A stretch of DNA of 64,000 nt from Methylacidiphilum kamchatkense Kam1. Its GTDB lineage: Bacteria; Verrucomicrobiota; Verrucomicrobiia; Methylacidiphilales; Methylacidiphilaceae. Below, piece by piece: positions 1 to 64,000 of the stretch. Under the pieces are notes generated by a model that made no database searches, was not told the origin of the DNA, and worked only from the letters and a program-made list of their open reading frames with translations. Location of the stretch: NCBI RefSeq assembly GCF_007475525.1, contig NZ_CP037899.1, positions 372,001 to 436,000 on the forward strand, written 5' to 3'. The first letter of the stretch is position 1, and the number at the start of each line of letters is the position of its first letter. The translations under genes were made by a program, and so were the position numbers.

Positions 1-176
1 CTTGGCAAATTGAAAACTGGTCTAGTTTTCTGCAGCAAAGCGGCCCTTCAGATCTTGAATCAAAAAAATTTTTTGTATCCTCTCTTGAGCAAATTGCTCC
101 TGAGCGAGAGGATATAGTCAGTTGGTTTGATCTTTTGGATCTAGACGATTATGTCAGCTTTGGAGGAAAGCCTTAA
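1..176 (+). CDS. C-terminal fragment of an unidentified protein
   Basis: An open frame enters from the left edge and ends at a TAA at 174-176, giving 57 visible residues with an acidic end (EREDIVSWFDLLDLDD, then SFGGKP). The composition and codon use look like real coding sequence. I do not recognise the family and only the tail is visible. It points toward the minus-strand ATPase/TOPRIM pair and is separated from it by about 95 bases. The sequence to the left of the window is needed to name it. Confidence 0.5.
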   Translation, partial: WQIENWSSFLQQSGPSDLESKKFFVSSLEQIAPEREDIVSWFDLLDLDDYVSFGGKP

Positions 177-270
177 TTCTGAACAAGAAAAGCGTTCCAC
201 CGGTTTCATTAAGGATACGCAAAATAAATTCGACTAGAGCCTTTGCCAAAGTAGTTTATAAGATTCCCTA

Positions 271-1002
271 TCAATCGGCTTGTTGCCTTGCTTCCTCTAA
301 AGAATTTCTTATAACATTGACTAAGGGTTCTAATTTAGCATGATTAAAATTGAAATTTTTATCGGATTCTTCCAGATAATAACGTAACGATTTATTAGGA
401 TCTTTTGGATATGTAGAAGCTATAAAACATTGTACATAGGCCTTATCTTTTTGTTCTATTGACCAAGTTTCAAAAGTATTAGTACATTTGGCATATTTTC
501 TTATACACTCATCAATTTCTGGATTCTTTTCTTTCAATACGCTATAACAAAGAGTTTCCAGTGCGCCTTTTTCATTGCAGTTCGGCAGGAGGTGAATTTT
601 TACAGCTGGATATCCTTCATTAGAAGCAATTTCACAGCAACTCTGCGGAAAATTTAAACTTTTTTTTTTAATTCCGACACTCAGTTGGCCTACAATATTT
701 TTTAAAGTCTTATTCGGATCTGGTCCTGCATCTGCAATAAGCAATATAAGATGGGGCTTTTTATTGATAAGAAAATTCGCAACGCCGGCATCAAATTTTG
801 TAGGAAAATTATTTATACCACCTGCACTCCATACTTCATATTCATTGATCTGGTTATACTGTCCTAATTTTTCCAGAAACACTTTGTCTGCCTTTCCTTC
901 GCAAATAATAAGAACATCTTTTTCTGTGAGAGGGATATTTTTTCGATTCTCCGAATTATTCACTTTACTAGTAAATAGGGGATTATCTTTTGCTTTACTC
1001 AT
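271..1002 (-). CDS. DUF3226-like protein with TOPRIM-type fold, partner of the adjacent ATPase
   Basis: This is a 243-residue protein. The core at residues 29-36 (DVLIICEG) supplies the glutamate of a TOPRIM-like fold (E35), and residues 86-95 (ILLIADAGPD) supply the acidic pair D91 and D95. The spacing matches the small stand-alone TOPRIM proteins grouped as DUF3226. The charged, lysine-rich N-terminus (about 28 residues) is probably unstructured. Its start overlaps the stop of the upstream AAA ATPase by 4 bases, so the two are translationally coupled. ATPase plus TOPRIM pairs occur in anti-phage modules (PARIS AriA/AriB, OLD-type systems), where the TOPRIM part is the toxic nuclease. PARIS uses a DUF4435 partner, so this would be a relative rather than the same system. 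The defence role is inferred. Confidence 0.7.
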   Translation of the reverse strand: MSKAKDNPLFTSKVNNSENRKNIPLTEKDVLIICEGKADKVFLEKLGQYNQINEYEVWSAGGINNFPTKFDAGVANFLINKKPHLILLIADAGPDPNKTLKNIVGQLSVGIKKKSLNFPQSCCEIASNEGYPAVKIHLLPNCNEKGALETLCYSVLKEKNPEIDECIRKYAKCTNTFETWSIEQKDKAYVQCFIASTYPKDPNKSLRYYLEESDKNFNFNHAKLEPLVNVIRNSLEEARQQAD

Positions 1003-2123
1003 CGTATTTCTAGCCGAGATCTGATGGCTGATTCAGCAAATTCTCCAGGTATTACGGATGCCGAAAACCTATTAGTTTTAGCGTCCTTTTTTGCATGAAT
1101 AATTGTAAATTCAGTTTCTTTTGCGGATTCCTTCATGACATCGACAAAACTTTCAAGGCATTCGTAGCTGTGAGTTGTTGCAAAAACCTGTATTTGTCTT
1201 TGAGTGGTAAACTTGTTTAACAATCGCCAGAAACTCTTCATTCTGCTCCAGTGAATACCATTTTCTATTTCATCAACCAGAATGATCCCTTGTGAGAATC
1301 TAGAATCGGAAGCTATGAGAAAAATAGTAAGTGATTTGTGAGTACCAGAAGAATAAAGGGTCGAGGGAATTATTAAATCTTGACCCTCTATCTCAAAGAA
1401 AACAGCTCCTCTTGGAAAGTCTGGGGGTATCAATGGAAAAATATCTTTGATTTCAGGATATTCTTTTTTAAAAGCATCTAAAAAAACGCTCTCTTCTTTT
1501 TTTTCTTTAAGAGACGACAAAATTTTGGCAGACTCGGATGGATCATAAGTGACTGAGGAGCCAAAAAAGAATGTATAGGGCACAATTTCTTTGACCCCTT
1601 CTTGAATCATATCAGTATCAGTAAATCCCATCCAGTTTATTTCTTCAGTTTTATTATCTTCTTGGATATGCAATTCTAACCGAGGAAATACATGATCCGG
1701 ATTGTACACTTTCCTCACCTTAAGATTTTCAGGAGTATTTGGGGTAGAAATAGCATGTTCTTGAAAAGCAGCTGCATAGGGAAGAATGCTGGAATCAGGT
1801 GAAGGGTAAAATTTCAGCTCTACCCTCCAGTAAGCCGAATTTTTTTTATTAACCAGAAAAACAATATTAGAACTCGGGTCATTAAAATAGCGTTTTACAG
1901 AACTGGCAAAATAATCTTTTTGTAAGAATGATGGAGGAATGCGTTGCGGTGTTAACCACTCTATTGCTCTTGGGTTAGGCTTACAAGCAATATAAATAGC
2001 TTCAAGAATCGTCGTTTTACCGGCAGCATTATCTCCCGTGATAATATTTATTCTAGAGAGATCGTCTAAAGCAAGATCTTTAAAACAGCGAAAATTCGTT
2101 ATTTCCAGCGAATGAATCCTCAT
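999..2123 (-). CDS. AAA/ABC-type ATPase (AAA_15/AAA_21, OLD/AriA-like), first gene of the TOPRIM pair
   Basis: The protein has 374 residues. Visible motifs are Walker A GDNAAGKTT (30-38), an ABC-like signature SSGTHKS (258-264), Walker B IILVDEIENGIH (280-291) and an H-loop ATTHS (315-319). The start MRIHSLEITNFRCF is the typical beginning of the RecF/SMC/OLD-like ATPases that dimerise head to tail. No long coiled coil is present, so it belongs with the compact AAA_15/AAA_21 ATPases used in OLD, retron and PARIS modules rather than with RecN or SMC. The TOPRIM gene follows with a 4-base overlap. The likely function is ATP-dependent sensing that controls the TOPRIM effector. A housekeeping DNA-repair role cannot be excluded. 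Confidence 0.85.
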   Translation of the reverse strand: MRIHSLEITNFRCFKDLALDDLSRINIITGDNAAGKTTILEAIYIACKPNPRAIEWLTPQRIPPSFLQKDYFASSVKRYFNDPSSNIVFLVNKKNSAYWRVELKFYPSPDSSILPYAAAFQEHAISTPNTPENLKVRKVYNPDHVFPRLELHIQEDNKTEEINWMGFTDTDMIQEGVKEIVPYTFFFGSSVTYDPSESAKILSSLKEKKEESVFLDAFKKEYPEIKDIFPLIPPDFPRGAVFFEIEGQDLIIPSTLYSSGTHKSLTIFLIASDSRFSQGIILVDEIENGIHWSRMKSFWRLLNKFTTQRQIQVFATTHSYECLESFVDVMKESAKETEFTIIHAKKDAKTNRFSASVIPGEFAESAIRSRLEIR

Positions 2124-2224
2124 GCTCTTTCTTCGATAAGTTATACCTGATCTGTTTTTTAAAAAAGAAAGAAATTAACTTTATAAAGGCAAAATCTTCT
2201 CTTTTTTATGAACAGTAGCCTTGT

Positions 2225-2392
2225 TCATCCTTCCTTCGAAAGGCTTTGCCTAGGGGGTTGGCCTCTTTTGGAATATTCATTACTCATTTGGTTGAGATAC
2301 TCCACCTGATCCTTTGGAGTTGTTGTATGGGAGTCAGATCCTCGAGTTAGGCTTATGGACCACTTATGGGCGCGCAGGAAATTAGAGCAGTG
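2225..2392 (-). pseudogene. possible decayed gene fragment
   Basis: A 55-codon open frame between two stops has no usable start codon at its beginning. It encodes hydrophilic, protein-like sequence including the segment KDQVEYLNQMSNEYSKRG. This looks more like a piece of a real protein than random sequence, but the family is not recognised. It lies just upstream of the ATPase/TOPRIM pair and may be what remains of a neighbour. The call is weak. Confidence 0.2.
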
Positions 2393-2771
2393 TCAACAGG
2401 ACAGAGGGCCTTTCTTTTTCAAGCCATAGAGAGGAAAGGATAAGCTTAAGGAAGGTCGGCTTTATGTTGGAAAGCTTTATGACGAAATGCCACTCAATAC
2501 CAACGGGCTAAGTAATCCATTTATTTTCTCTTACACCTAGCTAGCTACCTAAAATTAAGCCACTAGTAATTTTTGTTGAATACTCCAGCATTTCCCCCTC
2601 CTCGCTTGGGCAGATGTCCCTACAAGCCCTCCTTGGATATAATTTCCCCAAAAAAAATCACGAATTAGATTTTTGGACCGGCTCTTTGCAGAAGCCAACC
2701 AGCAGCTCTTCTTTACTATCCCTCAAATTTGCCTAGCAGATGAGCCGATACTCTTTTACCAATGAGCTTGT

Positions 2772-2814
2772 AGCCAGCCTATTCTTAAGGAAAAGGCCAA
2801 AGAATAGGCTGGCT
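2772..2814. repeat. perfect 15-base inverted repeat (hairpin)
   Basis: The arms agccagcctattctt (2772-2786) and its exact complement (2800-2814) enclose a 13-base loop. A few further bases pair if a small bulge is allowed. There is no T-run on either side, so it is not a textbook intrinsic terminator. It lies about 55 bases beyond the end of the lipoprotein gene and could still stop or protect the galT-GH57 operon transcript. It could also be the end of a lost mobile element. Confidence 0.7.
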
Positions 2815-2868
2815 AGCTACATACCAAAACACCCAATTCCAATCTGGAAGGGTCAATAGCTTGCAGCA

Positions 2869-3327
2869 TTAGGGGACAACGAAAATCTTGCCTGTGTAAG
2901 GACAACGAACTTCCGTTCCTGGAGGGAATCCCCTAACATCCACCAACCCCGCGTCTGGAGCATAAGGGCTTTTTACATATCCAGGCTTTCCAGGGACTGA
3001 TATCCCTTTGGGATATTTACTTGTGGTTTGTTGTGCCTGCGAGCTTCCAGAAGATCCCCATGGTTTATATTCTCCAGAAACAGGAGGATTGGATGTAGAA
3101 GGACTACCGGCTGTGCTTTCTCCTGTTGTTCCAGAAGAACTGCTACCGGGCTGGGGTTCGTTTGCTTTTTCAGGCAATTTCCCAGCTTTAGCGCCTCTAG
3201 TTCCTTCTGATTCAATTTTTTTTGATTTATTAGAGCAAGCTAAAAAAGCCAATGAACAAGAAATGAGTAATAGCAATACTTTTTTCACCTTGACAGGAAG
3301 GCTACGAAACTTTTCAAAAAAATTCAA
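2869..3327 (-). CDS. putative lipoprotein with conserved C-terminal GxPPGTxVxCPYTGKxFxVP motif
   Basis: The protein has 152 residues. A basic N-terminus and a hydrophobic stretch end in FLAC around residue 31, which fits a lipobox. A low-complexity Ser/Pro/Gly/Thr linker (about 45-110) follows. The last 25 residues ([18 protein letters not shown], then KIFVVP) form a compact motif that I associate with envelope proteins of Verrucomicrobia and Planctomycetes. The start lies one base after the stop of the GH57 gene, so it is the last gene of the galT-GH57 operon. It is probably anchored in the outer or inner membrane with the small C-terminal motif exposed in the periplasm. The function is unknown. 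Confidence 0.65.
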
Positions 3328-3328
3328 T

Positions 3329-5371
3329 CTAGGAATTTAGAAATTTTGTAATTATTTTCAAAGTCATCTTTTCCCTAGGCTGCAGATGGAAAGATTTAAG
3401 GATCTCAAAAGCAGATCCTTGATAGTCTTTAGCGAATAATCCTCTTTCATAACTGACCGTATAGATCGGAAAATGATAAATTTGGACTGGTTCTTCTGGC
3501 ATAATCCATTGCCAAGCAAGATTTCTGGTCTTATCATAAATGGTCCATTCACTCACCTGCTCTTCTTCGAAAATCATGCCGGGGTTAAGTTTTTTATCCT
3601 TAATGAGGATATAACGGTCCAGGGAATCAACAGAAAGGATCGAATAATTGATTTCACAACAATAAAGAAGTTCTATTGGGAGGGTATCGTTATTAGTGAT
3701 GGTGTAATTCACATGAAGTTCTTCATCAGGAGTAAGAATGTATTCCTTTCTAATTGTGAAGTGGAACTTTTTGTTTATGAAATACAATCCTCCATTTCTT
3801 TCCAATAGAACGGATAGTCCCTTTGCATTCTGGGCGAGCTCCAGAATGGTGTAAGGCTGATTGACGAAATCCCCATATTCCAAAAATGAACTGTTAGCAA
3901 AATCATAGGCAGAAGTGGATAAAGGAACGAAATGATCTAGAAAGAGAGTCCTTTGATGCCAATCTTCGATATACATGTCTGGAGGAATGGGTTCAGGGAA
4001 ATAACAGGGATGTCGTTGTAAGGTATTGGCTAAGTTATAAGAGGTGGGCAGGAAATTAAACTCGGTAATGGAGCCACCATACAATGGTTCAATACATAAA
4101 GAACAGTGGGAAGAGCGGAGGAAAATTTCTGGAAACTTATCTGCATCAAAATCATTTTGCTCAATAGGCGGTAAAAGATGCTCTGCTTTTTCTTTAATCA
4201 TTTTCTCAGCGTTAAGAATATGATAAAAGGCTGAATCTCGAATATAATTACCAAAAAGACCGTCTTTGAAGGCATGCCAATACACTGTGTGTCCTTGACT
4301 TGCCAACAGACAGTCAAAGATTTCTTCCTGGAATTCCTTGGGCAATAATCGGATTTTGGCACTGACTTGAAGCATTCTTTTATGGATGTGATTAGCTTCA
4401 GGATACTTAGAGAGGAAAGTTAACCAGTGGCCTCCACGAAAAAACTTGAGGAATCTATCTGCATCGAATCTGACCTTTAACTCATTGAGTGCGGAAACGT
4501 AATCTAATGTGGCTTTATGCGGCAAGCAAAAAGGTTGTAGTTCTTTTCTCCCACCTGAAGGCAGGGTAATTATTGGCCAGCATCCATCGATGAATTCCGA
4601 TGGTAGTCTGGTTTGAATCCAAGAAGAGTTATTCTCGAGGTATTGTAACCAATCTTCCAGTCGACCTTTATGATAAATTTGCTCTCTGGTATCAGGCCAA
4701 AAACCGTACAGCTCACCATTTTGAGCAATGCAAAGAAGTTGCATGCCTTCCCTGTGGCTAATTTGGACGAATGAGGAATGGATATCTTTGATATCTTTAA
4801 AAGGAATTTCTTTTGAGAAGGATGAATGATAAGCAAACACATGAATGGCGTGCTGGTGGAATTGAGTAAGAAATGGTTGTCTGATTTCTGCCGGTGTTAT
4901 CCCCGCATTTTCAAAAAGACTGTCCTCTAAAATGGTATATTGATACCCAGATCGGCAGAGTAGCTCAACAAAATAAGGTTCCCATATTGATTCAGCTAGC
5001 CAAGCACCCTTAGGAGCTTGACCGAAGGTGTTTTTTAAAAACTGATTCAATTTTTCAAGCTGCAGCAAACTATCCTCATTGGAAATATAACAAAAGATGG
5101 GTTCATAAAATCCTCCTCCAAGAAGCTCAATCCGCTTCTCAGTGATCAATTTTTGAATCAGTTCTATAACCTCTTTTTCATTTTCTTGGAGATAGACTAG
5201 ATAGTTGCCGCTAAAATGGAGAGAAAGTCGGACTTGAGGGTGGTTCCTAATCGATTGAAGGAAAGGGAGGGTGGCCTTATGAGTAAATTTTTTCTTGGTT
5301 TCAGCAAAAACACCTGTCGGTTGATGAAAATGGACAACCCAAAGAATATCGATCTTTTTTAAATGAACCAT
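3329..5371 (-). CDS. glycoside hydrolase family 57 protein (4-alpha-glucanotransferase/alpha-amylase type), acid/base residue altered
   Basis: This 680-residue protein has the GH57 motifs HQP (16-18), GGGFYEP (85-91) and [10 protein letters not shown], with the nucleophile glutamate at about E127. Its long C-terminal part matches the DUF1925/DUF1926 beta-sandwich regions of the Thermococcus 4-alpha-glucanotransferase group. In that group the acid/base aspartate sits in a DDGEKFG motif. The equivalent stretch here reads QNGELYG (217-223), so the aspartate appears to be Asn218 (alignment from memory). The enzyme may be inactive, altered, or a regulatory partner of the upstream GH57 enzyme, whose frame it overlaps by 13 bases. 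No signal peptide is present, so it acts in the cytoplasm, presumably on glycogen or maltodextrins. Confidence 0.85.
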
Positions 5372-7515
5372 TGTTGTAACTCAAAATCCTCAGAAGGAAA
5401 TACGAAATCAATAGTCCCTCTTTCAGGATATCTTTCCAGGCTTAGATGTTCATGGTTAAGGATTCTTACAAAGAAACTAACTTGACTATTTTCTTTCCAA
5501 CCTATGGTCGCTACAGGAACAGCTAGGACAAAGAAATCATCCCAAAAGACCTCTATTGTTCCTCCCACAGGCTGAAAAATACCTGCACTGTCCATGGCTT
5601 CAAGTTTCTTATCCCATTGGTTGCCATCTTTGGCAATGCATTCGATTCTATTTATGGCCGGAGAGATAAAGTCAACGACCACAATTTCTGGTTTTGCTGC
5701 TAAATCTAACCGGAGATAAAAATTATTTTTATCGAAACCAAAGAACAGTTTTTTGCCAATCCGATTCGATTGGTACATAGCGGTTTGTTGAACCGAAATG
5801 TCAAGGAATCCGGCACCAACCCAATCAAAATAATTTTCGAGTCTTCCTGTTAATTTTGGGCTTATGTACAATCTGGGAAAAATATAAGGGACAGGGAGGG
5901 AAGGAACATTGATAGGTAGATCTAGATAAGGGGGTGGAGTGAAGCCTAAAAACCCATACACATTTTTAAGATGAGAACGGAAGAGCTCATCAAAGAGTTG
6001 ATCGGAATCAGTTGAAAAATCAGGACCATACCACCAGAACCAATCACTGCCTTCGGCAGCATAAAGACATTTCCAACTTTTAAGCTCAGAAGAATTCCCT
6101 TCCTTATTAGAATTTTTAGTAAGAAATTCTCTGGTTTTCCCCAGCCATTCCCAAGCTTTATTCTCCTCGCTATCTCCAATCCATATATCGAAATCAGCGT
6201 TGATCCATGAACCGGTATAAAGCTTGTAAACAGTAGTAGTTGGGGGATAGGTATCAAAATACTCAGAAGCAAGGGTTGTTCTTAAATTACGATGTTCAAC
6301 AAGTCCCCGATAAAAGGAACTAAGAAAAGCCTCTCCTCCATCGTTAAAAGACTCCCATGCATTTTCTCCATCCAAAGCTATAAGAATTGCCCCTTTTTTA
6401 GGATCAATATGTTTGCAGGTATTCTCAAGGCTATGGAGAAGAAAATTGGCCGCTTGTAATGGATCGTTTTGAGAAGCTTTGAATCCAATAAAATCCGACA
6501 GAGGCCTTTCCCTGAAGAGGGCACACAGAGAAGCCTCTGGCAACTCTACTCGCCAACCCTGGAAGAGAAGAAGATGATCTTCATGTTTTCCACGCCAGTG
6601 AGGATCAAGTTCAAGGCTACGGAAGAGAATGGATTCATCTGTAAAAAAGTAATCAAATCCTGCTTCTTTGAAAAGTGGAAGAAGTTCTGGACAGACGGAG
6701 CCTTCTGATGGCCAAACCCCACGGGCAGGTCTACCAAAAACACTCTTTATTTTTTCCTGACCCAGCTTCAGTTGGTTCAATGCGTCTTCGGGGGCTTTGA
6801 ATTGAGAGGGGAGATTGACATAGGGCATGCAGCGGCGCGCAAAGTTGGTGTCATAAATAAGAGGAAGAATAGGATGATAGTAGGGAGAGGTGGTGATTTC
6901 GATCTGGCCTCTTTCCTGTGCCATTTTATACTTTGGGATGATGGAAGAGAGGATGGCATGATGAATTTTCAAAAGCTCTTCTTTTTGCTCTTCGGTATAA
7001 TTTCCTCCCTGCTTTCTTAATTCGTTTAGAAAAGGATACTGCTTTCGGGCAGCATATCCGCACCAGACCAGATTATAAAATACTTGTATGTCTAAGTAGT
7101 CCTGAGGATTAAAGAGCGAAGTTAATTCTTCTAATCTTGCGTAATTAACTACCTTGCCTCTTCTTTGCAAGAGTTCATAGTAACGAGGGATTGGCCGAAT
7201 CAAAGTTTCATAATTGGCTTTGAAAAAATTTTCCAAAATCTTTTGTTTTTGAATCGGATTAAGTTCGGTTGCGGGGATTCTGGTTAAAATTTCAACGAAA
7301 TCTTTTGCTTCTTTTTGTACTAGTTTTTCAATCTGCTCGAGCAACACCGGTGTAAAATTAAATATCGTTTTGAGTCCAGGAAATCTTTCCATCATTTCCA
7401 ACATGTCCAGATAGCTATGAACCGAATGGAGCCTGACCCATGGCATAAGCGCCACATTGGTAGAATGATCAATGTAGTCAGGTTGGTGCATGTGCCAGAG
7501 AAGAAGAATGTTCAT
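5359..7515 (-). CDS. glycoside hydrolase family 57 alpha-amylase/amylopullulanase-like enzyme
   Basis: The protein has 718 residues. All GH57 landmarks are present: HMHQPDY (8-14), GQIEITTSPYYHPILPL (203-219), GVWPSEGS with the nucleophile E271, and ALDGENAWE with the acid D382. The segment YTGSWINADFDIWIGD follows, which is typical of the alpha-amylase/amylopullulanase group (COG1449). There is no signal peptide, so the enzyme is predicted to work inside the cell on alpha-glucans. The gene is 43 bases downstream of galT and overlaps the next GH57 gene by 13 bases, so the two amylase-fold proteins are made from one transcript. The catalytic residues are intact here, unlike in the neighbour. 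Confidence 0.92.
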   Translation of the reverse strand: MNILLLWHMHQPDYIDHSTNVALMPWVRLHSVHSYLDMLEMMERFPGLKTIFNFTPVLLEQIEKLVQKEAKDFVEILTRIPATELNPIQKQKILENFFKANYETLIRPIPRYYELLQRRGKVVNYARLEELTSLFNPQDYLDIQVFYNLVWCGYAARKQYPFLNELRKQGGNYTEEQKEELLKIHHAILSSIIPKYKMAQERGQIEITTSPYYHPILPLIYDTNFARRCMPYVNLPSQFKAPEDALNQLKLGQEKIKSVFGRPARGVWPSEGSVCPELLPLFKEAGFDYFFTDESILFRSLELDPHWRGKHEDHLLLFQGWRVELPEASLCALFRERPLSDFIGFKASQNDPLQAANFLLHSLENTCKHIDPKKGAILIALDGENAWESFNDGGEAFLSSFYRGLVEHRNLRTTLASEYFDTYPPTTTVYKLYTGSWINADFDIWIGDSEENKAWEWLGKTREFLTKNSNKEGNSSELKSWKCLYAAEGSDWFWWYGPDFSTDSDQLFDELFRSHLKNVYGFLGFTPPPYLDLPINVPSLPVPYIFPRLYISPKLTGRLENYFDWVGAGFLDISVQQTAMYQSNRIGKKLFFGFDKNNFYLRLDLAAKPEIVVVDFISPAINRIECIAKDGNQWDKKLEAMDSAGIFQPVGGTIEVFWDDFFVLAVPVATIGWKENSQVSFFVRILNHEHLSLERYPERGTIDFVFPSEDFELQQWFI

Positions 7516-7558
7516 AACAATTAAAATTATTTATTGGCTATCATAAAAACTATACAAA

Positions 7559-8587
7559 CTATATCTTACGAATTTGTCGAAGAAAATCGGCTGCTTCTTC
7601 CGGATAGACTGGATTGATGAAAAATTCACTACCTAATTCAAAGCCTGCTAGGAAAGAAATCCTTGGTAGAATTTCAATGTGCCACCGGTAATCGACTTCT
7701 ACTGCAGTCATATATTCACGTCGAGAACTACGAAGTGGAGCTGTCTGCAGAACAAGATTGTAGTCTGGATTTTCTAAGCCTTTTTTCAATCGCTTCAAAA
7801 GATTTTGAAGAATATCGCTTAAAAGCATGATCTGATTATCGTCAAGAGAAGAAAAATCCAAGGAAGAAAATTTTGGCATTATCCAGGATTCAAATGGGAA
7901 TCGGCTCGCCCATGGGCAAAAAGCTGCAAAAAAAGAGTTTTCTAAAACAATCCTTTTTCCAGCGCTCAGTTCCTCATGTAATACATCGGCAAAAAGGCTT
8001 CGTTCTTTCATTTCAAAATGCCTTTTAGCTTGCTCAATTTTTTCCTTAACTTCGCGAGGGACTATGGGCAAGGCTATCAATTGAGAATGCGGATGAATGA
8101 TTGTAGCCCCGGCCATCCTGCCTTTGTTCTTAAAGATGAGAATATAACGAAAGCGAATGTCTTGTTGTAAATCAAGAATCCTCTCCCTATAGGCTTTCAG
8201 TACTAATGAAATTCCTTCCACTGTTTGATCGGCAAGCTCGACTGTTGGATCAGGATTTTCGATGATGACTTCATGGGCACCAATCCCATTCATGCGATCG
8301 AACATTCCAATACCCTCGGCTTGGAGATCTCCTTCAATACGTAAAGCGGGATATTTATTAGGAACAACGCGTACAAGCCAACCAGGGGAATCGGATGGAC
8401 TATCCTTAGGTCTAAAAGCAAAAACTTCATGAGGAGTGAGTTTTTCTTTTCCCCAAGAGAAGGCATCGAAAATTTCTCTGTGATTGTTTTGAGTCACTAC
8501 AGTGTATTCTACAGGCCTTTGTTTTCTTTCAGGAGAAAAAACGACCCATCGATTTGGCACAAAAGGATCTTTACGAAGTTCTGGCAT
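7559..8587 (-). CDS. galT: galactose-1-phosphate uridylyltransferase-like nucleotidyltransferase
   Basis: The protein has 342 residues of the HIT-superfamily GalT fold. It begins MPELRKDPFVPNRWVVFSPE, as usual for the family. The active-site HPH triad is at H165-H167 (IIHPHSQ), where H167 would be the uridylylated histidine. The Ser after the triad replaces the Gly of the E. coli enzyme, as in the thermophile branch of the family. The reaction is exchange of UMP (or another NMP) between a sugar nucleotide and a hexose-1-phosphate. It heads a minus-strand operon with two GH57 enzymes, so it probably links glycogen breakdown products to sugar nucleotides. It is divergent from tgt, with about 230 bases between. 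Confidence 0.9.
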   Translation of the reverse strand: MPELRKDPFVPNRWVVFSPERKQRPVEYTVVTQNNHREIFDAFSWGKEKLTPHEVFAFRPKDSPSDSPGWLVRVVPNKYPALRIEGDLQAEGIGMFDRMNGIGAHEVIIENPDPTVELADQTVEGISLVLKAYRERILDLQQDIRFRYILIFKNKGRMAGATIIHPHSQLIALPIVPREVKEKIEQAKRHFEMKERSLFADVLHEELSAGKRIVLENSFFAAFCPWASRFPFESWIMPKFSSLDFSSLDDNQIMLLSDILQNLLKRLKKGLENPDYNLVLQTAPLRSSRREYMTAVEVDYRWHIEILPRISFLAGFELGSEFFINPVYPEEAADFLRQIRKI

Positions 8588-8816
8588 AAAGTTAATTATT
8601 TCATCTTTGCTTCGGTAATTTCCGAAAAAAAGATACCCATTATGTTAACTGCAAACTGTCTCGTTATGTTTTTTTTGATTTTATTCTGGCATAAATGCAC
8701 TTCTTTTTTTTGTACCAATGGTTGGCATAGGGGCAAGAACAAAATGGATTGCAGTTGTATAGTCTACAATTGGCGTAAAGATCCAACTGTCTTTTTTTAA
8801 AACAGAAAGAATTGTG
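8588..8816. promoter_or_regulatory. divergent galT/tgt intergenic region
   Basis: The region separates two diverging operons and must hold both promoters. It is AT-rich, with several T and A tracts. No clear sigma70 consensus pair stands out. A 12-base direct repeat (ttctggcataaa at 8579-8590 and 8684-8695) duplicates the start-codon area of galT. The second copy is followed almost at once by a stop codon when read in the galT direction. Confidence 0.4.
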
Positions 8817-9953
8817 ATGAAATTTAAAGTCATTAAAGAGGTGGAGGGTTCGAAGGCTAGGTTAGGAAGGCTATTTACTCCGCATGGGGAAGTGGATACT
8901 CCCTGTTTTATGCCTGTGGGAACCGCAGCGACTGTCAGAGCGGTCTTCCCAAAAGATCTAGAAAAAGACGGCGTCCAGATGGTTTTGGCCAATGTCTATC
9001 ACCTGATCCTTCGTCCTGGAATCCAGATCATTAAGGAGGCAGGAGGACTTCATAAATTCATGGGATGGACAGGAGCGATTCTTACTGATAGTGGAGGATT
9101 TCAGGTCTTTAGCCTCTCTTCTTTCTGTAAAATTTTACCCGAAGGAGTACGATTCAAATCCCCGATTGATGGTTCTTCCTTGTTGCTGACTCCTGAATCG
9201 GTAATCGATGCTCAAATTGAGCTGGGAGCCGATATTGTAATGAGTCTGGATCATTGCCCGCCTTGGCCTTCTAAGGAAAAGGATTTAGTTGAGGCAACTC
9301 GAAGAACAATATGTTGGGCTAAAATGGGGAAAGAGCGCTGGGAAAAGCATTGGGGGACTGAGATGGTGGAAGGTGCTACAAACCCTTTGCTCTTTGGCAT
9401 TGTTCAAGGAGGCACAAAGAAAGAATTGCGTCAGTTTTGCTTTGAACAGCTTTTGAAAATAGGTTTTGATGGATTTGCGATTGGAGGCTTAAGCGTTGGA
9501 GAGCCGCTAGAGGAAAGCCTGAAGACGATCGAAGCCCTTACTCCTTTTATGGACAGTTCCTATCCAAAGTATGTCATGGGGATGGGCCATCCGTGGCAAA
9601 TCATCCAGATGGTGGATTTAGGGATAGATCTTTTTGACTGCGTATTACCTACTAGGCTAGCCAGACATGGATCAGCCTACGTTGAGGAAGGAATCCTCCA
9701 TTTAAAAAATGCTAGGTTTAAAACAGATGGATTGCCTATAGATGAAAAATGTTCCTGTTATGCTTGTCGAAAATTTAGTAGAGCCTATATCCATCATCTG
9801 TTAAAATCTCAAGAAATTCTTGGTATAATGCTCTTGTCTATGCATAATCTCTCATTTTACAACAGATTGATGAAGGAAATGAGACTATCCATTGGCAATG
9901 GACAATGGATTGATTTTTTGACTAGATGGAGAAATAAAAAGATAACAAAGTAA
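8817..9953 (+). CDS. tgt: queuine/preQ1 tRNA-ribosyltransferase
   Basis: A protein of about 378 residues that exchanges guanine 34 of tRNAs with GU(N) anticodons for the queuosine precursor preQ1. Visible signatures are DSGGFQVFSL (base-binding aspartate), the GGLSVGE segment, DLFDCVLPTR with the nucleophile aspartate, and the zinc site CSCYAC followed by a histidine near residue 330. A GTG three bases upstream (8814) is also possible; I prefer the ATG. Purine-rich AGAAAG lies upstream. It is followed by yajC and secDF in the widespread tgt-yajC-secDF order. Confidence 0.95.
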   Translation: MKFKVIKEVEGSKARLGRLFTPHGEVDTPCFMPVGTAATVRAVFPKDLEKDGVQMVLANVYHLILRPGIQIIKEAGGLHKFMGWTGAILTDSGGFQVFSLSSFCKILPEGVRFKSPIDGSSLLLTPESVIDAQIELGADIVMSLDHCPPWPSKEKDLVEATRRTICWAKMGKERWEKHWGTEMVEGATNPLLFGIVQGGTKKELRQFCFEQLLKIGFDGFAIGGLSVGEPLEESLKTIEALTPFMDSSYPKYVMGMGHPWQIIQMVDLGIDLFDCVLPTRLARHGSAYVEEGILHLKNARFKTDGLPIDEKCSCYACRKFSRAYIHHLLKSQEILGIMLLSMHNLSFYNRLMKEMRLSIGNGQWIDFLTRWRNKKITK

Positions 9954-9993
9954 AGTTAGATAACAAAGTAAATTTAAAACGAAGAGAAATTCT

Positions 9994-10407
9994 ATGAAAA
10001 GTAATGTTGAATTCTGGTTTAGTATGGCGCCACCTCCTCCCCCTCAACCCCATGGTCGCCCAGGGGCCAGCCAGCAAGTTCCGGAAGGCCCTCCCCCAAT
10101 GACCTTTTTTGTAACGACGATTCTCATATTTGGAATCTTCTATTTTCTGCTTATTCGGCCTCAGCAGAAACAAAAAAAAGAGCAAGAAAAGCTCATTGCC
10201 AGTCTTGAAACTGGGGACAGAGTGATTACTTCTGGAGGCATTTTAGGAGTAGTGACTAATGTCAAGGAAAAAACCGTTGTCATTAGGGTCGCTGAAAATG
10301 TCAAAATTGAAGTATTGAAAAGTGCTCTGACGACCGTAACGAAAACTGTAAAAGAAGAACCCAAAGAAACAAAAGAATCGAAGGATGCCAAAGGTAAAAC
10401 TGGATGA
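9994..10407 (+). CDS. yajC: Sec translocon accessory protein YajC
   Basis: This 137-residue single-span membrane protein belongs to the SecDF-YajC complex. A proline-rich cytoplasmic or flexible start (APPPPPQP) precedes a hydrophobic helix (about 37-52, FFVTTILIFGIFYFLLI) that ends in the family motif RPQQKQKK. The compact basic domain with GDRVITSGGILGVV follows. The proline-rich N-terminus is longer than in the E. coli protein. It lies between tgt and secDF as in most bacteria. Confidence 0.95.
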   Translation: MKSNVEFWFSMAPPPPPQPHGRPGASQQVPEGPPPMTFFVTTILIFGIFYFLLIRPQQKQKKEQEKLIASLETGDRVITSGGILGVVTNVKEKTVVIRVAENVKIEVLKSALTTVTKTVKEEPKETKESKDAKGKTG

Positions 10408-10413
10408 GTGATT

Positions 10414-10441
10414 GTTTGCTTATTAAAGTTTGCTTATTAAA
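10414..10441. repeat. tandem 14-base duplication after yajC
   Basis: The unit gtttgcttattaaa occurs twice head to tail, directly after the yajC stop codon. It probably arose by slippage. There is no sign of function, and it does not form a terminator. Confidence 0.7.
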
Positions 10442-10537
10442 AAAAGAGATTTGCAAAAGCTCCCAAACATTAGGACTGTTTATATATAATTGATCGAGGG
10501 GAGCTTATTTTGAAATTTGATAAGGGGTATTGGTAAA

Positions 10538-12829
10538 ATGCTGTTTTTTTCATTTGCTACGGCCCTTTTTTTCCTTATTACCCTCATCTGGTACTTTACT
10601 GCCGTCGAGGACAGAATCAAAAGATGGGTAGGATTGGCTTCTACTCTCTCGATTCTCTTTAACGCAATATTTTCCCTTTTCCCGCTAGAAAAAAGATAAG
10701 GCTTGGGCTGGATCTAAAAGGAGGAACAGCTTTTTTGCTAGAATTACAAGGTGAACCTACCCCCGGGGCGCTCGATCAGGCCATCGGGGTCATTCGCAAG
10801 CGGGTTGACAAGTTTGGCCTTTCTGAGCCAATTATTCAACCGGTAGGCAAACGGCGAATCAGTGTGCAAATTCCTGGCCTATCGGAATCGGAGAAGGCTG
10901 CAGCTAAAGAACAGCTTTCCAAAGTCGCTAAACTGGAATTTAGACTCGTGCATCCTGACTCGGATAAGATGTTAGCTGCAATCCAATCTGGGCAAGAAAA
11001 AGTTCCTCCTGGCTATGAAATCCTTCCCTTTTCTCCGGACGTATCAAAAGGGAATAAAACGGAAGCATGGATCCTTGTAAAGAAAAGGGAAGAGATGGGG
11101 GGAAGTATGTCAAACGGGCTTTTAGAGGATTCGACGAAGTAGGACGGCCTACTGTGGTGATTGAATTCAATGAGGCTGGGGCAAAGAGATTTGGTGAGAT
11201 CACCTCAAATAATATAGGGAAAAGGTTAGCCATTGTTCTAGATGGAGAAGTGAAAAGTGCTCCTGTCATCCAAACGGCTATTTTTAAAAGCGCCGTCATT
11301 TCTGGTGGGAATATGAGTCCCAAAGAAGCTGAAGATCTTGCTAGTGTTCTTGAAAATCCGCTTGAGACTCCCGTGAAGATTTTAGAAGAAAGGGGAGTGG
11401 ATCCCTCTCTTGGGAGAGATTCCATAGTCAGCGGCATCAACGCCGCCCTAGCTGCCTTTGCCTCTGTTGTCCTTTTTATGGTCTTTTATTATAGGCTTGC
11501 AGGGCTGGTTTCCATCATTGCCTTATTAGTCAATCTCCTCTTGCTTCTGGGCTTACTGGCCCAGTTTCATTTTACTCTTACTCTGCCGGGGATTGCAGGC
11601 ATTATTTTGACAATAGGTATGGCGGTCGATGCGAACGTGCTTATTTATGAACGGATAAGAGATGAGCTTGAGGTGGGGGTTCCTGTCAGGCAAGCCATTT
11701 TTATTGGATTCAATAAGGCTTTTAGTGCCATTTTTGATTCTAACGTTAGCTTGATTATCCCATCGGTCATTCTCATGGAACTTGGAAGTGGCCCATTACA
11801 GGGATTTGCTGTAACTCTAGTTCTCGGTATCGTGGCCAATCTTTTTGCTGCTCTTGTCTTTAGTCGTAATGTGTTTGAATGGCTTTTGGCTTGGGGGATG
11901 ATAAAGAAACTTTCCATGATGAAATTCCTACATAAACCAAATTTTGATTTTATAAAGTTCAGTTGGCTCACGGTTCCAGCAGCTGCTGTTCTACTGATAG
12001 TAGGAATGTCTACGTTCTTTTTGAGAAGTGGGGAGCTTCTTGGAGTTGATTTTGCCGGTGGCGATTCTCTAACGGTTGCCTATAAGGAAATGATTCCAGT
12101 AGCTAGAGTCAGACAGGTTTTAGAAGAAGCAAAAATCCATCCAAGCTTACTGCAGTATGCTAAAGAGTCCAAGCAGCTTATCTATCAAGTTCGTTATGGG
12201 GAAGGGGAAAAAAGTGTCAGTGTCCTTAAAGAAAAATTTCCACAAGCTGGCTTTAGTTTATCAAGAATGGATAGCGTGGGTCCAGTGGTGGGCGAGGAAC
12301 TTAAAAATCGAGCGGCTTTAGCCCTTTCCCTAGGTCTCTTAGCCATTCTCCTTTATGTATCTTTGCGTTATGAATGGTCTTTTGCTTTGGCTGCCGGCAT
12401 TGGACAGCTCCACGATGTGCTACTAGCTATAGGTCTTATGGCCATATTGGGGAAAGAATTTGACATGTACTTAATTGGTGCTTTTTTAACGATTCTTGGC
12501 TATTCGATTAACGAGAAGATCGTTATTTCTGATAGAATTCGGGAAACATTGAAGTATAAAAGCAGTTTAACGTTCAAAGAAATTATTAATGAAGGTATTA
12601 ACAAAACCCTTGCTCGGACGATTATGACTGGAGGCACGGTAGTGTTAGCGACCGTATCGATGCTCATCCTTGGAGGCCCAGTGATTTCTGTTTTTTCCTT
12701 AGCCATTTTGATTGGGGTCCTTGGGGAATGTTTTCTTCTCATTTTATAAGTCCAGCTTTGTTGTACTGGTTCCATCGACTAACTGAGAAGAGAGGAAAAA
12801 AGATTCCTATTCAGTCGCAAGCCGTTTAA
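10538..12829 (+). CDS. secDF: fused protein-export membrane protein SecDF (three apparent single-base frameshifts)
   Basis: After restoring one base at each of three runs (A6 at 10689-10694, G6 at 11097-11102, G4 at 12723-12726) this reads as one fused SecD-SecF of about 764 residues. The N-terminal helices lead into IRLGLDLKGG. The P1 domain follows, then the TM4 motif GMAVDANVLIYERI with the essential Asp. The SecF half begins with FAGGDSL, has GYSINEKIVISDRI, and ends ALLYWFHRLTEKRG. In SecF the usual Asp of the NDT motif is Glu here. The protein uses proton flow to pull exported chains into the periplasm. The ATG at 10538 is preceded by AAGGGG. Every break disappears with one base added in a homopolymer, so I treat the gene as intact and the breaks as likely base-call errors. 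Confidence 0.85.
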
Positions 12830-12853
12830 CAACCCTTCAGTTTTAAGAGAAAA

Positions 12854-13585
12854 ATGCTCTGCCCAACAATAGGTTCTGTTCCCTATCTCAATGCCAAGCC
12901 TTTAATCTACGGACTTAATGACCACGTTGTTTTTGCAACTCCTGCTGAACTTTCCCTGATGCTCAAAGAGGGGAAACTTGATGTGGCTCTCTGTCCGGTT
13001 GGAGCATCGCTAATTGAGGGATGGAGCTATTTTGTCGATGGCATGGGCATTGTAGCCGATGGAGATGTCTATAGTGTCATCCTAGTCAACGATAAACCTT
13101 TAGATGCCTTGCAAACGGTTAGAGGCGATTTTGAAAGCCGGAGTTCGATGCTGCTGCTACGTGTTATTTTTGAATGTTTCTTCGGTAGACAACTCCGAAT
13201 AGTTTCTGTACATGAAAAAGCCGATGGTTTTCTTTTGATTGGAGACAAGGCTTTAAAGTATCGTAAAGAACATCCAGAAAGAACTGTGATTGATCTGGGT
13301 GGCCTTTGGAAAAAATTGACAGGTCTGCCTTTTGTTTTTGCTCTGTGGACGATCAGAGCGGACTATGAGGAGAAACAAAAGATAAAAGAACTTTTAACCC
13401 AAGCCAAAGAAAGAGGCTTAGCTTCCATTGACAAAATCGCTCAATCCCCACAAGAGATTACCTACTTGACCCATTTCATTCGTTATGAAGTTAAGGGAAA
13501 AGAAAAAATGGGCATTGAAGAGTTTTCTAAAAAATTGATACAATTAAGGTTAATAAAACAGGTTAACCCCTTTCATTGGGTATGA
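12854..13585 (+). CDS. mqnA: chorismate dehydratase (menaquinone biosynthesis, futalosine route)
   Basis: This 243-residue protein has the periplasmic-binding-like fold of MqnA. It begins with the family signature GSVPYLNAKPLIYGL, and ALCPVGASL, SVILVNDKPL and DLGGLWKKLTGLPFVFALW follow. MqnA dehydrates chorismate to 3-enolpyruvyl-benzoate, the first committed step of the futalosine pathway. It starts 24 bases after the secDF stop and overlaps mqnC by 4 bases. It is somewhat shorter than the common 270-280 residues but all recognisable segments are present. mqnE lies 16 kb away in the same window. Confidence 0.92.
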   Translation: MLCPTIGSVPYLNAKPLIYGLNDHVVFATPAELSLMLKEGKLDVALCPVGASLIEGWSYFVDGMGIVADGDVYSVILVNDKPLDALQTVRGDFESRSSMLLLRVIFECFFGRQLRIVSVHEKADGFLLIGDKALKYRKEHPERTVIDLGGLWKKLTGLPFVFALWTIRADYEEKQKIKELLTQAKERGLASIDKIAQSPQEITYLTHFIRYEVKGKEKMGIEEFSKKLIQLRLIKQVNPFHWV

Positions 13586-14691
13586 ATACGATGGAATATG
13601 GTACAGCTGAACAGTTGATAGACAAGGCTAGAAGAAAAATAGAGAATTTTGAAAGAATAAACCTTGAAGAGGCTAGAGCGCTTTATTCCCTTCCCCTAGC
13701 TGAGCTTGGGATGTTGGCTGATTTAAGGAGAAGGCAGATCAAATCTTCAGCATATGGAGGCAAGGGAGCCGAAATTGTAACCTATATTATCGATAGGAAC
13801 ATTAATTATACCAATGTATGCACGACCTATTGCAAATTTTGTGCCTTTTATCGAACGCTCAAAGATCCTGATCATTATGTGCTTTCTATAGAGCAAATTG
13901 AAGAGAAAATAAAGGAATTGGAGGCTATTGGAGGGGTTCAGATCCTTTTACAGGGAGGCCATCATCCAGGGCTAGGCATCGATTATTATCTGGATTTGCT
14001 TTTTTCTATCCGCAACAAGTTTCCCCACATTAATATTCATGGGTTTTCGCCTCCTGAGTTTCTTCATTTTTCTAACATTTTTCGTCTTCCTGTCGAGGAG
14101 GTCATAAAGCGGTTTATGGAAGCCGGGCTTGGCTCCATACCTGGTGGTGGTGGAGAAATTCTTGTTGATTCTGTCAGAAAAAGAATTGCTCCTTTAAAAT
14201 GCTCTTCAGAAGAATGGTTGGGAGTCATGAGAACGGCGCACCGACTCGGGTTAAAATCTAGTGCGACGATGATGTTTGGGCATGTAGAACAACTGGAGGA
14301 TCGGTTGGAGCATCTTGAGAAAATCAGAAAGCTACAAGATGAAACAAGAGGGTTTACAGCTTTTATTTGTTGGACATTTCAGCCAGAAAACACAAAACTC
14401 AAAGCGACAAAAAAAGGCCCATCCGAATATTTGCGAATGCAGGCACTGGCTAGAATTTTTCTGGATAATATTGAAAACATCCAATCTTCTTGGGTAACCC
14501 AAGGAGTAGAAGTCGGACAAATTGCCCTTTATTATGGGGCCAATGATTTTGGCAGTGTGATGATGGAAGAAAATGTCGTTTCTTCGGCGGGAACCACCTA
14601 TAGGACAACGGTAAAAGAAATCGAAGAAGCCATTACTAGCAGTGGATTTAAACCTAAAAGAAGAAACAATTGGTATCAGCTTTTGAATTAA
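13582..14691 (+). CDS. mqnC: cyclic dehypoxanthine futalosine synthase (radical SAM)
   Basis: A 369-residue radical SAM enzyme with the cluster motif CTTYCKFCAF near residue 75. It is followed by QILLQGGHHPGLG and IPGGGGEILVDSVR, typical of MqnC and related to MqnE and CofH. It converts dehypoxanthine futalosine to its cyclic form. I chose the ATG that overlaps the mqnA stop (ATGA). A TTG two codons upstream is less likely. The mqnA-mqnC coupling shows a shared transcript. Final residues KPKRRNNWYQLL match the expected family end. Confidence 0.94.
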   Translation: MNTMEYGTAEQLIDKARRKIENFERINLEEARALYSLPLAELGMLADLRRRQIKSSAYGGKGAEIVTYIIDRNINYTNVCTTYCKFCAFYRTLKDPDHYVLSIEQIEEKIKELEAIGGVQILLQGGHHPGLGIDYYLDLLFSIRNKFPHINIHGFSPPEFLHFSNIFRLPVEEVIKRFMEAGLGSIPGGGGEILVDSVRKRIAPLKCSSEEWLGVMRTAHRLGLKSSATMMFGHVEQLEDRLEHLEKIRKLQDETRGFTAFICWTFQPENTKLKATKKGPSEYLRMQALARIFLDNIENIQSSWVTQGVEVGQIALYYGANDFGSVMMEENVVSSAGTTYRTTVKEIEEAITSSGFKPKRRNNWYQLLN

Positions 14692-14798
14692 TCTTTGGAA
14701 AGGTCTCTGCTTGCGATTTACCTTGCAATGGAGGATAAAAATATTCAAGGGGAGGCCTTTGGGCTGCTTCTTTATCAGAATCTTTATCAAAAAATACA

Positions 14799-17700
14799 AT
14801 GGGTAAAAGAACGGACATAGAGTCGATTTTGGTGATCGGCAGTGGGCCTATCGTTATTGGGCAGGCTGCCGAATTTGATTATTCTGGGGTTCAAGCTTGT
14901 AAGGCGTTGAAAGAGGAAGGCTTCAGGGTAATCCTTATCAACAGCAATCCAGCGACCATCATGACCGACCCTGAGTTTTCTGACAAAACTTATATTGAAC
15001 CTATCACTGCCGATTTTCTTGAGAAGATCATCAGGCTGGAAAAACCAGATGCCATTTTGCCGACTTTAGGAGGACAAACCGCTTTGAATGTAGGCGTGGA
15101 GCTTGCTCAAAGAGGAATCTTAGAAGAGCTTGGCATAGAAATGCTTGGAGCGAATGTTCAAGCCATAAAGAAGGCCGAAGACAGGCAGCTTTTTAAGGAG
15201 GAAATGCTTCGGATCGGTCTGGACGTCCCCCAATCGGGTATTGCCAGAAACCTAGAAGAAGCAAAAGCTGTGGCTGCACAAATCAACCGGTATCCTTTGA
15301 TTATTAGGCCAGCTTTTACTCTAGGTGGTCAGGGCGGAGGGATCGCATATAACCGGGAAGAATTCGAAGCAATAGCTGCTCGGGGTTGAGTGTTTCACCT
15401 ATCGGTGAAATTCTGATTGAAGAAGGCCTGGTTGGATGGAAGGAATTTGAAATGGAGGTGATGAGAGACAGAAAGGATAGCTGTGTACTGATATGTTCGA
15501 TAGAAAATCTTGATCCAATGGGAGTTCATACCGGGGATAGTATTACAGTGGCACCTGCTCAGACTCTGAGCGATGAAGAGTTTCAAAAGATGCGGGATTG
15601 GTCTTTTGCCGTCATTAGACAAATTGGGGTGGAGACTGGAGGATCTAACATCCAGTTTGCCGTTGATCCGAAAACCGGAAGAATGGTTGTCATCGAGATG
15701 AACCCTAGGGTATCCCGTTCTTCTGCGTTGGCCTCTAAAGCAACGGGTTTTCCGATAGCCAAAATTGCGGCTAAACTTGCCATTGGCTATACCCTCGATG
15801 AATTGCCCAATGATATTACAAAAAAAACCTTGGCCTGCTTTGAACCCGCCATCGATTATGTAGTCGTCAAAATCCCTAGGTTTACTTTTGAAAAGTTTCC
15901 AGAAGCCGATCCGACTCTTAGCTCCTCCATGAAAAGTGTTGGAGAGGTGATGGCTATTGGAAGGACCTTCAAGGAGTCGCTGCAGAAAGCTTTAAGATCC
16001 TTAGAAATTGGTGCCTTTGGGATAACTGGAGGCATCCATGGACATGATCAGTTGCTTTCTGAAGAACAAATTCGATATTTTCTGCTCACTCCTCGAGCGG
16101 AACGGATTTTTTATATTCGTCATGCTTTTCGCAGCGGAATGGATATAAAAACCGTAGCTTCTTTGAGTGGGATTGATCCATGGTTTCTTAGTCAAGTGGA
16201 AGAACTTGTCAGAGAAGAACAAAAATTGAGGGCTAATTATGACCCCTCTTTGTTGCTTGAAGCAAAGATGGATGGTTTTTCTGACAAACAACTTGCGCAT
16301 CTCTGGAACCTTTCCGAAGAAGAGGTCAGAGCTTTAAGAAAAAGTCGTAATTGTCTGCCTTCGTATCGATTAGTTGACAGTTGTGCGGCTGAATTTGAAG
16401 CTTATACCCCTTACTATTATTCCAGTTACGAGCCGGGGCAGAGTGAACTAATAAAGACCGAAGGTAAAGAGAAAATCATCATATTAGGAGCTGGACCGAA
16501 TAGGATTGGGCAGGGAATCGAATTTGATTACTGCTGTGTTCATGCTTTGATGGCTTTGCGAGAGCTTGGCTATAGGACCATCATGATCAATTCAAATCCT
16601 GAAACGGTTTCTACCGATTATGATAGCTCGGATGAACTGTTTTTTGAACCACTCACAACCGAAGACGTTCTTCAAGTTTACGAACGAACGAATGCAGCTG
16701 GGGTGATCATACAGTTTGGGGGACAAACCCCATTGAACCTTTCCTTGTCATTAAAAAAAGCTGGCGTAAAGATTCTTGGTACATCGGTTGAATCCATTGA
16801 GACGGCTGAAGATAGGAGGCTTTTTTCTAGGCTCATTGCAAAACTTGGACTGCGCCAACCCCAAAGCCGGATTATTTCAAATGTGCAAGAATCCATTGAA
16901 GCTGCAAAAGAAATAGGCTATCCAGTGCTTTTGCGTCCTTCTTATGTATTAGGTGGAAGGGCGATGCATATCGTTTATACGGAGAATGATCTTGTGAGAT
17001 TTGTGGAAGAGGCTATCGATGCTGCTCCAGACAAGCCAGTCTTACTTGATCATTTTTTAGAAGACGCCATAGAAGTGGACATCGATTGTGTCAGTGACGG
17101 CGAAGATGTCTTTATTGGGGCAATTTTGGAGCATGTGGAATTGGCTGGTGTCCATTCAGGAGACAGTGCCTGTGTGATTCCACCTTTCAGTCTTTCAGAA
17201 TCCATTAAAGAAGAAATTCGACAGACAGTTTATTTGTTAGCTCGAGAATTAAAGGTCTTAGGGCTGATGAACGTACAGTTTGCTGTGCAAAAAAACAATC
17301 TTTACGTGCTAGAGGTTAATCCTAGGGCCTCTCGGACCGTTCCATTCATAAGCAAGGCAATCGGAATCCCTCTGGCTAAGTTGGCGACTCAAGTGATTAT
17401 GGGGAAAAAGCTAAAAGAGCTTGGATATGTTGGCTCTGAGATTACCCCTTCTTATTTCTGTGTCAAAGAAGCGGTTTTCCCATTTGATCGGTTTGCTGGG
17501 GTGGATATCCTGCTAGGGCCAGAAATGAAATCCACTGGGGAAGTCATGGGAATAGATGATGATTTTGGGATTGCTTATGCTAAAACCCAGATTGCTTTGA
17601 ATGCGCCCTTGCCGCTGCGAGGAAAAGTTTTTATAAGTGTCCGCGATCAAGATAAAAAAGATGGGATTGAGATTGCCCGTGCACTTAACAAGCTTGGTTT

Positions 17701-18031
17701 TGAAATTGTAGCTACAGAAGGGACAGCCCGTGCGCTTAACGAAGCCGGTGTGGCATGCATGAAACTCTATAAGTTATCCGAAGGCAGACCGAACGTATTG
17801 GATATGATCAAAAACGGGGAGATAGCACTTGTTATCAATACCCCTTCTGGTCCAACGGCAAGAAAAGACGAAATTCGAATAAGAACTACCTCTCTTTATA
17901 GTAAGATTCCCGTTATGACAACTATAGCCGCCGCTCGTGCAACAGTCGAAGCAATCCGATCGCTCCAGTCCAGAGAAATCCATGTGAAAGCTCTGCAAGA
18001 GTATCATTATGGCTTGTCCACCACTAGATGA
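14799..18031 (+). CDS. carB: carbamoyl-phosphate synthase large subunit (one apparent frameshift)
   Basis: It reads as about 1,077 residues once one base is restored near 15382-15388 (a GGGGTT tract). The usual length is about 1,070. The two homologous ATP-grasp halves are clear: [18 protein letters not shown] (first half) and [18 protein letters not shown] (second half). Family motifs [31 protein letters not shown] and [11 protein letters not shown] are present. An MGS-like allosteric domain closes the protein. It makes carbamoyl phosphate for pyrimidine and arginine synthesis with CarA, which is not in this window. The break joins IAARG directly to [13 protein letters not shown], exactly the conserved sequence, so a base-call error is the simplest explanation. 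Confidence 0.92.
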
Positions 18032-18040
18032 ATTTTGCCT

Positions 18041-18510
18041 ATGAAGGGAAATCGTAAGGTAGCTTTTATCGTGTATCATATTTTTAAAACCACCCCTTCT
18101 TTTGCCTTTTTGCCTTTGAGAATGGCCCTTGGCCTTATTTTTTTGTTCATGGATCTCAAAAGCTCTTTGGATGGTTTGGTGGCAAAGGTCTAGAGGCAAC
18201 GGCGTTGAGTTTTGCTGAAAAATTTCATTTGATTCCAGGTATCCTTTGGGCATCATTGGCTGGTGGAGGAGAATTTCTTGGAGCAATCCTTCTATTCCTG
18301 GGGCTGGCTACGCGTCTTGCCGCTTTCAATTTGGTCGTAATTATGAGCGTTGCTATTCTTGTCGTGCATAGGCATGCTTTTTTTGTGCATGATGGAGGTA
18401 TGGAATATGCATTGAGTCTTTGGGCGGGGTCTTTGTCTTTAGTAGTTGGAGGTGGTGGCTTTTTTTCCCTGGATCAAAAAATCTCGCGCAGGATTGGTGG
18501 GGCTGAATAG
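18041..18510 (+). CDS. DoxX-family membrane protein (one apparent frameshift)
   Basis: The frame starts at an ATG 10 bases after carB. It changes at a T7 run (18138-18144). One added T gives a protein of about 156 residues with the DoxX signature HGSQKLFGWFGGKG, then four hydrophobic helices and a HRHAFF segment. DoxX/DoxD-like proteins are small inner-membrane proteins, in some lineages subunits of quinone reductases. The exact substrate is unknown. The uninterrupted downstream part begins only at about 18205, so an automatic annotation would truncate it. Confidence 0.8.
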
Positions 18511-18606
18511 TTAAAAGTTCTAAACAAAACGAAGCATGAGACGCAGTTTTTTTTTGTCCTTTTCTATGGAACTAGTGGATATGTCATTTTCCGTGGTTTT
18601 CTTCTA

Positions 18607-19659
18607 TTGCCCCCCCATTTCATTATTCAGCTCATTTATCTGACCATTGGAGCCCTTGTTGTCTTCGGTTATTCTATAGGTTCTTATTTGAAATCCCACT
18701 ACTATCTTCCAGGTGTGAACTGGATCATGTCCATATCCAGTCTTTGGATGCCTGCAGTCATCTATTTATTTATAGGAATATGCCTGGTGGACATTAGTCG
18801 ACCATGGTTCCCTGCACCAGTCCGCGCTTATTTTGTTGGTAGAGAATGGATGATTGGGCTTGGGATTGTGGGAGCCGTCAGTCTGATTTTGATCAAGGGC
18901 TATGTGAATACTTTAAATATTGAGCTGAAAAAATTGGAGCTTGTTATTAAGAAACAATGTTCACATCCCTTTTTAAGAGTAGTGGTGGCTTCGGACATAC
19001 ATGCAGGAGGAACAATTGGTAAAAGAAGGCTTTCAGGCATATTTAAAAAAATTCAGTCCCTTCAGCCTGATCTAATTCTTCTTCCAGGAGATTTGCTTGA
19101 TGGCAGTAGAACAGTTCTCGAAAAGGAAGGGCTAGATAAGATTTTTATGAGCCTTTCTGCTCCGTATGGAGTCTATGGCTGTATTGGAAATCATGAGTGT
19201 TTTTATGGTTCCGATAGCCTTGCCTCTTTCCTTGAAAAATGCGGTATTACTGTTCTCAAGGATGAAATAAAAAGAGTCGATCAGTTTTTATACATTGTGG
19301 GTAGAAATGACAGAGCGGTGGAAGTCCTTGAAGGTAAAGAAAAAAGAAAACCACTGAAGGTCATTCTTCAAGGAATAGATAGATCCAAAGCTATTTTTGT
19401 GATGGATCATAGGCCGACGGCTATAGATGAAGCCGTTGAGAGCCAAGTCGATCTGCTTGTTTGTGGACATACGCATCAAGGACAATTTTGGCCAATCAAT
19501 CTTATTGTGAAGAGAATTTTTTCTTTTAGCTACGGATACCAAAAAATAGGGTCGACACATGTGATTGTCACCAGAGGGGCGGGAACTTGGGGACCTCCTG
19601 TAAGGGTGGGACAGCGATCGGAAGTGGTACTGCTGGAGATTCATTTTATAGAAAAATGA
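18607..19659 (+). CDS. membrane-anchored calcineurin-like metallophosphoesterase
   Basis: About 350 residues. Three or four hydrophobic helices (first 115 residues) precede a YkuE/YaeI-type phosphoesterase domain. The metal-binding blocks are all visible: SDIHAGG, GDLLDG, GNHECF, MDHRP and GHTHQGQFWP. The domain hydrolyses phosphoester bonds at the membrane; lipid pyrophosphates are known substrates for some relatives. The start is uncertain. The TTG used here has no ribosome-binding site and abuts a C7 run (18610-18616). Adding one C would join it to an upstream frame with ATGs at 18536, 18566 and 18581, adding about 9-24 residues. Confidence 0.85.
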   Translation: MPPHFIIQLIYLTIGALVVFGYSIGSYLKSHYYLPGVNWIMSISSLWMPAVIYLFIGICLVDISRPWFPAPVRAYFVGREWMIGLGIVGAVSLILIKGYVNTLNIELKKLELVIKKQCSHPFLRVVVASDIHAGGTIGKRRLSGIFKKIQSLQPDLILLPGDLLDGSRTVLEKEGLDKIFMSLSAPYGVYGCIGNHECFYGSDSLASFLEKCGITVLKDEIKRVDQFLYIVGRNDRAVEVLEGKEKRKPLKVILQGIDRSKAIFVMDHRPTAIDEAVESQVDLLVCGHTHQGQFWPINLIVKRIFSFSYGYQKIGSTHVIVTRGAGTWGPPVRVGQRSEVVLLEIHFIEK

Positions 19660-19677
19660 ACCAGTCTTTTGGTACGA

Positions 19678-22179
19678 TCAGAAGAATATCCGAAGGGTTC
19701 CTTGCACCCAGAAAGGAAGTTGTGGGGTTATAAAATCATAATTGAAAGATCTTGCGCTGATAAAGCCGGGAGCTCCTGGAGCCCAGTATTTTTCGTCTGT
19801 AAAATTGTAAAAATAAAGGCTTATTTCCCATTTTGACGTGGTATAGAAGATCCTTGCATTGAGCGTATACCATGAGGGGATTCTAACGGTATAGTCATAG
19901 TTTAAGAATTGCCCACTTTGAACAATAGTCCAGAGTGAAAATCCTAGGCCTTTTTCAGATTGATAAGTAATGACCGTGTTGGCGTAGTTTCTTGGGAATC
20001 CAATAAACGGATAATTGAGAGGAGCGAGAAAAACGTATGGATCAACGCGTAAACCGAATTGATCAGCTATGTTGGAAGGATAAGGCTGAGTAGTCAAAGG
20101 ACCAATAGGAGAGCCAATCCAATCTTCATGAGCATCAATGAATGCATAGCCAACATTGATAGAAAGATTGTGCAGGGGTGTCCAGATAGCTTGTAGTTGG
20201 CTGCCTTTGAGATAGGCTTGCGTGGTGGCTACCGATCCTTGTGGCAGCACATAGGCGGGAATAAATCCGTCTTGATAAAATCCTGAAAGATCGATCGACA
20301 CTTTGTCTTTATAGATGTTAAATTTCGTGCCAATTTCGAAGTATTGATTGGTTAGATGGTAATAGGTGGAAGAAAAGTCTGGAGCGAAGCTTCCAAAGGC
20401 ACTAGGAAAAGGATTTTGGCCGAAAAAATAGGTAAAATGGGAATTCATCCAAGAGAACGGATCGTAAGTGAGGCTCATGGAAAGTTGAGGCAGAATAGCG
20501 GTCATGTTATTTTGTAAAAACAATGGCAGAGGAGTGCCTGGAGGACTAGAGGCGTGTACGGAATAAAAATCGGCTCGTCCTCCAAAAATAAGGCTGCATT
20601 TTTCGCTCAGATCAATCTTATGTTGATAAAATGGAGAAAGTTTATAGAAAGTCGAAGCGGTTGATACAAAATTATGAGAATTAAAATAAAAACCTGGATA
20701 GCTAGGAACAGGAATGTCAGTTAGGTAAGGATTGCCAAAGAGCAAGGCTTGATTGTAGGAAACTATTGGAGAAAAAAAATTGTCCAACAGAGGTTTTGTT
20801 AGATCCCAGGTATTGACAGGAGAATGCCATACTCCAGAATATTCGTTGTCGCTAAAATAACGAAATTCAAGGCCGCAATCGATACTATTGTGTGTTAACA
20901 GATTGCCGATTGGAGTGGAGAAATTCCATTGATTTTCTATTCTATCATCAAAATTATAACCTGCAGGAAGAACAGCCCAAAAATCGACAGGAATCATTTG
21001 ATCGATGAATGTACTATAGTACTCAAAGAGGGAATTGTTGATGATTTTAAAGTTGTCTGAAACTTCCAGAGTTTCTATGAGCTGAGAAACGGCATAAAAC
21101 TGTTCAGTGCTATCTATAGGATTATTCAGAATGTTGGTTCTTGGATCGATGGGGACAGCGGCTCCCCAGTTGACCGCGTAGCCTTGCCCAGGAGGAGAAG
21201 TGCCTATCCCTTTGTGAAATACACCGTTTTGGTCAAACCAACCCGCAAAAGGTCCAGTTAGATAGAGCCTATTATTAATTAGTTCCTGGGTAGGCCGATT
21301 GAGACCTGCCGGAGGGTTTAAGCTGTTGGAATCGATTTCTCCATTAAAATCGATTGTCAATTTTTCATAAGGTTTATAACTCAGTGCGATGTATCCAGAC
21401 TCTCTTCTTAGATAGGAGCCGTAGTAGTAGTTGTAATAGGAAGAGCCATCCTGACCAAAATAGTCAAGCCGATAAGCCAGATTATTCTTAATTGGTCCTC
21501 CAAAGTCTAAATTCCAGAAATTCGTCCCATACATTCCTGCCGTATAGGAAGCCTCTCCTTGAAACCGATCAAAGTGTGGAGATTTGGTTATCTCATTAAG
21601 ATATCCTCCAGCTAATTCTTGAGGTCCAAAGATGATATTGGAAGGACCTGTTACCATATCCAGATTTTCATCCATATTCGGATTCATTAGAGGCCCAAAT
21701 TGAGCATCTCTACTGAATCCAACAAGCATGCCATTTCTATACCTCGTTGCTGGCAGTCCCCTTAAAATAGGTTCAGCTTGCGGACTACCGGTCATCTGAG
21801 TTTGATTGATGCCTACTTGGTAGGCGGAAAGTTCATTGACATTCTGGAAATTAATGGTTTGTAAACTCCTTCTGGAAACGATCTGAGCAGTTCGTGTTGT
21901 TTCTTCGATCTCTGTTTGATCACTGGTGGCGTCGATAGATTGGTTTTCTTTGGGTTTTTTCGATCGGCCTCTTGATGGCTGCAAGGGATATTCAGGTGCT
22001 ATTTCTTCGGGAATGGTAGAAGCCAAGGGACTTAACTTGTCATTATTTTCACTGGATTGAGCTTGCAGCAAGCAGCTGAAAGAACTGAAAATGGCAAAAA
22101 AGTAGAAAGAAAGATAAAAATAAGAGCAAGTAGATATTTTTAAAAAGCCTCTTTTTTTTGATAACTTATTTGCCCCCAC
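19678..22179 (-). CDS. TonB-dependent outer-membrane receptor (siderophore/iron-type)
   Basis: The protein has 833 residues. A signal peptide (hydrophobic core about 20-40, ending QAQ) is followed by a charged linker. The plug domain (about 90-210) has RGLPATRYRNGM and VTGPSNIIFGPQELAGGYLN. Repeated aromatic beta-strands and a C-terminal phenylalanine (GTLRIFF) are as expected for a 22-strand barrel. The plug resembles FhuE/FecA-type ferric siderophore receptors, but the ligand cannot be told from sequence. It converges with the phosphoesterase gene. No cobalamin riboswitch or clear Fur box was recognised in the upstream 120 bases. Confidence 0.9.
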   Translation of the reverse strand: MGANKLSKKRGFLKISTCSYFYLSFYFFAIFSSFSCLLQAQSSENNDKLSPLASTIPEEIAPEYPLQPSRGRSKKPKENQSIDATSDQTEIEETTRTAQIVSRRSLQTINFQNVNELSAYQVGINQTQMTGSPQAEPILRGLPATRYRNGMLVGFSRDAQFGPLMNPNMDENLDMVTGPSNIIFGPQELAGGYLNEITKSPHFDRFQGEASYTAGMYGTNFWNLDFGGPIKNNLAYRLDYFGQDGSSYYNYYYGSYLRRESGYIALSYKPYEKLTIDFNGEIDSNSLNPPAGLNRPTQELINNRLYLTGPFAGWFDQNGVFHKGIGTSPPGQGYAVNWGAAVPIDPRTNILNNPIDSTEQFYAVSQLIETLEVSDNFKIINNSLFEYYSTFIDQMIPVDFWAVLPAGYNFDDRIENQWNFSTPIGNLLTHNSIDCGLEFRYFSDNEYSGVWHSPVNTWDLTKPLLDNFFSPIVSYNQALLFGNPYLTDIPVPSYPGFYFNSHNFVSTASTFYKLSPFYQHKIDLSEKCSLIFGGRADFYSVHASSPPGTPLPLFLQNNMTAILPQLSMSLTYDPFSWMNSHFTYFFGQNPFPSAFGSFAPDFSSTYYHLTNQYFEIGTKFNIYKDKVSIDLSGFYQDGFIPAYVLPQGSVATTQAYLKGSQLQAIWTPLHNLSINVGYAFIDAHEDWIGSPIGPLTTQPYPSNIADQFGLRVDPYVFLAPLNYPFIGFPRNYANTVITYQSEKGLGFSLWTIVQSGQFLNYDYTVRIPSWYTLNARIFYTTSKWEISLYFYNFTDEKYWAPGAPGFISARSFNYDFITPQLPFWVQGTLRIFF

Positions 22180-22302
22180 GCTTTTTTTTCACCAAAAGTC
22201 AGCAAGGACTCAATCTTATATAGAAGAAAAGACAAATATATTTTTTTAAGGATCAAAATTCAAAATACAAATTGTTATCTTATGCAGAAACAACAGTAAT
22301 AG

Positions 22303-23037
22303 CTAAAAAGAAGATCCCAATCCAGACATGTTTTTGATTGTTTGGATGGAAATTTTTTTTTCGTATAAACTCTTTCCAAGAACGGCTCCATAGAGGCCTT
22401 TTATCTTTTGAAGTTCCTCCACATCCCTAAGGCAACCTATTCCACCGGAAGCAAAAACAGGCAAAGAACTATTTTGTACTAGTTTTTGAGTGCCCTCGAT
22501 ATCGGGTCCTTCTAGTGTTCCATCCGTCATCACGTTCGTATACAATACGAAACCCGCACCAGATTTTTCCAATATTTTTACAAAAGTTTCAATCCGGTAG
22601 CCGCTTTCTTTCGTCCAACCTTCCACTAAGATTTGACCATCTTTTGCATCGATAGCTGCAACAATTCTTTCGCTGCCTACTGCTCCAGAGATTTTTTCTA
22701 GAAAACTTGGATCAGAAAGAAGCCGGCTACCGATGACCACTCTTTGAGCGCCACTCTCTATTGCTTTAAAGACATCCTTTTCTGTTCTCAATCCACCCCC
22801 GTATTGGATTGGTAAGTGAGTGCATTTTGCTATTTTTTCTAAGATCAAAAGTTGTTTTGGTTTACCTTCAAATGCCCCTTCTAAATCAACAATATGTAGT
22901 CCGTCGGCTCCTTGTGCTTGCCATAACTGTGCAGTTTGGAGAGGATCCGACGAATAGACTGTCAGAGCCTCCAATTTTCCTTGTCTTAACCGGACGACTT
23001 GTCCTTTATAGAGGTCAATGGCAGCATAGATTTTCAT
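22303..23037 (-). CDS. hisA: ProFAR isomerase, histidine biosynthesis
   Basis: A 244-residue (beta/alpha)8 barrel that opens the ProFAR aminoaldose ring. The first catalytic aspartate is in AAIDLYKGQVVRL. The second region, YTNVMTDGTLEGPD, carries the other catalytic Asp. The phosphate-binding loops are YGGGLRT and ASGGIGC. It lies 7 bases downstream of hisH on the same strand; the two enzymes catalyse successive steps. hisF is not present in the window. Confidence 0.95.
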   Translation of the reverse strand: MKIYAAIDLYKGQVVRLRQGKLEALTVYSSDPLQTAQLWQAQGADGLHIVDLEGAFEGKPKQLLILEKIAKCTHLPIQYGGGLRTEKDVFKAIESGAQRVVIGSRLLSDPSFLEKISGAVGSERIVAAIDAKDGQILVEGWTKESGYRIETFVKILEKSGAGFVLYTNVMTDGTLEGPDIEGTQKLVQNSSLPVFASGGIGCLRDVEELQKIKGLYGAVLGKSLYEKKISIQTIKNMSGLGSSF

Positions 23038-23044
23038 TGGACGC

Positions 23045-23716
23045 TTAGATAGATTGTAAAGGTCTGTGGATTGTTGAGTGGATCAAAAAATTTTTTAGAA
23101 GTTGGATCCCTTTCTTGTGACTTTTTTCAGGATGGAATTGAGTAGCTAGAAGATTTCCTCGAGCGATGGCACTGGTAAATGGTACCATGTAGGTTGTTTG
23201 CAAAAGAATGATCTCTTTTTGAACGACTTCAGGATAATAACTATGCACAAAATAAAAGTAATCACCAGATGAGATCCCTTCTAAATACTCTGATTTTTTC
23301 AACACTTCTACCGAATTCCAACCGATATGAGGGACTTTTTCTTTGCTTTCAGGGAATCGGACAACTTTTCCTTTAAAAATACCGATTCCTTTAGCACCCT
23401 TCGATTCCAAACTTTCTTCAAAGAGAAGTTGATACCCAAGACAAATACCCAAAAAGGGCAAATCCTTGGATATCCAACTCTTCAGGAAGGGAAGGAACCC
23501 TCTAGCTTCTAGTCCTCTAATTCCGTCTCCAAAAGCCCCCACTCCAGGTAGGACGATAGCAAGAAAATTATAGTGGTTTGGAGGATAACAGAGCCTTTCT
23601 ACTTTGCAAGATAAAGCTTCAAAGGCTTTTTCGACACTTTGAAGGTTGCCCATGCCATAATCGATTATTCCAATGGGAAGCTCCGGTTGACTTTTCTGTT
23701 CGAATCTATTTTGCAA
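23045..23716 (-). CDS. hisH: imidazole glycerol phosphate synthase, glutaminase subunit
   Basis: A class I glutaminase of about 223 residues that feeds ammonia to HisF. The start GIIDYGMGNLQSV is typical. The nucleophile cysteine is in GICLGYQLLF and the catalytic histidine in FHPEKS. A longer open frame runs to 23833 but would overlap the divergent dapF gene and add a basic, non-homologous tail. The TTG at 23714-23716 gives only a 12-residue leader before the conserved start. The start codon choice remains uncertain because no clear ribosome-binding site is present. Confidence 0.9.
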   Translation of the reverse strand: MQNRFEQKSQPELPIGIIDYGMGNLQSVEKAFEALSCKVERLCYPPNHYNFLAIVLPGVGAFGDGIRGLEARGFLPFLKSWISKDLPFLGICLGYQLLFEESLESKGAKGIGIFKGKVVRFPESKEKVPHIGWNSVEVLKKSEYLEGISSGDYFYFVHSYYPEVVQKEIILLQTTYMVPFTSAIARGNLLATQFHPEKSHKKGIQLLKNFLIHSTIHRPLQSI

Positions 23717-23744
23717 TTCTTTACGTTTTTTTCTATCAATTCTG

Positions 23745-23750
23745 TATAAT
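23745..23750 (+). promoter_or_regulatory. candidate -10 element for dapF
   Basis: A perfect TATAAT lies 25 bases before the dapF start codon, in the short gap between hisH and dapF. The -35 side (around 23721-23727) is weak (ttacgt). This supports dapF-dapA-dapB starting its own transcript here, and it argues against the long version of hisH that would run through it. Confidence 0.45.
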
Positions 23751-23774
23751 AGTAAATGAAAAACAAATTTTTTT

Positions 23775-24596
23775 ATGACCCTTTTTTTTACCAAAATGAA
23801 TGGGGCGGGTAATGATTTTATTCTGCTTGACAACCGCCAAGGATTCCTGAGTTTGGATGCTTCTTCTATAGCTTATCTCTGTGATCGTCATAGAGGGATT
23901 GGAGCTGATGGCATTTTGCTCGTTGAATGGGCAGACCAAGAAGGGCTCCGAATGGTTTATTTTAATGCAGATGGCAGTCGCGCAAGCTTCTGTGGAAATG
24001 GAGCTAGATGTTTTGCTAGGTTTGCATTGGAAACTGAACAGCAAAATGTAGCTTGCGGAAGACTTTCTTTTTTGACGGATTGTGGAAAAGTCGAGGCTTG
24101 GGTTGACGGAGAAAGAGTTAAAATAACAATGCCTTCTGCGAAAAACCTCAAGATAGATTTGCCAATCAGCCTTAACGACCGCACACTGAACGGCCATATA
24201 ATCGATACTGGTGTCCCCCATGTTGTACTTTTTGGAGATTATGAAAAATGGCCAGAAGCTGCTCTTCAGGATTTGGGCTCTGAAATTAGATGGCATAATG
24301 TCTTTCAGCCGGAAGGAACGAATGTGAATTTTGTCTGGAAGGCAGGAGAGAGAACGATAAAAGTAAGGACTTATGAACGGGGAGTGGAAGGAGAAACACT
24401 CGCTTGCGGATCTGGAGTTACAGCTTCAGCGCTTATTTCTAGTGTGATCCTGGGTATGGATTCGCCAATCGAAGTTTTCGTTCGTAGCGGAGAGAGGTTG
24501 CAGGTGCATTTTAGAAGAACCGAAAAGGGCTTTGAGGAGGTCTTTCTTGAAGGCCCTGCTAAAAAAGTCTTTGTTGGGCAAATAGAATTGCCTTAA
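23775..24596 (+). CDS. dapF: diaminopimelate epimerase
   Basis: A 273-residue enzyme that interconverts LL- and meso-diaminopimelate. Both catalytic cysteines are present: C73 in SFCGNGARC and C211 in TLACGSGVTA. The start FTKMNGAGNDFI is the family signature. It is the first gene of a dapF-dapA-dapB cluster with gaps of 12 and 7 bases, supplying meso-DAP for peptidoglycan and lysine. Confidence 0.96.
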   Translation: MTLFFTKMNGAGNDFILLDNRQGFLSLDASSIAYLCDRHRGIGADGILLVEWADQEGLRMVYFNADGSRASFCGNGARCFARFALETEQQNVACGRLSFLTDCGKVEAWVDGERVKITMPSAKNLKIDLPISLNDRTLNGHIIDTGVPHVVLFGDYEKWPEAALQDLGSEIRWHNVFQPEGTNVNFVWKAGERTIKVRTYERGVEGETLACGSGVTASALISSVILGMDSPIEVFVRSGERLQVHFRRTEKGFEEVFLEGPAKKVFVGQIELP

Positions 24597-24608
24597 AAAA
24601 AGAGAACT

Positions 24609-25514
24609 ATGAAAATACAAGGAACCTATACGGCTATTATTACGCCATTTCAGAATGGTCAGATTGATAGAAAAGCTTTAGAGCGACTGCTAGAATATCA
24701 AATCGAGAATCGTATCGATGGGATCGTTCCTGTCGGAACAACGGGAGAATCACCAACGCTTTCCTATGAAGAGCATATCGAGATGATTCGATTGTCTGCG
24801 GAAATTGTGGAGAAACGTCTAAAGATTTTCGCTGGTACTGGCTCAAATAGTACCGCTGAAGCCATTCATCTTACCAAAGAAGCTGAAAAAATAGGGGTTG
24901 ATGGCGTTCTCTTAGTTTCTCCCTATTATAACCGTCCTTCTCAGGAAGGTCTCTTCCGCCATTTTTCGGCAATTGCTACTTCAACTTCCTTGCCAATTCT
25001 CCTTTACAATATTCCTTCAAGATGCGGTGTGGATATTGCGGTAGATACAGTCAAGCGGTTGGTAGAAAAAAATAAGAATATTGTGGGCATAAAAGAAGCT
25101 GGAGGGAATGTAGATAGGGTAAGTCAGTTGGTACAAGAACTTGCTGGGGATTTTTCTATTCTTAGTGGAGATGATGCTCTGACTTTACCGTTCCTGAGTG
25201 TTGGGGCAGTTGGAGTAATTAGCGTGGCTTCTAATCTTTTTCCTAAGCCGGTGGCTGCACTCGTTCGATTGTTTTTAGAAGGAAAACCATTTGAAGCCCG
25301 TCAACTCCATCAGACTCTCTATCCGTTATTTAGGGATTTGATGATTGAAACCAATCCTGTGCCTGTAAAAACAGCCCTGGCAATGGAAGGCCTAACGGAT
25401 CTGGAATTCAGGCTTCCACTGGCTCCCCTTCAACCTCAAAATCTTGAGAAATTAAAAACAACTTTATTGCGCACAAAAGAAAAACTAGCAAAAGTAGAAC
25501 ATTTATGGGCCTGA
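24609..25514 (+). CDS. dapA: 4-hydroxy-tetrahydrodipicolinate synthase
   Basis: A 301-residue TIM-barrel lyase that condenses pyruvate with aspartate semialdehyde. The Schiff-base lysine is K162 (GIKEAGG) and the catalytic tyrosine Y133 (LLYNIPSR). The GTTGESPTL phosphate/carboxylate loop is at 43-51. It is preceded by AGAGAA close to the start and followed directly by dapB. Confidence 0.96.
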   Translation: MKIQGTYTAIITPFQNGQIDRKALERLLEYQIENRIDGIVPVGTTGESPTLSYEEHIEMIRLSAEIVEKRLKIFAGTGSNSTAEAIHLTKEAEKIGVDGVLLVSPYYNRPSQEGLFRHFSAIATSTSLPILLYNIPSRCGVDIAVDTVKRLVEKNKNIVGIKEAGGNVDRVSQLVQELAGDFSILSGDDALTLPFLSVGAVGVISVASNLFPKPVAALVRLFLEGKPFEARQLHQTLYPLFRDLMIETNPVPVKTALAMEGLTDLEFRLPLAPLQPQNLEKLKTTLLRTKEKLAKVEHLWA

Positions 25515-25521
25515 GGAGAAG

Positions 25522-26277
25522 ATGAACCAACAAGGAAGGATAACAAAGATTCTTTTGACAGGGGCACATGGGAAAATGGGACAGACCGTAGTTCAAGCTG
25601 CCGCGTTAGATCCAGAAGTAAAAATAGTAGGATTGATCGATAAGGAAGACCGGCTAGAAGAAGCTTTGATGACAGCTGCTGATTGTATCATTGATTTTTC
25701 GGTACATCATTTTAGCCGGGAACTAGTGGGAGCCGCTCTTAGCCATTCTCTTCCCTTGGTTATTGGTACGACTGGCCATACTCCTGAGGAGCTCGAAAGA
25801 ATAAAAGAAGCTGCTCAAAAAATCCCTATTGTTATGTCTCCTAATTTTTCGTTGGGAGTGAATCTTCTGGAATTGATGGTGCACACCGCTACTGTTGTGT
25901 TGGGTAAAAGCTATGATAAAGCCATTATTGATATTCATCACAATACCAAGCTCGATGCTCCCAGCGGAACAGCAAAAAGGCTTTTTGATGTCTTGATGGC
26001 CGCAGAAAAAATGAACGAAGAACCTTCTAAAAATTTAGCCTCGAAAGAAAAGTTACCACCAAAACTACCTCAAATCCATTCCATACGGGCTGGGACGGTG
26101 GTGGGAGTCCATACCGTTTTGTATTGTGGTCCTGGAGAGGTCGTGGAATTAACCCATAGAGCAGAAAACCGTTTCCCTTTTGCGCACGGTTCACTCAAGG
26201 CGGCTAAGTGGATAGTCGGTAAACCTCCTGCCATTTATTCTATGAGAGATGTGCTGGGATTGGGTCCATTACAGTAG
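25522..26277 (+). CDS. dapB: 4-hydroxy-tetrahydrodipicolinate reductase
   Basis: A 251-residue NAD(P)H-dependent reductase, the third enzyme in the local DAP cluster. The nucleotide-binding start LTGAHGKMGQTV, the IDFSVH and GTTGH segments, and the catalytic HHNTKLDAPSGTA are all present. The start ATG is preceded by GAGGAGA. It converges on the methyltransferase gene, with 15 bases between stops. Confidence 0.96.
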   Translation: MNQQGRITKILLTGAHGKMGQTVVQAAALDPEVKIVGLIDKEDRLEEALMTAADCIIDFSVHHFSRELVGAALSHSLPLVIGTTGHTPEELERIKEAAQKIPIVMSPNFSLGVNLLELMVHTATVVLGKSYDKAIIDIHHNTKLDAPSGTAKRLFDVLMAAEKMNEEPSKNLASKEKLPPKLPQIHSIRAGTVVGVHTVLYCGPGEVVELTHRAENRFPFAHGSLKAAKWIVGKPPAIYSMRDVLGLGPLQ

Positions 26278-26292
26278 TCAAATCTTAGATTA

Positions 26293-27000
26293 CTAGCGAG
26301 AAGGGACCGATATGGGCTTGAATTCAAGAAAATATTGATAGGGTAAAAAACGGAACTCTTTGTCAAGACGAAAGCCTGCATCCTGGAAGTCTTTAATGAC
26401 CGCTTGAGCTGATAGTTTTATATGTCTTTTGAATCTTGCAGTGGCTGGGAAAAGACGTGGAGCATTAGGCTTGATGTCTATGACTACTATCTTTCCATTT
26501 TTTTTGAGTGCCGTAGCTAAGGCTTTGAGATAGCTGGGATTGTGAATATGATGATAGCTATTACAGAAAAAAATCAAATCCGCACGCTGCTTTTCAAGCC
26601 CAGGATTGTTTGTGGGCGATTTTCGGACTATAAGATTGTTTAATCCTTCCTTTTTTGCCCGTTTCTTTAAAAATCTCACCATCGATAATTCTCTATCCAA
26701 AGCTATGACTTTGCCTTGAGGACCAACAACGCGGGCAAATTTTACAGCAAAATATCCAGTGCCAGCTCCAATATCCACAACAGTTTGTCCAGGTTTTAAT
26801 TGGAGTGCCTGGATAACAGTTTGTGGTTTTTGCCATTTGTCCCTAGAAGGGGCATCAAATTGTTCTGCCCATAAGGCAGGCTCTTTGAACCTATATTCTT
26901 CTTGTTCCCTATTCGAAGTGGTGGCGTAGCCAGATTTGAGGAAACCAAAAAATAAAAAGCAAAGTAGCACACAAGAAGATCGTAAAAAAAGAGAGTTCAT
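26293..27000 (-). CDS. exported class I SAM-dependent methyltransferase-like protein
   Basis: The protein has 235 residues from the ATG at 27000. A longer frame would overlap the neighbouring regulator, so I rejected it. Residues 1-26 look like a signal peptide (hydrophobic core CVLLCFLFFGF, then SGYA). The Rossmann SAM-binding domain follows, with VVDIGAGTGYFAVKFA (about 73-88), VIALDREL and LIFFCNSYHHI. Family relatives are annotated as methyltransferase type 11 or UbiE-like. An exported SAM enzyme is odd because SAM is cytoplasmic. The helix may instead be a membrane anchor with the domain inside. It sits 26 bases downstream of a response regulator on the same strand. The substrate is unknown. 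Confidence 0.8.
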   Translation of the reverse strand: MNSLFLRSSCVLLCFLFFGFLKSGYATTSNREQEEYRFKEPALWAEQFDAPSRDKWQKPQTVIQALQLKPGQTVVDIGAGTGYFAVKFARVVGPQGKVIALDRELSMVRFLKKRAKKEGLNNLIVRKSPTNNPGLEKQRADLIFFCNSYHHIHNPSYLKALATALKKNGKIVVIDIKPNAPRLFPATARFKRHIKLSAQAVIKDFQDAGFRLDKEFRFLPYQYFLEFKPISVPSR

Positions 27001-27026
27001 AGAAAGTCTATGGATTATATATCCTC

Positions 27027-27713
27027 TTATTTGATCCCAAAAAACTCGGCTTGACACCAACTGACTGCATAATGGACAAGCTCTTCGGTCGATTTAATTT
27101 TCAATTTTTCCTTGATTGAACTCCTGTAGGATTCGACAGTTTTAATACTAATATGAAGCTGTTCGGCAATCTGTCTGATGCCAAGACCTTTGCCTATCAG
27201 TTGGAAAATTTCAAATTCCCTGTTGCTTAGAAGCTGAGTGGGGTTATTTATTGTTTTTTGGTTCTTAGAAGAGATATTAGAAATAATTTCGTTAGAAACC
27301 CTTGGACTGACCGCTATTTCTCCCCGGGACACTTTGTAAATGGCCTCGATCAGTTTTTCAACTCCTTCAGTTTTCATTACATATCCTCTTGCCCCTGCTT
27401 TCAAAGCCCTTTCTGCATAAATCATTTCATCATGCATCGAAAAAACAAGATTGGAAACATTGGGATAAGCAAATCGAATATCTCGGATCAATTCTAAACC
27501 ATTTTTACCAGGCATCGAGAGGTTTATGATGGCTACATCGGGTAGTGTCTTGCCTATCTTTTCAAATCCATCGTAAGCATTGCTAGCTTCTCCGCAAACT
27601 ATGATGTTCTTCTCTTTACTTAGCAATTGAGCAATTCCTTCCCGAACTATTGGATGATCATCAACAATGAATACTTTAATTTTCTCTGTTCGTGTCTTAT
27701 TCTTGATTTCCAT
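27027..27713 (-). CDS. NarL/FixJ-type response regulator with Asn at the phosphorylation site
   Basis: About 228 residues. The receiver domain has the acidic pair in FIVDDHPIVREG. In the expected phospho-acceptor block the sequence is VAIINLSMPGKNG, so the usual Asp is Asn (codon AAC, residue 69 counted from the TTG at 27728). The lysine in GYVMKTE is kept. The C-terminal LuxR-type HTH (LLSNREFEIFQLIGKG, then ISIKTVESYRSSIKEKL) is intact. It probably binds DNA without classical phosphorylation. No sensor kinase is adjacent. I chose the ATG at 27713 over the TTG at 27728; GAGGAG lies between them. Confidence 0.88.
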   Translation of the reverse strand: MEIKNKTRTEKIKVFIVDDHPIVREGIAQLLSKEKNIIVCGEASNAYDGFEKIGKTLPDVAIINLSMPGKNGLELIRDIRFAYPNVSNLVFSMHDEMIYAERALKAGARGYVMKTEGVEKLIEAIYKVSRGEIAVSPRVSNEIISNISSKNQKTINNPTQLLSNREFEIFQLIGKGLGIRQIAEQLHISIKTVESYRSSIKEKLKIKSTEELVHYAVSWCQAEFFGIK

Positions 27714-28103
27714 TATCTCCTCAGACAATAGAAGTTATTTTCAAATTCAGCTATTTTTTTTTTTGATGCTCTCCCTTCTTTGACCATGAAAGATTGATCA
27801 AAAAATTCTTCTATCCTTTTTAACCAAAGAAGGTTGCAACGTTGTTTGTTTTTGTTTTCATGAAACTAGACATACTATTAAGTATTTAAAGTAGTATAAA
27901 TGCAACTATGTTATTACAGGAAAATGTGATGCAAAGTTCTTTTCTTTGATCTTAAAAACCCATACACTAATTCTCTTATACGGGAGTTTCTGCCTAACGA
28001 CTTTTTTCTGCGGTTTTTTATATTGGAGTATAAGAAAAAGGGAACGCTGAATAAAAAATAACAGCCATTTTTGATTCGGATTGTGATAAACTTAAGGATT
28101 TAG
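27714..28103. other. non-coding divergent region between response regulator and ubiX
   Basis: About 390 AT-rich bases with no plausible gene. They carry the promoters of the regulator (minus) and the ubiX-ubiA-mqnE group (plus). A loose inverted repeat is centred near 27885 (atacta ... tagtat). It could be an operator for the response regulator, but no second copy was found to support this. AAGGA precedes the ubiX start. Confidence 0.4.
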
Positions 28104-28658
28104 ATGAGAATTGTTATTGGAATCACAGGGGCTAGTGGGGCTATCTATGCTCAAAGATTACTCCATTTCCTAGCATCAACCGAACATGAAGTCCATGTTA
28201 TCATAAGCAATCGTGGCAAACAGGTGATCGGTCTAGAATTAGGCAGAAATCTTGAAATTCCTAAAAAATTTGGCTTATACAGTGATAACACAATGGATGC
28301 TCCCTTTGTCAGTGGTTCATCCAGATTCGATGCGATGGTTATTATTCCCTGCTCAATGGGTACGGTTGGTCGTATTGCTCATGGAATTTCTAATTCAACG
28401 ATTACACGCAGTGCAGACGTGTTCTTAAAAGAAAGAAGAAAGCTCATCTTGGTTATTCGAGAAACCCCACTCCATTTGATCCATCTTCGCAATCTTGCTG
28501 CTTTAACTGAGGCCGGCGCCTTAATCTTACCAGCCTGTCCCTCTTTTTATGGTCTTCCATCCAGCATCGAGGAGCTTGTTGATTCGGTCAACGCCAGGGT
28601 TTTAGATCATCTTGGTATAGAAAATTCTTTGTCAGTCCGCTGGAGAGAGCATTTCTAG
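28104..28658 (+). CDS. ubiX: UbiX-type flavin prenyltransferase
   Basis: A 184-residue flavoprotein that makes prenylated FMN for UbiD-type decarboxylases. The N-terminal signature VIGITGASGAIYAQRLL is diagnostic. IIPCSMGTVGRIAHGISN (FMN and prenyl site) and LVIRETPLHLIHLRNL follow. It stands directly before a UbiA-type prenyltransferase and mqnE, so its prenyl-FMN most likely serves the decarboxylase of the futalosine menaquinone pathway (not in this window). Confidence 0.94.
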   Translation: MRIVIGITGASGAIYAQRLLHFLASTEHEVHVIISNRGKQVIGLELGRNLEIPKKFGLYSDNTMDAPFVSGSSRFDAMVIIPCSMGTVGRIAHGISNSTITRSADVFLKERRKLILVIRETPLHLIHLRNLAALTEAGALILPACPSFYGLPSSIEELVDSVNARVLDHLGIENSLSVRWREHF

Positions 28659-28676
28659 AAATAAGGAGAGGGGCCT

Positions 28677-29549
28677 TTGAAAAGCTACTGGGTCAAGCTG
28701 AAAAATCTTCTTGAGCTTGTAAAGTTTTCTCACACCCTTTTTGCCCTGCCTTTTGCCTTGAGTTCCATGATAGTCGCAGCCTGGGGGTTGCCTTCCTTAA
28801 GGATTTTAATTGGTATTCTCTTCTGTATGATAGCCGCTAGGACAATGGCTATGGCCTTCAATCGTTATCTCGATTGGGAGTATGATAAACAAAATCCCAG
28901 AACCCAGAATAGATCAAAATTGGCGACCAAAAGACAAATCCTTATCTTAGGAATCATTTCGCTAGTAATTTTTGAAATCAGTGCAGCCTCGCTGAATTTC
29001 CTTTGTTTTGCCTTATCGCCTGTGGCTGCTTTTTTGATTGTATTCTATTCTTTTACAAAGCGGTTTAGTCCTTATTCTCATGCCGTACTTGGAGTCTGCC
29101 TTAGTCTTGCCCCTCTTGGAGCATGGGCTGCCGTCAAAGGCTCCTTTGCCAGCATGCTTCCGTTTTTGCTTTCTTTAGCTGTCTTTTTCTGGACTTTTGG
29201 TTTTGATATCATTTATGCTTTGCAGGATGTGGAATTTGATAGGCGCTTTGGTTTATATTCGTTGCCGGCTCAATTTGGAGAAGATTTATCATTGAAAATA
29301 GCGGCTCTTTTACATTTTCTGGCATGGATAGGATGGGCTTTTTTTGGATTCATCGGAGGACTGCGATGGCCTTATTGGATAGCCCTTGGGGTGGTTGCTT
29401 GTATTCTTGGGTCTGAACATGTGATGAGTAGAAAAAGAGAGCAAGCTAAAATAGAAAAAATATTTTTTGAACTCAATGCCTGGGTTAGCGTGTTTATTTT
29501 TATAGGAATCCTTCTTAGTATTGGAATACAAGGATATGGAAAACAATGA
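28677..29549 (+). CDS. UbiA-family polyprenyltransferase (MqnP-like)
   Basis: A 290-residue integral membrane enzyme with about eight hydrophobic helices. The two Asp-rich prenyl-diphosphate motifs are visible: NRYLDWEYDKQNPRT (about 62-76) and DIIYALQDVEFDRR (about 179-192). Given its place between ubiX and mqnE, it most likely attaches the polyprenyl tail to the 1,4-dihydroxy-6-naphthoate-type precursor (MqnP role). The TTG start is supported by AAGGAG eight bases upstream. The end overlaps mqnE by 14 bases. Confidence 0.92.
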   Translation: MKSYWVKLKNLLELVKFSHTLFALPFALSSMIVAAWGLPSLRILIGILFCMIAARTMAMAFNRYLDWEYDKQNPRTQNRSKLATKRQILILGIISLVIFEISAASLNFLCFALSPVAAFLIVFYSFTKRFSPYSHAVLGVCLSLAPLGAWAAVKGSFASMLPFLLSLAVFFWTFGFDIIYALQDVEFDRRFGLYSLPAQFGEDLSLKIAALLHFLAWIGWAFFGFIGGLRWPYWIALGVVACILGSEHVMSRKREQAKIEKIFFELNAWVSVFIFIGILLSIGIQGYGKQ

Positions 29550-30747
29550 GAGAGACTATAGAAGATTGTTTGATCGGTCGATTCGCCTTGGGTTAACAGA
29601 TCTCCTAGAGAAGGTTAATGAGGGACAGAGACTAAATTTTAAAGATGCCCTCCGTCTTTACCAATGCGAAGATCTCAATTTTTTAGGAGCAGTTGCTGAT
29701 CGTGTTGCAAGAAAAAAGAATGGAGAGCGGGTCAGTTATATTCTGAACCGTTACTTGAACTATTCAAACATCTGCATTTTAAGCTGCCAATTCTGTGCCT
29801 TTTATAGGCGGGAAAACCAACCTGGATCCTTTACTGAATCAATAGAGCAACTTGTTAATGAAGCAGAAGAAGCAGCAGTCAAGGGTGCAACAGAAGTGCA
29901 TTGTGTCGGTGGGCTGCATCCAAAACTTCCCTATTCCTATTACCTTGAGTTGGTCCGTGCCATTAAACAAAGAGTTCCTCAAATGATGATGAAAGCTTTC
30001 ACGGCTGTCGAAATACGGCATTTAGCAAAAAGAATTGCCAAAAAGCCTATTGTGGAAGTCCTTCATGATCTAGCATCAGCAGGCCTGGATGCTTTGACAG
30101 GAGGCGGGGCTGAGATATTTGATGCAGAGGTACGCCGTCAAATCTGTTTAGGGAAGGAATCGGCTGAGGAATGGATGGAAGTTCATCGCCTTTGGCATAA
30201 TCTAGGGAAAAAAAGTACGGCGACGATGCTTTTTGGTCATGTGGAAACATTCCCCCAACGTATCGATCATTTGTTTAGGCTTAGGGATCTACAAGAAGAA
30301 ACGGGCGGATTCTGTGCCTTCATTCCTTTTGCCTTCGAACCAGCCAATACGAAACTGAGTCATATTCGAAAGACGTCCGGTGTAGATTTTTTGAAGACGA
30401 TTGCGCTCAGTAGGCTTTGTTTGGATAACTTTGACCATATTACTGCCTACTGGATTAGTTCTGGCATGGCGATAGGAGAACTCGCTTTAAATTTTGGAGC
30501 GGATGATTTGCATGGCACAATCGAAAAAGAAAAAATATTCCACATGGCCGGAGCCAATACACCGCCAGGACAAACGGTTGACGCCCTAAAAAAGGCCATT
30601 GAAAACGCAGGCAAAATCCCCGTGCGTCGGGATACCTATTACCGTATCATCGAACCGATTTCTTTGCGAAACTCTGAAAACGGTTCATTCAATCCATCTA
30701 AAGACAAAGTCAAGAATAATCAGGAAATACTCCGGAAAATCCCTTAG
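29536..30747 (+). CDS. mqnE: aminodeoxyfutalosine synthase (radical SAM)
   Basis: About 403 residues. The radical SAM cluster motif is in CILSCQFCAFYRR (about residue 80). The segments TEVHCVGGLHPKLP, LDALTGGGAEIFDAEVRRQIC and TATMLFGHVE distinguish MqnE from MqnC, of which a separate copy is encoded at 13.6 kb. It joins 3-enolpyruvyl-benzoate (MqnA product) to SAM to give aminodeoxyfutalosine. The ATG at 29536 is preferred to the in-frame TTG at 29521 because AAGGA lies just upstream, though the spacing is short. Confidence 0.94.
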   Translation: MENNERDYRRLFDRSIRLGLTDLLEKVNEGQRLNFKDALRLYQCEDLNFLGAVADRVARKKNGERVSYILNRYLNYSNICILSCQFCAFYRRENQPGSFTESIEQLVNEAEEAAVKGATEVHCVGGLHPKLPYSYYLELVRAIKQRVPQMMMKAFTAVEIRHLAKRIAKKPIVEVLHDLASAGLDALTGGGAEIFDAEVRRQICLGKESAEEWMEVHRLWHNLGKKSTATMLFGHVETFPQRIDHLFRLRDLQEETGGFCAFIPFAFEPANTKLSHIRKTSGVDFLKTIALSRLCLDNFDHITAYWISSGMAIGELALNFGADDLHGTIEKEKIFHMAGANTPPGQTVDALKKAIENAGKIPVRRDTYYRIIEPISLRNSENGSFNPSKDKVKNNQEILRKIP

Positions 30748-30811
30748 CTTTTGTTTGCAAGAATTTGCTTGTAATGGTATTTTGTAATAAAAAAAAATTG
30801 TATATCTTCTT

Positions 30812-32874
30812 ATGCCAAAATCATCGATGCCATTTCCAAAAATGAAAAAAAATACGTCCTCAAGAAGGAATGATCCATCGAAAAACGAACCCGGTGGAGA
30901 ATCCAATTGGAAAGGGTTTCTTTTTTTTCTAGTATCCATTCTCTTTGTGGTCCTTGCGTATTATGTTAGTGTCAATCAGGGGCCAGGGATAGAACAGAAA
31001 TCCCTTCCTCAATTAACACGACTTTTGGACCAAGGAAGGGTAAAGTCCTTAGTGTTTGTACGAGATACCTCTACCGGTCAGACTTTTCTGGAGGGAAGGT
31101 ATACACGACCTGCAGGGCCAACAGAAAACGCTGAAATCATTGTCCCTTTTAGAACTGTTGTTGATTTAGAGTTTAACAGAGACTTAAAACAATTTCTTGC
31201 CTCTAAGGGCTTTCCTGAGATTGATGTCAAAGTCGTTCATAATTTTTGGGGACAGGCTTTTTTAAGTGTGCTGCCTTTTTTGCTCTTTATATTGGCTCTC
31301 TATTTTCTTTTTCGCCAACAGATCCGGATGGCTGGAAGAGGTGCTTTTAGTTTTGGAAAGAGTCGAGCCAGACTTTTAAGTGGTGGTAAAACAAAGGTCA
31401 CTTTTAAAGATGTGGCTGGAGTCGAAGAGGCAAAAGAGGAGGTCCAGGAATTAGTAGAATTTCTTAAGGACCCCAAGAAGTTTCAAAAACTTGGGGGAAG
31501 AATTCCTAAAGGGGTTCTAATGGTAGGCCCTCCAGGAACAGGCAAGACCCTCTTAGCAAAAGCTATTGCAGGGGAAGCGGATGTTCCTTTTTTCAGTATC
31601 AGTGGTTCTGACTTCGTTGAAATGTTTGTGGGGGTTGGAGCTTCGCGAGTTCGTGATATGTTCGAGCAAGCCAGGCGTCATGCACCTTGTATTGTGTTCA
31701 TTGATGAAATTGATGCCGTAGGTCGAGCCCGTGGCACTGGACTTGGAGGTGGGCATGATGAAAGGGAACAAACATTAAATGCCCTTCTTGTGGAGATGGA
31801 TGGTATCGAATCGCAAGAAGGAGTCATTGTCATTGCGGCAACGAATAGAAAGGATGTTCTAGATCCTGCGTTGTTGCGGCCTGGAAGATTCGATAGGGAA
31901 GTGCGCGTCAATCTTCCTGACATTCGTGGACGGGAACAGATTCTTAGAGTGCATGCACAGAAAATTAAGCTTTCTAAGAGTGCAGATCTGACCGCTCTGG
32001 CAAGAGGAACTCCAGGATTTTCAGGAGCCGAACTGGCTAACTTAATCAATGAGGCGGCTCTTATTGCAGCTAAGAAAGGCAAAGAGAGCGTGGACCAGCC
32101 TGATTTAGAAGAAGCCAGAGATAAAGTTAGATGGGGAAAGGAGCGGAGGAGTCTTGCGATGAGTGAAGAAGAGCGTAAGACGACCGCTTATCATGAGGCC
32201 GGTCATGCCGTACTTAATGTCCTGTTGGAAAATACCGATCCTATCCATAAAGTTACCATCATTCCCAGAGGCCCGGCTCTTGGTGTGACAATGATGCTTC
32301 CGGCTTCTGATAAATACAATGCCCGAAAGAAAGAGGTCCTTGATGATCTTTGTGTGGCAATGGGAGGAAGAGTGGCTGAAGAGGTGTTTCTTGGAGATAT
32401 TTCCAGTGGGGCCAGTGGGGACATTCGCCAAGCCACATGGTATGCTCGCAAGATGGTTTGTGAATGGGGAATGAGTGAAAAACTGGGGATGGTTCATTAT
32501 TCCGATGATTCTTCAATGGTTTTTCTTGGGAGAGAGCTGGGAACTGCTAGGGGTATAGTGAAGCGACTGCACGTGCTATTGACCATGAAGTCCAACATTT
32601 TATTCAGACAGCTTACGAAAAGGCTAAAAGGATCATTCTTGAGCATAAAGACAAAGTAGAAGCATTAGCTCAAGCCCTTCTCGAATATGAGACACTCAAT
32701 GCCGAGCAGGTGATTGAGATTGTTAAAACCGGGAAGATGACCAATCCGCCACCAAAGAATACACCCTCTTTGCCCTCTAACAATGTGGCTGAGTCGACGC
32801 AGAATCCTACGCGACAAGAAGAAGCAAGAAAAAATGATGGGCTTTTACCCGGTCTTGAAGGAGCTCCCGCTTGA
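30812..32874 (+). CDS. ftsH: ATP-dependent zinc metalloprotease FtsH (one apparent frameshift)
   Basis: About 687 residues after restoring one G in the G4 run at 32550-32553. Without it the protein would end at 32659 in a non-homologous basic tail. Two membrane helices (about 36-54 and 150-168) flank a periplasmic domain. The AAA domain has Walker A GPPGTGKT (239-246), Walker [10 protein letters not shown] (293-301) and the second region of homology. The zinc protease motif HEAGH is at 461-465, with downstream [11 protein letters not shown]. The restored frame continues [14 protein letters not shown] and ends with a Pro/Asn-rich tail. FtsH degrades misfolded membrane proteins and regulators such as LpxC. 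A terminator hairpin follows. Confidence 0.92.
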
Positions 32875-32989
32875 TTGTTGTTAGGGAAGGATGGTAGCTG
32901 AACTGATATCAGGACAGCGCACTATAGGAGCGTCCTGGCCACTCCTTATAGGGGAGGGAACAATCTCTTTTCTTTATTCATCGTCTGAT

Positions 32990-33014
32990 AAATCCTTTCT
33001 TTGAGAAAGGATTT
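32990..33014. terminator. perfect hairpin downstream of ftsH
   Basis: Eleven-base arms (aaatcctttct and its exact complement) enclose a three-base loop. On the plus strand the stem ends in a short T stretch (attttc). It sits between ftsH (plus) and the beta-propeller gene (minus), where it could end both transcripts. It lies about 115 bases past the ftsH stop. Confidence 0.65.
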
Positions 33015-33161
33015 TCAAAAAACGGAGAGTTTTATGCCTTGTACGGATGAGGCTGCCTACTAAGCCCTTGGTTGTATCTTCATGGAGCTTCAGTCTTAAA
33101 GCGCTTCATGCCTTCTATCGAGAAAAAAGACGGTCATTCTCAACCCTGGATTTGTGAACTA

Positions 33162-35315
33162 TTAATTGCTAATCAAAGCATTAGAAATGTTGCCACTTTC
33201 ATCTTCGGCACGGATGAAGAGGATTTTCTTTTCAGCAGACAAGGGAATGAAAAACTCTTCCTTTTGAAAATCTAGAATGCCTTCTTTAGGATAGAGGGAG
33301 GTAAAATTTTTCCCATCTTCGGAGATTTCCACTGTTTTTAATCCGCTTCCTTCATCTGATACAGCAATGTTCACTCCACTTGTCGATTTATTTAGGATCC
33401 GAATCTTTGGCGGTGTGTTATCGACAAAAAATGGTCTACTTTCTAGAGTTGATGTCAAACCCATGCCTAAAGGATTATCCTTTTCGTCAGAAGCTTCAAT
33501 TTTTAAGACGTAGAATCCATCAGGCCATCCAGTCGTATCCCAACTGAAAAGGCTTTCTTCCAAATCTTTAACTAGCAATGTCCATTGGCTAGAGGACTGA
33601 GGTCTAAAATAAATGCTGTATTTCAGGTTATCACCATCAGGGTCAATAGCTTTCCAAACGACTGTACGCAACCCTCGACTTTCCTTAAGTTGAAAACGAG
33701 CTGGCATGCCTTGGCTTTCAAAATCAGAAAGCTTCTCATCGTGAGAGAGGAGCTGATCAAGAGTTTTAGTTGGAGGCGGTGGGGGAGGCATGGTCAAACC
33801 GGTGTAAGAAATGCCCGAGGGAAGGATTTTTAGCAGTTCAATTTTAGGGGGAATATTGTCAGGAAGGCAAGCAATCTCCACGCGGCTGACTTTCGCATTT
33901 TTCCCAAGTCTTAATTCAAACTGCAAAAATCTCCCACTGGGACTTACACAATGATCAGCAACAAGCGGTTGCCAGTCATACCAACCAGCTTCCGTTCTAT
34001 GTGTATTACCGGTTCTGGTAAGCACCTCTACATTCCCTTCTTTTTCCACTTTGATAGAACCCCATTTAGCCATTGAACCAGCGTCAATTGGCCATGAACG
34101 ATAGACTGCTTCCCTTTCCCGTTGCGTTTCTTCCATCAAATAAATATGAACAGGATTGCTCGAAGCAATAAATAGCTGCCTACCAGATAAAGCAAAGGCA
34201 TTATTTTGATTAGAACCTGTTTTTAGCAGTTTATCCATTTTCCCGTTGGAATCAATGGAGTAGATATAACCACCGGAATCCGAACCGATAAGAAGCCTAT
34301 TTTGAAACCAAAGAATGTTGAAGACGAAATCCTTACTACTCCAAATTGGATAGGGAACGCCAGTCTTTTCTATTTTCCAGATTTCTGAAAGTCTCGGGGG
34401 AATTGTTGGTTTGATGGAGACAAGGGGCAATGTCTTTGAGCTGGGATATTCTTTAGCCTCCTCCATTTCTCCGCCACCTTCCATCCAACTGCCTTCTGGA
34501 AAAAACTGAGGGTTCTCCTGAGGCAATGGATTTTGTATCCTAGATGGTTTTTTCTTCCCAACTGCAGAAAAATAAACTGTGCCGTTATCTGCTGCTACAA
34601 GACTGTTAATTTCCTCCTTTTCAGGATCCACAAACAGAACCGATTTGCCTCCTGGAAAGATCTTATAAATAGCCCCTCTGTTTGCTGTCCCTGCAAGTAG
34701 CGTTCCTTCCGAATAAAAAAGCAAACAGCGAGCATGCGTCTCATTTAGAGTTGCATACACTTCTCCTTTTCCATCTGGAGTCAATTTATAAATTCTTCCT
34801 CCAGTCCCTGTCCCGACATACATGTTAGATTTGTCATCGAAAATAATACTCCAGATGTATTTTTCTTTTGGATCGAAAAAAACTTCGAACTGACCGTTCT
34901 GCTTGATTTTATAGATTTTACCGTCAGGGGAAGTCCCAACAAAAATTTCTCCTTTGTTGTTCATGGCTAAAGCCGAAATGTTGCCTTCAGGGAATTTGGC
35001 AACCAATTGATAGGAGCTATTTTTTTGTATTCGGAATAGTTTTCCTTCAGGAGATGTCCCGACTAGACAGGCATCCATACCATCAGCTAAAATTGACCAG
35101 GCTTGTTCAGCAGGAAGGCTGGCAATCTTTTCGATATAAGGTGAAGGAACAAGAGAGCCTTCAGCTTTTATCTCCACACTTTCTGAAATGCCTTGAGCAA
35201 AATCATTATAGCTATCTAAAACAATCCTTTGAGGATGAATTGCTCGTAATGTGCTTATAATGGTAAAAAAAACCAAAATGACAAGTGTTGGTGAGTGCTT
35301 AGAGAAAAAATTCAT
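33162..35315 (-). CDS. exported beta-propeller repeat protein
   Basis: A 717-residue protein with an N-terminal signal sequence (hydrophobic 9-25). At least four copies of a roughly 41-residue repeat follow, each with the form GTxPxGxIYKI (about 85-96, 125-137, 166-178 and 207-219), which indicates a beta-propeller of the WD40/NHL/SMP-30 kind. A proline-rich spacer PPPPPP is near 510. The C-terminal region has beta-sandwich features (FSWDTTGWPDGFYVLKIEA). Such proteins are common in Verrucomicrobia and have no fixed role; scaffold or sugar/protein binding in the periplasm is likely. The next genes on this strand, a haem peroxidase and a peptidase, are also exported. Confidence 0.75.
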   Translation of the reverse strand: MNFFSKHSPTLVILVFFTIISTLRAIHPQRIVLDSYNDFAQGISESVEIKAEGSLVPSPYIEKIASLPAEQAWSILADGMDACLVGTSPEGKLFRIQKNSSYQLVAKFPEGNISALAMNNKGEIFVGTSPDGKIYKIKQNGQFEVFFDPKEKYIWSIIFDDKSNMYVGTGTGGRIYKLTPDGKGEVYATLNETHARCLLFYSEGTLLAGTANRGAIYKIFPGGKSVLFVDPEKEEINSLVAADNGTVYFSAVGKKKPSRIQNPLPQENPQFFPEGSWMEGGGEMEEAKEYPSSKTLPLVSIKPTIPPRLSEIWKIEKTGVPYPIWSSKDFVFNILWFQNRLLIGSDSGGYIYSIDSNGKMDKLLKTGSNQNNAFALSGRQLFIASSNPVHIYLMEETQREREAVYRSWPIDAGSMAKWGSIKVEKEGNVEVLTRTGNTHRTEAGWYDWQPLVADHCVSPSGRFLQFELRLGKNAKVSRVEIACLPDNIPPKIELLKILPSGISYTGLTMPPPPPPTKTLDQLLSHDEKLSDFESQGMPARFQLKESRGLRTVVWKAIDPDGDNLKYSIYFRPQSSSQWTLLVKDLEESLFSWDTTGWPDGFYVLKIEASDEKDNPLGMGLTSTLESRPFFVDNTPPKIRILNKSTSGVNIAVSDEGSGLKTVEISEDGKNFTSLYPKEGILDFQKEEFFIPLSAEKKILFIRAEDESGNISNALISN

Positions 35316-35468
35316 TTAAAAAGACACTTTTTTACATCTTTTTCCTTCCCAATCCTTTGCTCTTTATTCGGGCAAACTGCAAGAAGAACGAGTCGCTTTT
35401 TCAGCTACACACAAAAAATAGAACGGCAAGCGACCAAAGTTTTATTATATTTCAGTCGAGTTTTTTTG

Positions 35469-36500
35469 TTAAGGCATTGGCTTAGGAGTCTTCGCAGTGG
35501 AGGGCGGCAAATTAGGTAAGGTGATTTGCAATGGAGGTTCTGCAGCAAGGCTCCCTAAAAAACTAACAATTTTCTTCACTTCATCCTCACTTAGATTTTT
35601 TCCAAGCTGCACATACCCCATGGTCTTTACAGCCTCTTCTAAAGACCAGACACGCCCATTATTGAAATACGGAGCTGTTTTCGTAATGTTCCGTAAAGAG
35701 GGAACTTTAAAAACATATTTATCAGCAGGGTTTTTGGTGACTTCAAACCTCCCTAAATCCTGTAGCCATTCCACCTTGTGGACCAGTCCAAATTTTTGAA
35801 ACATTCCTCCGCCAATATCTGTTCCATTATGACAAGTAATGCACCCAGTTTGGATGAATGTCTTCAGTCCTTCTTTTTCCTCAGGACTCAATGCAGAAAG
35901 ATCGCCATCCATATACCGATCGAAGCGCGAGGGAGTTAAAAGGGTTCTTTCAAAAGCAGCGATTGCTTTTGCAACATTTTCAAAAGAGATTGGATCAGTG
36001 TCTTCAGGAAAAGCCTTATGAAACATCTCTTCATACTGTGGAATGCTCTTGAGTCTTTGTACGACTAGTTCTTTGGTTGAAGCCATCTCTTTGGGGTTAA
36101 GCATTGGTCCCATAGCTTGCTCTTCTACATCTTTAGCTCTTCCATCCCAAAATTGAGTAAATTCTAGGGCTGCATTTAAAACGGTTGGAGCATTGCGAGG
36201 ACCGATCTGCCATTTATGACCAATGGATGTCGGAAGACCGTCCACTCCACTATTGGCCAAACTGTGACAAGAGTTGCAACTGATTTTACCGCTTTTCGAA
36301 AGGCGTGGATCGAAAAAGAGATAGCGGCCTAAATTGACTTTTTCAGGAGTTACTGGATTGGCAGGGTTATCAGCTACTTTTGGCAGAATCCCAAAAATAG
36401 GTTTCACTTTGTCTGGAGAGATATCCTGAGAAAAACCTGAGAAGGTGGTTAGCAAAGAAAAACACGCTATTGAGGAGAAAACTATTTTATACTTTTGCAT
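35469..36500 (-). CDS. periplasmic di-haem cytochrome c peroxidase (CcpA/MauG family)
   Basis: A 343-residue protein with a signal peptide (ends SGFSQ). There are two CxxCH haem sites: C75-C78-H79 (SCNSCHS) and C220-C223-H224 (GCITCHN). Conserved spacer sequences such as LGRYLFFDPRLSKSGKISC and FWDGRAKDVEEQAMGP identify the bacterial di-haem peroxidase family. It reduces hydrogen peroxide to water with electrons from c-type cytochromes. The C-terminus is Pro/Thr-rich. A MauG-like modifying role is less likely because no target gene is nearby. Confidence 0.92.
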   Translation of the reverse strand: MQKYKIVFSSIACFSLLTTFSGFSQDISPDKVKPIFGILPKVADNPANPVTPEKVNLGRYLFFDPRLSKSGKISCNSCHSLANSGVDGLPTSIGHKWQIGPRNAPTVLNAALEFTQFWDGRAKDVEEQAMGPMLNPKEMASTKELVVQRLKSIPQYEEMFHKAFPEDTDPISFENVAKAIAAFERTLLTPSRFDRYMDGDLSALSPEEKEGLKTFIQTGCITCHNGTDIGGGMFQKFGLVHKVEWLQDLGRFEVTKNPADKYVFKVPSLRNITKTAPYFNNGRVWSLEEAVKTMGYVQLGKNLSEDEVKKIVSFLGSLAAEPPLQITLPNLPPSTAKTPKPMP

Positions 36501-36651
36501 CGCTGACCTCTTTTTTAATCCATTTTCGAAAAAAACGCTTCAACCAAAAACCCAAAGGAAACTGCTTAAATGCAAACTATTCAAGGCTTTATTATCTTTT
36601 GAGCGAACTGTCAAGCAATCAAAATGAAAAGATTTTAAAGAGAAATATTCT

Positions 36652-38454
36652 TCATTGGACTTCGACCTTAATGGTCTGATCGGCTAAAGCCATTCCTGGG
36701 AGTTCTATTTCAGTTTCAGTCAAAAGGAGCTCATTGTCCTGAATGGTTTTTCGTGAAATATTAGCGGTATTGGAGAGGAGTAACAAAGAAGGAGGTAAGG
36801 AAGGTAATTCATGGGCCCCACGAATTTCTCCTGGACTTTCAATAAACAATTGAATATAGAGGCAGTTGGTCTTGTGCCTTTGGTTTAAAGCATCGATGAG
36901 TTGGTGTACGTCAGTTACAGCCTGCATCTTTTTATCCAGTAGCAACTTATCCAAAATATTTCCAGAAATAACACGGATATTTAAAGGAGTAGAAGCACCG
37001 ACCGTGGGTGGGATAGGCAAGGTGATGCTTCGAAAGAGTCTTTCTCCATATTTTTCTTTGAGTTCCAATTGTAGATGAATTTGTGCAGCAGGTTGATATT
37101 TCTGGTAGTCGGAATAGATCTTTTCGACCATCCACACTTTTTCCTTTTCGGAAGAGACGACCGACAGGTCTAAAGACTTAATTTTAGGCTCGATCCAAGG
37201 TTGCTCAAAAAGGAGGCTAAGGGGCTTGGTGATCTCCACGGTCGCATCGATAAGGTCGGTATCATGCCCAGAGTAAAACCCTCCTAAGGCAAGAGGGGGA
37301 AGATTTTCGAATTGGACTTTTCCTTCGACTTTCACTGCAAAAGTACGAGAGGAATTATCCGTAGAAGATAAAGCCTCAGCAAGGGCCAGATTAACGAGCA
37401 TCGGTGAAAGTGACGGATGGGATATAAATCGGCCTTCTAGTGGCTTCATCGCTTTGTCGTTATGGATTCTGTTGACACTGTAAGAAGCCATTGTGGGAAT
37501 TGGGCCTATTTTCCCTCCAATGGCTGAAAGCCTGTCTTCCAAGATTGTCCCAATAACATTCCCAATATTAGCCAACTTATAAGGGGTTTCATAGCTGGGT
37601 ATGGTTGTAATGACTTCAGCCATCGCCATGGGCAGGTTACTTTTCCCAAAACCGAACATTGGATGACCAAAAGCCAATACATTCGTCCCATTTCTCCAAG
37701 TTAAGGTTCCTGTCCCACCGATGGAAATATCCCCTGTCATCATGACGGCTGAGACCGGAGCGCCAGGCTGTAAAGATTCAGGTTGCACCGAAGAAGCACT
37801 ACTACTAGCACCTCCCGAAACAATCAAAAAAGGAAATTGTCCCCAACCAAACCGCTTGAGATATTGTTCGAAAAGATTTTGACTTATTCCACTAACTGTC
37901 AGAGGCACAGCCAACCAATCGGTTTTCTCTTTTAGCCTTCCACCAAATCGTTGAAGCCCTAAGAGATTCCAGTTCGATCGTTGATCCACAGAGAGGTATT
38001 GGGAAGGAGAGAGCTGATTTTGGTGTTCTAATTGTTCTACCTGAAACATATCTTCTATAGGAGTAAAGCCGCAGTGGCCATCTTTTTCGAAAGAGGCAAT
38101 CCTTCGCGATAAAGCGCCCACAAGCTTCCCATCAACATAAAGAGGGCTACCACTCATTCCATGGACAGCTCCAATCACTGCGGTTTTGGGATCCACCAGT
38201 TTCGCAATGATTAAATCTAGTCCCGGACCAATGTAATTTTTTGCAATCCCAAGAATTTCTGTCTCCAAAGGCTCAATCTTCTCTCCCTGAAGAACGGTAT
38301 AAGTAATCCCTCTCATCCCAGGTTTGAGTTTGTCTTTAGGATAATATTCAGTAGGACTGAGATTAGCAGCAGAAGCAGGGCAATTGGAAGTCGCTGCAGT
38401 AAATGGAACTAAAGGAATCAAAAAGAGCAAAGCCAAACGTAGCAGTACAGTCAT
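36652..38454 (-). CDS. SpoIVB-type S55 peptidase-domain protein
   Basis: A 600-residue exported protein (signal peptide about 1-22). The N-terminal third has the S55 fold: KPGMRGITYTVLQG, then AVHGMSGSPLY (96-106), in which the serine of the GMSGSP block is the predicted nucleophile, then GHCGFTPIEDM. The second part carries GGTGTLTWRNGTNVLAFGHPM. The family is named after the sporulation signalling protease SpoIVB, but verrucomicrobia do not sporulate by that pathway. The protein is probably an envelope protease or serine-protease-like scaffold. Its start overlaps the hemL stop by 4 bases. Confidence 0.85.
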   Translation of the reverse strand: MTVLLRLALLFLIPLVPFTAATSNCPASAANLSPTEYYPKDKLKPGMRGITYTVLQGEKIEPLETEILGIAKNYIGPGLDLIIAKLVDPKTAVIGAVHGMSGSPLYVDGKLVGALSRRIASFEKDGHCGFTPIEDMFQVEQLEHQNQLSPSQYLSVDQRSNWNLLGLQRFGGRLKEKTDWLAVPLTVSGISQNLFEQYLKRFGWGQFPFLIVSGGASSSASSVQPESLQPGAPVSAVMMTGDISIGGTGTLTWRNGTNVLAFGHPMFGFGKSNLPMAMAEVITTIPSYETPYKLANIGNVIGTILEDRLSAIGGKIGPIPTMASYSVNRIHNDKAMKPLEGRFISHPSLSPMLVNLALAEALSSTDNSSRTFAVKVEGKVQFENLPPLALGGFYSGHDTDLIDATVEITKPLSLLFEQPWIEPKIKSLDLSVVSSEKEKVWMVEKIYSDYQKYQPAAQIHLQLELKEKYGERLFRSITLPIPPTVGASTPLNIRVISGNILDKLLLDKKMQAVTDVHQLIDALNQRHKTNCLYIQLFIESPGEIRGAHELPSLPPSLLLLSNTANISRKTIQDNELLLTETEIELPGMALADQTIKVEVQ

Positions 38455-39737
38455 AGCATCTGTTTTAAAGTATCATAAACTATCTTGAGCAGCTCATCAA
38501 TGTCGCTTTCCGTATGGGCTGTACTCAAAAATGCAGTTTCAAAGGGAGAGGGGGGAATAAATATTCGTGAGGAAAGCAGAGCAGTAAAGAAAGAAGAAAA
38601 TTTCTTTTTGTCTACTTGGTAGGCATCAGCCGCCGAGGTCACTTTTTTTGAAGTAAAGAAAAAGCTGAAAAGGGAGCCAAAACGATGGAATTGTAAAGGA
38701 TAAGAAAGCTTTTTTTGAATCTCGAGCATTCCAGCTTCAAGTTGTTGTCCTAGGTTTTCCAAATACTGATAAGCATGGCCTTTTTGCAGTTCTTCGAGTT
38801 GTGCTATGCCAGAAGCCATAGCTAGAGGATTGCCACTCAATGTCCCAGCTTGATAAACCTTCCCCAAAGGGGACAAGCTATCCATGATTTCTTTTTTGCC
38901 ACCAATAGCACCCACGGGTAATCCTCCCCCAATAATTTTTCCTAGTACGGTAAGATCAGGTTTGATTCCAAAAAGTGCCTGGGCTCCCCCATAAGATAAC
39001 CTAAAGCCTGTGATTACCTCATCAAAAATAATAAGGGTACCATAGGCTCTAGCCTGAGTTTCAATAGATTCCAAAAACCCTTCCTTGGGAGGAATTAATC
39101 CACAGTTGGCTGGTACCGGTTCTAGAATAATCGCAGCGGTTTCGCGACCATATTTTTTAAATGCCGCAATCAGCTTTTCTTCATCATTCCAAGGAAGAAT
39201 AATGGTCAGAGCAGAAAGAGAAGCAGGGATGCCCTCGCTATCAGGAATTCCTGTGGTAAGAGCTCCAGATCCAGCCTTTACTAACAAACTGTCGACATGC
39301 CCATGATAGCATCCCTCAAATTTCATAATCTTTTCCCTTCGACTGAATCCTCGTGCTAATCTAATAGCGGTCATACAGGCTTCTGTGCCGCTGTTCAAAA
39401 ATCGAATTTTTTCGATCGAAGGCATGGCGGAGCGAATGAGCTGTGCGAGTCTAATTTCTAGAGGGCAATTTGCTCCAAAGCTTGTTCCATTTTGTAATGC
39501 TTCATTGATAGCTCGAACTACTGGAGAATAACAATGCCCATGAATTAATGCGCCCCATGAGCAAACGTAATCTGTATAACAGTTGGCATCGATGTCAAAC
39601 AGTTTGGAACCTTTGGCCCTGCTTACATAAAAAGGATGTCTGCCTACTGATTGAAAGGAACGGACTGGAGAGTTTACCCCTCCGGGAAATAACTCTTGAG
39701 CCTGATTCCATAGTTTTTCAGAAAGAGAAAAGACCAT
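38451..39737 (-). CDS. hemL: glutamate-1-semialdehyde 2,1-aminomutase
   Basis: A PLP enzyme of about 428 residues that makes 5-aminolevulinate for haem. Family segments are LWNQAQELFPGGVNSPVRSF at the start, GTEACMTAIRLARG, CYHGHVDSLL, IFDEVITGFR, and the Schiff-base lysine in TVLGKIIGGGLPVGA. The open frame runs 69 codons further upstream, but that part is hydrophobic, unlike the family, and overlaps the promoter area of polX. I therefore use the ATG at 39737, which gives the normal length. No strong ribosome-binding site is visible. Confidence 0.94.
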   Translation of the reverse strand: MVFSLSEKLWNQAQELFPGGVNSPVRSFQSVGRHPFYVSRAKGSKLFDIDANCYTDYVCSWGALIHGHCYSPVVRAINEALQNGTSFGANCPLEIRLAQLIRSAMPSIEKIRFLNSGTEACMTAIRLARGFSRREKIMKFEGCYHGHVDSLLVKAGSGALTTGIPDSEGIPASLSALTIILPWNDEEKLIAAFKKYGRETAAIILEPVPANCGLIPPKEGFLESIETQARAYGTLIIFDEVITGFRLSYGGAQALFGIKPDLTVLGKIIGGGLPVGAIGGKKEIMDSLSPLGKVYQAGTLSGNPLAMASGIAQLEELQKGHAYQYLENLGQQLEAGMLEIQKKLSYPLQFHRFGSLFSFFFTSKKVTSAADAYQVDKKKFSSFFTALLSSRIFIPPSPFETAFLSTAHTESDIDELLKIVYDTLKQML

Positions 39738-39991
39738 ATTTTGTTCTATAAGATAGTCGACCCTCTTTACTAGGGCAAAAAATAAATCTAATGGGAGAGG
39801 ACTAGTAAAATATTGAATGGCTTTTTTCTCTGATAGGCATTTTGTAAAACAGTACTTTCTCTGCTTTCTTATGGGAAAAAAACCAATAAAATTAAAAGAG
39901 CTATGCCAAAGAAAAAAAAGAAGAAAGCGCTGGGCCTCTAACACCTCCTTCTGGTTCAGTCCAGCAAGGAAGTTCTTTACCAGAAAAAAAG

Positions 39992-41787
39992 GTGGATAAA
40001 TCGACTGTTGTTGCCGTTCTAGAAAGCATTGCTACGTTGCTTGAGCTAAAAGGCGAAAATCCCTTTAAATCTAGAGCTTACAGGACAGCTGCCAGAGCAG
40101 TGGATTCTTTGACTGAGGAACTAAGCGATCTCATTGCTCAAGGAAGGTTAAGCGAGATAAAAGGCATAGGTGAGAGTATAAAGGAAAAAATCGTCACCCT
40201 AATAACTACTGGCCATTTACCGTATTACGAAGAATTAAAAAAGGAGTTTCCTCCCACCCTATTGGAATTGCTCAATGTTCCAGGCTTAGGACCTAAAAGG
40301 GCAAAATTTCTTTACGAAGAACTAGGAATAACGGATATCGAGGCTCTTGAAAAAGCTTGCAAAGAACATCGTATTGCAGGCTTACCTGGGTTTGGACCAA
40401 AATCTGAGGAAAATATCCTTTTAGGCATCAATCAATACCGCTCTTTTTCTGCATACCATAGATATGGAGATGTAATCGAAACAGTAGAAGCATTGCTTGA
40501 TTATTTGAAAAAAATCCTTCCATTGTTCATCTCAATATAGCTGGTAGTTTCCGTAGAGGTAAAGAAATCGTCAAAGATTTAGATTTTCTTTGTACTTCCA
40601 ATGATCCAATCGCAGTGATGGATTATTTTGTCCACTATCCAAAGGTCAGTCGAATTGTCAATCATGGTGAAACCAAATCGTCTGTAATCCTGGAAAAGGG
40701 GATCCCTTGCGATTTACGTGTCGTTCCAGATGAGGATTATGCCTATGCGCTCCTTCATTTTACTGGCAGCAAAGAGCATAATGTAGCCTTAAGACAAAGA
40801 GCGATTGCGCAAGGCAAAAAACTATCGGAATGGGGGCTTTTTCGAGTACATACTCAGACAGAAAAGGGACTAGAAGATGAATCTGAGGATATGCCAAAAG
40901 TTACCCAACCGCTGGAATCAAAGATTATTTGTCGGACTGAAAAAGATATTTATGAATCCTTAGGCCTTTGTTACATACCCCCAGAACTTAGAGAGAATAT
41001 GGGAGAGATTGAGGCCGCCGAAAAAAATGAGATTCCCAAACTAATTGAACTGAAAGACCTCCGTGGGACTTTTCATTGCCATACAACAGAGAGCGATGGG
41101 AGAAGCAGTTTAGAAGAAATGGTGAAAGCGGCAATGGAATTTGGGTTTGAATACCTTGGCATTGCTGATCATTCTAAGTCTTCTTTTCAGGCTAATGGCC
41201 TTAGTGAGGAAAGAGTGATTGCACAGCTAGAAAGAATAAAAAAGTTAAACGCACAAACAAAAGGTTTATATATTTTTAGTGGCATTGAGTGCGATATCTT
41301 GAAAGAAGGGAAACTTGATTTTCATGATGATTTACTTAAAGAACTCGATTATGTCGTAGCTTCTTTGCATGCTGGATTTTCAAATGATGAAGTGGATAAT
41401 ACCCAAAGATTGATCAAAGCAATGGAAAATCCCTATGTTACGATGTTGGGCCATCCGACAGGGAGACTTCTTTTGGTGAGAAAACCTTACCCCGTCAATA
41501 TGGAAAAGGTGATCGATTGTGCAGCTCAGACAGGCACTTGGATTGAACTAAATGCCCAGCCGATGAGGCTTGACATGGATTGGAGGCTTTGGAAGGTTGC
41601 TAAAGAAAAAGGAGTAAAGTGCGTCATAAACCCTGATGCTCATCACCAAAAAGAGATTGGCTACGTTAAAATAGGGATTAATATTGCCCGTAAAGGTTGG
41701 TTGCGGAAAGAAGATGTTGTCAATTGCCTGCCATTAGCGGAAATTACAGCTGCTTTGCAGACAAAGGGAAGAAAAAAAGGGAATTGA
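39992..41787 (+). CDS. polX: DNA polymerase/3'-5' exonuclease PolX (one or two apparent frameshifts)
   Basis: About 598 residues once an A is added to the A7 run at 40508-40514. The N-terminal X-family polymerase part has LLELKGENPFKSRAYRTAAR, helix-hairpin-helix LNVPGLGPKRAKFLYEEL, and (only in the restored frame) the catalytic GSFRRGKEIVKDLDF. The C-terminal PHP exonuclease has FHCHTTESDGRSSLEEM, GIADHSK, MLGHPTGRLL and NPDAHHQKEIG. It fills gaps in base-excision repair. The GTG start used is preceded by Lys/Pro-rich sequence. One more A at 39912-39919 would extend it to an ATG at 39903. Confidence 0.88.
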
Positions 41788-42356
41788 AATTTTTGGCAGA
41801 GTCTCTTTTAGTTATTCCGCTTTGTAAACTAGCTTTAAGCAGGACCACAATGGCGAAAGGCGATGCAGCCTTTAAGTTGCAAAGTTAGGTTCGGTAAAAA
41901 TTAGTAATAGATAAAAGCCCTATACACTATCCTCCTTATGCTGCTTTTACTGCCTGTGTACATTTTTCGGCTAACTGTATTAAGACGTTGATTTGTAGAA
42001 CACGCGCAATATTTTTCTATGCTTTGGCCACATTTGATAGGAAAAAGGGAAAGGCAAGGCCTTGGATGCCTGGCCTTCATTGAATTTTCAAAGCAGCTCT
42101 TGTTAATAATATTTGAAAAAGAAAGCAGCTCCGATAGTTTTGTGAACGGAATGAGTCCTTATACAGACTGAAGTGGGAGGTATAACAACTACATTTTTAC
42201 AAGGGTAGCGGTTTTGACTGGTGTTTGGATAAAATATCTGGGTTACGAATAGGATGGAGAAGTAAAAATTTAAAAGGCTAAGAAAAACAAATAATTAGAA
42301 TGTGTTTTGGCAGGTTATAACTTAAGAAAAATATTTTTTTCGCCTTATTTTCAGAC
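41788..42356. other. 569-base non-coding stretch before folP
   Basis: No gene is supported. The stretch contains one notable imperfect hairpin: arms at 42051-42060 and 42068-42077 (aaggcaaggc / gcctggcctt, 9 of 10 paired, 7-base loop), with no T-run. The last 120 bases before folP are AT-rich and probably hold its promoter. A non-coding RNA is possible but there is no direct sign of one. Confidence 0.4.
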
Positions 42357-43220
42357 ATGTTAAAAAAAGAAATGCAATGGAATATAGGTAAAAAAAAGAT
42401 CGTTTTTCCTATGGGGCGTCCTTTAATTATGGGCATAATTAATATTACTCCGGATTCTTTTTCTGATGGTGGTCGGTATTTAAATCCGCAGGTGGCAGCC
42501 GACAGAGCATTCTGGATGCAGGACAGTGGGGTTGACCTTATAGATTTAGGAGCCGAATCCACCCGCCCTGGTGCAGAGCCAGTCAGCGAAAAAGAAGAAA
42601 TGACAAGACTTCTCCCAGTCCTACAAAGATGCAGGGCCAAGCTAACGATTCCCCTTTCCATTGACACATATAAGTCAAAGGTTTGCCAAATGGCAATAGA
42701 TCATGGAGCGGATATTATTAATGATGTATCTGGGGGAGGATGGGATCCCGAAATTTTGCCAGTTGTTGCAAGGAGTTCTGTGGGTTATATCCTCGTTCAT
42801 TCCCGCGGTATGCCAAAGACTATGCAAAAGGAGGCACAGTATCATGACATTGTTGAGGAAGTATTCAATGAACTTTCGGTAAAACTCGATCGATGCTTGC
42901 AAGCAGGAATAGACAAAGAAAGAATAATTTGCGATGTGGGCTTTGGATTTGCCAAAGATAAGACTCAGAATCTCATCCTGTTGAGACGACTGAGTCGTTT
43001 CCATGATTTAGGCAGACCGCTTATGATTGGGGTATCGAGGAAGAGTTTTTTGCAAGCTTTTGCAAAGCGGCATGGGGTGGATGTCGAAATGATGAATATT
43101 ATTGCCCAAACAGTTGCATTCTGGCAGGGTGTCGAAATCTGGAGAGTGCACGATGTAGCAACGGCCGTGGCAGCAAGGGATTTGCTTGAAAAAATTTGGA
43201 AGGCAGATTGCAGCCTATGA
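42357..43220 (+). CDS. folP: dihydropteroate synthase
   Basis: A 287-residue TIM-barrel enzyme that condenses p-aminobenzoate with the pterin pyrophosphate in folate synthesis. Diagnostic motifs are GIINITPDSFSDGG, DLGAESTRPGAEPVSEKEE, SIDTYK, INDVSGG and the C-terminal WRVHDVA. It overlaps cdaA by 4 bases (ATGA). The folP-cdaA-glmM order links folate, c-di-AMP and cell-wall precursor genes in one operon. Confidence 0.96.
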   Translation: MLKKEMQWNIGKKKIVFPMGRPLIMGIINITPDSFSDGGRYLNPQVAADRAFWMQDSGVDLIDLGAESTRPGAEPVSEKEEMTRLLPVLQRCRAKLTIPLSIDTYKSKVCQMAIDHGADIINDVSGGGWDPEILPVVARSSVGYILVHSRGMPKTMQKEAQYHDIVEEVFNELSVKLDRCLQAGIDKERIICDVGFGFAKDKTQNLILLRRLSRFHDLGRPLMIGVSRKSFLQAFAKRHGVDVEMMNIIAQTVAFWQGVEIWRVHDVATAVAARDLLEKIWKADCSL

Positions 43221-43960
43221 AACTCTTTGGATTTCCACTTTCCGGTTTGTTAGAGATTTTGATTATAGCGACAGCTATTTATCAGATTTGGAAATTGTTA
43301 CAAGGTACTAGAGGTTTTCAGGTATTGACCGGCCTTATTGTTGTGCTGGTAGGATTGACTCTGTTTTCTTCTGTTTTCCATTTGAGGGTATTGACAGAGC
43401 TATTGAGACTTTTTTCTCCCTCTTTTTTTGTAGCCCTGGTTGTCCTCTTCCAGCCGGAGCTACGTCAGGTTTTTGCAGAAGTGGGACGTAGAAGTGTCGT
43501 CCATATTGGAAGACAACAAAAATCTGAGGTTATTGAACATATTGTCAATGCAGCTGAGATCCTGCAGAGAGAACATATCGGAGCCTTAATAGCTATCGAA
43601 CAGGACGATGTGTATCTTCCTGCAAGGGATACGGGGACTATTCTTAATGCTCAAGTCAGTGCGGATCTTCTTGTGACTATTTTCTATCCTAGGACGCCTC
43701 TACATGACGGAGGGGTAATTATTCGAGGAGATCAGATTGTGGTTGCTGCGGCTATTTTCCCATTGAGTCAAGTTGAACAGATGGAACGGCTTCTAGGATT
43801 AAGACACAGGGCTGCTCTTGGATTGAGTGAGCAAACAGACGCAGTTGTTGTAGTCATTTCTGAAGTTACCAGCGTTATTTCAATAGCCTATAAAGGCAAA
43901 ATGGAAAGGCATTTTGACCCTGATGGTTTGCGAGCGAAACTGACTCAAATACTGATATAA
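43217..43960 (+). CDS. cdaA: membrane-bound diadenylate cyclase (c-di-AMP synthase)
   Basis: A 247-residue protein. Three hydrophobic helices (about 8-25, 36-51, 58-78) precede a DisA_N cyclase domain. PLHDGGVIIRG carries the catalytic aspartate block (about 154) and GLRHRAALGLSE the RHR motif (176-178). The block reads DGG rather than the more common DGA. It makes the second messenger c-di-AMP from two ATP. The ATG overlapping the folP stop fits the known CdaA N-terminus better than the upstream TTG. It is followed by a mini-CdaR-like protein and glmM, as in the classic cdaA-cdaR-glmM operon. Confidence 0.93.
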   Translation: MKLFGFPLSGLLEILIIATAIYQIWKLLQGTRGFQVLTGLIVVLVGLTLFSSVFHLRVLTELLRLFSPSFFVALVVLFQPELRQVFAEVGRRSVVHIGRQQKSEVIEHIVNAAEILQREHIGALIAIEQDDVYLPARDTGTILNAQVSADLLVTIFYPRTPLHDGGVIIRGDQIVVAAAIFPLSQVEQMERLLGLRHRAALGLSEQTDAVVVVISEVTSVISIAYKGKMERHFDPDGLRAKLTQILI

Positions 43961-43990
43961 CCCTTTCTCGAACCATAGGCACCAATTCAG

Positions 43991-44077
43991 ATGAAAGCGA
44001 AGCCTTTTACCCCAGCCGATCACTCTGTGATGCTATTCAAAGAACCAGCTGACCGTTTCCTTGTACATTCCACTTGA
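43991..44077 (+). other. doubtful 28-codon ORF between cdaA and the mini-CdaR
   Basis: A short ATG-started frame (MKAKPFTPADHSVMLFKEPA, then eight more codons) lies in the 240-base gap after cdaA. It has protein-like composition but no recognisable family and no clear ribosome-binding site. A further open stretch, arginine- and lysine-rich, runs in another frame and ends at 44203, overlapping the next start. Together they could be the worn remains of a longer gene. I would not count it as a gene without support from relatives. Confidence 0.15.
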
Positions 44078-44199
44078 ATTTTCTTTTTGTTGCATGTTAT
44101 TGATTTGTAAATTGAAAAATTTTCAATCCGTGAATGCGGAGGAATAAAACTTGATCGGGGAATATTGAGAAAAGACCTCAGAAAGTTGGCAAAGAGCAA

Positions 44200-44334
44200 A
44201 TGAATATCTTTTCTCATTGGAAACAAAAACTCTTTTCATTGGTTCTTGCAGTTGCTATATGGATTATTCTAAAAGAATCGATAGAGCCAGGCTCCTTAGA
44301 TCAGCTTTTAACTACTCTTAAGTTTTTAAAGTAA
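44200..44334 (+). CDS. 44-residue single-span membrane protein in the CdaR position
   Basis: MNIFSHWKQKLFSLVLAVAI begins a short basic N-terminus and one hydrophobic helix (about 11-24), followed by a 20-residue tail. The N-terminal pattern (a Trp, then Lys, then a helix with AxxxW) matches the start of YbbR/CdaR proteins, which regulate CdaA through repeated extracytoplasmic YbbR domains. Here no YbbR domain follows. The place between cdaA and glmM is exactly that of cdaR. It could be a reduced CdaR retaining only the membrane part that touches CdaA. It ends 10 bases before glmM. Confidence 0.55.
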   Translation: MNIFSHWKQKLFSLVLAVAIWIILKESIEPGSLDQLLTTLKFLK

Positions 44335-44344
44335 AACGATTCTC

Positions 44345-45718
44345 ATGCATCCGTCAGTGGATTCTCTTTTTGGAACCGATGGGATACGTGGAAAAGCTAA
44401 TCTTTATCCCATGACTCCACAGATTGCTTTGGCAGCAGGGGTTGCTGCCGCCAAAGTCCTGACCAGTCATGGTCAATCGAAAAATAGGCATAGGATTGTT
44501 GTTGGCAGGGATACTCGTCTTTCCAGTAGGATGCTCGAATATGCTTTTATTTCTGGAGTAGTATCTCAAGGTGTCGATGTGTATGAACTGGGTGTATTGC
44601 CTTCTCCAGCTCTAGGTAGTTTTACAAAAGTGTATGAGGCCATTGGCGGGGTTATGGTCAGTGCCTCTCACAATCCCTTTTATGATAACGGACTTAAATT
44701 CTTTAGCTTTGATGGAAGTAAACTTGACAGTGAGCTCGAAAAAGAAATCGAAAAGGAGATAAAGCAATTTGATTGGCTAGGGACTGAGGGGCCAACAGGA
44801 TCTCAATTGGGAAATATCCTTTTGTTAGAGGATGCAACGAGAAATTATCAAAACCTTCTGAAGAGCTTTTTCCCTTCAGAGATGAGTTTGAAAGGGATGA
44901 GGATTGCTATTGATACGGCCAATGGGGCCTCCTTTGAGGCAGCTCCCTCTTTATTGGAATCTTATGGGGCTTCTGTGTTTCCTTTCAGCAAAGAACCCAA
45001 TGGGATTAATATAAATTTTAATTGTGGGAGCATGTTTCCTCAGAACATCCAACAGGCTGTTCTGATGACCGGTGCTGATTTGGGAATAGCCCTTGATGGG
45101 GATGGGGATCGGTTAGTCCTATGTGATGAAAAGGGCGAGCTATGTGATGGGGATGACATTTTGGCAATTCTGGCTTTGGATTTTCTAAAGAAAAAGACCT
45201 TATCGAAAAACACCGTAGTTGTGACCGTGATGAGTAATTTAGGTCTGGATGAAACCCTGCATGAAGAAGGTATCAGAGTGATACGGACTGCCGTCGGCGA
45301 TCGAAATGTGGCTGAAGTGCTAAAAAAAGAAGGGCTTTCTCTTGGAGGAGAACAATCGGGTCATATCATTCCTTTTGTTTATTCGAAAACAGCTGATGGA
45401 CTACTTACGGCCTTAATCATCCTCGAAATAATGTCTTCGACTGGAACCAGTCTTGGCAGGTTGAAAAAGAAGCTAAAACGTTATCCACAAAGATTATGGA
45501 ATCTTGAGGTTAACCAGAAAAAGCCTCTTGATGAAATTCCTGGACTGAAAAAACTTATGGATGAGGCTCAGGCTTCCTTCAATGGTAAAGGGCGGATTCT
45601 TCTTAGGTATTCCGGAACGGAATCGAAAATTAGACTTTTGGTTGAAGCCAAAGATGAAGATCAGGTGAACAAGATTGGGCAAAAACTTTTGACTTTCCTT
45701 CGAGAATCACTTAGTTGA
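44345..45718 (+). CDS. glmM: phosphoglucosamine mutase
   Basis: A 457-residue alpha-D-phosphohexomutase. The start LFGTDGIRGKAN, the phosphoserine loop VMVSASHNPFYDNG (catalytic S108), the metal loop ALDGDGDRLVL, the sugar loop GGEQSGHII and the phosphate-binding RYSGTESKIRLLVE are all present. It converts glucosamine-6-phosphate to glucosamine-1-phosphate for UDP-GlcNAc, feeding peptidoglycan and LPS. In several bacteria GlmM binds and inhibits CdaA, whose gene is nearby. Confidence 0.96.
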   Translation: MHPSVDSLFGTDGIRGKANLYPMTPQIALAAGVAAAKVLTSHGQSKNRHRIVVGRDTRLSSRMLEYAFISGVVSQGVDVYELGVLPSPALGSFTKVYEAIGGVMVSASHNPFYDNGLKFFSFDGSKLDSELEKEIEKEIKQFDWLGTEGPTGSQLGNILLLEDATRNYQNLLKSFFPSEMSLKGMRIAIDTANGASFEAAPSLLESYGASVFPFSKEPNGININFNCGSMFPQNIQQAVLMTGADLGIALDGDGDRLVLCDEKGELCDGDDILAILALDFLKKKTLSKNTVVVTVMSNLGLDETLHEEGIRVIRTAVGDRNVAEVLKKEGLSLGGEQSGHIIPFVYSKTADGLLTALIILEIMSSTGTSLGRLKKKLKRYPQRLWNLEVNQKKPLDEIPGLKKLMDEAQASFNGKGRILLRYSGTESKIRLLVEAKDEDQVNKIGQKLLTFLRESLS

Positions 45719-45766
45719 TACTATCAGGAAATTTCTGAAGTGATATTCCAATTTTTGTTCTTATAG

Positions 45767-46627
45767 ATGATGGAATTGGCTCTAAAAGCTATGTTTTTTT
45801 TTCGAAATAAACCTATAATAGGCAGGCGGTTGCTGCTATTTTTTTTCTTATTTTCTATTAGCTTTTCTTCTCTATCTCTGTGGGCCAAGCCTAATCCGGA
45901 GAAGCCTTTACCTCCTCTCGAATTCATTCAAGGTCGATTTTGGAGAAATTTCAGACTTAAAGACTATATTTTGAAAGGTTCAATACAAGCCGCCAAGGAT
46001 ACCTATCCAATTACCCTCATTCTCCACGACCGTTCCATGGAATATCGTTTTAAAGGTTTGCCTTTGATGATTTATGTGGAGATAAATCCTGAAGCTAGTG
46101 TTGTAGCTTATAGAAACCGATCTAATGAGCCATGGCAGCCTATTACAGGTATGAACCGAACCAAACATATACTCAATACAGACATAAGTTACGAAGATCT
46201 GTGTTTGGATTTTATTCGATGGGATAAGATAAAGCCGCTTGGTACTGATTCGATAAAGACTCTCAGTTGTTGGGCTTTTGATGCATACCCAGGAAATGCC
46301 CCTACAGCCTATTCCAAAGTAAGATACTGGATCGCCGAAGAGTATTATGCTTTGATACGGGCTGAAGCTTTTAACAGTGCAAATCAACTCATCAAAAGAT
46401 TAGATATCAACAGCGTACAACGAATTGGAGATGCCTACGTAATTAAAGAAATGCAAATTGCCACGATTGCCCCTGGAAAAACCCTTTCCTCTTCAAAAAC
46501 TTATATCCAAATCGAAGAAGGCAAGCCGGTCTCACCTAAAGACACTGAAAATCTTGATTCTGATAACTACGAAAAATATTCCCAAGCGGGGGTCGCTACG
46601 GGGATGGAATCAATCGAAAAAAAGTAG
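45767..46627 (+). CDS. exported outer-membrane-lipoprotein-sorting (LolA-like) domain protein
   Basis: A 286-residue protein. The signal peptide has a hydrophobic core LLLFFFLFSISF and probably cleaves after SLWA. The mature part has the segment DISYEDLCLDFIRWD, then YWIAEEYYALIRAEAF and KRLDINSVQRIGDAYVIKEM. This pattern belongs to the verrucomicrobial relatives of LolA-type beta-barrel-half lipoprotein carriers. Lipoprotein binding is plausible but not shown. It follows glmM at 48 bases and converges on pyrE. Confidence 0.75.
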   Translation: MMELALKAMFFFRNKPIIGRRLLLFFFLFSISFSSLSLWAKPNPEKPLPPLEFIQGRFWRNFRLKDYILKGSIQAAKDTYPITLILHDRSMEYRFKGLPLMIYVEINPEASVVAYRNRSNEPWQPITGMNRTKHILNTDISYEDLCLDFIRWDKIKPLGTDSIKTLSCWAFDAYPGNAPTAYSKVRYWIAEEYYALIRAEAFNSANQLIKRLDINSVQRIGDAYVIKEMQIATIAPGKTLSSSKTYIQIEEGKPVSPKDTENLDSDNYEKYSQAGVATGMESIEKK

Positions 46628-46706
46628 CCATAGGCTCTCTTTTGAACCTGTTGGAACCTGAACGATTTAACCCCTAATAGAATACTCCTAAAAAATACTC
46701 TGGGTC

Positions 46707-47285
46707 TCAAGGACGGATAGCTTGTGTATTTTTTAAATCTTCCGGTAGCTTTTCGGGAGGAAAGGTATCAATATGCAGTTTAAGCAATGCATAATAAGGA
46801 ACACCAAAATCGAGACTTTCTGTGCTGCGGTCTACCAAGGAGCTTACGGCGCATACCACCCCTTGCTGTTCCCTAACGAGAGTAAGGATGTCTTTGACAG
46901 TGCCACCCGTGGTTATCACATCTTCCACAACCACCACCCGTTCCAATGGTTTGAGCTTGAATCTGCGTAAAGTCATTCCATTAGTAGATTTCTCAGCATA
47001 AATATGTCTGAGCCCTAGTTCTTTGGCAATTTCATGGCCAATCAATATGCCACCTATTGCTGCTGATACAATAGTTTGTGGATTGAAGGTGTGTATCCGT
47101 TTTGCAAGACAGGATGCATATCTGGCGCACAAAGAAGGATTTTGAAGCAGTAAAGCGCATTGCAGAAATTGTCTAGAGTGCAAACCACTTCTAAGTAAAA
47201 AATGTCCTTCAAGCAAAGCACCACTTTTGATGAGATCTTCTAAAAGATTCTGGGCTTGTGGATCAGTATTGTCGATGACAATCAT
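46707..47285 (-). CDS. pyrE: orotate phosphoribosyltransferase
   Basis: A 192-residue type I PRTase that makes orotidine-5-phosphate in pyrimidine synthesis. The PRPP-binding motif is VVVVEDVITTGGTVKDIL. SAAIGGILIGHEIAKELG and YAEKSTNGMTLRRF match the family. The N-terminus DLIKSGALLEGHFLLRSGLHS is typical of the long-hood version. It stands alone, converging on the LolA-like gene and divergent from the tnpB relic. Confidence 0.94.
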   Translation of the reverse strand: MIVIDNTDPQAQNLLEDLIKSGALLEGHFLLRSGLHSRQFLQCALLLQNPSLCARYASCLAKRIHTFNPQTIVSAAIGGILIGHEIAKELGLRHIYAEKSTNGMTLRRFKLKPLERVVVVEDVITTGGTVKDILTLVREQQGVVCAVSSLVDRSTESLDFGVPYYALLKLHIDTFPPEKLPEDLKNTQAIRP

Positions 47286-47376
47286 GATAAAAACTTATTA
47301 ATTTAGGACAACTAAGTCACACAAAATGTACGCCAGCTTTTTAAAAATTTTCTTCCCTCCTAAGGCTGATTTTATA

Positions 47377-48016
47377 GTGGCGCGACGCGGGATTCGTTCT
47401 CTGAAGCGATTGCACAGCAAACAGCTTGGCGAAATCCAGAAAAAGCGTTTGCGCTGTGCAAAGGGTTCGCGGCGTTGGCGCAAGCTTGGGCGGAGAGGCG
47501 CGAAGCTCACGTTGCGTTGCAAACGCCCTGTGCGTGTGATCTCCGTCACAAGGGGACACGTCAAGCCATCGACTTCTGCAAAGAGCACGAAATACAGTCG
47601 CTTTTCGTAGGCAACCCAGATGGGGTGAGAAAAAACCGAGCTGGTCGTCATCATAACCAGCGCATGAGCCAGTGGGAGTACGGTGCAAGAAAGACCGCAT
47701 CGTGTGCTTCATCGGGGAGGAGCGTGGTACGTCCAGCCGATGTCCTGTATGCGGCCATCGCCATAAACCGAAAGGACGCAACTGGCGATGGAAAGCGTGT
47801 GGATTAAAAGGCCACAGGGATATCGTGGGCGCAGTGAATATGCATGCAATTGCCTATGGTCAGGTGGTGTTGTTTCCAAAACGCATCACGTATCTATGTC
47901 TGGGAGCTATCCGGCGTAGTAGTAGCCTAGACACGGGCCGAAGTTGTTTAGCCGAATCGCAAGCGTCAAGCACCACGCCGGAAACGGTGCGGGTTCCCTC
48001 CGGGAACTGCCTATAG
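47377..48016 (+). pseudogene. decayed IS200/IS605-type tnpB (OrfB) remnant
   Basis: Three successive pieces in different frames align with one TnpB. Piece one reads ARRGIRSLKRLHSKQLGEIQ to about 47535. Piece two reads DLRHKGTRQAIDFCKEHEIQ, then SLFVGNPDGV, to about 47685. Piece three reads GEERGTSSRCPVCGHRHKPK and ends HRDIVGAVNMHA plus a tail, at the TAG 48014-48016. The N-terminal half is missing, with no RuvC start or wedge domain. About ten codons are lost at the second junction. The zinc ribbon has lost a cysteine (RWKAC where RCKAC is expected). G+C is visibly higher than in the flanks, a sign of transfer. There is no tnpA nearby. It cannot encode an active RNA-guided nuclease. Confidence 0.85.
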
Positions 48017-48066
48017 CTTGTGAGACGTGGCTAGAAGCCCATCCCCTTTATTTAGAGGATTGGGAG
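47985..48066 (+). ncRNA. possible omega-RNA/right-end structure of the tnpB element
   Basis: Directly after tnpB a hairpin is formed by gttccc (47993-47998) and gggaac (48002-48007). A second, imperfect hairpin lies in 48038-48064 (ccc-atcc ... ggat-ggg). In intact IS200/IS605 elements the tnpB end and right end encode the omega-RNA guide, with stem-loops of this kind ending at the element border. Host-like AT-rich sequence resumes after about 48066. Since the tnpB is broken, this is probably a leftover. Confidence 0.4.
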
Positions 48067-48098
48067 TGTTACGAAGAACTTGCAATCAGACTCGGAGA

Positions 48099-48617
48099 TC
48101 AATCAATAAGATAACTGCTATGGTTATTCGCCTCTGAACGAGATTCAACGGAGAGTGGAGAAGTTGTATCTTTAAAAGCAGATAGAAAAAAGGCAGCCTG
48201 CTTGTGTCGAGGCAAAAGAAAAATCAGAAAAGCTTCCTTCCAAATGCCATCAACAAAGTAAGGGTCTTTGAGAAATTTCCCATCCTTGCCTAATTCTGCA
48301 AGAAGCCAAATATAGTTTTGGCCTGATTCAACAAAACCTCCCGTTTGGACAACAGCTAGAGAGATTTTCTCATGGCCATCTTGCTCCACTTGGCAGACAA
48401 GAGTTCCCCCGTCATGTAATTGGCACCGTAAATCCCAATACAGTTTATCATCTTGGCTCCAGTTAGTGCCTTTTTCTTGAATGAAAAGACAGAGGGCTTT
48501 GCAAAATTCAAGCCATTTTTCTTCTCCCCAGCTTTGAGGAAAAAGTATGTTTTTTGCCCTATAAATGCGCATGGACCAATCTTGGGAAATCCGACGCAGT
48601 TCAGTGAACAGACTCAT
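48099..48617 (-). CDS. conserved-looking hypothetical protein
   Basis: A 172-residue soluble protein from the ATG at 48617. An upstream extension of the frame overlaps the previous gene far more and is unlikely. It contains WGEEKWLEFCKALCLFIQEK, LRCQLHDGGTLVCQVEQDG, VVQTGGFVESGQNYIWLLAE and a C-terminal DPYFVDGIWKEAFLIFLLPR. No catalytic motif or membrane segment was recognised. It overlaps the end of the coiled-coil membrane gene by 17 bases and is the last gene of the lpxK-murJ run. It lies 30 bases from the tnpB remnant. The function is unknown. Confidence 0.65.
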   Translation of the reverse strand: MSLFTELRRISQDWSMRIYRAKNILFPQSWGEEKWLEFCKALCLFIQEKGTNWSQDDKLYWDLRCQLHDGGTLVCQVEQDGHEKISLAVVQTGGFVESGQNYIWLLAELGKDGKFLKDPYFVDGIWKEAFLIFLLPRHKQAAFFLSAFKDTTSPLSVESRSEANNHSSYLID

Positions 48618-49593
48618 TGCTATGGAGCGAAGATTTAGTTTTTTTAGAATAATTACTGTTTTGTTTCTGTGTTTCTTCAAGCAGAGAAACTCTTTTTAAA
48701 AGAGCTTCTTCTTTGTTGATCCGATTCTGTTTTTCTTGTTTTAAGTCAGAAGCTATTTGTTGCAGACTTTGTGTCTGGTTGGTGAGCTTTGATTCTAGGG
48801 TTTCTATTTGATTCTTTGTTTTAGAAAGTTCTTTTTCAGTATCGGTAATGTAGGAATGAATCTGATTAAGACTTGTTTCCAGTTCCTCAATATCTTTTTC
48901 TTGCTTGCTTACTTCACTAGCCATTCGTTCTATTCGGTTGGTTATTTTCCTATCCACATCTGTGATCAAGCTATCCTGATCGTGTATTTTTTTAAAAATG
49001 ACCATGCCTCCATAGACAGCAAGAAGAACGACGATGGAAAAGAAGAAAATAAATCCTACAAGGAAAACAGTGAGTATTTTTTGTATAGATTTTTGTTCCT
49101 TGCTTTGTTTTTCGATTGTTTTTTTTAAGTGATTTACTGGGGAAGAGGACACAGGATTATTCATAGGCGTCTTTTGTTTGGGAGAAGTAGAATCAGTTGT
49201 GTTTTTTCTCTCCTCTTTATTCTCAGAAGAAGAGGAAGCAGGGGATGTGGAAAGGGGAGCTTCTTTTTGTTTTGATGGATTTTCCTCGATTCCATTGGAA
49301 CCTGAAGGTCGTTGTACGGTTTTCTTTTCTTTTTCTAAATCTGACGTTTGGGGCGCTTGGCTTTCCAATGGTGATGTTGGTTCCTTTAGGTTTTCGAGCT
49401 TGCTTTCCAAGAAGTTAAGATCTGTTAGCGGAGAAGTACTTTCCAAGAGAAATGATTGGGACTGATCCTTTTGTTTCGTTCTTTTAGAAACTTGTTTTTT
49501 AGGTCTAGCTCTTTTCCGGGAAAGATTTGGTTTTTCTTCAGGCTCAGCCATAGAAAGATGATTTTTTAAAGCAAGGGAGATGATCCCCCCCAT
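48601..49593 (-). CDS. single-span membrane protein with long C-terminal coiled coil
   Basis: About 330 residues. A long, charged and Ser/Pro-rich cytoplasmic part (1-170) is followed by one hydrophobic helix (about 175-200, containing VFLVGFIFFFSIVVLLAVYGG). About 100 residues of predicted coiled coil come next (heptad-like ELETSLNQIHSYITD, then ETLESKLTNQTQSL). It starts three bases after the murJ stop. An alternative ATG at 49551 gives MAEPEEKPNL. No homology is recognised. The shape suggests a structural or tethering protein of the cell envelope. Confidence 0.7.
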   Translation of the reverse strand: MGGIISLALKNHLSMAEPEEKPNLSRKRARPKKQVSKRTKQKDQSQSFLLESTSPLTDLNFLESKLENLKEPTSPLESQAPQTSDLEKEKKTVQRPSGSNGIEENPSKQKEAPLSTSPASSSSENKEERKNTTDSTSPKQKTPMNNPVSSSPVNHLKKTIEKQSKEQKSIQKILTVFLVGFIFFFSIVVLLAVYGGMVIFKKIHDQDSLITDVDRKITNRIERMASEVSKQEKDIEELETSLNQIHSYITDTEKELSKTKNQIETLESKLTNQTQSLQQIASDLKQEKQNRINKEEALLKRVSLLEETQKQNSNYSKKTKSSLHSNESVH

Positions 49594-49596
49594 CCT

Positions 49597-51231
49597 TTAT
49601 GCCTTTTTATACGATCGGGATATTTTTTGAAATAAAAATCGGAGGAAAGTTTTTCCTTCCTCTATTCCCATGCCCACAGTCGAGAAGAAGTAGATGAGGA
49701 TGGCAAATCCAATGGATACAAGGGTAGAAATTAAAAGAGAAAGAAAGGACTGCCCTAATTTATGTTGCAATTGGAGGGCTACAAAAAGAGCAGAGCCACC
49801 ACAACATAGAGCGCAAAGACCAATCTTAAAAAGAAAAAGTAACCACTTTTTGAGTCGCCCAAATTCTATATATTTTCCAATTAAATAGAAGAGCTGTAGA
49901 AAATTAAGTAGACTAACCAGTGAGGTTGTTAGGGCTAGACCCACATGTCCAAAAGAAAAGAGCTTTACAAGGATAAAGTTTGATACAAGGTTGATGCCAA
50001 TGCCGATAAGGGTAACGCGAAGGGGGATCTGGGGTTTATTTAAAGCAGAAAAACATGGGTTGATAACCTTTATCCCAGCATAACCAGTAAGGCCTATGGC
50101 ATAAGCCTTTAAGGCGTAAGCTGTCTGAATCGTGTCGGAGTGAAGAAATCGGCCATGCTGATAGATGAGAGCAATGATTTGATCAGAAAGAAAAATAAGT
50201 CCTATGGCCGCAGGAAGAGTTAAAAAAAAGGCAAGCCTCAGGGAAGATTCAAGAGTTTGTCCAAAGGCTTTCCGATCGTTGCGAGCATCCTGCCTTGAGA
50301 CAGAAGGAAGGGTAACCGTGGCTATGGCTACTCCAAAGATACCAATAGGCAGTTGCATCAATCTAAAGGCGCAGTTGAGCCAGGATCTAGCTCCATTAAT
50401 TTCCGAAGCGAACATACCATTGATCAGGACGTTAACCTGAATCGCTGCTCCTGCAATCATTGTAGGCCATAGGAGATTCCAGATTTCTAAAAGCTTTGGG
50501 TCCTTTGCATTGAGTTCCCAAGAATATTTAAACCCTATTTTGGGGAAAGCAAGAAATTGGATACAAAGCTGTACTAGACCTCCCATGAGCACCCCCAAGG
50601 ATATGCCATACAGTGAGGGAGGACCAAAATGGGGATGAAGGGGATCTTTTTGAGGATCAAATAGGAAGGCGAAAAGGATACCAAAGAAAATCGATGCCAG
50701 ATTAAAGGCGCTTGAAGCTGAAGCTGGTAGACCAAAAATATGATAAGCGTTGAGAAGTCCCATCACAAGGGCTGCAAGGGATACAAAAAGAATAAAAGGA
50801 AACATGATTCGAGTAAGTTGCACGGTGAGTTCGAATTTGCCAGGGATCTTATGAAAACCAAAGTTGGTGATTTCTACAAGTATAGGAGCTAGCAGAATAC
50901 CTAGAAAGCTAAGAAAAAGAAGGAAAATAAAAAAAAGGCTAAAAAGTCTATTAGCCAACAAAAATGCCCTTTTATTGCCTTCGAGTTCTACGGTTTTAGA
51001 AAATACTGTTGTAAAGGCTGTGGATAGAGCGCCCTCGGCAAAGAGGTCGCGTAAAAGATTGGGAATCTGAAAAGCTGCTAAAAAGGCATCTAAAAGGGCG
51101 CCTGCACCAAAAAGGGAAGCGAAAATAAGTTCTCTGGCAAGTCCCAAAATCCTTGAAATAGCCACAGCAACACTGACCAGTCCAAAGGCTTTGCTTGACC
51201 TTTTCGGTTCTGTCATTGGTTGGACATCCAT
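49597..51231 (-). CDS. murJ: lipid II flippase MurJ (MviN)
   Basis: A membrane protein of about 544 residues with 14 hydrophobic segments. The N-terminal signature ISRILGLARELIFASLFGAG and LRDLFAEGALSTAF are diagnostic for MurJ, as are NAYHIFGLPA and YQHGRF. It moves lipid II across the inner membrane for peptidoglycan synthesis. The ATG at 51231, five bases after the heptosyltransferase stop, gives MDVQPMTEPKRSSKAFG. A longer frame overlaps that gene. It is in the middle of an envelope operon with lpxK. Confidence 0.95.
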   Translation of the reverse strand: MDVQPMTEPKRSSKAFGLVSVAVAISRILGLARELIFASLFGAGALLDAFLAAFQIPNLLRDLFAEGALSTAFTTVFSKTVELEGNKRAFLLANRLFSLFFIFLLFLSFLGILLAPILVEITNFGFHKIPGKFELTVQLTRIMFPFILFVSLAALVMGLLNAYHIFGLPASASSAFNLASIFFGILFAFLFDPQKDPLHPHFGPPSLYGISLGVLMGGLVQLCIQFLAFPKIGFKYSWELNAKDPKLLEIWNLLWPTMIAGAAIQVNVLINGMFASEINGARSWLNCAFRLMQLPIGIFGVAIATVTLPSVSRQDARNDRKAFGQTLESSLRLAFFLTLPAAIGLIFLSDQIIALIYQHGRFLHSDTIQTAYALKAYAIGLTGYAGIKVINPCFSALNKPQIPLRVTLIGIGINLVSNFILVKLFSFGHVGLALTTSLVSLLNFLQLFYLIGKYIEFGRLKKWLLFLFKIGLCALCCGGSALFVALQLQHKLGQSFLSLLISTLVSIGFAILIYFFSTVGMGIEEGKTFLRFLFQKISRSYKKA

Positions 51232-51235
51232 GCGA

Positions 51236-52261
51236 TTATTCAGAAGTAAAAGACTTTCTTTGACTAGACAAAAGCTGATCGCAGGCTTCAAAAACTTTTC
51301 TGGGCTCAACAGCCTGCATGCACTTAAAGTCTATTGGACACTTTCTAAGAAAACAGGGGCTACAATCGACTTTTTCGTAGATAATACGACAAGGCCCACC
51401 GATGGGCGCGGTTTTTTGTGGATCGGTCGAACCAAATATGGCGACAGTCGGTGTTTGAAGGAGAGAGCCTACGTGCATTGCTCCACTGTCGTTGCACAGT
51501 AACAGATGAGAGCTGAAAATTCTCTCAAAAAATTCTGCTAAGGTTGTTTTTCCTGAAAGATTTTCGGCTTCTGGGAGCTCTTTTTTAAGTTGTTCGCAAG
51601 GGGGCCTGTCCTTTTCTCCCCCAAGAATTTGAATATGACAGCCGTACTTATCCTTCAGTTGACGGCATACCCAAGCAAAATGCGAAGAAAACCATCTTTT
51701 TGCTGGGCCATACTCAGCTCCAGGACATACACTGACGATAAGGGGACTGGAAGTTTTCCGCCAGTGATTAGGTAACTGCAGAGGAGGCAGGGAGAGTTCG
51801 GCTTTTGCCCCTAGGGCTTGAGAAAAAAACAGATAGGTTTGTGCCTGGTGCCAGGGCTCTTTGCTTTTTGGAATGACGATCCTTTTATCTAAAAAAATAG
51901 ACTGGTCGGTTCTTCCATATCCTATAACCAATGGGATCCCAGCCAGCTTGCATTCTAGGGCCGTTCTGATGGAACGGGTAAAAAGCACAGCCATCTGGAT
52001 ATCTTTCTTGTTTCTCAACTTTCTTATGTTTTCAAAAATGTTTTTAGAATTGGTCATTTCTAAGATCTCATCGACGAAAGGACAAAGTGTCCATAAGAAG
52101 GAAAGCTTCTGAGGAGTTGCAATAAGCAAGGAAGCGGATCCAATGAGATCTTTGAAGCCCTTGATTGCCGGCAGACTCATCACTGCATCTCCAAGCCAGT
52201 TTGGAGAGCGAATTAACAGAGAACCGTCCAAGGTATCAAAATCCTTGAGAAGTTTTTTCAC
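51236..52261 (-). CDS. waaF: ADP-heptose:LPS heptosyltransferase (GT9)
   Basis: A GT9 enzyme of about 341 residues, probably heptosyltransferase II. Motifs are SPNWLGDAVMSLPAIKG near the start, PGAEYGPAKRWFSSHF in the donor site, and LCNDSGAMHVGSLLQTPTVA. It adds heptose to the inner core of LPS. The open frame runs 47 codons upstream inside lpxK. I chose the GTG at 52261, preceded by GGAAGA, giving a normal length and a 26-base overlap. The gene symbol is by similarity; the exact heptosyltransferase step is not proven. Confidence 0.9.
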   Translation of the reverse strand: MKKLLKDFDTLDGSLLIRSPNWLGDAVMSLPAIKGFKDLIGSASLLIATPQKLSFLWTLCPFVDEILEMTNSKNIFENIRKLRNKKDIQMAVLFTRSIRTALECKLAGIPLVIGYGRTDQSIFLDKRIVIPKSKEPWHQAQTYLFFSQALGAKAELSLPPLQLPNHWRKTSSPLIVSVCPGAEYGPAKRWFSSHFAWVCRQLKDKYGCHIQILGGEKDRPPCEQLKKELPEAENLSGKTTLAEFFERIFSSHLLLCNDSGAMHVGSLLQTPTVAIFGSTDPQKTAPIGGPCRIIYEKVDCSPCFLRKCPIDFKCMQAVEPRKVFEACDQLLSSQRKSFTSE

Positions 52262-53498
52262 ATCTTCCAGCAAGAGAAGGACTGCTGAGTTGAAAATTTT
52301 CGGCAAGCTGCTTTTTAGAATAAGATATTCGAAATTTGCGTCCAGGAGAAATGAAATCGAATAGGGTCGATTGAAAAGCTTCCTTGCCATTAAGCATTTC
52401 AATTTCTACTCTTAGGAAAAAGAAAGGAAGAATAAAGGGATGGCAGGTGGGAATCCGAACGGCATCTTTTTCTGTTGTGATAACTGCTTTGGCATTCCGT
52501 GCTTTGCTCCTTTCCATAAAACGGATAATTTCTTGTTCAGTAAACCAATGATGGTCTGCAAAGTACTTTGAATAAACGATTTCAGCTCCCAATTTTTTAA
52601 GTCCTTTTTCAAAACTTTCAGGCTGAGCTATCCCCGAAATGGCAGAAACTTTTAAGCCTTTGAGGAACTCAAGCGGCTCTTTTTTTCGGGTTATAATTTG
52701 GAAAAGATACTTGGGTTGATGGACGCATTCAATGATGGGCGCATGCCCATTGAATTTTCGGACTTCCGTTTTGAGGGATGAAAGGTCCGACCCGTCACAT
52801 TTGGTAATGAAGATGAGGTCAGCTCTTTTCAAGTGATCTTTTGGTTCTCTCAGCATGCCTCGGGGCAGAAGATGCCGATTTCCAAAAGGGGCCTCTCTAT
52901 CGATTAAAACGATATCGAGTCTTTCCTTCAAGGGGAGATATTGGAATCCATCATCCAGAATAAGAATATCCACCTGCATATTTCTGATGGCCCATAAACC
53001 ACTTTTTACACGATTTTTTCCTGTAATAACAGCAACCCCTTTTAGATTTTTGGCTAGCATATATGGCTCATCCCCTGAATGCTTCGGATCGAGATAAATT
53101 TTTTGTCCATCTGAAACTATTCTTGGAACAAACTCTTTGTCTCCTTTGAATGCTGAAATGATCCTTTGCCATAACGGCGGAGGAATGCTTTTGTAGCCTC
53201 TGCTTAAGATGGCAACTTTTCTACCAGCTGATGCTAGATCCTTAGCCAGTTTTTCAACGACAGGAGTTTTTCCCGTACCTCCCACTGTTAGATTTCCCAC
53301 ACTGATTACCAGACAGCCCAATTCATGGGATTGAAAAAGTCTTTTCTTATAAAGCCAAACTCGAAGCCTAACAATAGGGTTGTAAAGCCAGGATAGAAAA
53401 GAAAGAAACCACCGAAACACGGTGGCTCTTTTCCCATAACGGCGTTCCAGGATGACGTCAACTGCAAATTGTTCTAAATTATCCAACCAACGTGCCAT
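52236..53498 (-). CDS. lpxK: tetraacyldisaccharide 4'-kinase
   Basis: 420 residues. A membrane-associated N-terminus is followed by the P-loop in [18 protein letters not shown] (about 68-85), [26 protein letters not shown] and the segment TEKDAVRI near 370. LpxK phosphorylates the lipid A precursor. It is longer than the E. coli enzyme (about 330) by an added N-terminal portion and a C-terminal tail. It is the first gene of the operon lpxK-waaF-murJ and marks the bacterium as making lipid A. Confidence 0.92.
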
Positions 53499-53607
53499 AA
53501 GAAAAGACCTTTAGCCCCTTGGAATTCCATCCATTACAACGGGCGGTGCAAAAGAATGCAAGACGATTCTTTTCATGAAATGCTTTCTTTAGGTATCTTG
53601 TTTGGAA

Positions 53608-54489
53608 TCAACCGGTTGGTTGTCTTATCTTTTTGTCTGTGTATGCATCGTCCATCCTAAAGAATCGACACTGGTTGAGATAAGCCTCAGGAGGATAGAG
53701 GAGAGGGGATTGCCGTTGATATTCAGGAGTCATTGTATAAGTATCCGGTGAAACAGCTCCCAGCCAATTGGTAGCAACAATGGCTGCTTGCTCTTGGGGA
53801 GAGCACAAAAAAAGAAGGCTTTCTTTGATCCTTTCAAGGTTAGCCGTACTACGAGGAATCGCCCAGTGAAAAATAGTGATCCATGAATATTCCTTGGGTA
53901 GGTAGATGGTCAATATTTTTTCTTTTTCATTAGTTTTAAGGAGCTCTGAAATAGTGTCGATACGAAGATGAAGGGGAGGAGCTGGCTTATTCTGAGTCAC
54001 CTGCTTCTCACTTAGACTACTGGAAGTTTTCCCTAAGGATGTTTTATCAATGGATTGGATAATTAGCCCTTTTAGTAAGCTATCTTGAGGATAATTTATT
54101 GTATAGAGAGGACTGCGTAATTCTGACCAATGAGTTGGATACATTTTAGAGCCAGTTTCTTTTGAGAAGCCTATGCCAAGAAGAGTCCATCCGTATGGCC
54201 AACAAAAATGATTTGACGGGTCGTAATAATGGTATAAAAACTTGTGATCGACTCGTGGCAAAAGCTTTTTATCGATGGGTAAAGGGGCTAGTAGCTTTTG
54301 TCTTTGGAGGGCATAGACCAAGCGATCCGTGATAGCTACAAGATCAAAATTTTCTTTTTGGATTTCTTCAAAAGCACTTTTCTCATCTGTATAAAAACTT
54401 GGAGTCAATTGACTTCCAAAGGCTTTTTGATAATCCAAAAGTGAGGACTCAAGAAGATGCCCTTCTGGAACAAGAAGTTGTAAGTTCAT
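53608..54489 (-). CDS. periplasmic-binding-protein-like protein without signal peptide
   Basis: A 293-residue protein with a PotD/PotF-like type II solute-binding fold. The start LQLLVPEGHLLESSLLDYQK and segments such as DLVAITDRLVYALQRQKLLAPL (quoted in part), WPYGWTLLGIGF and TANLERIKESLLFL are like polyamine/iron-binding proteins. No signal sequence or lipobox is visible, and no ABC transporter genes flank it. It may be cytoplasmic, or its true N-terminus may lie upstream. Ligand and function are unknown. Confidence 0.6.
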   Translation of the reverse strand: MNLQLLVPEGHLLESSLLDYQKAFGSQLTPSFYTDEKSAFEEIQKENFDLVAITDRLVYALQRQKLLAPLPIDKKLLPRVDHKFLYHYYDPSNHFCWPYGWTLLGIGFSKETGSKMYPTHWSELRSPLYTINYPQDSLLKGLIIQSIDKTSLGKTSSSLSEKQVTQNKPAPPLHLRIDTISELLKTNEKEKILTIYLPKEYSWITIFHWAIPRSTANLERIKESLLFLCSPQEQAAIVATNWLGAVSPDTYTMTPEYQRQSPLLYPPEAYLNQCRFFRMDDAYTDKKIRQPTG

Positions 54490-54744
54490 CGGTTAAAGGC
54501 TAAAAAAATTACATGCTGGGATTTATAGGATTATTACAAACCAACTTATTATTTTGTTTTGGTGGCAATGAAGAATAGAAGAATAAAAAAAAGAGAACCT
54601 ATTTAAAATCTTTTTTTCTCTGTTATTTTAAAAAATAGAAGCAATGTTTTTTTTTCTATTTTGAATAAAATTATTTTTTTAAAAAAAATATCCGTTATAA
54701 AATACGGTTTAAAATACACATTATAAATTGAACTGGTTTAATTC
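54490..54744. promoter_or_regulatory. very AT-rich intergenic region with hairpin
   Basis: This is the most AT-rich stretch of the window, with long A and T tracts. A perfect 9-base hairpin has arms at 54632-54640 (aaaatagaa) and 54654-54662. TATAAA-like sequences occur near 54697 and 54721 and could serve the plus-strand genes. No gene is seen. The bend-prone A tracts suggest a strong or regulated promoter for the Minf_1886-type gene. Confidence 0.4.
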
Positions 54745-54876
54745 ATGGCTTACCAGAAAAGAACAAGCGTTGGTTCTCTGTGTGATGATTCTTATAATCC
54801 TATCGGACATTGGAAGAAGACTGTACCGTTTTTATGTTGTGGCTTCTTCAGTACGTGCAATCGATTTAACCAGTAA
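54745..54876 (+). CDS. possible 43-residue Cys-containing small protein
   Basis: An ATG-started frame ends 18 bases before the next gene's start. The sequence has four cysteines (one at residue 13, a CC pair at 31-32, one at 38) and a C-terminal FLCCGFFSTCNRF. There is no clear Shine-Dalgarno sequence and no recognised family. It could be a real small protein, a leader ORF that controls the downstream gene, or chance. I rate it low. Confidence 0.25.
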   Translation: MAYQKRTSVGSLCDDSYNPIGHWKKTVPFLCCGFFSTCNRFNQ

Positions 54877-54894
54877 CCATAAGAGGTGAAGTCT

Positions 54895-55386
54895 ATGCGC
54901 AAACGTGATTTTACATCCATAGTTGAGGAAATTGTTGAAAAAGACTCCAGGTACTTAAAAGAAAGCTATTATTTTGTCCGAGAAGGGCTGGAGCATACAT
55001 TGAAGACAATTGGAAAGCAGAAGCACCAAAAGATTGAGCAGCTAAGCGGTAAGCAGATCCTTGAGGGCTTGAAAGATTATGCTTTAAAAGAATTTGGTCC
55101 GATGAGCAAATTGGTTCTCAATGAGTGGGGAGTGAAAAGTTGTAAGGATTTTGGGCAGATGATCAAAAACATGGATCTATATGGATTGTTGGGGAAAACA
55201 GAAATGGCAGACCTGAAAGATTTTCAAAAGGGCTACAGCTTTACTACAGCTTTTGTAAAACCGTTTCTCCCGACCAGATCGACGGTAGCCAAAAAAGGAA
55301 AAGGAAGAAAAGATAACCAGTCTTCTTCTAAACGTAAAAAGAAAGTAGACGACTCTGGTAAAACTCATAATCATTCGAAAGAATAG
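54895..55386 (+). CDS. Minf_1886-family (Verrucomicrobia/Planctomycetes) conserved protein
   Basis: A 163-residue protein starting at the ATG preceded by AAGAGGTG. A GTG nine bases upstream falls on the ribosome-binding site. The domain has the features I recall for the Minf_1886 family (TIGR04138): EEIVEKDSRYLKESYYFVRE, GKQILEGLKDYALKEFGPMS, LNEWGVKSCKDFGQMI and GLLGKTEMADLKDF. The C-terminal 35 residues are a Lys/Ser-rich tail. The family is confined to PVC bacteria, so it is the clearest lineage marker here. Its function is unknown. A small ORF precedes it. Confidence 0.8.
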   Translation: MRKRDFTSIVEEIVEKDSRYLKESYYFVREGLEHTLKTIGKQKHQKIEQLSGKQILEGLKDYALKEFGPMSKLVLNEWGVKSCKDFGQMIKNMDLYGLLGKTEMADLKDFQKGYSFTTAFVKPFLPTRSTVAKKGKGRKDNQSSSKRKKKVDDSGKTHNHSKE

Positions 55387-55424
55387 GACGGGTTATCTTT
55401 TTCTTTTTAGCGTTAGCCTAACTT

Positions 55425-57962
55425 ATGCATTCTAAAGGATTGCTATCTTCTTTTTCACTTTTCCCAAAGATTTTCAAAGAAAATCTGCCCAATGGGCTGA
55501 CAGTTCTTGTGGATTCGAATTATCAAGCGGAGGTGGTTTCCTTACAGTTTTGGTGTGCTACAGGCAGTATTCATGAAGGAAAATATATTGGTTCAGGGAT
55601 ATCTCATTTCCTGGAGCACCTTCTTTTCAAAGGAACAGCCCAAAGGGATGGGAAAAGAATTGTTTGGGATATGCAGGCGCTCGGTGGGCATCTTAACGCC
55701 TATACCTCCTACGACAGAACGGTTTATCATGTGGATCTTCCATCTTCTTGTTGGAAAGAGGCTTTGGAGATCCTTTCCGATCTCGTTTTTCATGCAGCCA
55801 TTCCTCCTGATAGTTTTGAGGAAGAAAAAGAGGTGATACGCCGTGAGATTGCTATGGTTGAAGATGACCCTGATAGCTGCCTTTTCCAACTGGCTTTTGA
55901 AACAGCTTTTAGTTACCATCCTCTGAAGTATCCGATTATTGGTTTGCCGGGATTATTTGATCTGGTCGATAGGCAAGCTGTGCTCGATTACTATCAGAGC
56001 AGGTACGTTCCTCAGAATGTGTTCCTTGTGGTCTCTGGTGCGGTGAATCCAGAAGAGGTTTATAGTAAAGCAACAGAAATTCTTTCGAAAGAACCGATGA
56101 AATTTTGCCCGTTCATCGAGGTAGCAGATGAACCCCCTCAGCTTTCTAAGAGGTTTGCATCCAAAGAGATCGCAACAGAAATAGGCAGAATCTGTTTGCT
56201 GTTTCATGTCCCTGGATTGCATCATGATGATGCCCCAGCCTTACAGCTCTTTTCAACCTTCTTAGCGCAAACTCGCAGTTCGCTTTTACATCAAAAACTG
56301 GTGGAAAAGGAAGGAATTGCACAAGAAATTGATGCCTTTTTTCTTACAGGATCTACTATGGGAGTCTTTGGGATTGAGGCAAAATGCATCCCTGAAAATG
56401 TTGAAAAACTCAGTGAAAGGATTTTAGAAGAACTTCGTTCTTTTCCTAAAAGAGGCATTTCAGAAGAGGAATTTACTTTGTCTTTAAGGCAGCAATTTTC
56501 TCATTCGATTCGGGAGCTGCGTTCTGCAAATGCCAGAGCTGAAACCGTGGGAAGCGGATGGTTACTGTTCAGAGATCCTTTCTTTAAAGAGAATTTTTTA
56601 CGAAGGCTTCAAGCCCTTGAAAAAGAGAAAATTCTAGAGTTAATTCCTCGCTATTTTCGTGAGGAAAACCTGAGCCATGTCCAACTCATACCTAAAAAGG
56701 AAAAACCGCATGTTTTTTCCCCTATTTCTAACAAACCAACTGTAAACCATTTTGAGCTCTCAAATGGTATCCAGCTTATTTATCGTTCCAATGAACTGCC
56801 CCTCCAATATTTTCGCGCCACTTTTGATGGGGGACCCTTGTGGGAACCTCCGGAAAAATCAGGCATTTCAAAGCTTGCGGCAGCTATCCTTCTTAAAGGA
56901 ACACGCAAAAGATCAGCTGAAGACCTAGCCAAAGGGATCGAGTTTCTTGGAGGAACTTATGGAGCTGATTCGGGAAACAACACTGCTGGAGTGTATCTTG
57001 AAAGCATGAGTGAGGCATGGGAAAGTTCTTTCGATCTTTTTTCTGAAATAATACATGAGCCGGCATGTCTTGAAGCAGAATTAGAAATTGAAAAGAGAAA
57101 ACAGATTCATCAAATTCGCCTTCAGATGGATGATCCTGTTCATATTCTTCAATCTCTTCTCCGAAAGACACTTTGGCAAGGCCATCCTTATGAACGTGAC
57201 CCGTTAGGAACGGAAGCTTCGATTAGGGAGATAACAGTAGACGACCTCCGAAATTTTATTCTGTCTGTTTTTCAAACAGGAAGAATGGTTTTGGGTATTG
57301 GAGGGCCTGTTGCCCCTGAACAATGGCTAAATCGAATCGAATCTTCCTTTGTTTCTTTCCCTGCTAAAAGCCTCCCCTCGAGCTTGGAATTTCCTGTCTT
57401 TCCATTAGAAAAGCCCCTAAGGGTTGAACAAAGAATTCCTGGAAAAGAACAGGCGGTTGTAGGGATTTCTTTTAGAACCAAGCCTATAGCGGATCCTGAC
57501 CAAATTCCTCTGGAAGTTATATCGGAAATCCTCTCAGATTTGGGATCAAGGCTCTTTATAAAGGTAAGGGAAGAAAAAGGACTTGCGTATTTTGTATTTC
57601 CAACGCGTTTTCTTGGATGGAAGGGAGGGGCCTTTTCTATCATCGCCGGCACCGATCCTAAGTTTAAGGAGGAAGTTGAAAAAATTATTTTTAATGTGCT
57701 TGAAGACATTTGTCAGCATGGGTTTTTAGAGGAAGAACTTCAGAGAGCCAAGGCAAAACTTTTAAGTGAAGAAAAAATCGCTTCTCAATATCCTTCCTCT
57801 TATATTGCCCGTTCTACCATTGATGCTCTTCTTGGACTTGGTTGGGACTACGAAGAGAAGAAGATCAAAAAAATTGAACAAATCTCTCTAGAAGAGATAA
57901 ATGAGACTGCTCGGAGGATATTTTCTCTAACCGGTTATGTAATCGGTATTGTGTATCCTTAA
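55425..57962 (+). CDS. M16-family zinc metallopeptidase (two-domain)
   Basis: An 845-residue protein with two M16 halves. The first has the inverted zinc motif HFLEH (H61, E64, H65) followed by the distal glutamate in EVIRREIAMVEDDPD. The second half (from about 445, FELSNGIQLIYRSN) has lost the HxxEH, as is normal for the structural half. Relatives are pitrilysin and processing-peptidase-like enzymes such as PqqL/YmxG. No signal peptide is evident. It probably degrades peptides. It is followed by the DUF1844 and molybdopterin genes. Confidence 0.92.
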   Translation: MHSKGLLSSFSLFPKIFKENLPNGLTVLVDSNYQAEVVSLQFWCATGSIHEGKYIGSGISHFLEHLLFKGTAQRDGKRIVWDMQALGGHLNAYTSYDRTVYHVDLPSSCWKEALEILSDLVFHAAIPPDSFEEEKEVIRREIAMVEDDPDSCLFQLAFETAFSYHPLKYPIIGLPGLFDLVDRQAVLDYYQSRYVPQNVFLVVSGAVNPEEVYSKATEILSKEPMKFCPFIEVADEPPQLSKRFASKEIATEIGRICLLFHVPGLHHDDAPALQLFSTFLAQTRSSLLHQKLVEKEGIAQEIDAFFLTGSTMGVFGIEAKCIPENVEKLSERILEELRSFPKRGISEEEFTLSLRQQFSHSIRELRSANARAETVGSGWLLFRDPFFKENFLRRLQALEKEKILELIPRYFREENLSHVQLIPKKEKPHVFSPISNKPTVNHFELSNGIQLIYRSNELPLQYFRATFDGGPLWEPPEKSGISKLAAAILLKGTRKRSAEDLAKGIEFLGGTYGADSGNNTAGVYLESMSEAWESSFDLFSEIIHEPACLEAELEIEKRKQIHQIRLQMDDPVHILQSLLRKTLWQGHPYERDPLGTEASIREITVDDLRNFILSVFQTGRMVLGIGGPVAPEQWLNRIESSFVSFPAKSLPSSLEFPVFPLEKPLRVEQRIPGKEQAVVGISFRTKPIADPDQIPLEVISEILSDLGSRLFIKVREEKGLAYFVFPTRFLGWKGGAFSIIAGTDPKFKEEVEKIIFNVLEDICQHGFLEEELQRAKAKLLSEEKIASQYPSSYIARSTIDALLGLGWDYEEKKIKKIEQISLEEINETARRIFSLTGYVIGIVYP

Positions 57963-57999
57963 TTTTTGCTTATTTGTTAGCTGAACATGGAGGATGACA

Positions 58000-58380
58000 A
58001 TGGCTAATAGCGGATATTCTGGATATACTCCTGAAGAGATAACGCGGCATTTTTTAGCTCTTGTTATGATGAAATATCATGAAGCTCTTTTTTTGCTTGG
58101 GCTTATAAAAGCTCCCGGCCATGAGCTCCAATCACCAAAATTAGAAGAAGCGGCTGAAGTGATCGATCAACTCGAAGCCTTAAAAATAAAGACTCAAGGG
58201 AACCTCTCTTTGGAAGAGCGCCAGACTTTAGATGGACTACTGACTGAACTAAGACTCTCTTATCTAAAAATAGCTAAAGACTGGGAAAAGAAAAAAGAAG
58301 AGCCTGAAACTGAAAAGAAAATAGAAAAACCACTTGAAACAGATCCAGAAAAGAGGAGGTTTTTTAAAAGCTACGGATAA
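58000..58380 (+). CDS. DUF1844 family protein
   Basis: A protein of about 126 residues. The ATG at 58000 is six bases after GGAGG; the earlier ATG at 57994 lies on top of that site. DUF1844 hallmarks are HFLALVMMKYHEALFLLGL, LEEAAEVIDQLEALKIKTQG and LEERQTLDGLLTELRLSY. A charged tail rich in Glu and Lys follows. It is a small helical protein of unknown function, widespread in Verrucomicrobia, Planctomycetes and Deltaproteobacteria. It is encoded just before moaA. Confidence 0.85.
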   Translation: MANSGYSGYTPEEITRHFLALVMMKYHEALFLLGLIKAPGHELQSPKLEEAAEVIDQLEALKIKTQGNLSLEERQTLDGLLTELRLSYLKIAKDWEKKKEEPETEKKIEKPLETDPEKRRFFKSYG

Positions 58381-58395
58381 GGAAATTTCTTAATT

Positions 58396-59406
58396 ATGCT
58401 TAGGGAAAATGTGGAGTCAAATTTTTTTCAAGATCTTCAGGGATCGGCAAAGGTTCATTACTTGCGAATTTCTGTTACTGATCGGTGTAACGAGCGGTGT
58501 GTTTACTGTTTCCCACAAGATCTAGGGTTTTTATCCAAAAAAGAAAATATTCTTTCCTTTGAGGAAATTTATTGGACGATTTTTTATGGCGCTTTAAGGC
58601 ATGGGTTTAAAGATTTCAGAATTACTGGAGGAGAGCCACTGGTTAGAAAAGGAACGGTATCTTTTATTGAGCAATTGACCAAAATCTCTAAAGTTCGTTC
58701 TGTTCGGCTTTCTACGAATGGAACCTTGCTTGGTCTCTATGCCCGAAAGCTGAAAGAAGCAAATATAGCAGGTGTGAACGTTAGTTTGGACTGTCTTAAT
58801 CCTTCTCTGTACAAAAAGATCACTGGTGGAGATATTACCCCTGTATTGGAAGGCATCGATGAATGCCAAAAGGTGGGTATTGAATCAGTCAAGATCAATA
58901 CGGTCCTTCTTCGAGGTATCAACGAAGGAGAGATTTTGCCTTTGATCGAATGGGCTTCGGAAAAAAAACTAGTTATTCGGTTTATTGAATTAATGCCTAT
59001 AAGTTATACGGGTAAGATTTCTAAAGAAAATTTTCTCTCCGTAGCGGAATTAAAAAAACGTTTAGAGAAACTAGACGACTTAGAGCCATTAGAATATAAA
59101 CTAGGACAAGGGCCGGCAAAATACTTCCGGATGAAAAACCGTAATGCCATTGTAGGTTTTATTGGAGCGATCTCTGATTTTCATTTTTGTGATAACTGTA
59201 ATAAGATGCGTCTGACAAGCGATGGCTTTATAAGGCCTTGTCTGGGAAATCACCTTGAGATAGACATAAAGCCTTTTTTAAGGCCCTCTATTGATCCTTT
59301 CAAAATATATAAAGCTTTCGAATTGGCTTTGCAGAGGAAGCCTCCCGAACATTCCTTTAGAGATAACTATAATCCTGGAAGAGTTATGACGTCGATTGGA
59401 GGTTGA
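58396..59406 (+). CDS. moaA: GTP 3',8-cyclase (molybdenum cofactor step 1)
   Basis: A 336-residue radical SAM enzyme. The N-terminal cluster is in TDRCNERCVYCFPQ; the common family form ends CMP, so CFP is a small variant. FRITGGEPLVRKG and RLSTNGTLL follow. The C-terminal second cluster is FCDNCNKMRLTSDGFIRPCLG. It ends with the GG tail used in catalysis (TSIGG). It starts the Moco steps with moaD and moaE directly downstream. moaC is not in the window. Confidence 0.95.
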   Translation: MLRENVESNFFQDLQGSAKVHYLRISVTDRCNERCVYCFPQDLGFLSKKENILSFEEIYWTIFYGALRHGFKDFRITGGEPLVRKGTVSFIEQLTKISKVRSVRLSTNGTLLGLYARKLKEANIAGVNVSLDCLNPSLYKKITGGDITPVLEGIDECQKVGIESVKINTVLLRGINEGEILPLIEWASEKKLVIRFIELMPISYTGKISKENFLSVAELKKRLEKLDDLEPLEYKLGQGPAKYFRMKNRNAIVGFIGAISDFHFCDNCNKMRLTSDGFIRPCLGNHLEIDIKPFLRPSIDPFKIYKAFELALQRKPPEHSFRDNYNPGRVMTSIGG

Positions 59407-59417
59407 AAGTTCGGTCT

Positions 59418-59696
59418 ATGGAAAAAGAGACTAGAGTAGCCAAAGAACCTATTGGAACGGAAGCCATAAGAATATTGGCTTTTGCTCAGGCTAAAGAGCT
59501 GCTTGGATTTACAGAAAAAATGCTTTTTGTGGATAGGTCGAAAACCCCCAGGGAAATTATCATAGGGATAGAACCGACTTTTTTTGAAAAAATCCATGGG
59601 GCTCGCGTAGCCATTGATCAACGTTATGCATCATGGGATCAGCCGATAGAAGAGGCAGAAGAAATGGCTATTATTCCTCCTGTAAGCGGTGGGTAA
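59418..59696 (+). CDS. moaD: molybdopterin synthase small subunit (MoaD)
   Basis: A 92-residue ubiquitin-fold protein ending in the required Gly-Gly (IIPPVSGG), which is thiocarboxylated to carry sulfur. The core IRILAFAQAKELLGFTEK and VAIDQRYASWDQPIEEAEEM fit MoaD. It starts 11 bases after moaA and ends 4 bases before the moaE start. Confidence 0.92.
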   Translation: MEKETRVAKEPIGTEAIRILAFAQAKELLGFTEKMLFVDRSKTPREIIIGIEPTFFEKIHGARVAIDQRYASWDQPIEEAEEMAIIPPVSGG

Positions 59697-59700
59697 CCAT

Positions 59701-60108
59701 ATGAAAATTGAGATTGAAATGACCGATGAACCACTTAATATAGCTCCACTGCGCTTGCCTTTGAGTGGAGAAAGCGGAGCTGTTGTAGAGTTTTGGGGAT
59801 TGGTCAGAAGTATGGAAGGAGGCCAAAAGATAGCTGCTCTTCATTATGAAGCTTACATAACAATGGCAAAACGCCTTCTTTATGAAATCGCTCAAGAACT
59901 TTTGAAAAAATACCCCTGCCAACGACTTGAAGTTTGTCATAGGATCGGACCTGTTGCTGTTGGAGAGCCTTCAGTTTTTTTAAGGATCTATAGCATGCAT
60001 CGCTCGGAGGCCTTTCAACTAGCGCAAGAATTCATGAACAGATTAAAATCGGATGTACCCATTTGGAAACGCCCCCTGTTAGCTGAAAAAGAAAAGCCTT
60101 CTAAATAG
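59701..60108 (+). CDS. moaE: molybdopterin synthase catalytic subunit (MoaE)
   Basis: A 135-residue protein with VVEFWGLVRSMEGGQKI, ALHYEAYITMAKRLL, CHRIGPVAVGEPSVFLRIYS and the C-terminal catalytic DVPIWKRPLLAEKE. With MoaD it turns cyclic pyranopterin monophosphate into molybdopterin. The ATG at 59701 follows GGTGGG at good spacing; an earlier in-frame codon overlaps moaD. Confidence 0.95.
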   Translation: MKIEIEMTDEPLNIAPLRLPLSGESGAVVEFWGLVRSMEGGQKIAALHYEAYITMAKRLLYEIAQELLKKYPCQRLEVCHRIGPVAVGEPSVFLRIYSMHRSEAFQLAQEFMNRLKSDVPIWKRPLLAEKEKPSK

Positions 60109-60242
60109 GATAAGGCTTGGCTGCTCTGTGTTTTTCTTACTTTTCCACGAATATAGAATGGAGCCTTGTAGCCTTCTTTAGCTCTTTCATCTTGCCAAAT
60201 TCGAAGAGGAGAGCGCTGTCTTCTGCTTTTGTTATAAAGCAT

Positions 60243-62159
60243 TTAAATTTCTGCAGCAGGGTCCTCCAACAGGCCCAGTTCCCTTTCTTTATCTGGAGAT
60301 ATACGAACGAGAGGCACGATAAAATCCAGCAATTTCTCAAGACAGGTTTCAATCGATTCCTGTGCGGTCAAAAGATGCAGATCACAGTTGCTAGGAGGTT
60401 CATAAGGAGAATCAAGCCCCGTCATCTTGGGAATTTCTCCTTTGCTTGCTTTGAGATAAAGAAATTTAGGATCCCGTGATTTACAAATTTCAATTGGTGC
60501 ATCGACATAGATCTCTTTGAAAAGGATGCCATCTTTTTCACAGATCGATCGGGCGTTTTTCCTGTCTTCCTCAAAAGGAGAAATTAGTGCGACAATGACA
60601 ACAAGGCCAGATTTAGCAAGGGTTTTTGCTGTCTCAGCAGCTCGACGAATATTTTCTTTGCGATCTTGTGCATCGAAACCTAAATCCTTGCTAAGACCCC
60701 CTCGAAGCTCGTCTCCATCGATAACATAAGCAAGAATACCTCTGTGGAACAGTATCTGTTCAAGCCGGTTGGAAAGGGTCGTTTTGCCTGAACCCGAAAG
60801 ACCGGTCATCCAAAAAACCCCGCTACGATGTCCCAAAAATTTAGCCCTTTGTGCGGCACTAATTCGTGATCTTCCTTTGATTTCATGCACAGGTTTGCTT
60901 GGCAAAGCCTTGAGGATGATGCCACCACCAGCAATTCTATTTTGGTCAGCGAATACAAACCGACCAGTCGTCTGGACATTTTCAAACAAATCACAGGCGA
61001 TGGGGGCTGAGGTGCGAAAAATCACCTCGGCGGTCTCATTTTTCTTAACTTCCATGGGTACGGGTTGTAGGTCCTCTAAGGTCATAGCATCAATAACCCG
61101 CTGGATTTGCAATACTCTGGCTATACCTTGTTGAGTGGCAAGTCGGAAAGTATACGGTGCACCAAGGACAAGAGGCTGATCTCCTAGCCAGAATATTCTT
61201 GCAAAAAAATCAGTAGCGACTATGGGAGGGGTGTTTTCATGAGCGATGATTTCACCTCTTTCTACGAAAATTTCTTCCTCCAGTTGAATAGCTGTGGATT
61301 TGCCAGCTAAGACTACCTGAGGGGAACTCTCGGGAGGCCAATGGTGTATTGCCTTGACTTTGCTCTTTTTCCCAGAAGGATAAAATGTAATTAACTCTCC
61401 GCACTGCAACTTTCCTGATTCGATTCTGCCAGCTAAAAGCCTGCGTTCATCAAATCTGAAAACATCCTGGATAGGAAAGCGAAGAGGCGAATTCTCTGGA
61501 GAAGCCGAAATATCTAATCCTAGTAAGGTTTCGAGTAGGGGTTTGCCTTCATACCAAGATAAGTGCATCGAACGTTCGATTATGTTTTCTCCAGATTTTG
61601 CCGAAAGTGGAATGACAAAGTTGCAAGGTAATTCTAACTTCTCAAGAAGTTGAGTACATTCGTTGTGGAGAATTTTGTATGCTTGAGGGCTGTAATGAAC
61701 AAGATCGAATTTATTGAGTGCCACCACTATCTGTTTTATTCCGAGAAGCGCAAGGAGCATGGCGTGCCTTTTTGTCTGTTCTCCAATGCCAACAGAAGAA
61801 TCGATGACGAGAACGGCAGCATCAGCTTTTGTTGCTCCACTAATCATATTTTTTAGAAATTCCAAATGCCCAGGAGCATCAATAATTCTAAATCTTCGCT
61901 GCCCATAAAAGAAGTTTACTTCGGTGACATCGATGGTAATGTTTTGGGTTCTTTCTTCTAATAGAGAATCCAAAAGAAAGGCATATTCGAACTCGATTCT
62001 GTTCTTTTGGCAATATGCAATGGCTGCTTCTTTTTTTTCTTTAGGAACGCTATCAGTATCCCACAGAATTCTACCGATCAATGTCGATTTGCCATGATCG
62101 ACATGACCAGCAAAAACAATGTTAAAGGTTTTAGTCCCTAAAGGTAAATGGTTATTCAT
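60243..62159 (-). CDS. cysNC: bifunctional sulfate adenylyltransferase subunit 1 / APS kinase
   Basis: A 638-residue fusion. The N-terminal CysN GTPase has GHVDHGKST (about 18-26), DAPGHLEFLKNM and NKFDL, and a beta-barrel part (about 230-430) follows. The C-terminal APS kinase domain begins near 447 with the P-loop GLSGSGKT (453-460) and includes RRAAETAKTLAKSGLVVI and PYEPP. Together with CysD it activates sulfate to APS and then PAPS. It lies 45 bases downstream of cysD on the same strand. The fusion ensures local APS phosphorylation. Confidence 0.96.
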   Translation of the reverse strand: MNNHLPLGTKTFNIVFAGHVDHGKSTLIGRILWDTDSVPKEKKEAAIAYCQKNRIEFEYAFLLDSLLEERTQNITIDVTEVNFFYGQRRFRIIDAPGHLEFLKNMISGATKADAAVLVIDSSVGIGEQTKRHAMLLALLGIKQIVVALNKFDLVHYSPQAYKILHNECTQLLEKLELPCNFVIPLSAKSGENIIERSMHLSWYEGKPLLETLLGLDISASPENSPLRFPIQDVFRFDERRLLAGRIESGKLQCGELITFYPSGKKSKVKAIHHWPPESSPQVVLAGKSTAIQLEEEIFVERGEIIAHENTPPIVATDFFARIFWLGDQPLVLGAPYTFRLATQQGIARVLQIQRVIDAMTLEDLQPVPMEVKKNETAEVIFRTSAPIACDLFENVQTTGRFVFADQNRIAGGGIILKALPSKPVHEIKGRSRISAAQRAKFLGHRSGVFWMTGLSGSGKTTLSNRLEQILFHRGILAYVIDGDELRGGLSKDLGFDAQDRKENIRRAAETAKTLAKSGLVVIVALISPFEEDRKNARSICEKDGILFKEIYVDAPIEICKSRDPKFLYLKASKGEIPKMTGLDSPYEPPSNCDLHLLTAQESIETCLEKLLDFIVPLVRISPDKERELGLLEDPAAEI

Positions 62160-62204
62160 TGTTTTGTCTCGTAGCTCAGTTGAGAATCGAATCGCTTTTA
62201 AGAA

Positions 62205-63008
62205 TTAAAGAAATCCTTTGGCTCGGAGTTTTTGCATCGCATTGGGCTCAGCATGATCTTGGGCCCTGCCTGCTCTTTCCGAAGTCTTTGTATGATAAAG
62301 TTCTTCTATGATTTCATCAATGGTTGAGGCATTGCTTGGTACTGGATGCGTGATGGGCCAACAACCTAAGGAACGATACCGTTTCCCATTTTTTGAAAAA
62401 TAGAGGGAGGGAATAGGGATGTTTTCCCGTTTAATATAAAGCCAGATATCGAGTTCTGTCCAATCAAGGAGGGGCTGTATTCTGACGTGGCCATTATTAG
62501 GAAGAGTAGCCAAAAACAGATTCCAAAATTCGGGCGGTTGGTTTTTGTATTCCCATTCCATAGATTGGTTTCTAGGGGAAAAGTATCTTTCTTTAGCCCG
62601 AACGCCGTCTTCGTCTCTTCGTATGCCCGTAATTAAACCATCCCACTTGTATTCTTCCAAAGCCTGCTTGAGAGCCACCGTTTTCAGCTCGTGGGTGACT
62701 GTAACAGGATCATGCGTCTTATAGCTAATGCCTCGCTCAATGGCTTCTTGGTTAATTTTAACAATCAATTCAAAGCCATAATATTCTTTTGCCCAAGAAC
62801 GAAATTCGAGCATTTGAGGAAATTCGTAAGTCGTATCAATATGAATAACCGGGAAAGGAATATGCCCGCAAAAGGCTTTCTTGGCTAGCCAAAGGAGCAC
62901 GTTTGAATCCTTCCCCATTGACCAGAGCATAGCTAGATTTTTAAAAGCATATCGAGCTTCTCGAAAAATAAAAATACTTTGAGATTCTAAGTTGTCTAAA
63001 TTCTGCAT
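62205..63008 (-). CDS. cysD: sulfate adenylyltransferase subunit 2
   Basis: A 267-residue ATP-sulfurylase small subunit of the PP-loop family. The loop is LWSMGKDSNVLLWLA (about 28-42). HIDTTYEFPQML, GIRRDEDGVRAKERYFSPR and LDWTELDIWLYIKRENIPIP match the family, and the end RAGRAQDHAEPNAMQKLRAK is typical. It is divergent from cysH across about 70 bases that must carry both promoters. Confidence 0.96.
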   Translation of the reverse strand: MQNLDNLESQSIFIFREARYAFKNLAMLWSMGKDSNVLLWLAKKAFCGHIPFPVIHIDTTYEFPQMLEFRSWAKEYYGFELIVKINQEAIERGISYKTHDPVTVTHELKTVALKQALEEYKWDGLITGIRRDEDGVRAKERYFSPRNQSMEWEYKNQPPEFWNLFLATLPNNGHVRIQPLLDWTELDIWLYIKRENIPIPSLYFSKNGKRYRSLGCWPITHPVPSNASTIDEIIEELYHTKTSERAGRAQDHAEPNAMQKLRAKGFL

Positions 63009-63077
63009 ATTCTATAGAGTGAATATAGTTTTATTTGAATCTTTTGTTTTTACAACTATTTTTTTTCAACAACCGAA

Positions 63078-63806
63078 ATGAAAGCAATGAAAAAAGAATT
63101 GTTCGATTCCTTACAGGACTATAACCGGCTTTTGGAAAAAAAAGATGCCTTGGAGCGGATTAGTTGGGCGCTCGATTTTTTCAAAAGAAAAGTGATCTTA
63201 AGCTCGAGTTTTGGAGCTCAATCGGTTGTGACACTCAAGCTGGTTCTTTCTGTCTGGCCAGAAATTCCTGTTGTAGTGATCGATACGGGCTATCTTTTCC
63301 CAGAAACTTACCGCTACATTGATAGGCTAGTGGAAGAATTGAAAATCAATCTAAAAGTATATAGGCCCGCTCTTTCTCCTGCTTGGTTTGAAGCACGCTA
63401 CGGAAAACTCTGGGAGCAAGGCAAAGAGGGCATAGAAAAGTATAATCAGATAATGAAAGTTGAGCCTATGATCCGTTCTTTGGAAGAACTTGATGCCGAT
63501 TGTTGGATTTCTGGTTTGCGCAGGGAACAATCTTCGACCAGAAAAAACATCCCTATTTTAACCTGGCATTGGGATCGGGCAAAGCTGCATCCCATTGCCG
63601 ATTGGACAACGGAGAAAGTCAACGAGTTTATCTATAAGAATAAACTGCCGATGCATCCGCTGGCTTTCGAGGGGTATGTTTCCATAGGGGATATTCATAC
63701 GACAAGCAAACTTGAAGAAGGGATGATTCCAGAGCAAACCCGATTTTTTGGCATCAAAAGAGAATGCGGCCTCCATGAGGCAAAGGAAACTTTCCAAGGG
63801 CGCTAG
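63078..63806 (+). CDS. cysH: phosphoadenylylsulfate (PAPS) reductase
   Basis: A 242-residue enzyme with the PP-loop-like SSSFGAQSVV, VIDTGYLFPETYRYID, SGLRREQSSTR and the catalytic cysteine in KRECGLHE at the end. The paired Cys-Cys and CxxC ligands of the iron-sulfur (APS) type are absent. It should therefore use PAPS, which fits the CysC domain encoded next door. It reduces PAPS to sulfite with thioredoxin. The start ATG is at the first Met; the next in-frame ATG is three codons on. Confidence 0.95.
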   Translation: MKAMKKELFDSLQDYNRLLEKKDALERISWALDFFKRKVILSSSFGAQSVVTLKLVLSVWPEIPVVVIDTGYLFPETYRYIDRLVEELKINLKVYRPALSPAWFEARYGKLWEQGKEGIEKYNQIMKVEPMIRSLEELDADCWISGLRREQSSTRKNIPILTWHWDRAKLHPIADWTTEKVNEFIYKNKLPMHPLAFEGYVSIGDIHTTSKLEEGMIPEQTRFFGIKRECGLHEAKETFQGR

Positions 63807-63822
63807 ATAATTGGTGAGGAGG

Positions 63823-63999
63823 TTAACAGCTTTTTTTAATGGTGCCAGATGCAGGTAAGGCCGTTGGAGTATCGACAAATCCTATTAGTTCTTCTTTTGA
63901 AGGAGTTCTTTTGTTGTTGATTGCAAAATCCCTAATCTGATCCAATATTCTCCGGGCCTGTTCTTCTGATAAAAGAATTCCCAGTTTTTCGTAGGTCCA
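63823..63999 (-). CDS. C-terminal fragment, possibly a homocitrate/isopropylmalate synthase-type enzyme
   Basis: A minus-strand frame enters from the right edge and stops at 63823, giving 58 visible residues. It reads WTYEKLGILLSEEQARRILD and continues with a segment ending KRTPSKEELIGF. The helical pattern recalls the end of LeuA/NifV-like synthases, but the match is from memory and weak. It converges on cysH. The sequence right of the window decides its identity. Confidence 0.35.
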   Translation of the reverse strand, partial: WTYEKLGILLSEEQARRILDQIRDFAINNKRTPSKEELIGFVDTPTALPASGTIKKSC

Positions 64000-64000
64000 A

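Follow-up and report, generated by a model that had tools for sequence, protein, structure and literature searches.

The gene at 27027..27713 on the minus strand of the 64,000-nucleotide stretch analysed here (the window) raises the question of how a response regulator can work once the phospho-acceptor Asp of its receiver is replaced by Asn. It encodes a NarL/FixJ-type protein of 228 aa, as defined by its open reading frame, its Pfam matches and an AlphaFold2 model. With ORF and frame verified, it starts at the ATG at 27713, just 3' of a ribosome-binding-like GAGGAG, and stops at the TAA at 27027-27029; a longer form starting at the TTG at 27728 is possible. In the context DVAIINLSMPG, where beta-3 ends and the phospho-acceptor is expected, the residue is Asn64, encoded by AAC at 27522..27524 (minus strand) according to codon check, alignment and model. 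The Asp-to-Asn replacement reported in the initial annotation, as a codon AAC and not an ambiguous call, is thus borne out. The same holds for its claim that the other receiver residues and the LuxR-type helix-turn-helix (HTH) are intact: the alignment, with positions checked, shows that D18, D19, S92 and K114 are kept, together with Tyr111 (K-3), Pro68 (D+4) and Gly72 (D+8).

Pfam places Response_reg (PF00072) at residues 14-125 (4.8e-25, 88.3 bits for a cut-off of 30.2) and the GerE HTH at residues 161-216 (3.1e-17, far above cut-off). This architecture, with the receiver at the N-terminus and the LuxR/GerE HTH after it, is that of the NarL/FixJ type according to Pfam, PDB matches and model, the best PDB sequence matches being 5hev (E 1.2e-32) and 1a04 (NarL; E 3.5e-31). 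No named NCBIfam equivalog is found: the 25 families shown (of 85) all stay below their curated cut-offs; the best score is that of MctR, with 152.2 bits for a cut-off of 300. The AlphaFold2 model, built from 27 aligned sequences (mean pLDDT 89.0, pTM 0.79), consists of a standard (beta-alpha)5 receiver and an HTH. Its pocket has the usual receiver geometry, with residue 64 after beta-3 (60-63), S92 at the end of beta-4 (87-92) and K114 after beta-5 (108-113).

Each of the five Methylacidiphilum genomes carries three related regulators and each of the seven genomes of a second genus of the family carries one, and no related regulator is found at E 1e-30 in the single genome of a third genus. 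One paralog of the Asn regulator, hereafter kinase-linked, sits after a PAS-HisKA_3-HATPase gene, a kinase that also precedes the second-genus copy; the other paralog, hereafter pmo-linked, adjoins pmoC, pmoA and pmoB. No kinase gene is present among the called neighbours of the Asn regulator. Apart from the PAS-HisKA_3-HATPase kinase, the genome contains no HisKA_3 match; it has ten HATPase_c matches in all, and its four GerE domains belong to the three regulators and to one protein without a receiver match. Upstream of pmoC, by the second paralog, lies a palindrome, GAAG-N2-(C/T)GGTTGGC-N-TACCG-N-CTTC (G000:C1:1508861-1508885; L087/L209), which is a possible operator. With at most three mismatches it is kept in 4 of the 13 family genomes (G000, G008, G009 and G010) and in none of G011 and the other eight, and its reversed pattern, used as a control, gives two matches, both in G009; the palindrome is not found upstream of the Asn regulator.

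Of the 87 ORFs in the alignment of homologs, which come from 80 loci, 81 carry Asp at the phospho-site and 6 carry Asn. The six Asn rows (the N clade) come from five distinct genomes, as Methylacidiphilum sp. Yel (L009), whose ortholog is 99% identical, and G011 (L064) are one genome with identical proteins. Conservation in close relatives had been proposed as the check on this residue, and Asn is present in all five Methylacidiphilum genomes, encoded by AAC in G000, G009 and G011 and by AAT in G008 and G010. Because it is found throughout the genus through two different codons, a strain-specific change or a sequencing error is ruled out. Both D-type paralogs in each genus genome and all seven second-genus copies carry Asp. 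Outside the family, 64 phylum loci (from a sample of 387 genomes, with at most seven candidates scored per genome and matches at E 1e-55 or better) give 63 Asp, 1 Glu and no Asn; the Glu-bearing relative (L162) has also lost one residue of its acid pair. The objection that relatives have Asp, which had been named as decisive against an atypical regulator, therefore fails within the genus, whereas all but one of the farther relatives examined do have Asp.

Eleven receivers of the genome lie above the Pfam cut-off and the Asn64 regulator is the sole one without Asp, the Asp of one of them (L106) having been read by eye. Below this cut-off and outside the window, a second degenerate receiver (L109, G000:C1:646314-646568; 22 bits) gave no alignable receiver automatically and was read by eye; it lies in a protein of 229 aa with an OmpR-like C-terminus, judged by eye, and without acid pair, which adjoins a LuxR-HTH protein without receiver match. 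Within the N clade, the acid pair DD is retained in all rows, and the conserved Lys is lost in one of the five genomes, as K114M in the G008 ortholog (L065), a change that would fit a loss of phospho-chemistry.

The selection acting on the gene was assessed by simple Nei-Gojobori estimates of dN/dS, those obtained with G008 and G010 being mostly saturated at synonymous sites and not used. With two close species, G011 and G009, the dN/dS of the regulator is 0.034 and 0.021, in each case the lowest value among the genes compared in its surroundings (14 with G011, 5 with G009); the D-type paralogs have values of 0.062 and 0.024 with G009, the kinase-linked gene set being taken without its last genes. 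Between G000 and the distant species G010/G008, the identity of the Asn regulator is 0.84/0.84 in the receiver and 0.97/0.95 in the HTH, that of the pmo-linked paralog 0.90/0.86 and 1.00/0.98, and that of the kinase-linked paralog 0.93/0.85 and 0.98/0.97. As its receiver identities are close to those of the D-type paralogs, the Asn receiver is not decaying much faster. These results show that the Asn regulator is under strong purifying selection and is maintained much like its phosphorylatable paralogs.

The recognition helix reads VESYRSSIK in the N clade and VEAYRASIK or VEAYRGSLK in the paralogs. S195 and S198 are confined to the N clade among the rows compared (N clade, 17 other family rows and 12 Limisphaerales-type rows) and align, by PDB sequence match, with NarL positions that contact bases in the NarL-DNA structure; the base-contact residues of NarL and VraR aligned to them differ from the Ser of the Asn regulator. 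Because these two positions became Ser, the DNA targets of the Asn regulator would differ from those of both phosphorylatable paralogs.

Upstream of the gene, an 18-bp element (27899..27916; plus strand AATGCAACTATGTTATTA) is conserved in all five genus genomes, without mismatch in four and with one in G009, three of the five upstream regions coming from close relatives. With at most two mismatches it has one match per genome in the five genomes; its reversed pattern also matches once, in G009, so that its uniqueness is not free of chance. It lies in an intergenic region shared with a divergent UbiX-like flavoprotein gene (28104..28658, plus strand), 163-185 nt from the regulator ATG and 156-570 nt from the divergent gene. 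The near-constant distance to the former and the variable distance to the latter suggest that the element belongs to the regulator, and it is likely a candidate part of the promoter or operator of this gene, as judged from its sequence conservation. It is not found near either paralog with at most three mismatches.

The origin of the N clade was addressed with a main tree of 38 proteins, in which the Yel/G011 genome is included once, and with a 70-row tree which, like the comparison of positions, includes both rows. In the 38-protein tree, the N clade is supported by 100/100 and all family copies together by 100/99. The other family copies (pmo-linked, kinase-linked and second-genus) form a group (95/92) that leaves out the N clade, whose branch is longer (1.07). 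The 70-row tree is in agreement, with 98/94 for this non-N grouping and 93/95 for the family. The N clade differs from the 17 other family rows at fifty positions; at nine of these (21, 42, 61, 71, 80, 95, 97, 98 and 217) it agrees with most of the 12 Limisphaerales-type rows, so that it is the other family copies that share a derived state. The pattern looks like that of an old duplication followed by loss in the second genus. A younger, genus-specific duplication is not strictly rejected by the AU test when the N, pmo-linked and kinase-linked copies are grouped (p = 0.062); pairing the N clade with the pmo-linked copies gives 0.067 and with the kinase-linked copies 0.047. A transfer from Limisphaerales-type bacteria is not supported (AU p = 0.003 for the N clade with those rows).

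Our results point, with a probability that we put at about 0.52, to a genus-wide and actively maintained aspartate-less NarL/FixJ-type factor that would work without Asp phosphorylation and would be governed by its own abundance. The proposal of an atypical regulator lacking the classical phospho-site is thus supported by the conservation of Asn64 in the genus and by the intact landmarks and HTH; the two modes of action suggested with it, constitutive activity or control by a ligand, find no such support, as Asn is no charge mimic and nothing points to a ligand. We infer another mode of switching: the receiver would act as a dimerisation and folding module, and activity would be set mainly by the amount of protein, via the conserved upstream element and possibly through autoregulation. 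The factor would probably descend from a kinase-coupled NarL-type regulator of the family that was duplicated long ago, with a single loss of the phospho-site, and would now stand as a branch of its own, next to the kinase-coupled copy and the one by the methane monooxygenase operons. Some points speak against this reading. DD, S92 and Tyr are kept, and Lys in four of five genomes, which is more than a pocket-less receiver would strictly need. Furthermore, since Asp to Asn usually imitates the unphosphorylated and often inactive form, activity without a partner is not guaranteed.

Such a partner could be one of the D-type paralogs, the Asn regulator forming heterodimers that would retarget the paralog or hold it inactive, by analogy with WhiI-BldM. 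We regard this alternative, the foremost one, as tentative and doubtful. It would suit a genome with three NarL-type receiver-HTH proteins and a single HisKA_3 kinase, and the Asn regulator has HTH identities of 0.68 and 0.72 and receiver identities of 0.58 and 0.51 to its two paralogs. Published expression data can also be considered if G009 is taken as M. fumariolicum SolV. In G009, carB (tag 0408) and folP1 (tag 0503) bracket the Asn regulator, whose interpolated tag is 456.9, compared with 0457 for citB2; for the other two regulators, interpolating along the longer distance as far as folP2 misses by 46-51 tags, and the local figure alone was therefore used. Taking G009 as SolV, citB2 would thus be the Asn regulator, as identified by position.

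The SolV transcriptome tables list three NarL/LuxR-type regulators, mxaB, citB1 and citB2, with citB1 (Mfumv2_1799) adjoining pmoCAB1 (1794-1796) (PMC3404531, PMC5623727); beyond the citB2 entries in these two tables, no published description of the N clade was found. The tables give for citB2 RPKM values of 394 at mu-max, 200 under N2 fixation and 239 under O2 limitation in the 2012 study, and of 137 with H2/NH4+, 133 with CH4/NO3- and 307 at mu-max in the 2017 study (PMC3404531, PMC5623727). For citB1 they give an increase from 1,760 to 5,611 and 4,679 (2012) and from 1,063 to 7,016 and 4,126 (2017) (PMC3404531, PMC5623727). The pmo-linked citB1 is thus up under O2 limitation or N2 fixation and citB2 down to 0.43-0.61 of its mu-max value, and a precedent for heterodimers exists in BldM-WhiI, both described as NarL/FixJ orphans in the available parts of the literature (PMC4125116, PMC12632262). 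However, the citB2 changes are small and near the range of 0.5-2 that the authors indicate, in the portions available, for housekeeping genes, and neither paralog has a counterpart of the conserved 18-bp element nearby with at most three mismatches.

An unlikely alternative is that the Asn regulator is gated by a ligand or by redox state, for instance through Cys220. This residue, which with Cys40 makes up all the Cys of the protein, is present in all six N-clade rows (five genomes) and absent from the 17 other family rows and the 12 Limisphaerales-type rows, and pseudo-receivers controlled through Cys (RitR, HP1021) or through ligands (JadR1, RedZ) appear in the accessible text of a recent survey (PMC12632262). 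In the model, however, C220 belongs to the last helix (209-225), whereas the examples named use the linker or the alpha1-beta2 loop, and the genomic context suggests no ligand. Phosphorylation at another residue, or a kinase-dependent control without phosphorylation, appears very improbable: Ser66 and Ser92 lie by the pocket and a suitable kinase exists in trans in the genome, but nothing points to such a site and the gene of this kinase is found beside the D-type paralog.

There is as little room for a post-translational deamidation of Asn64 to Asp, which would make the protein phosphorylatable with time or heat. It would agree with the thermoacidophilic nature of the genus Methylacidiphilum and with the retained acid pocket, Ser and, in four of five genomes, Lys. 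A receiver with Asn at the phospho-site can moreover revert rapidly to Asp, according to the consulted section of PMC4395418. Selection nonetheless keeps Asn through a synonymous change although Asp is one base away, and Lys is also lost in G008. Finally, a decaying or erroneous copy, to which the loss of the key residue, K114M in G008 and the longer branch could point, is hardly credible and is contradicted by Asn in 5/5 genomes, dN/dS values of 0.02-0.03 and HTH identities of 0.95-0.97 to distant species.

The next gene, on the same strand as the regulator (26293..27000, minus, with the start taken at the ATG at 27000), encodes a putative exported SAM-dependent methyltransferase, according to Pfam and neighbour comparison and with a signal peptide judged by eye; it is probably co-transcribed with the regulator in its own genome. 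The adjacency noted in the initial annotation is confirmed and is found in four of the five genus genomes, but not in G009, where the two genes are about 42 kb apart, so that a methyltransferase acting as a necessary partner is rejected. The functional link between the two is weak because of this distance and because the methyltransferase evolves faster (dN/dS of 0.29, compared with 0.03 for the regulator).

Further observations concern this neighbourhood. A second methyltransferase homolog, of 44-48% identity, is present elsewhere in each of the five genus genomes, and for an enzyme with an apparent signal peptide a supply of SAM outside the cytoplasm would be unusual. In G009 (L083, G009:C1:461000-479000), the downstream neighbourhood of the regulator is replaced, and the segment has at its borders a pair of related ORFs (cluster C40) that by eye resemble transposases. 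An ftsH-like gene of the window (30812-32659) encodes 615 aa, compared with 686-699 aa for its counterparts in the other four genomes of the genus. Aligned with two of these, it differs by one base in length near its 3' end, with a shift of frame that is either a real change or a sequencing error.

The regulator can be compared with several known systems. It shares with aspartate-less receivers, as these are presented in the available parts of two studies (PMC4395418, PMC12632262), a PF00072 match without phospho-Asp, Asn64 being found in 5/5 genomes; it keeps the rest of the active site and is thus a mild case, and nothing excludes it from the group. Asn is the second commonest replacement in such receivers (16%), after Glu, in the figures available from Maule et al. 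(2015; PMC4395418), and most of the described aspartate-less or pseudo-receivers are kinase orphans in the corresponding portion of Bourret et al. (2025; PMC12632262). Like WhiI and BldM of Streptomyces, in the sections of PMC4125116 at hand, it is a NarL/FixJ-type orphan with an atypical pocket and a D-type relative in the same genome. WhiI lacks one Asp of the pair and the Lys and is not described in those sections as lacking the phospho-Asp (PMC4125116), whereas here the Asp is lost and the pair kept. The degenerate acid pair and lost Lys of the WhiI type are not found, with DD in all N-clade rows and Lys lost in one genome of five.

RitR of Streptococcus pneumoniae has an output domain of the OmpR type. 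It resembles the Asn regulator by its own Asn at the phospho-site (Asn53) but differs from it in the acid pair, which includes a Lys, and at the Thr/Ser position, which is Asp, as far as the available parts of PMC4395418 describe it. Its redox Cys lies in the linker, according to the relevant excerpt of PMC12632262, and the linker of the Asn regulator (about 131-158) contains no Cys. E. coli NarL and VraR, whose structures are solved, have the same architecture and, unlike the Asn regulator, are phosphorylatable. The N clade is thus new as a clade, and the aspartate-less NarL-type regulator is known as a kind.

What turns pseudo-receivers on or off is presented as an open question of the field in the accessible part of PMC12632262. 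The clade offers a compact natural comparison for this question, as one small genome holds three paralogs, one kinase-linked, one adjacent to pmo genes and one without phospho-Asp and otherwise little changed. One speculative and rather improbable scheme is that the three regulators, all derived from one NarL-type regulator, form with the single kinase a switch for methane monooxygenase isoenzymes: the kinase-linked copy would sense, citB1 would drive pmoCAB1 at low oxygen, and the Asn copy, insensitive to phosphorylation, would act as a counterweight to them: its level would drop when theirs goes up, and it would set promoters or share them through competition or heterodimer formation. If the Asn regulator does not have a role in pMMO control, it would be one more well-kept pseudo-receiver; if it does join this control, it would bear on the choice of monooxygenase isoenzyme with oxygen supply.
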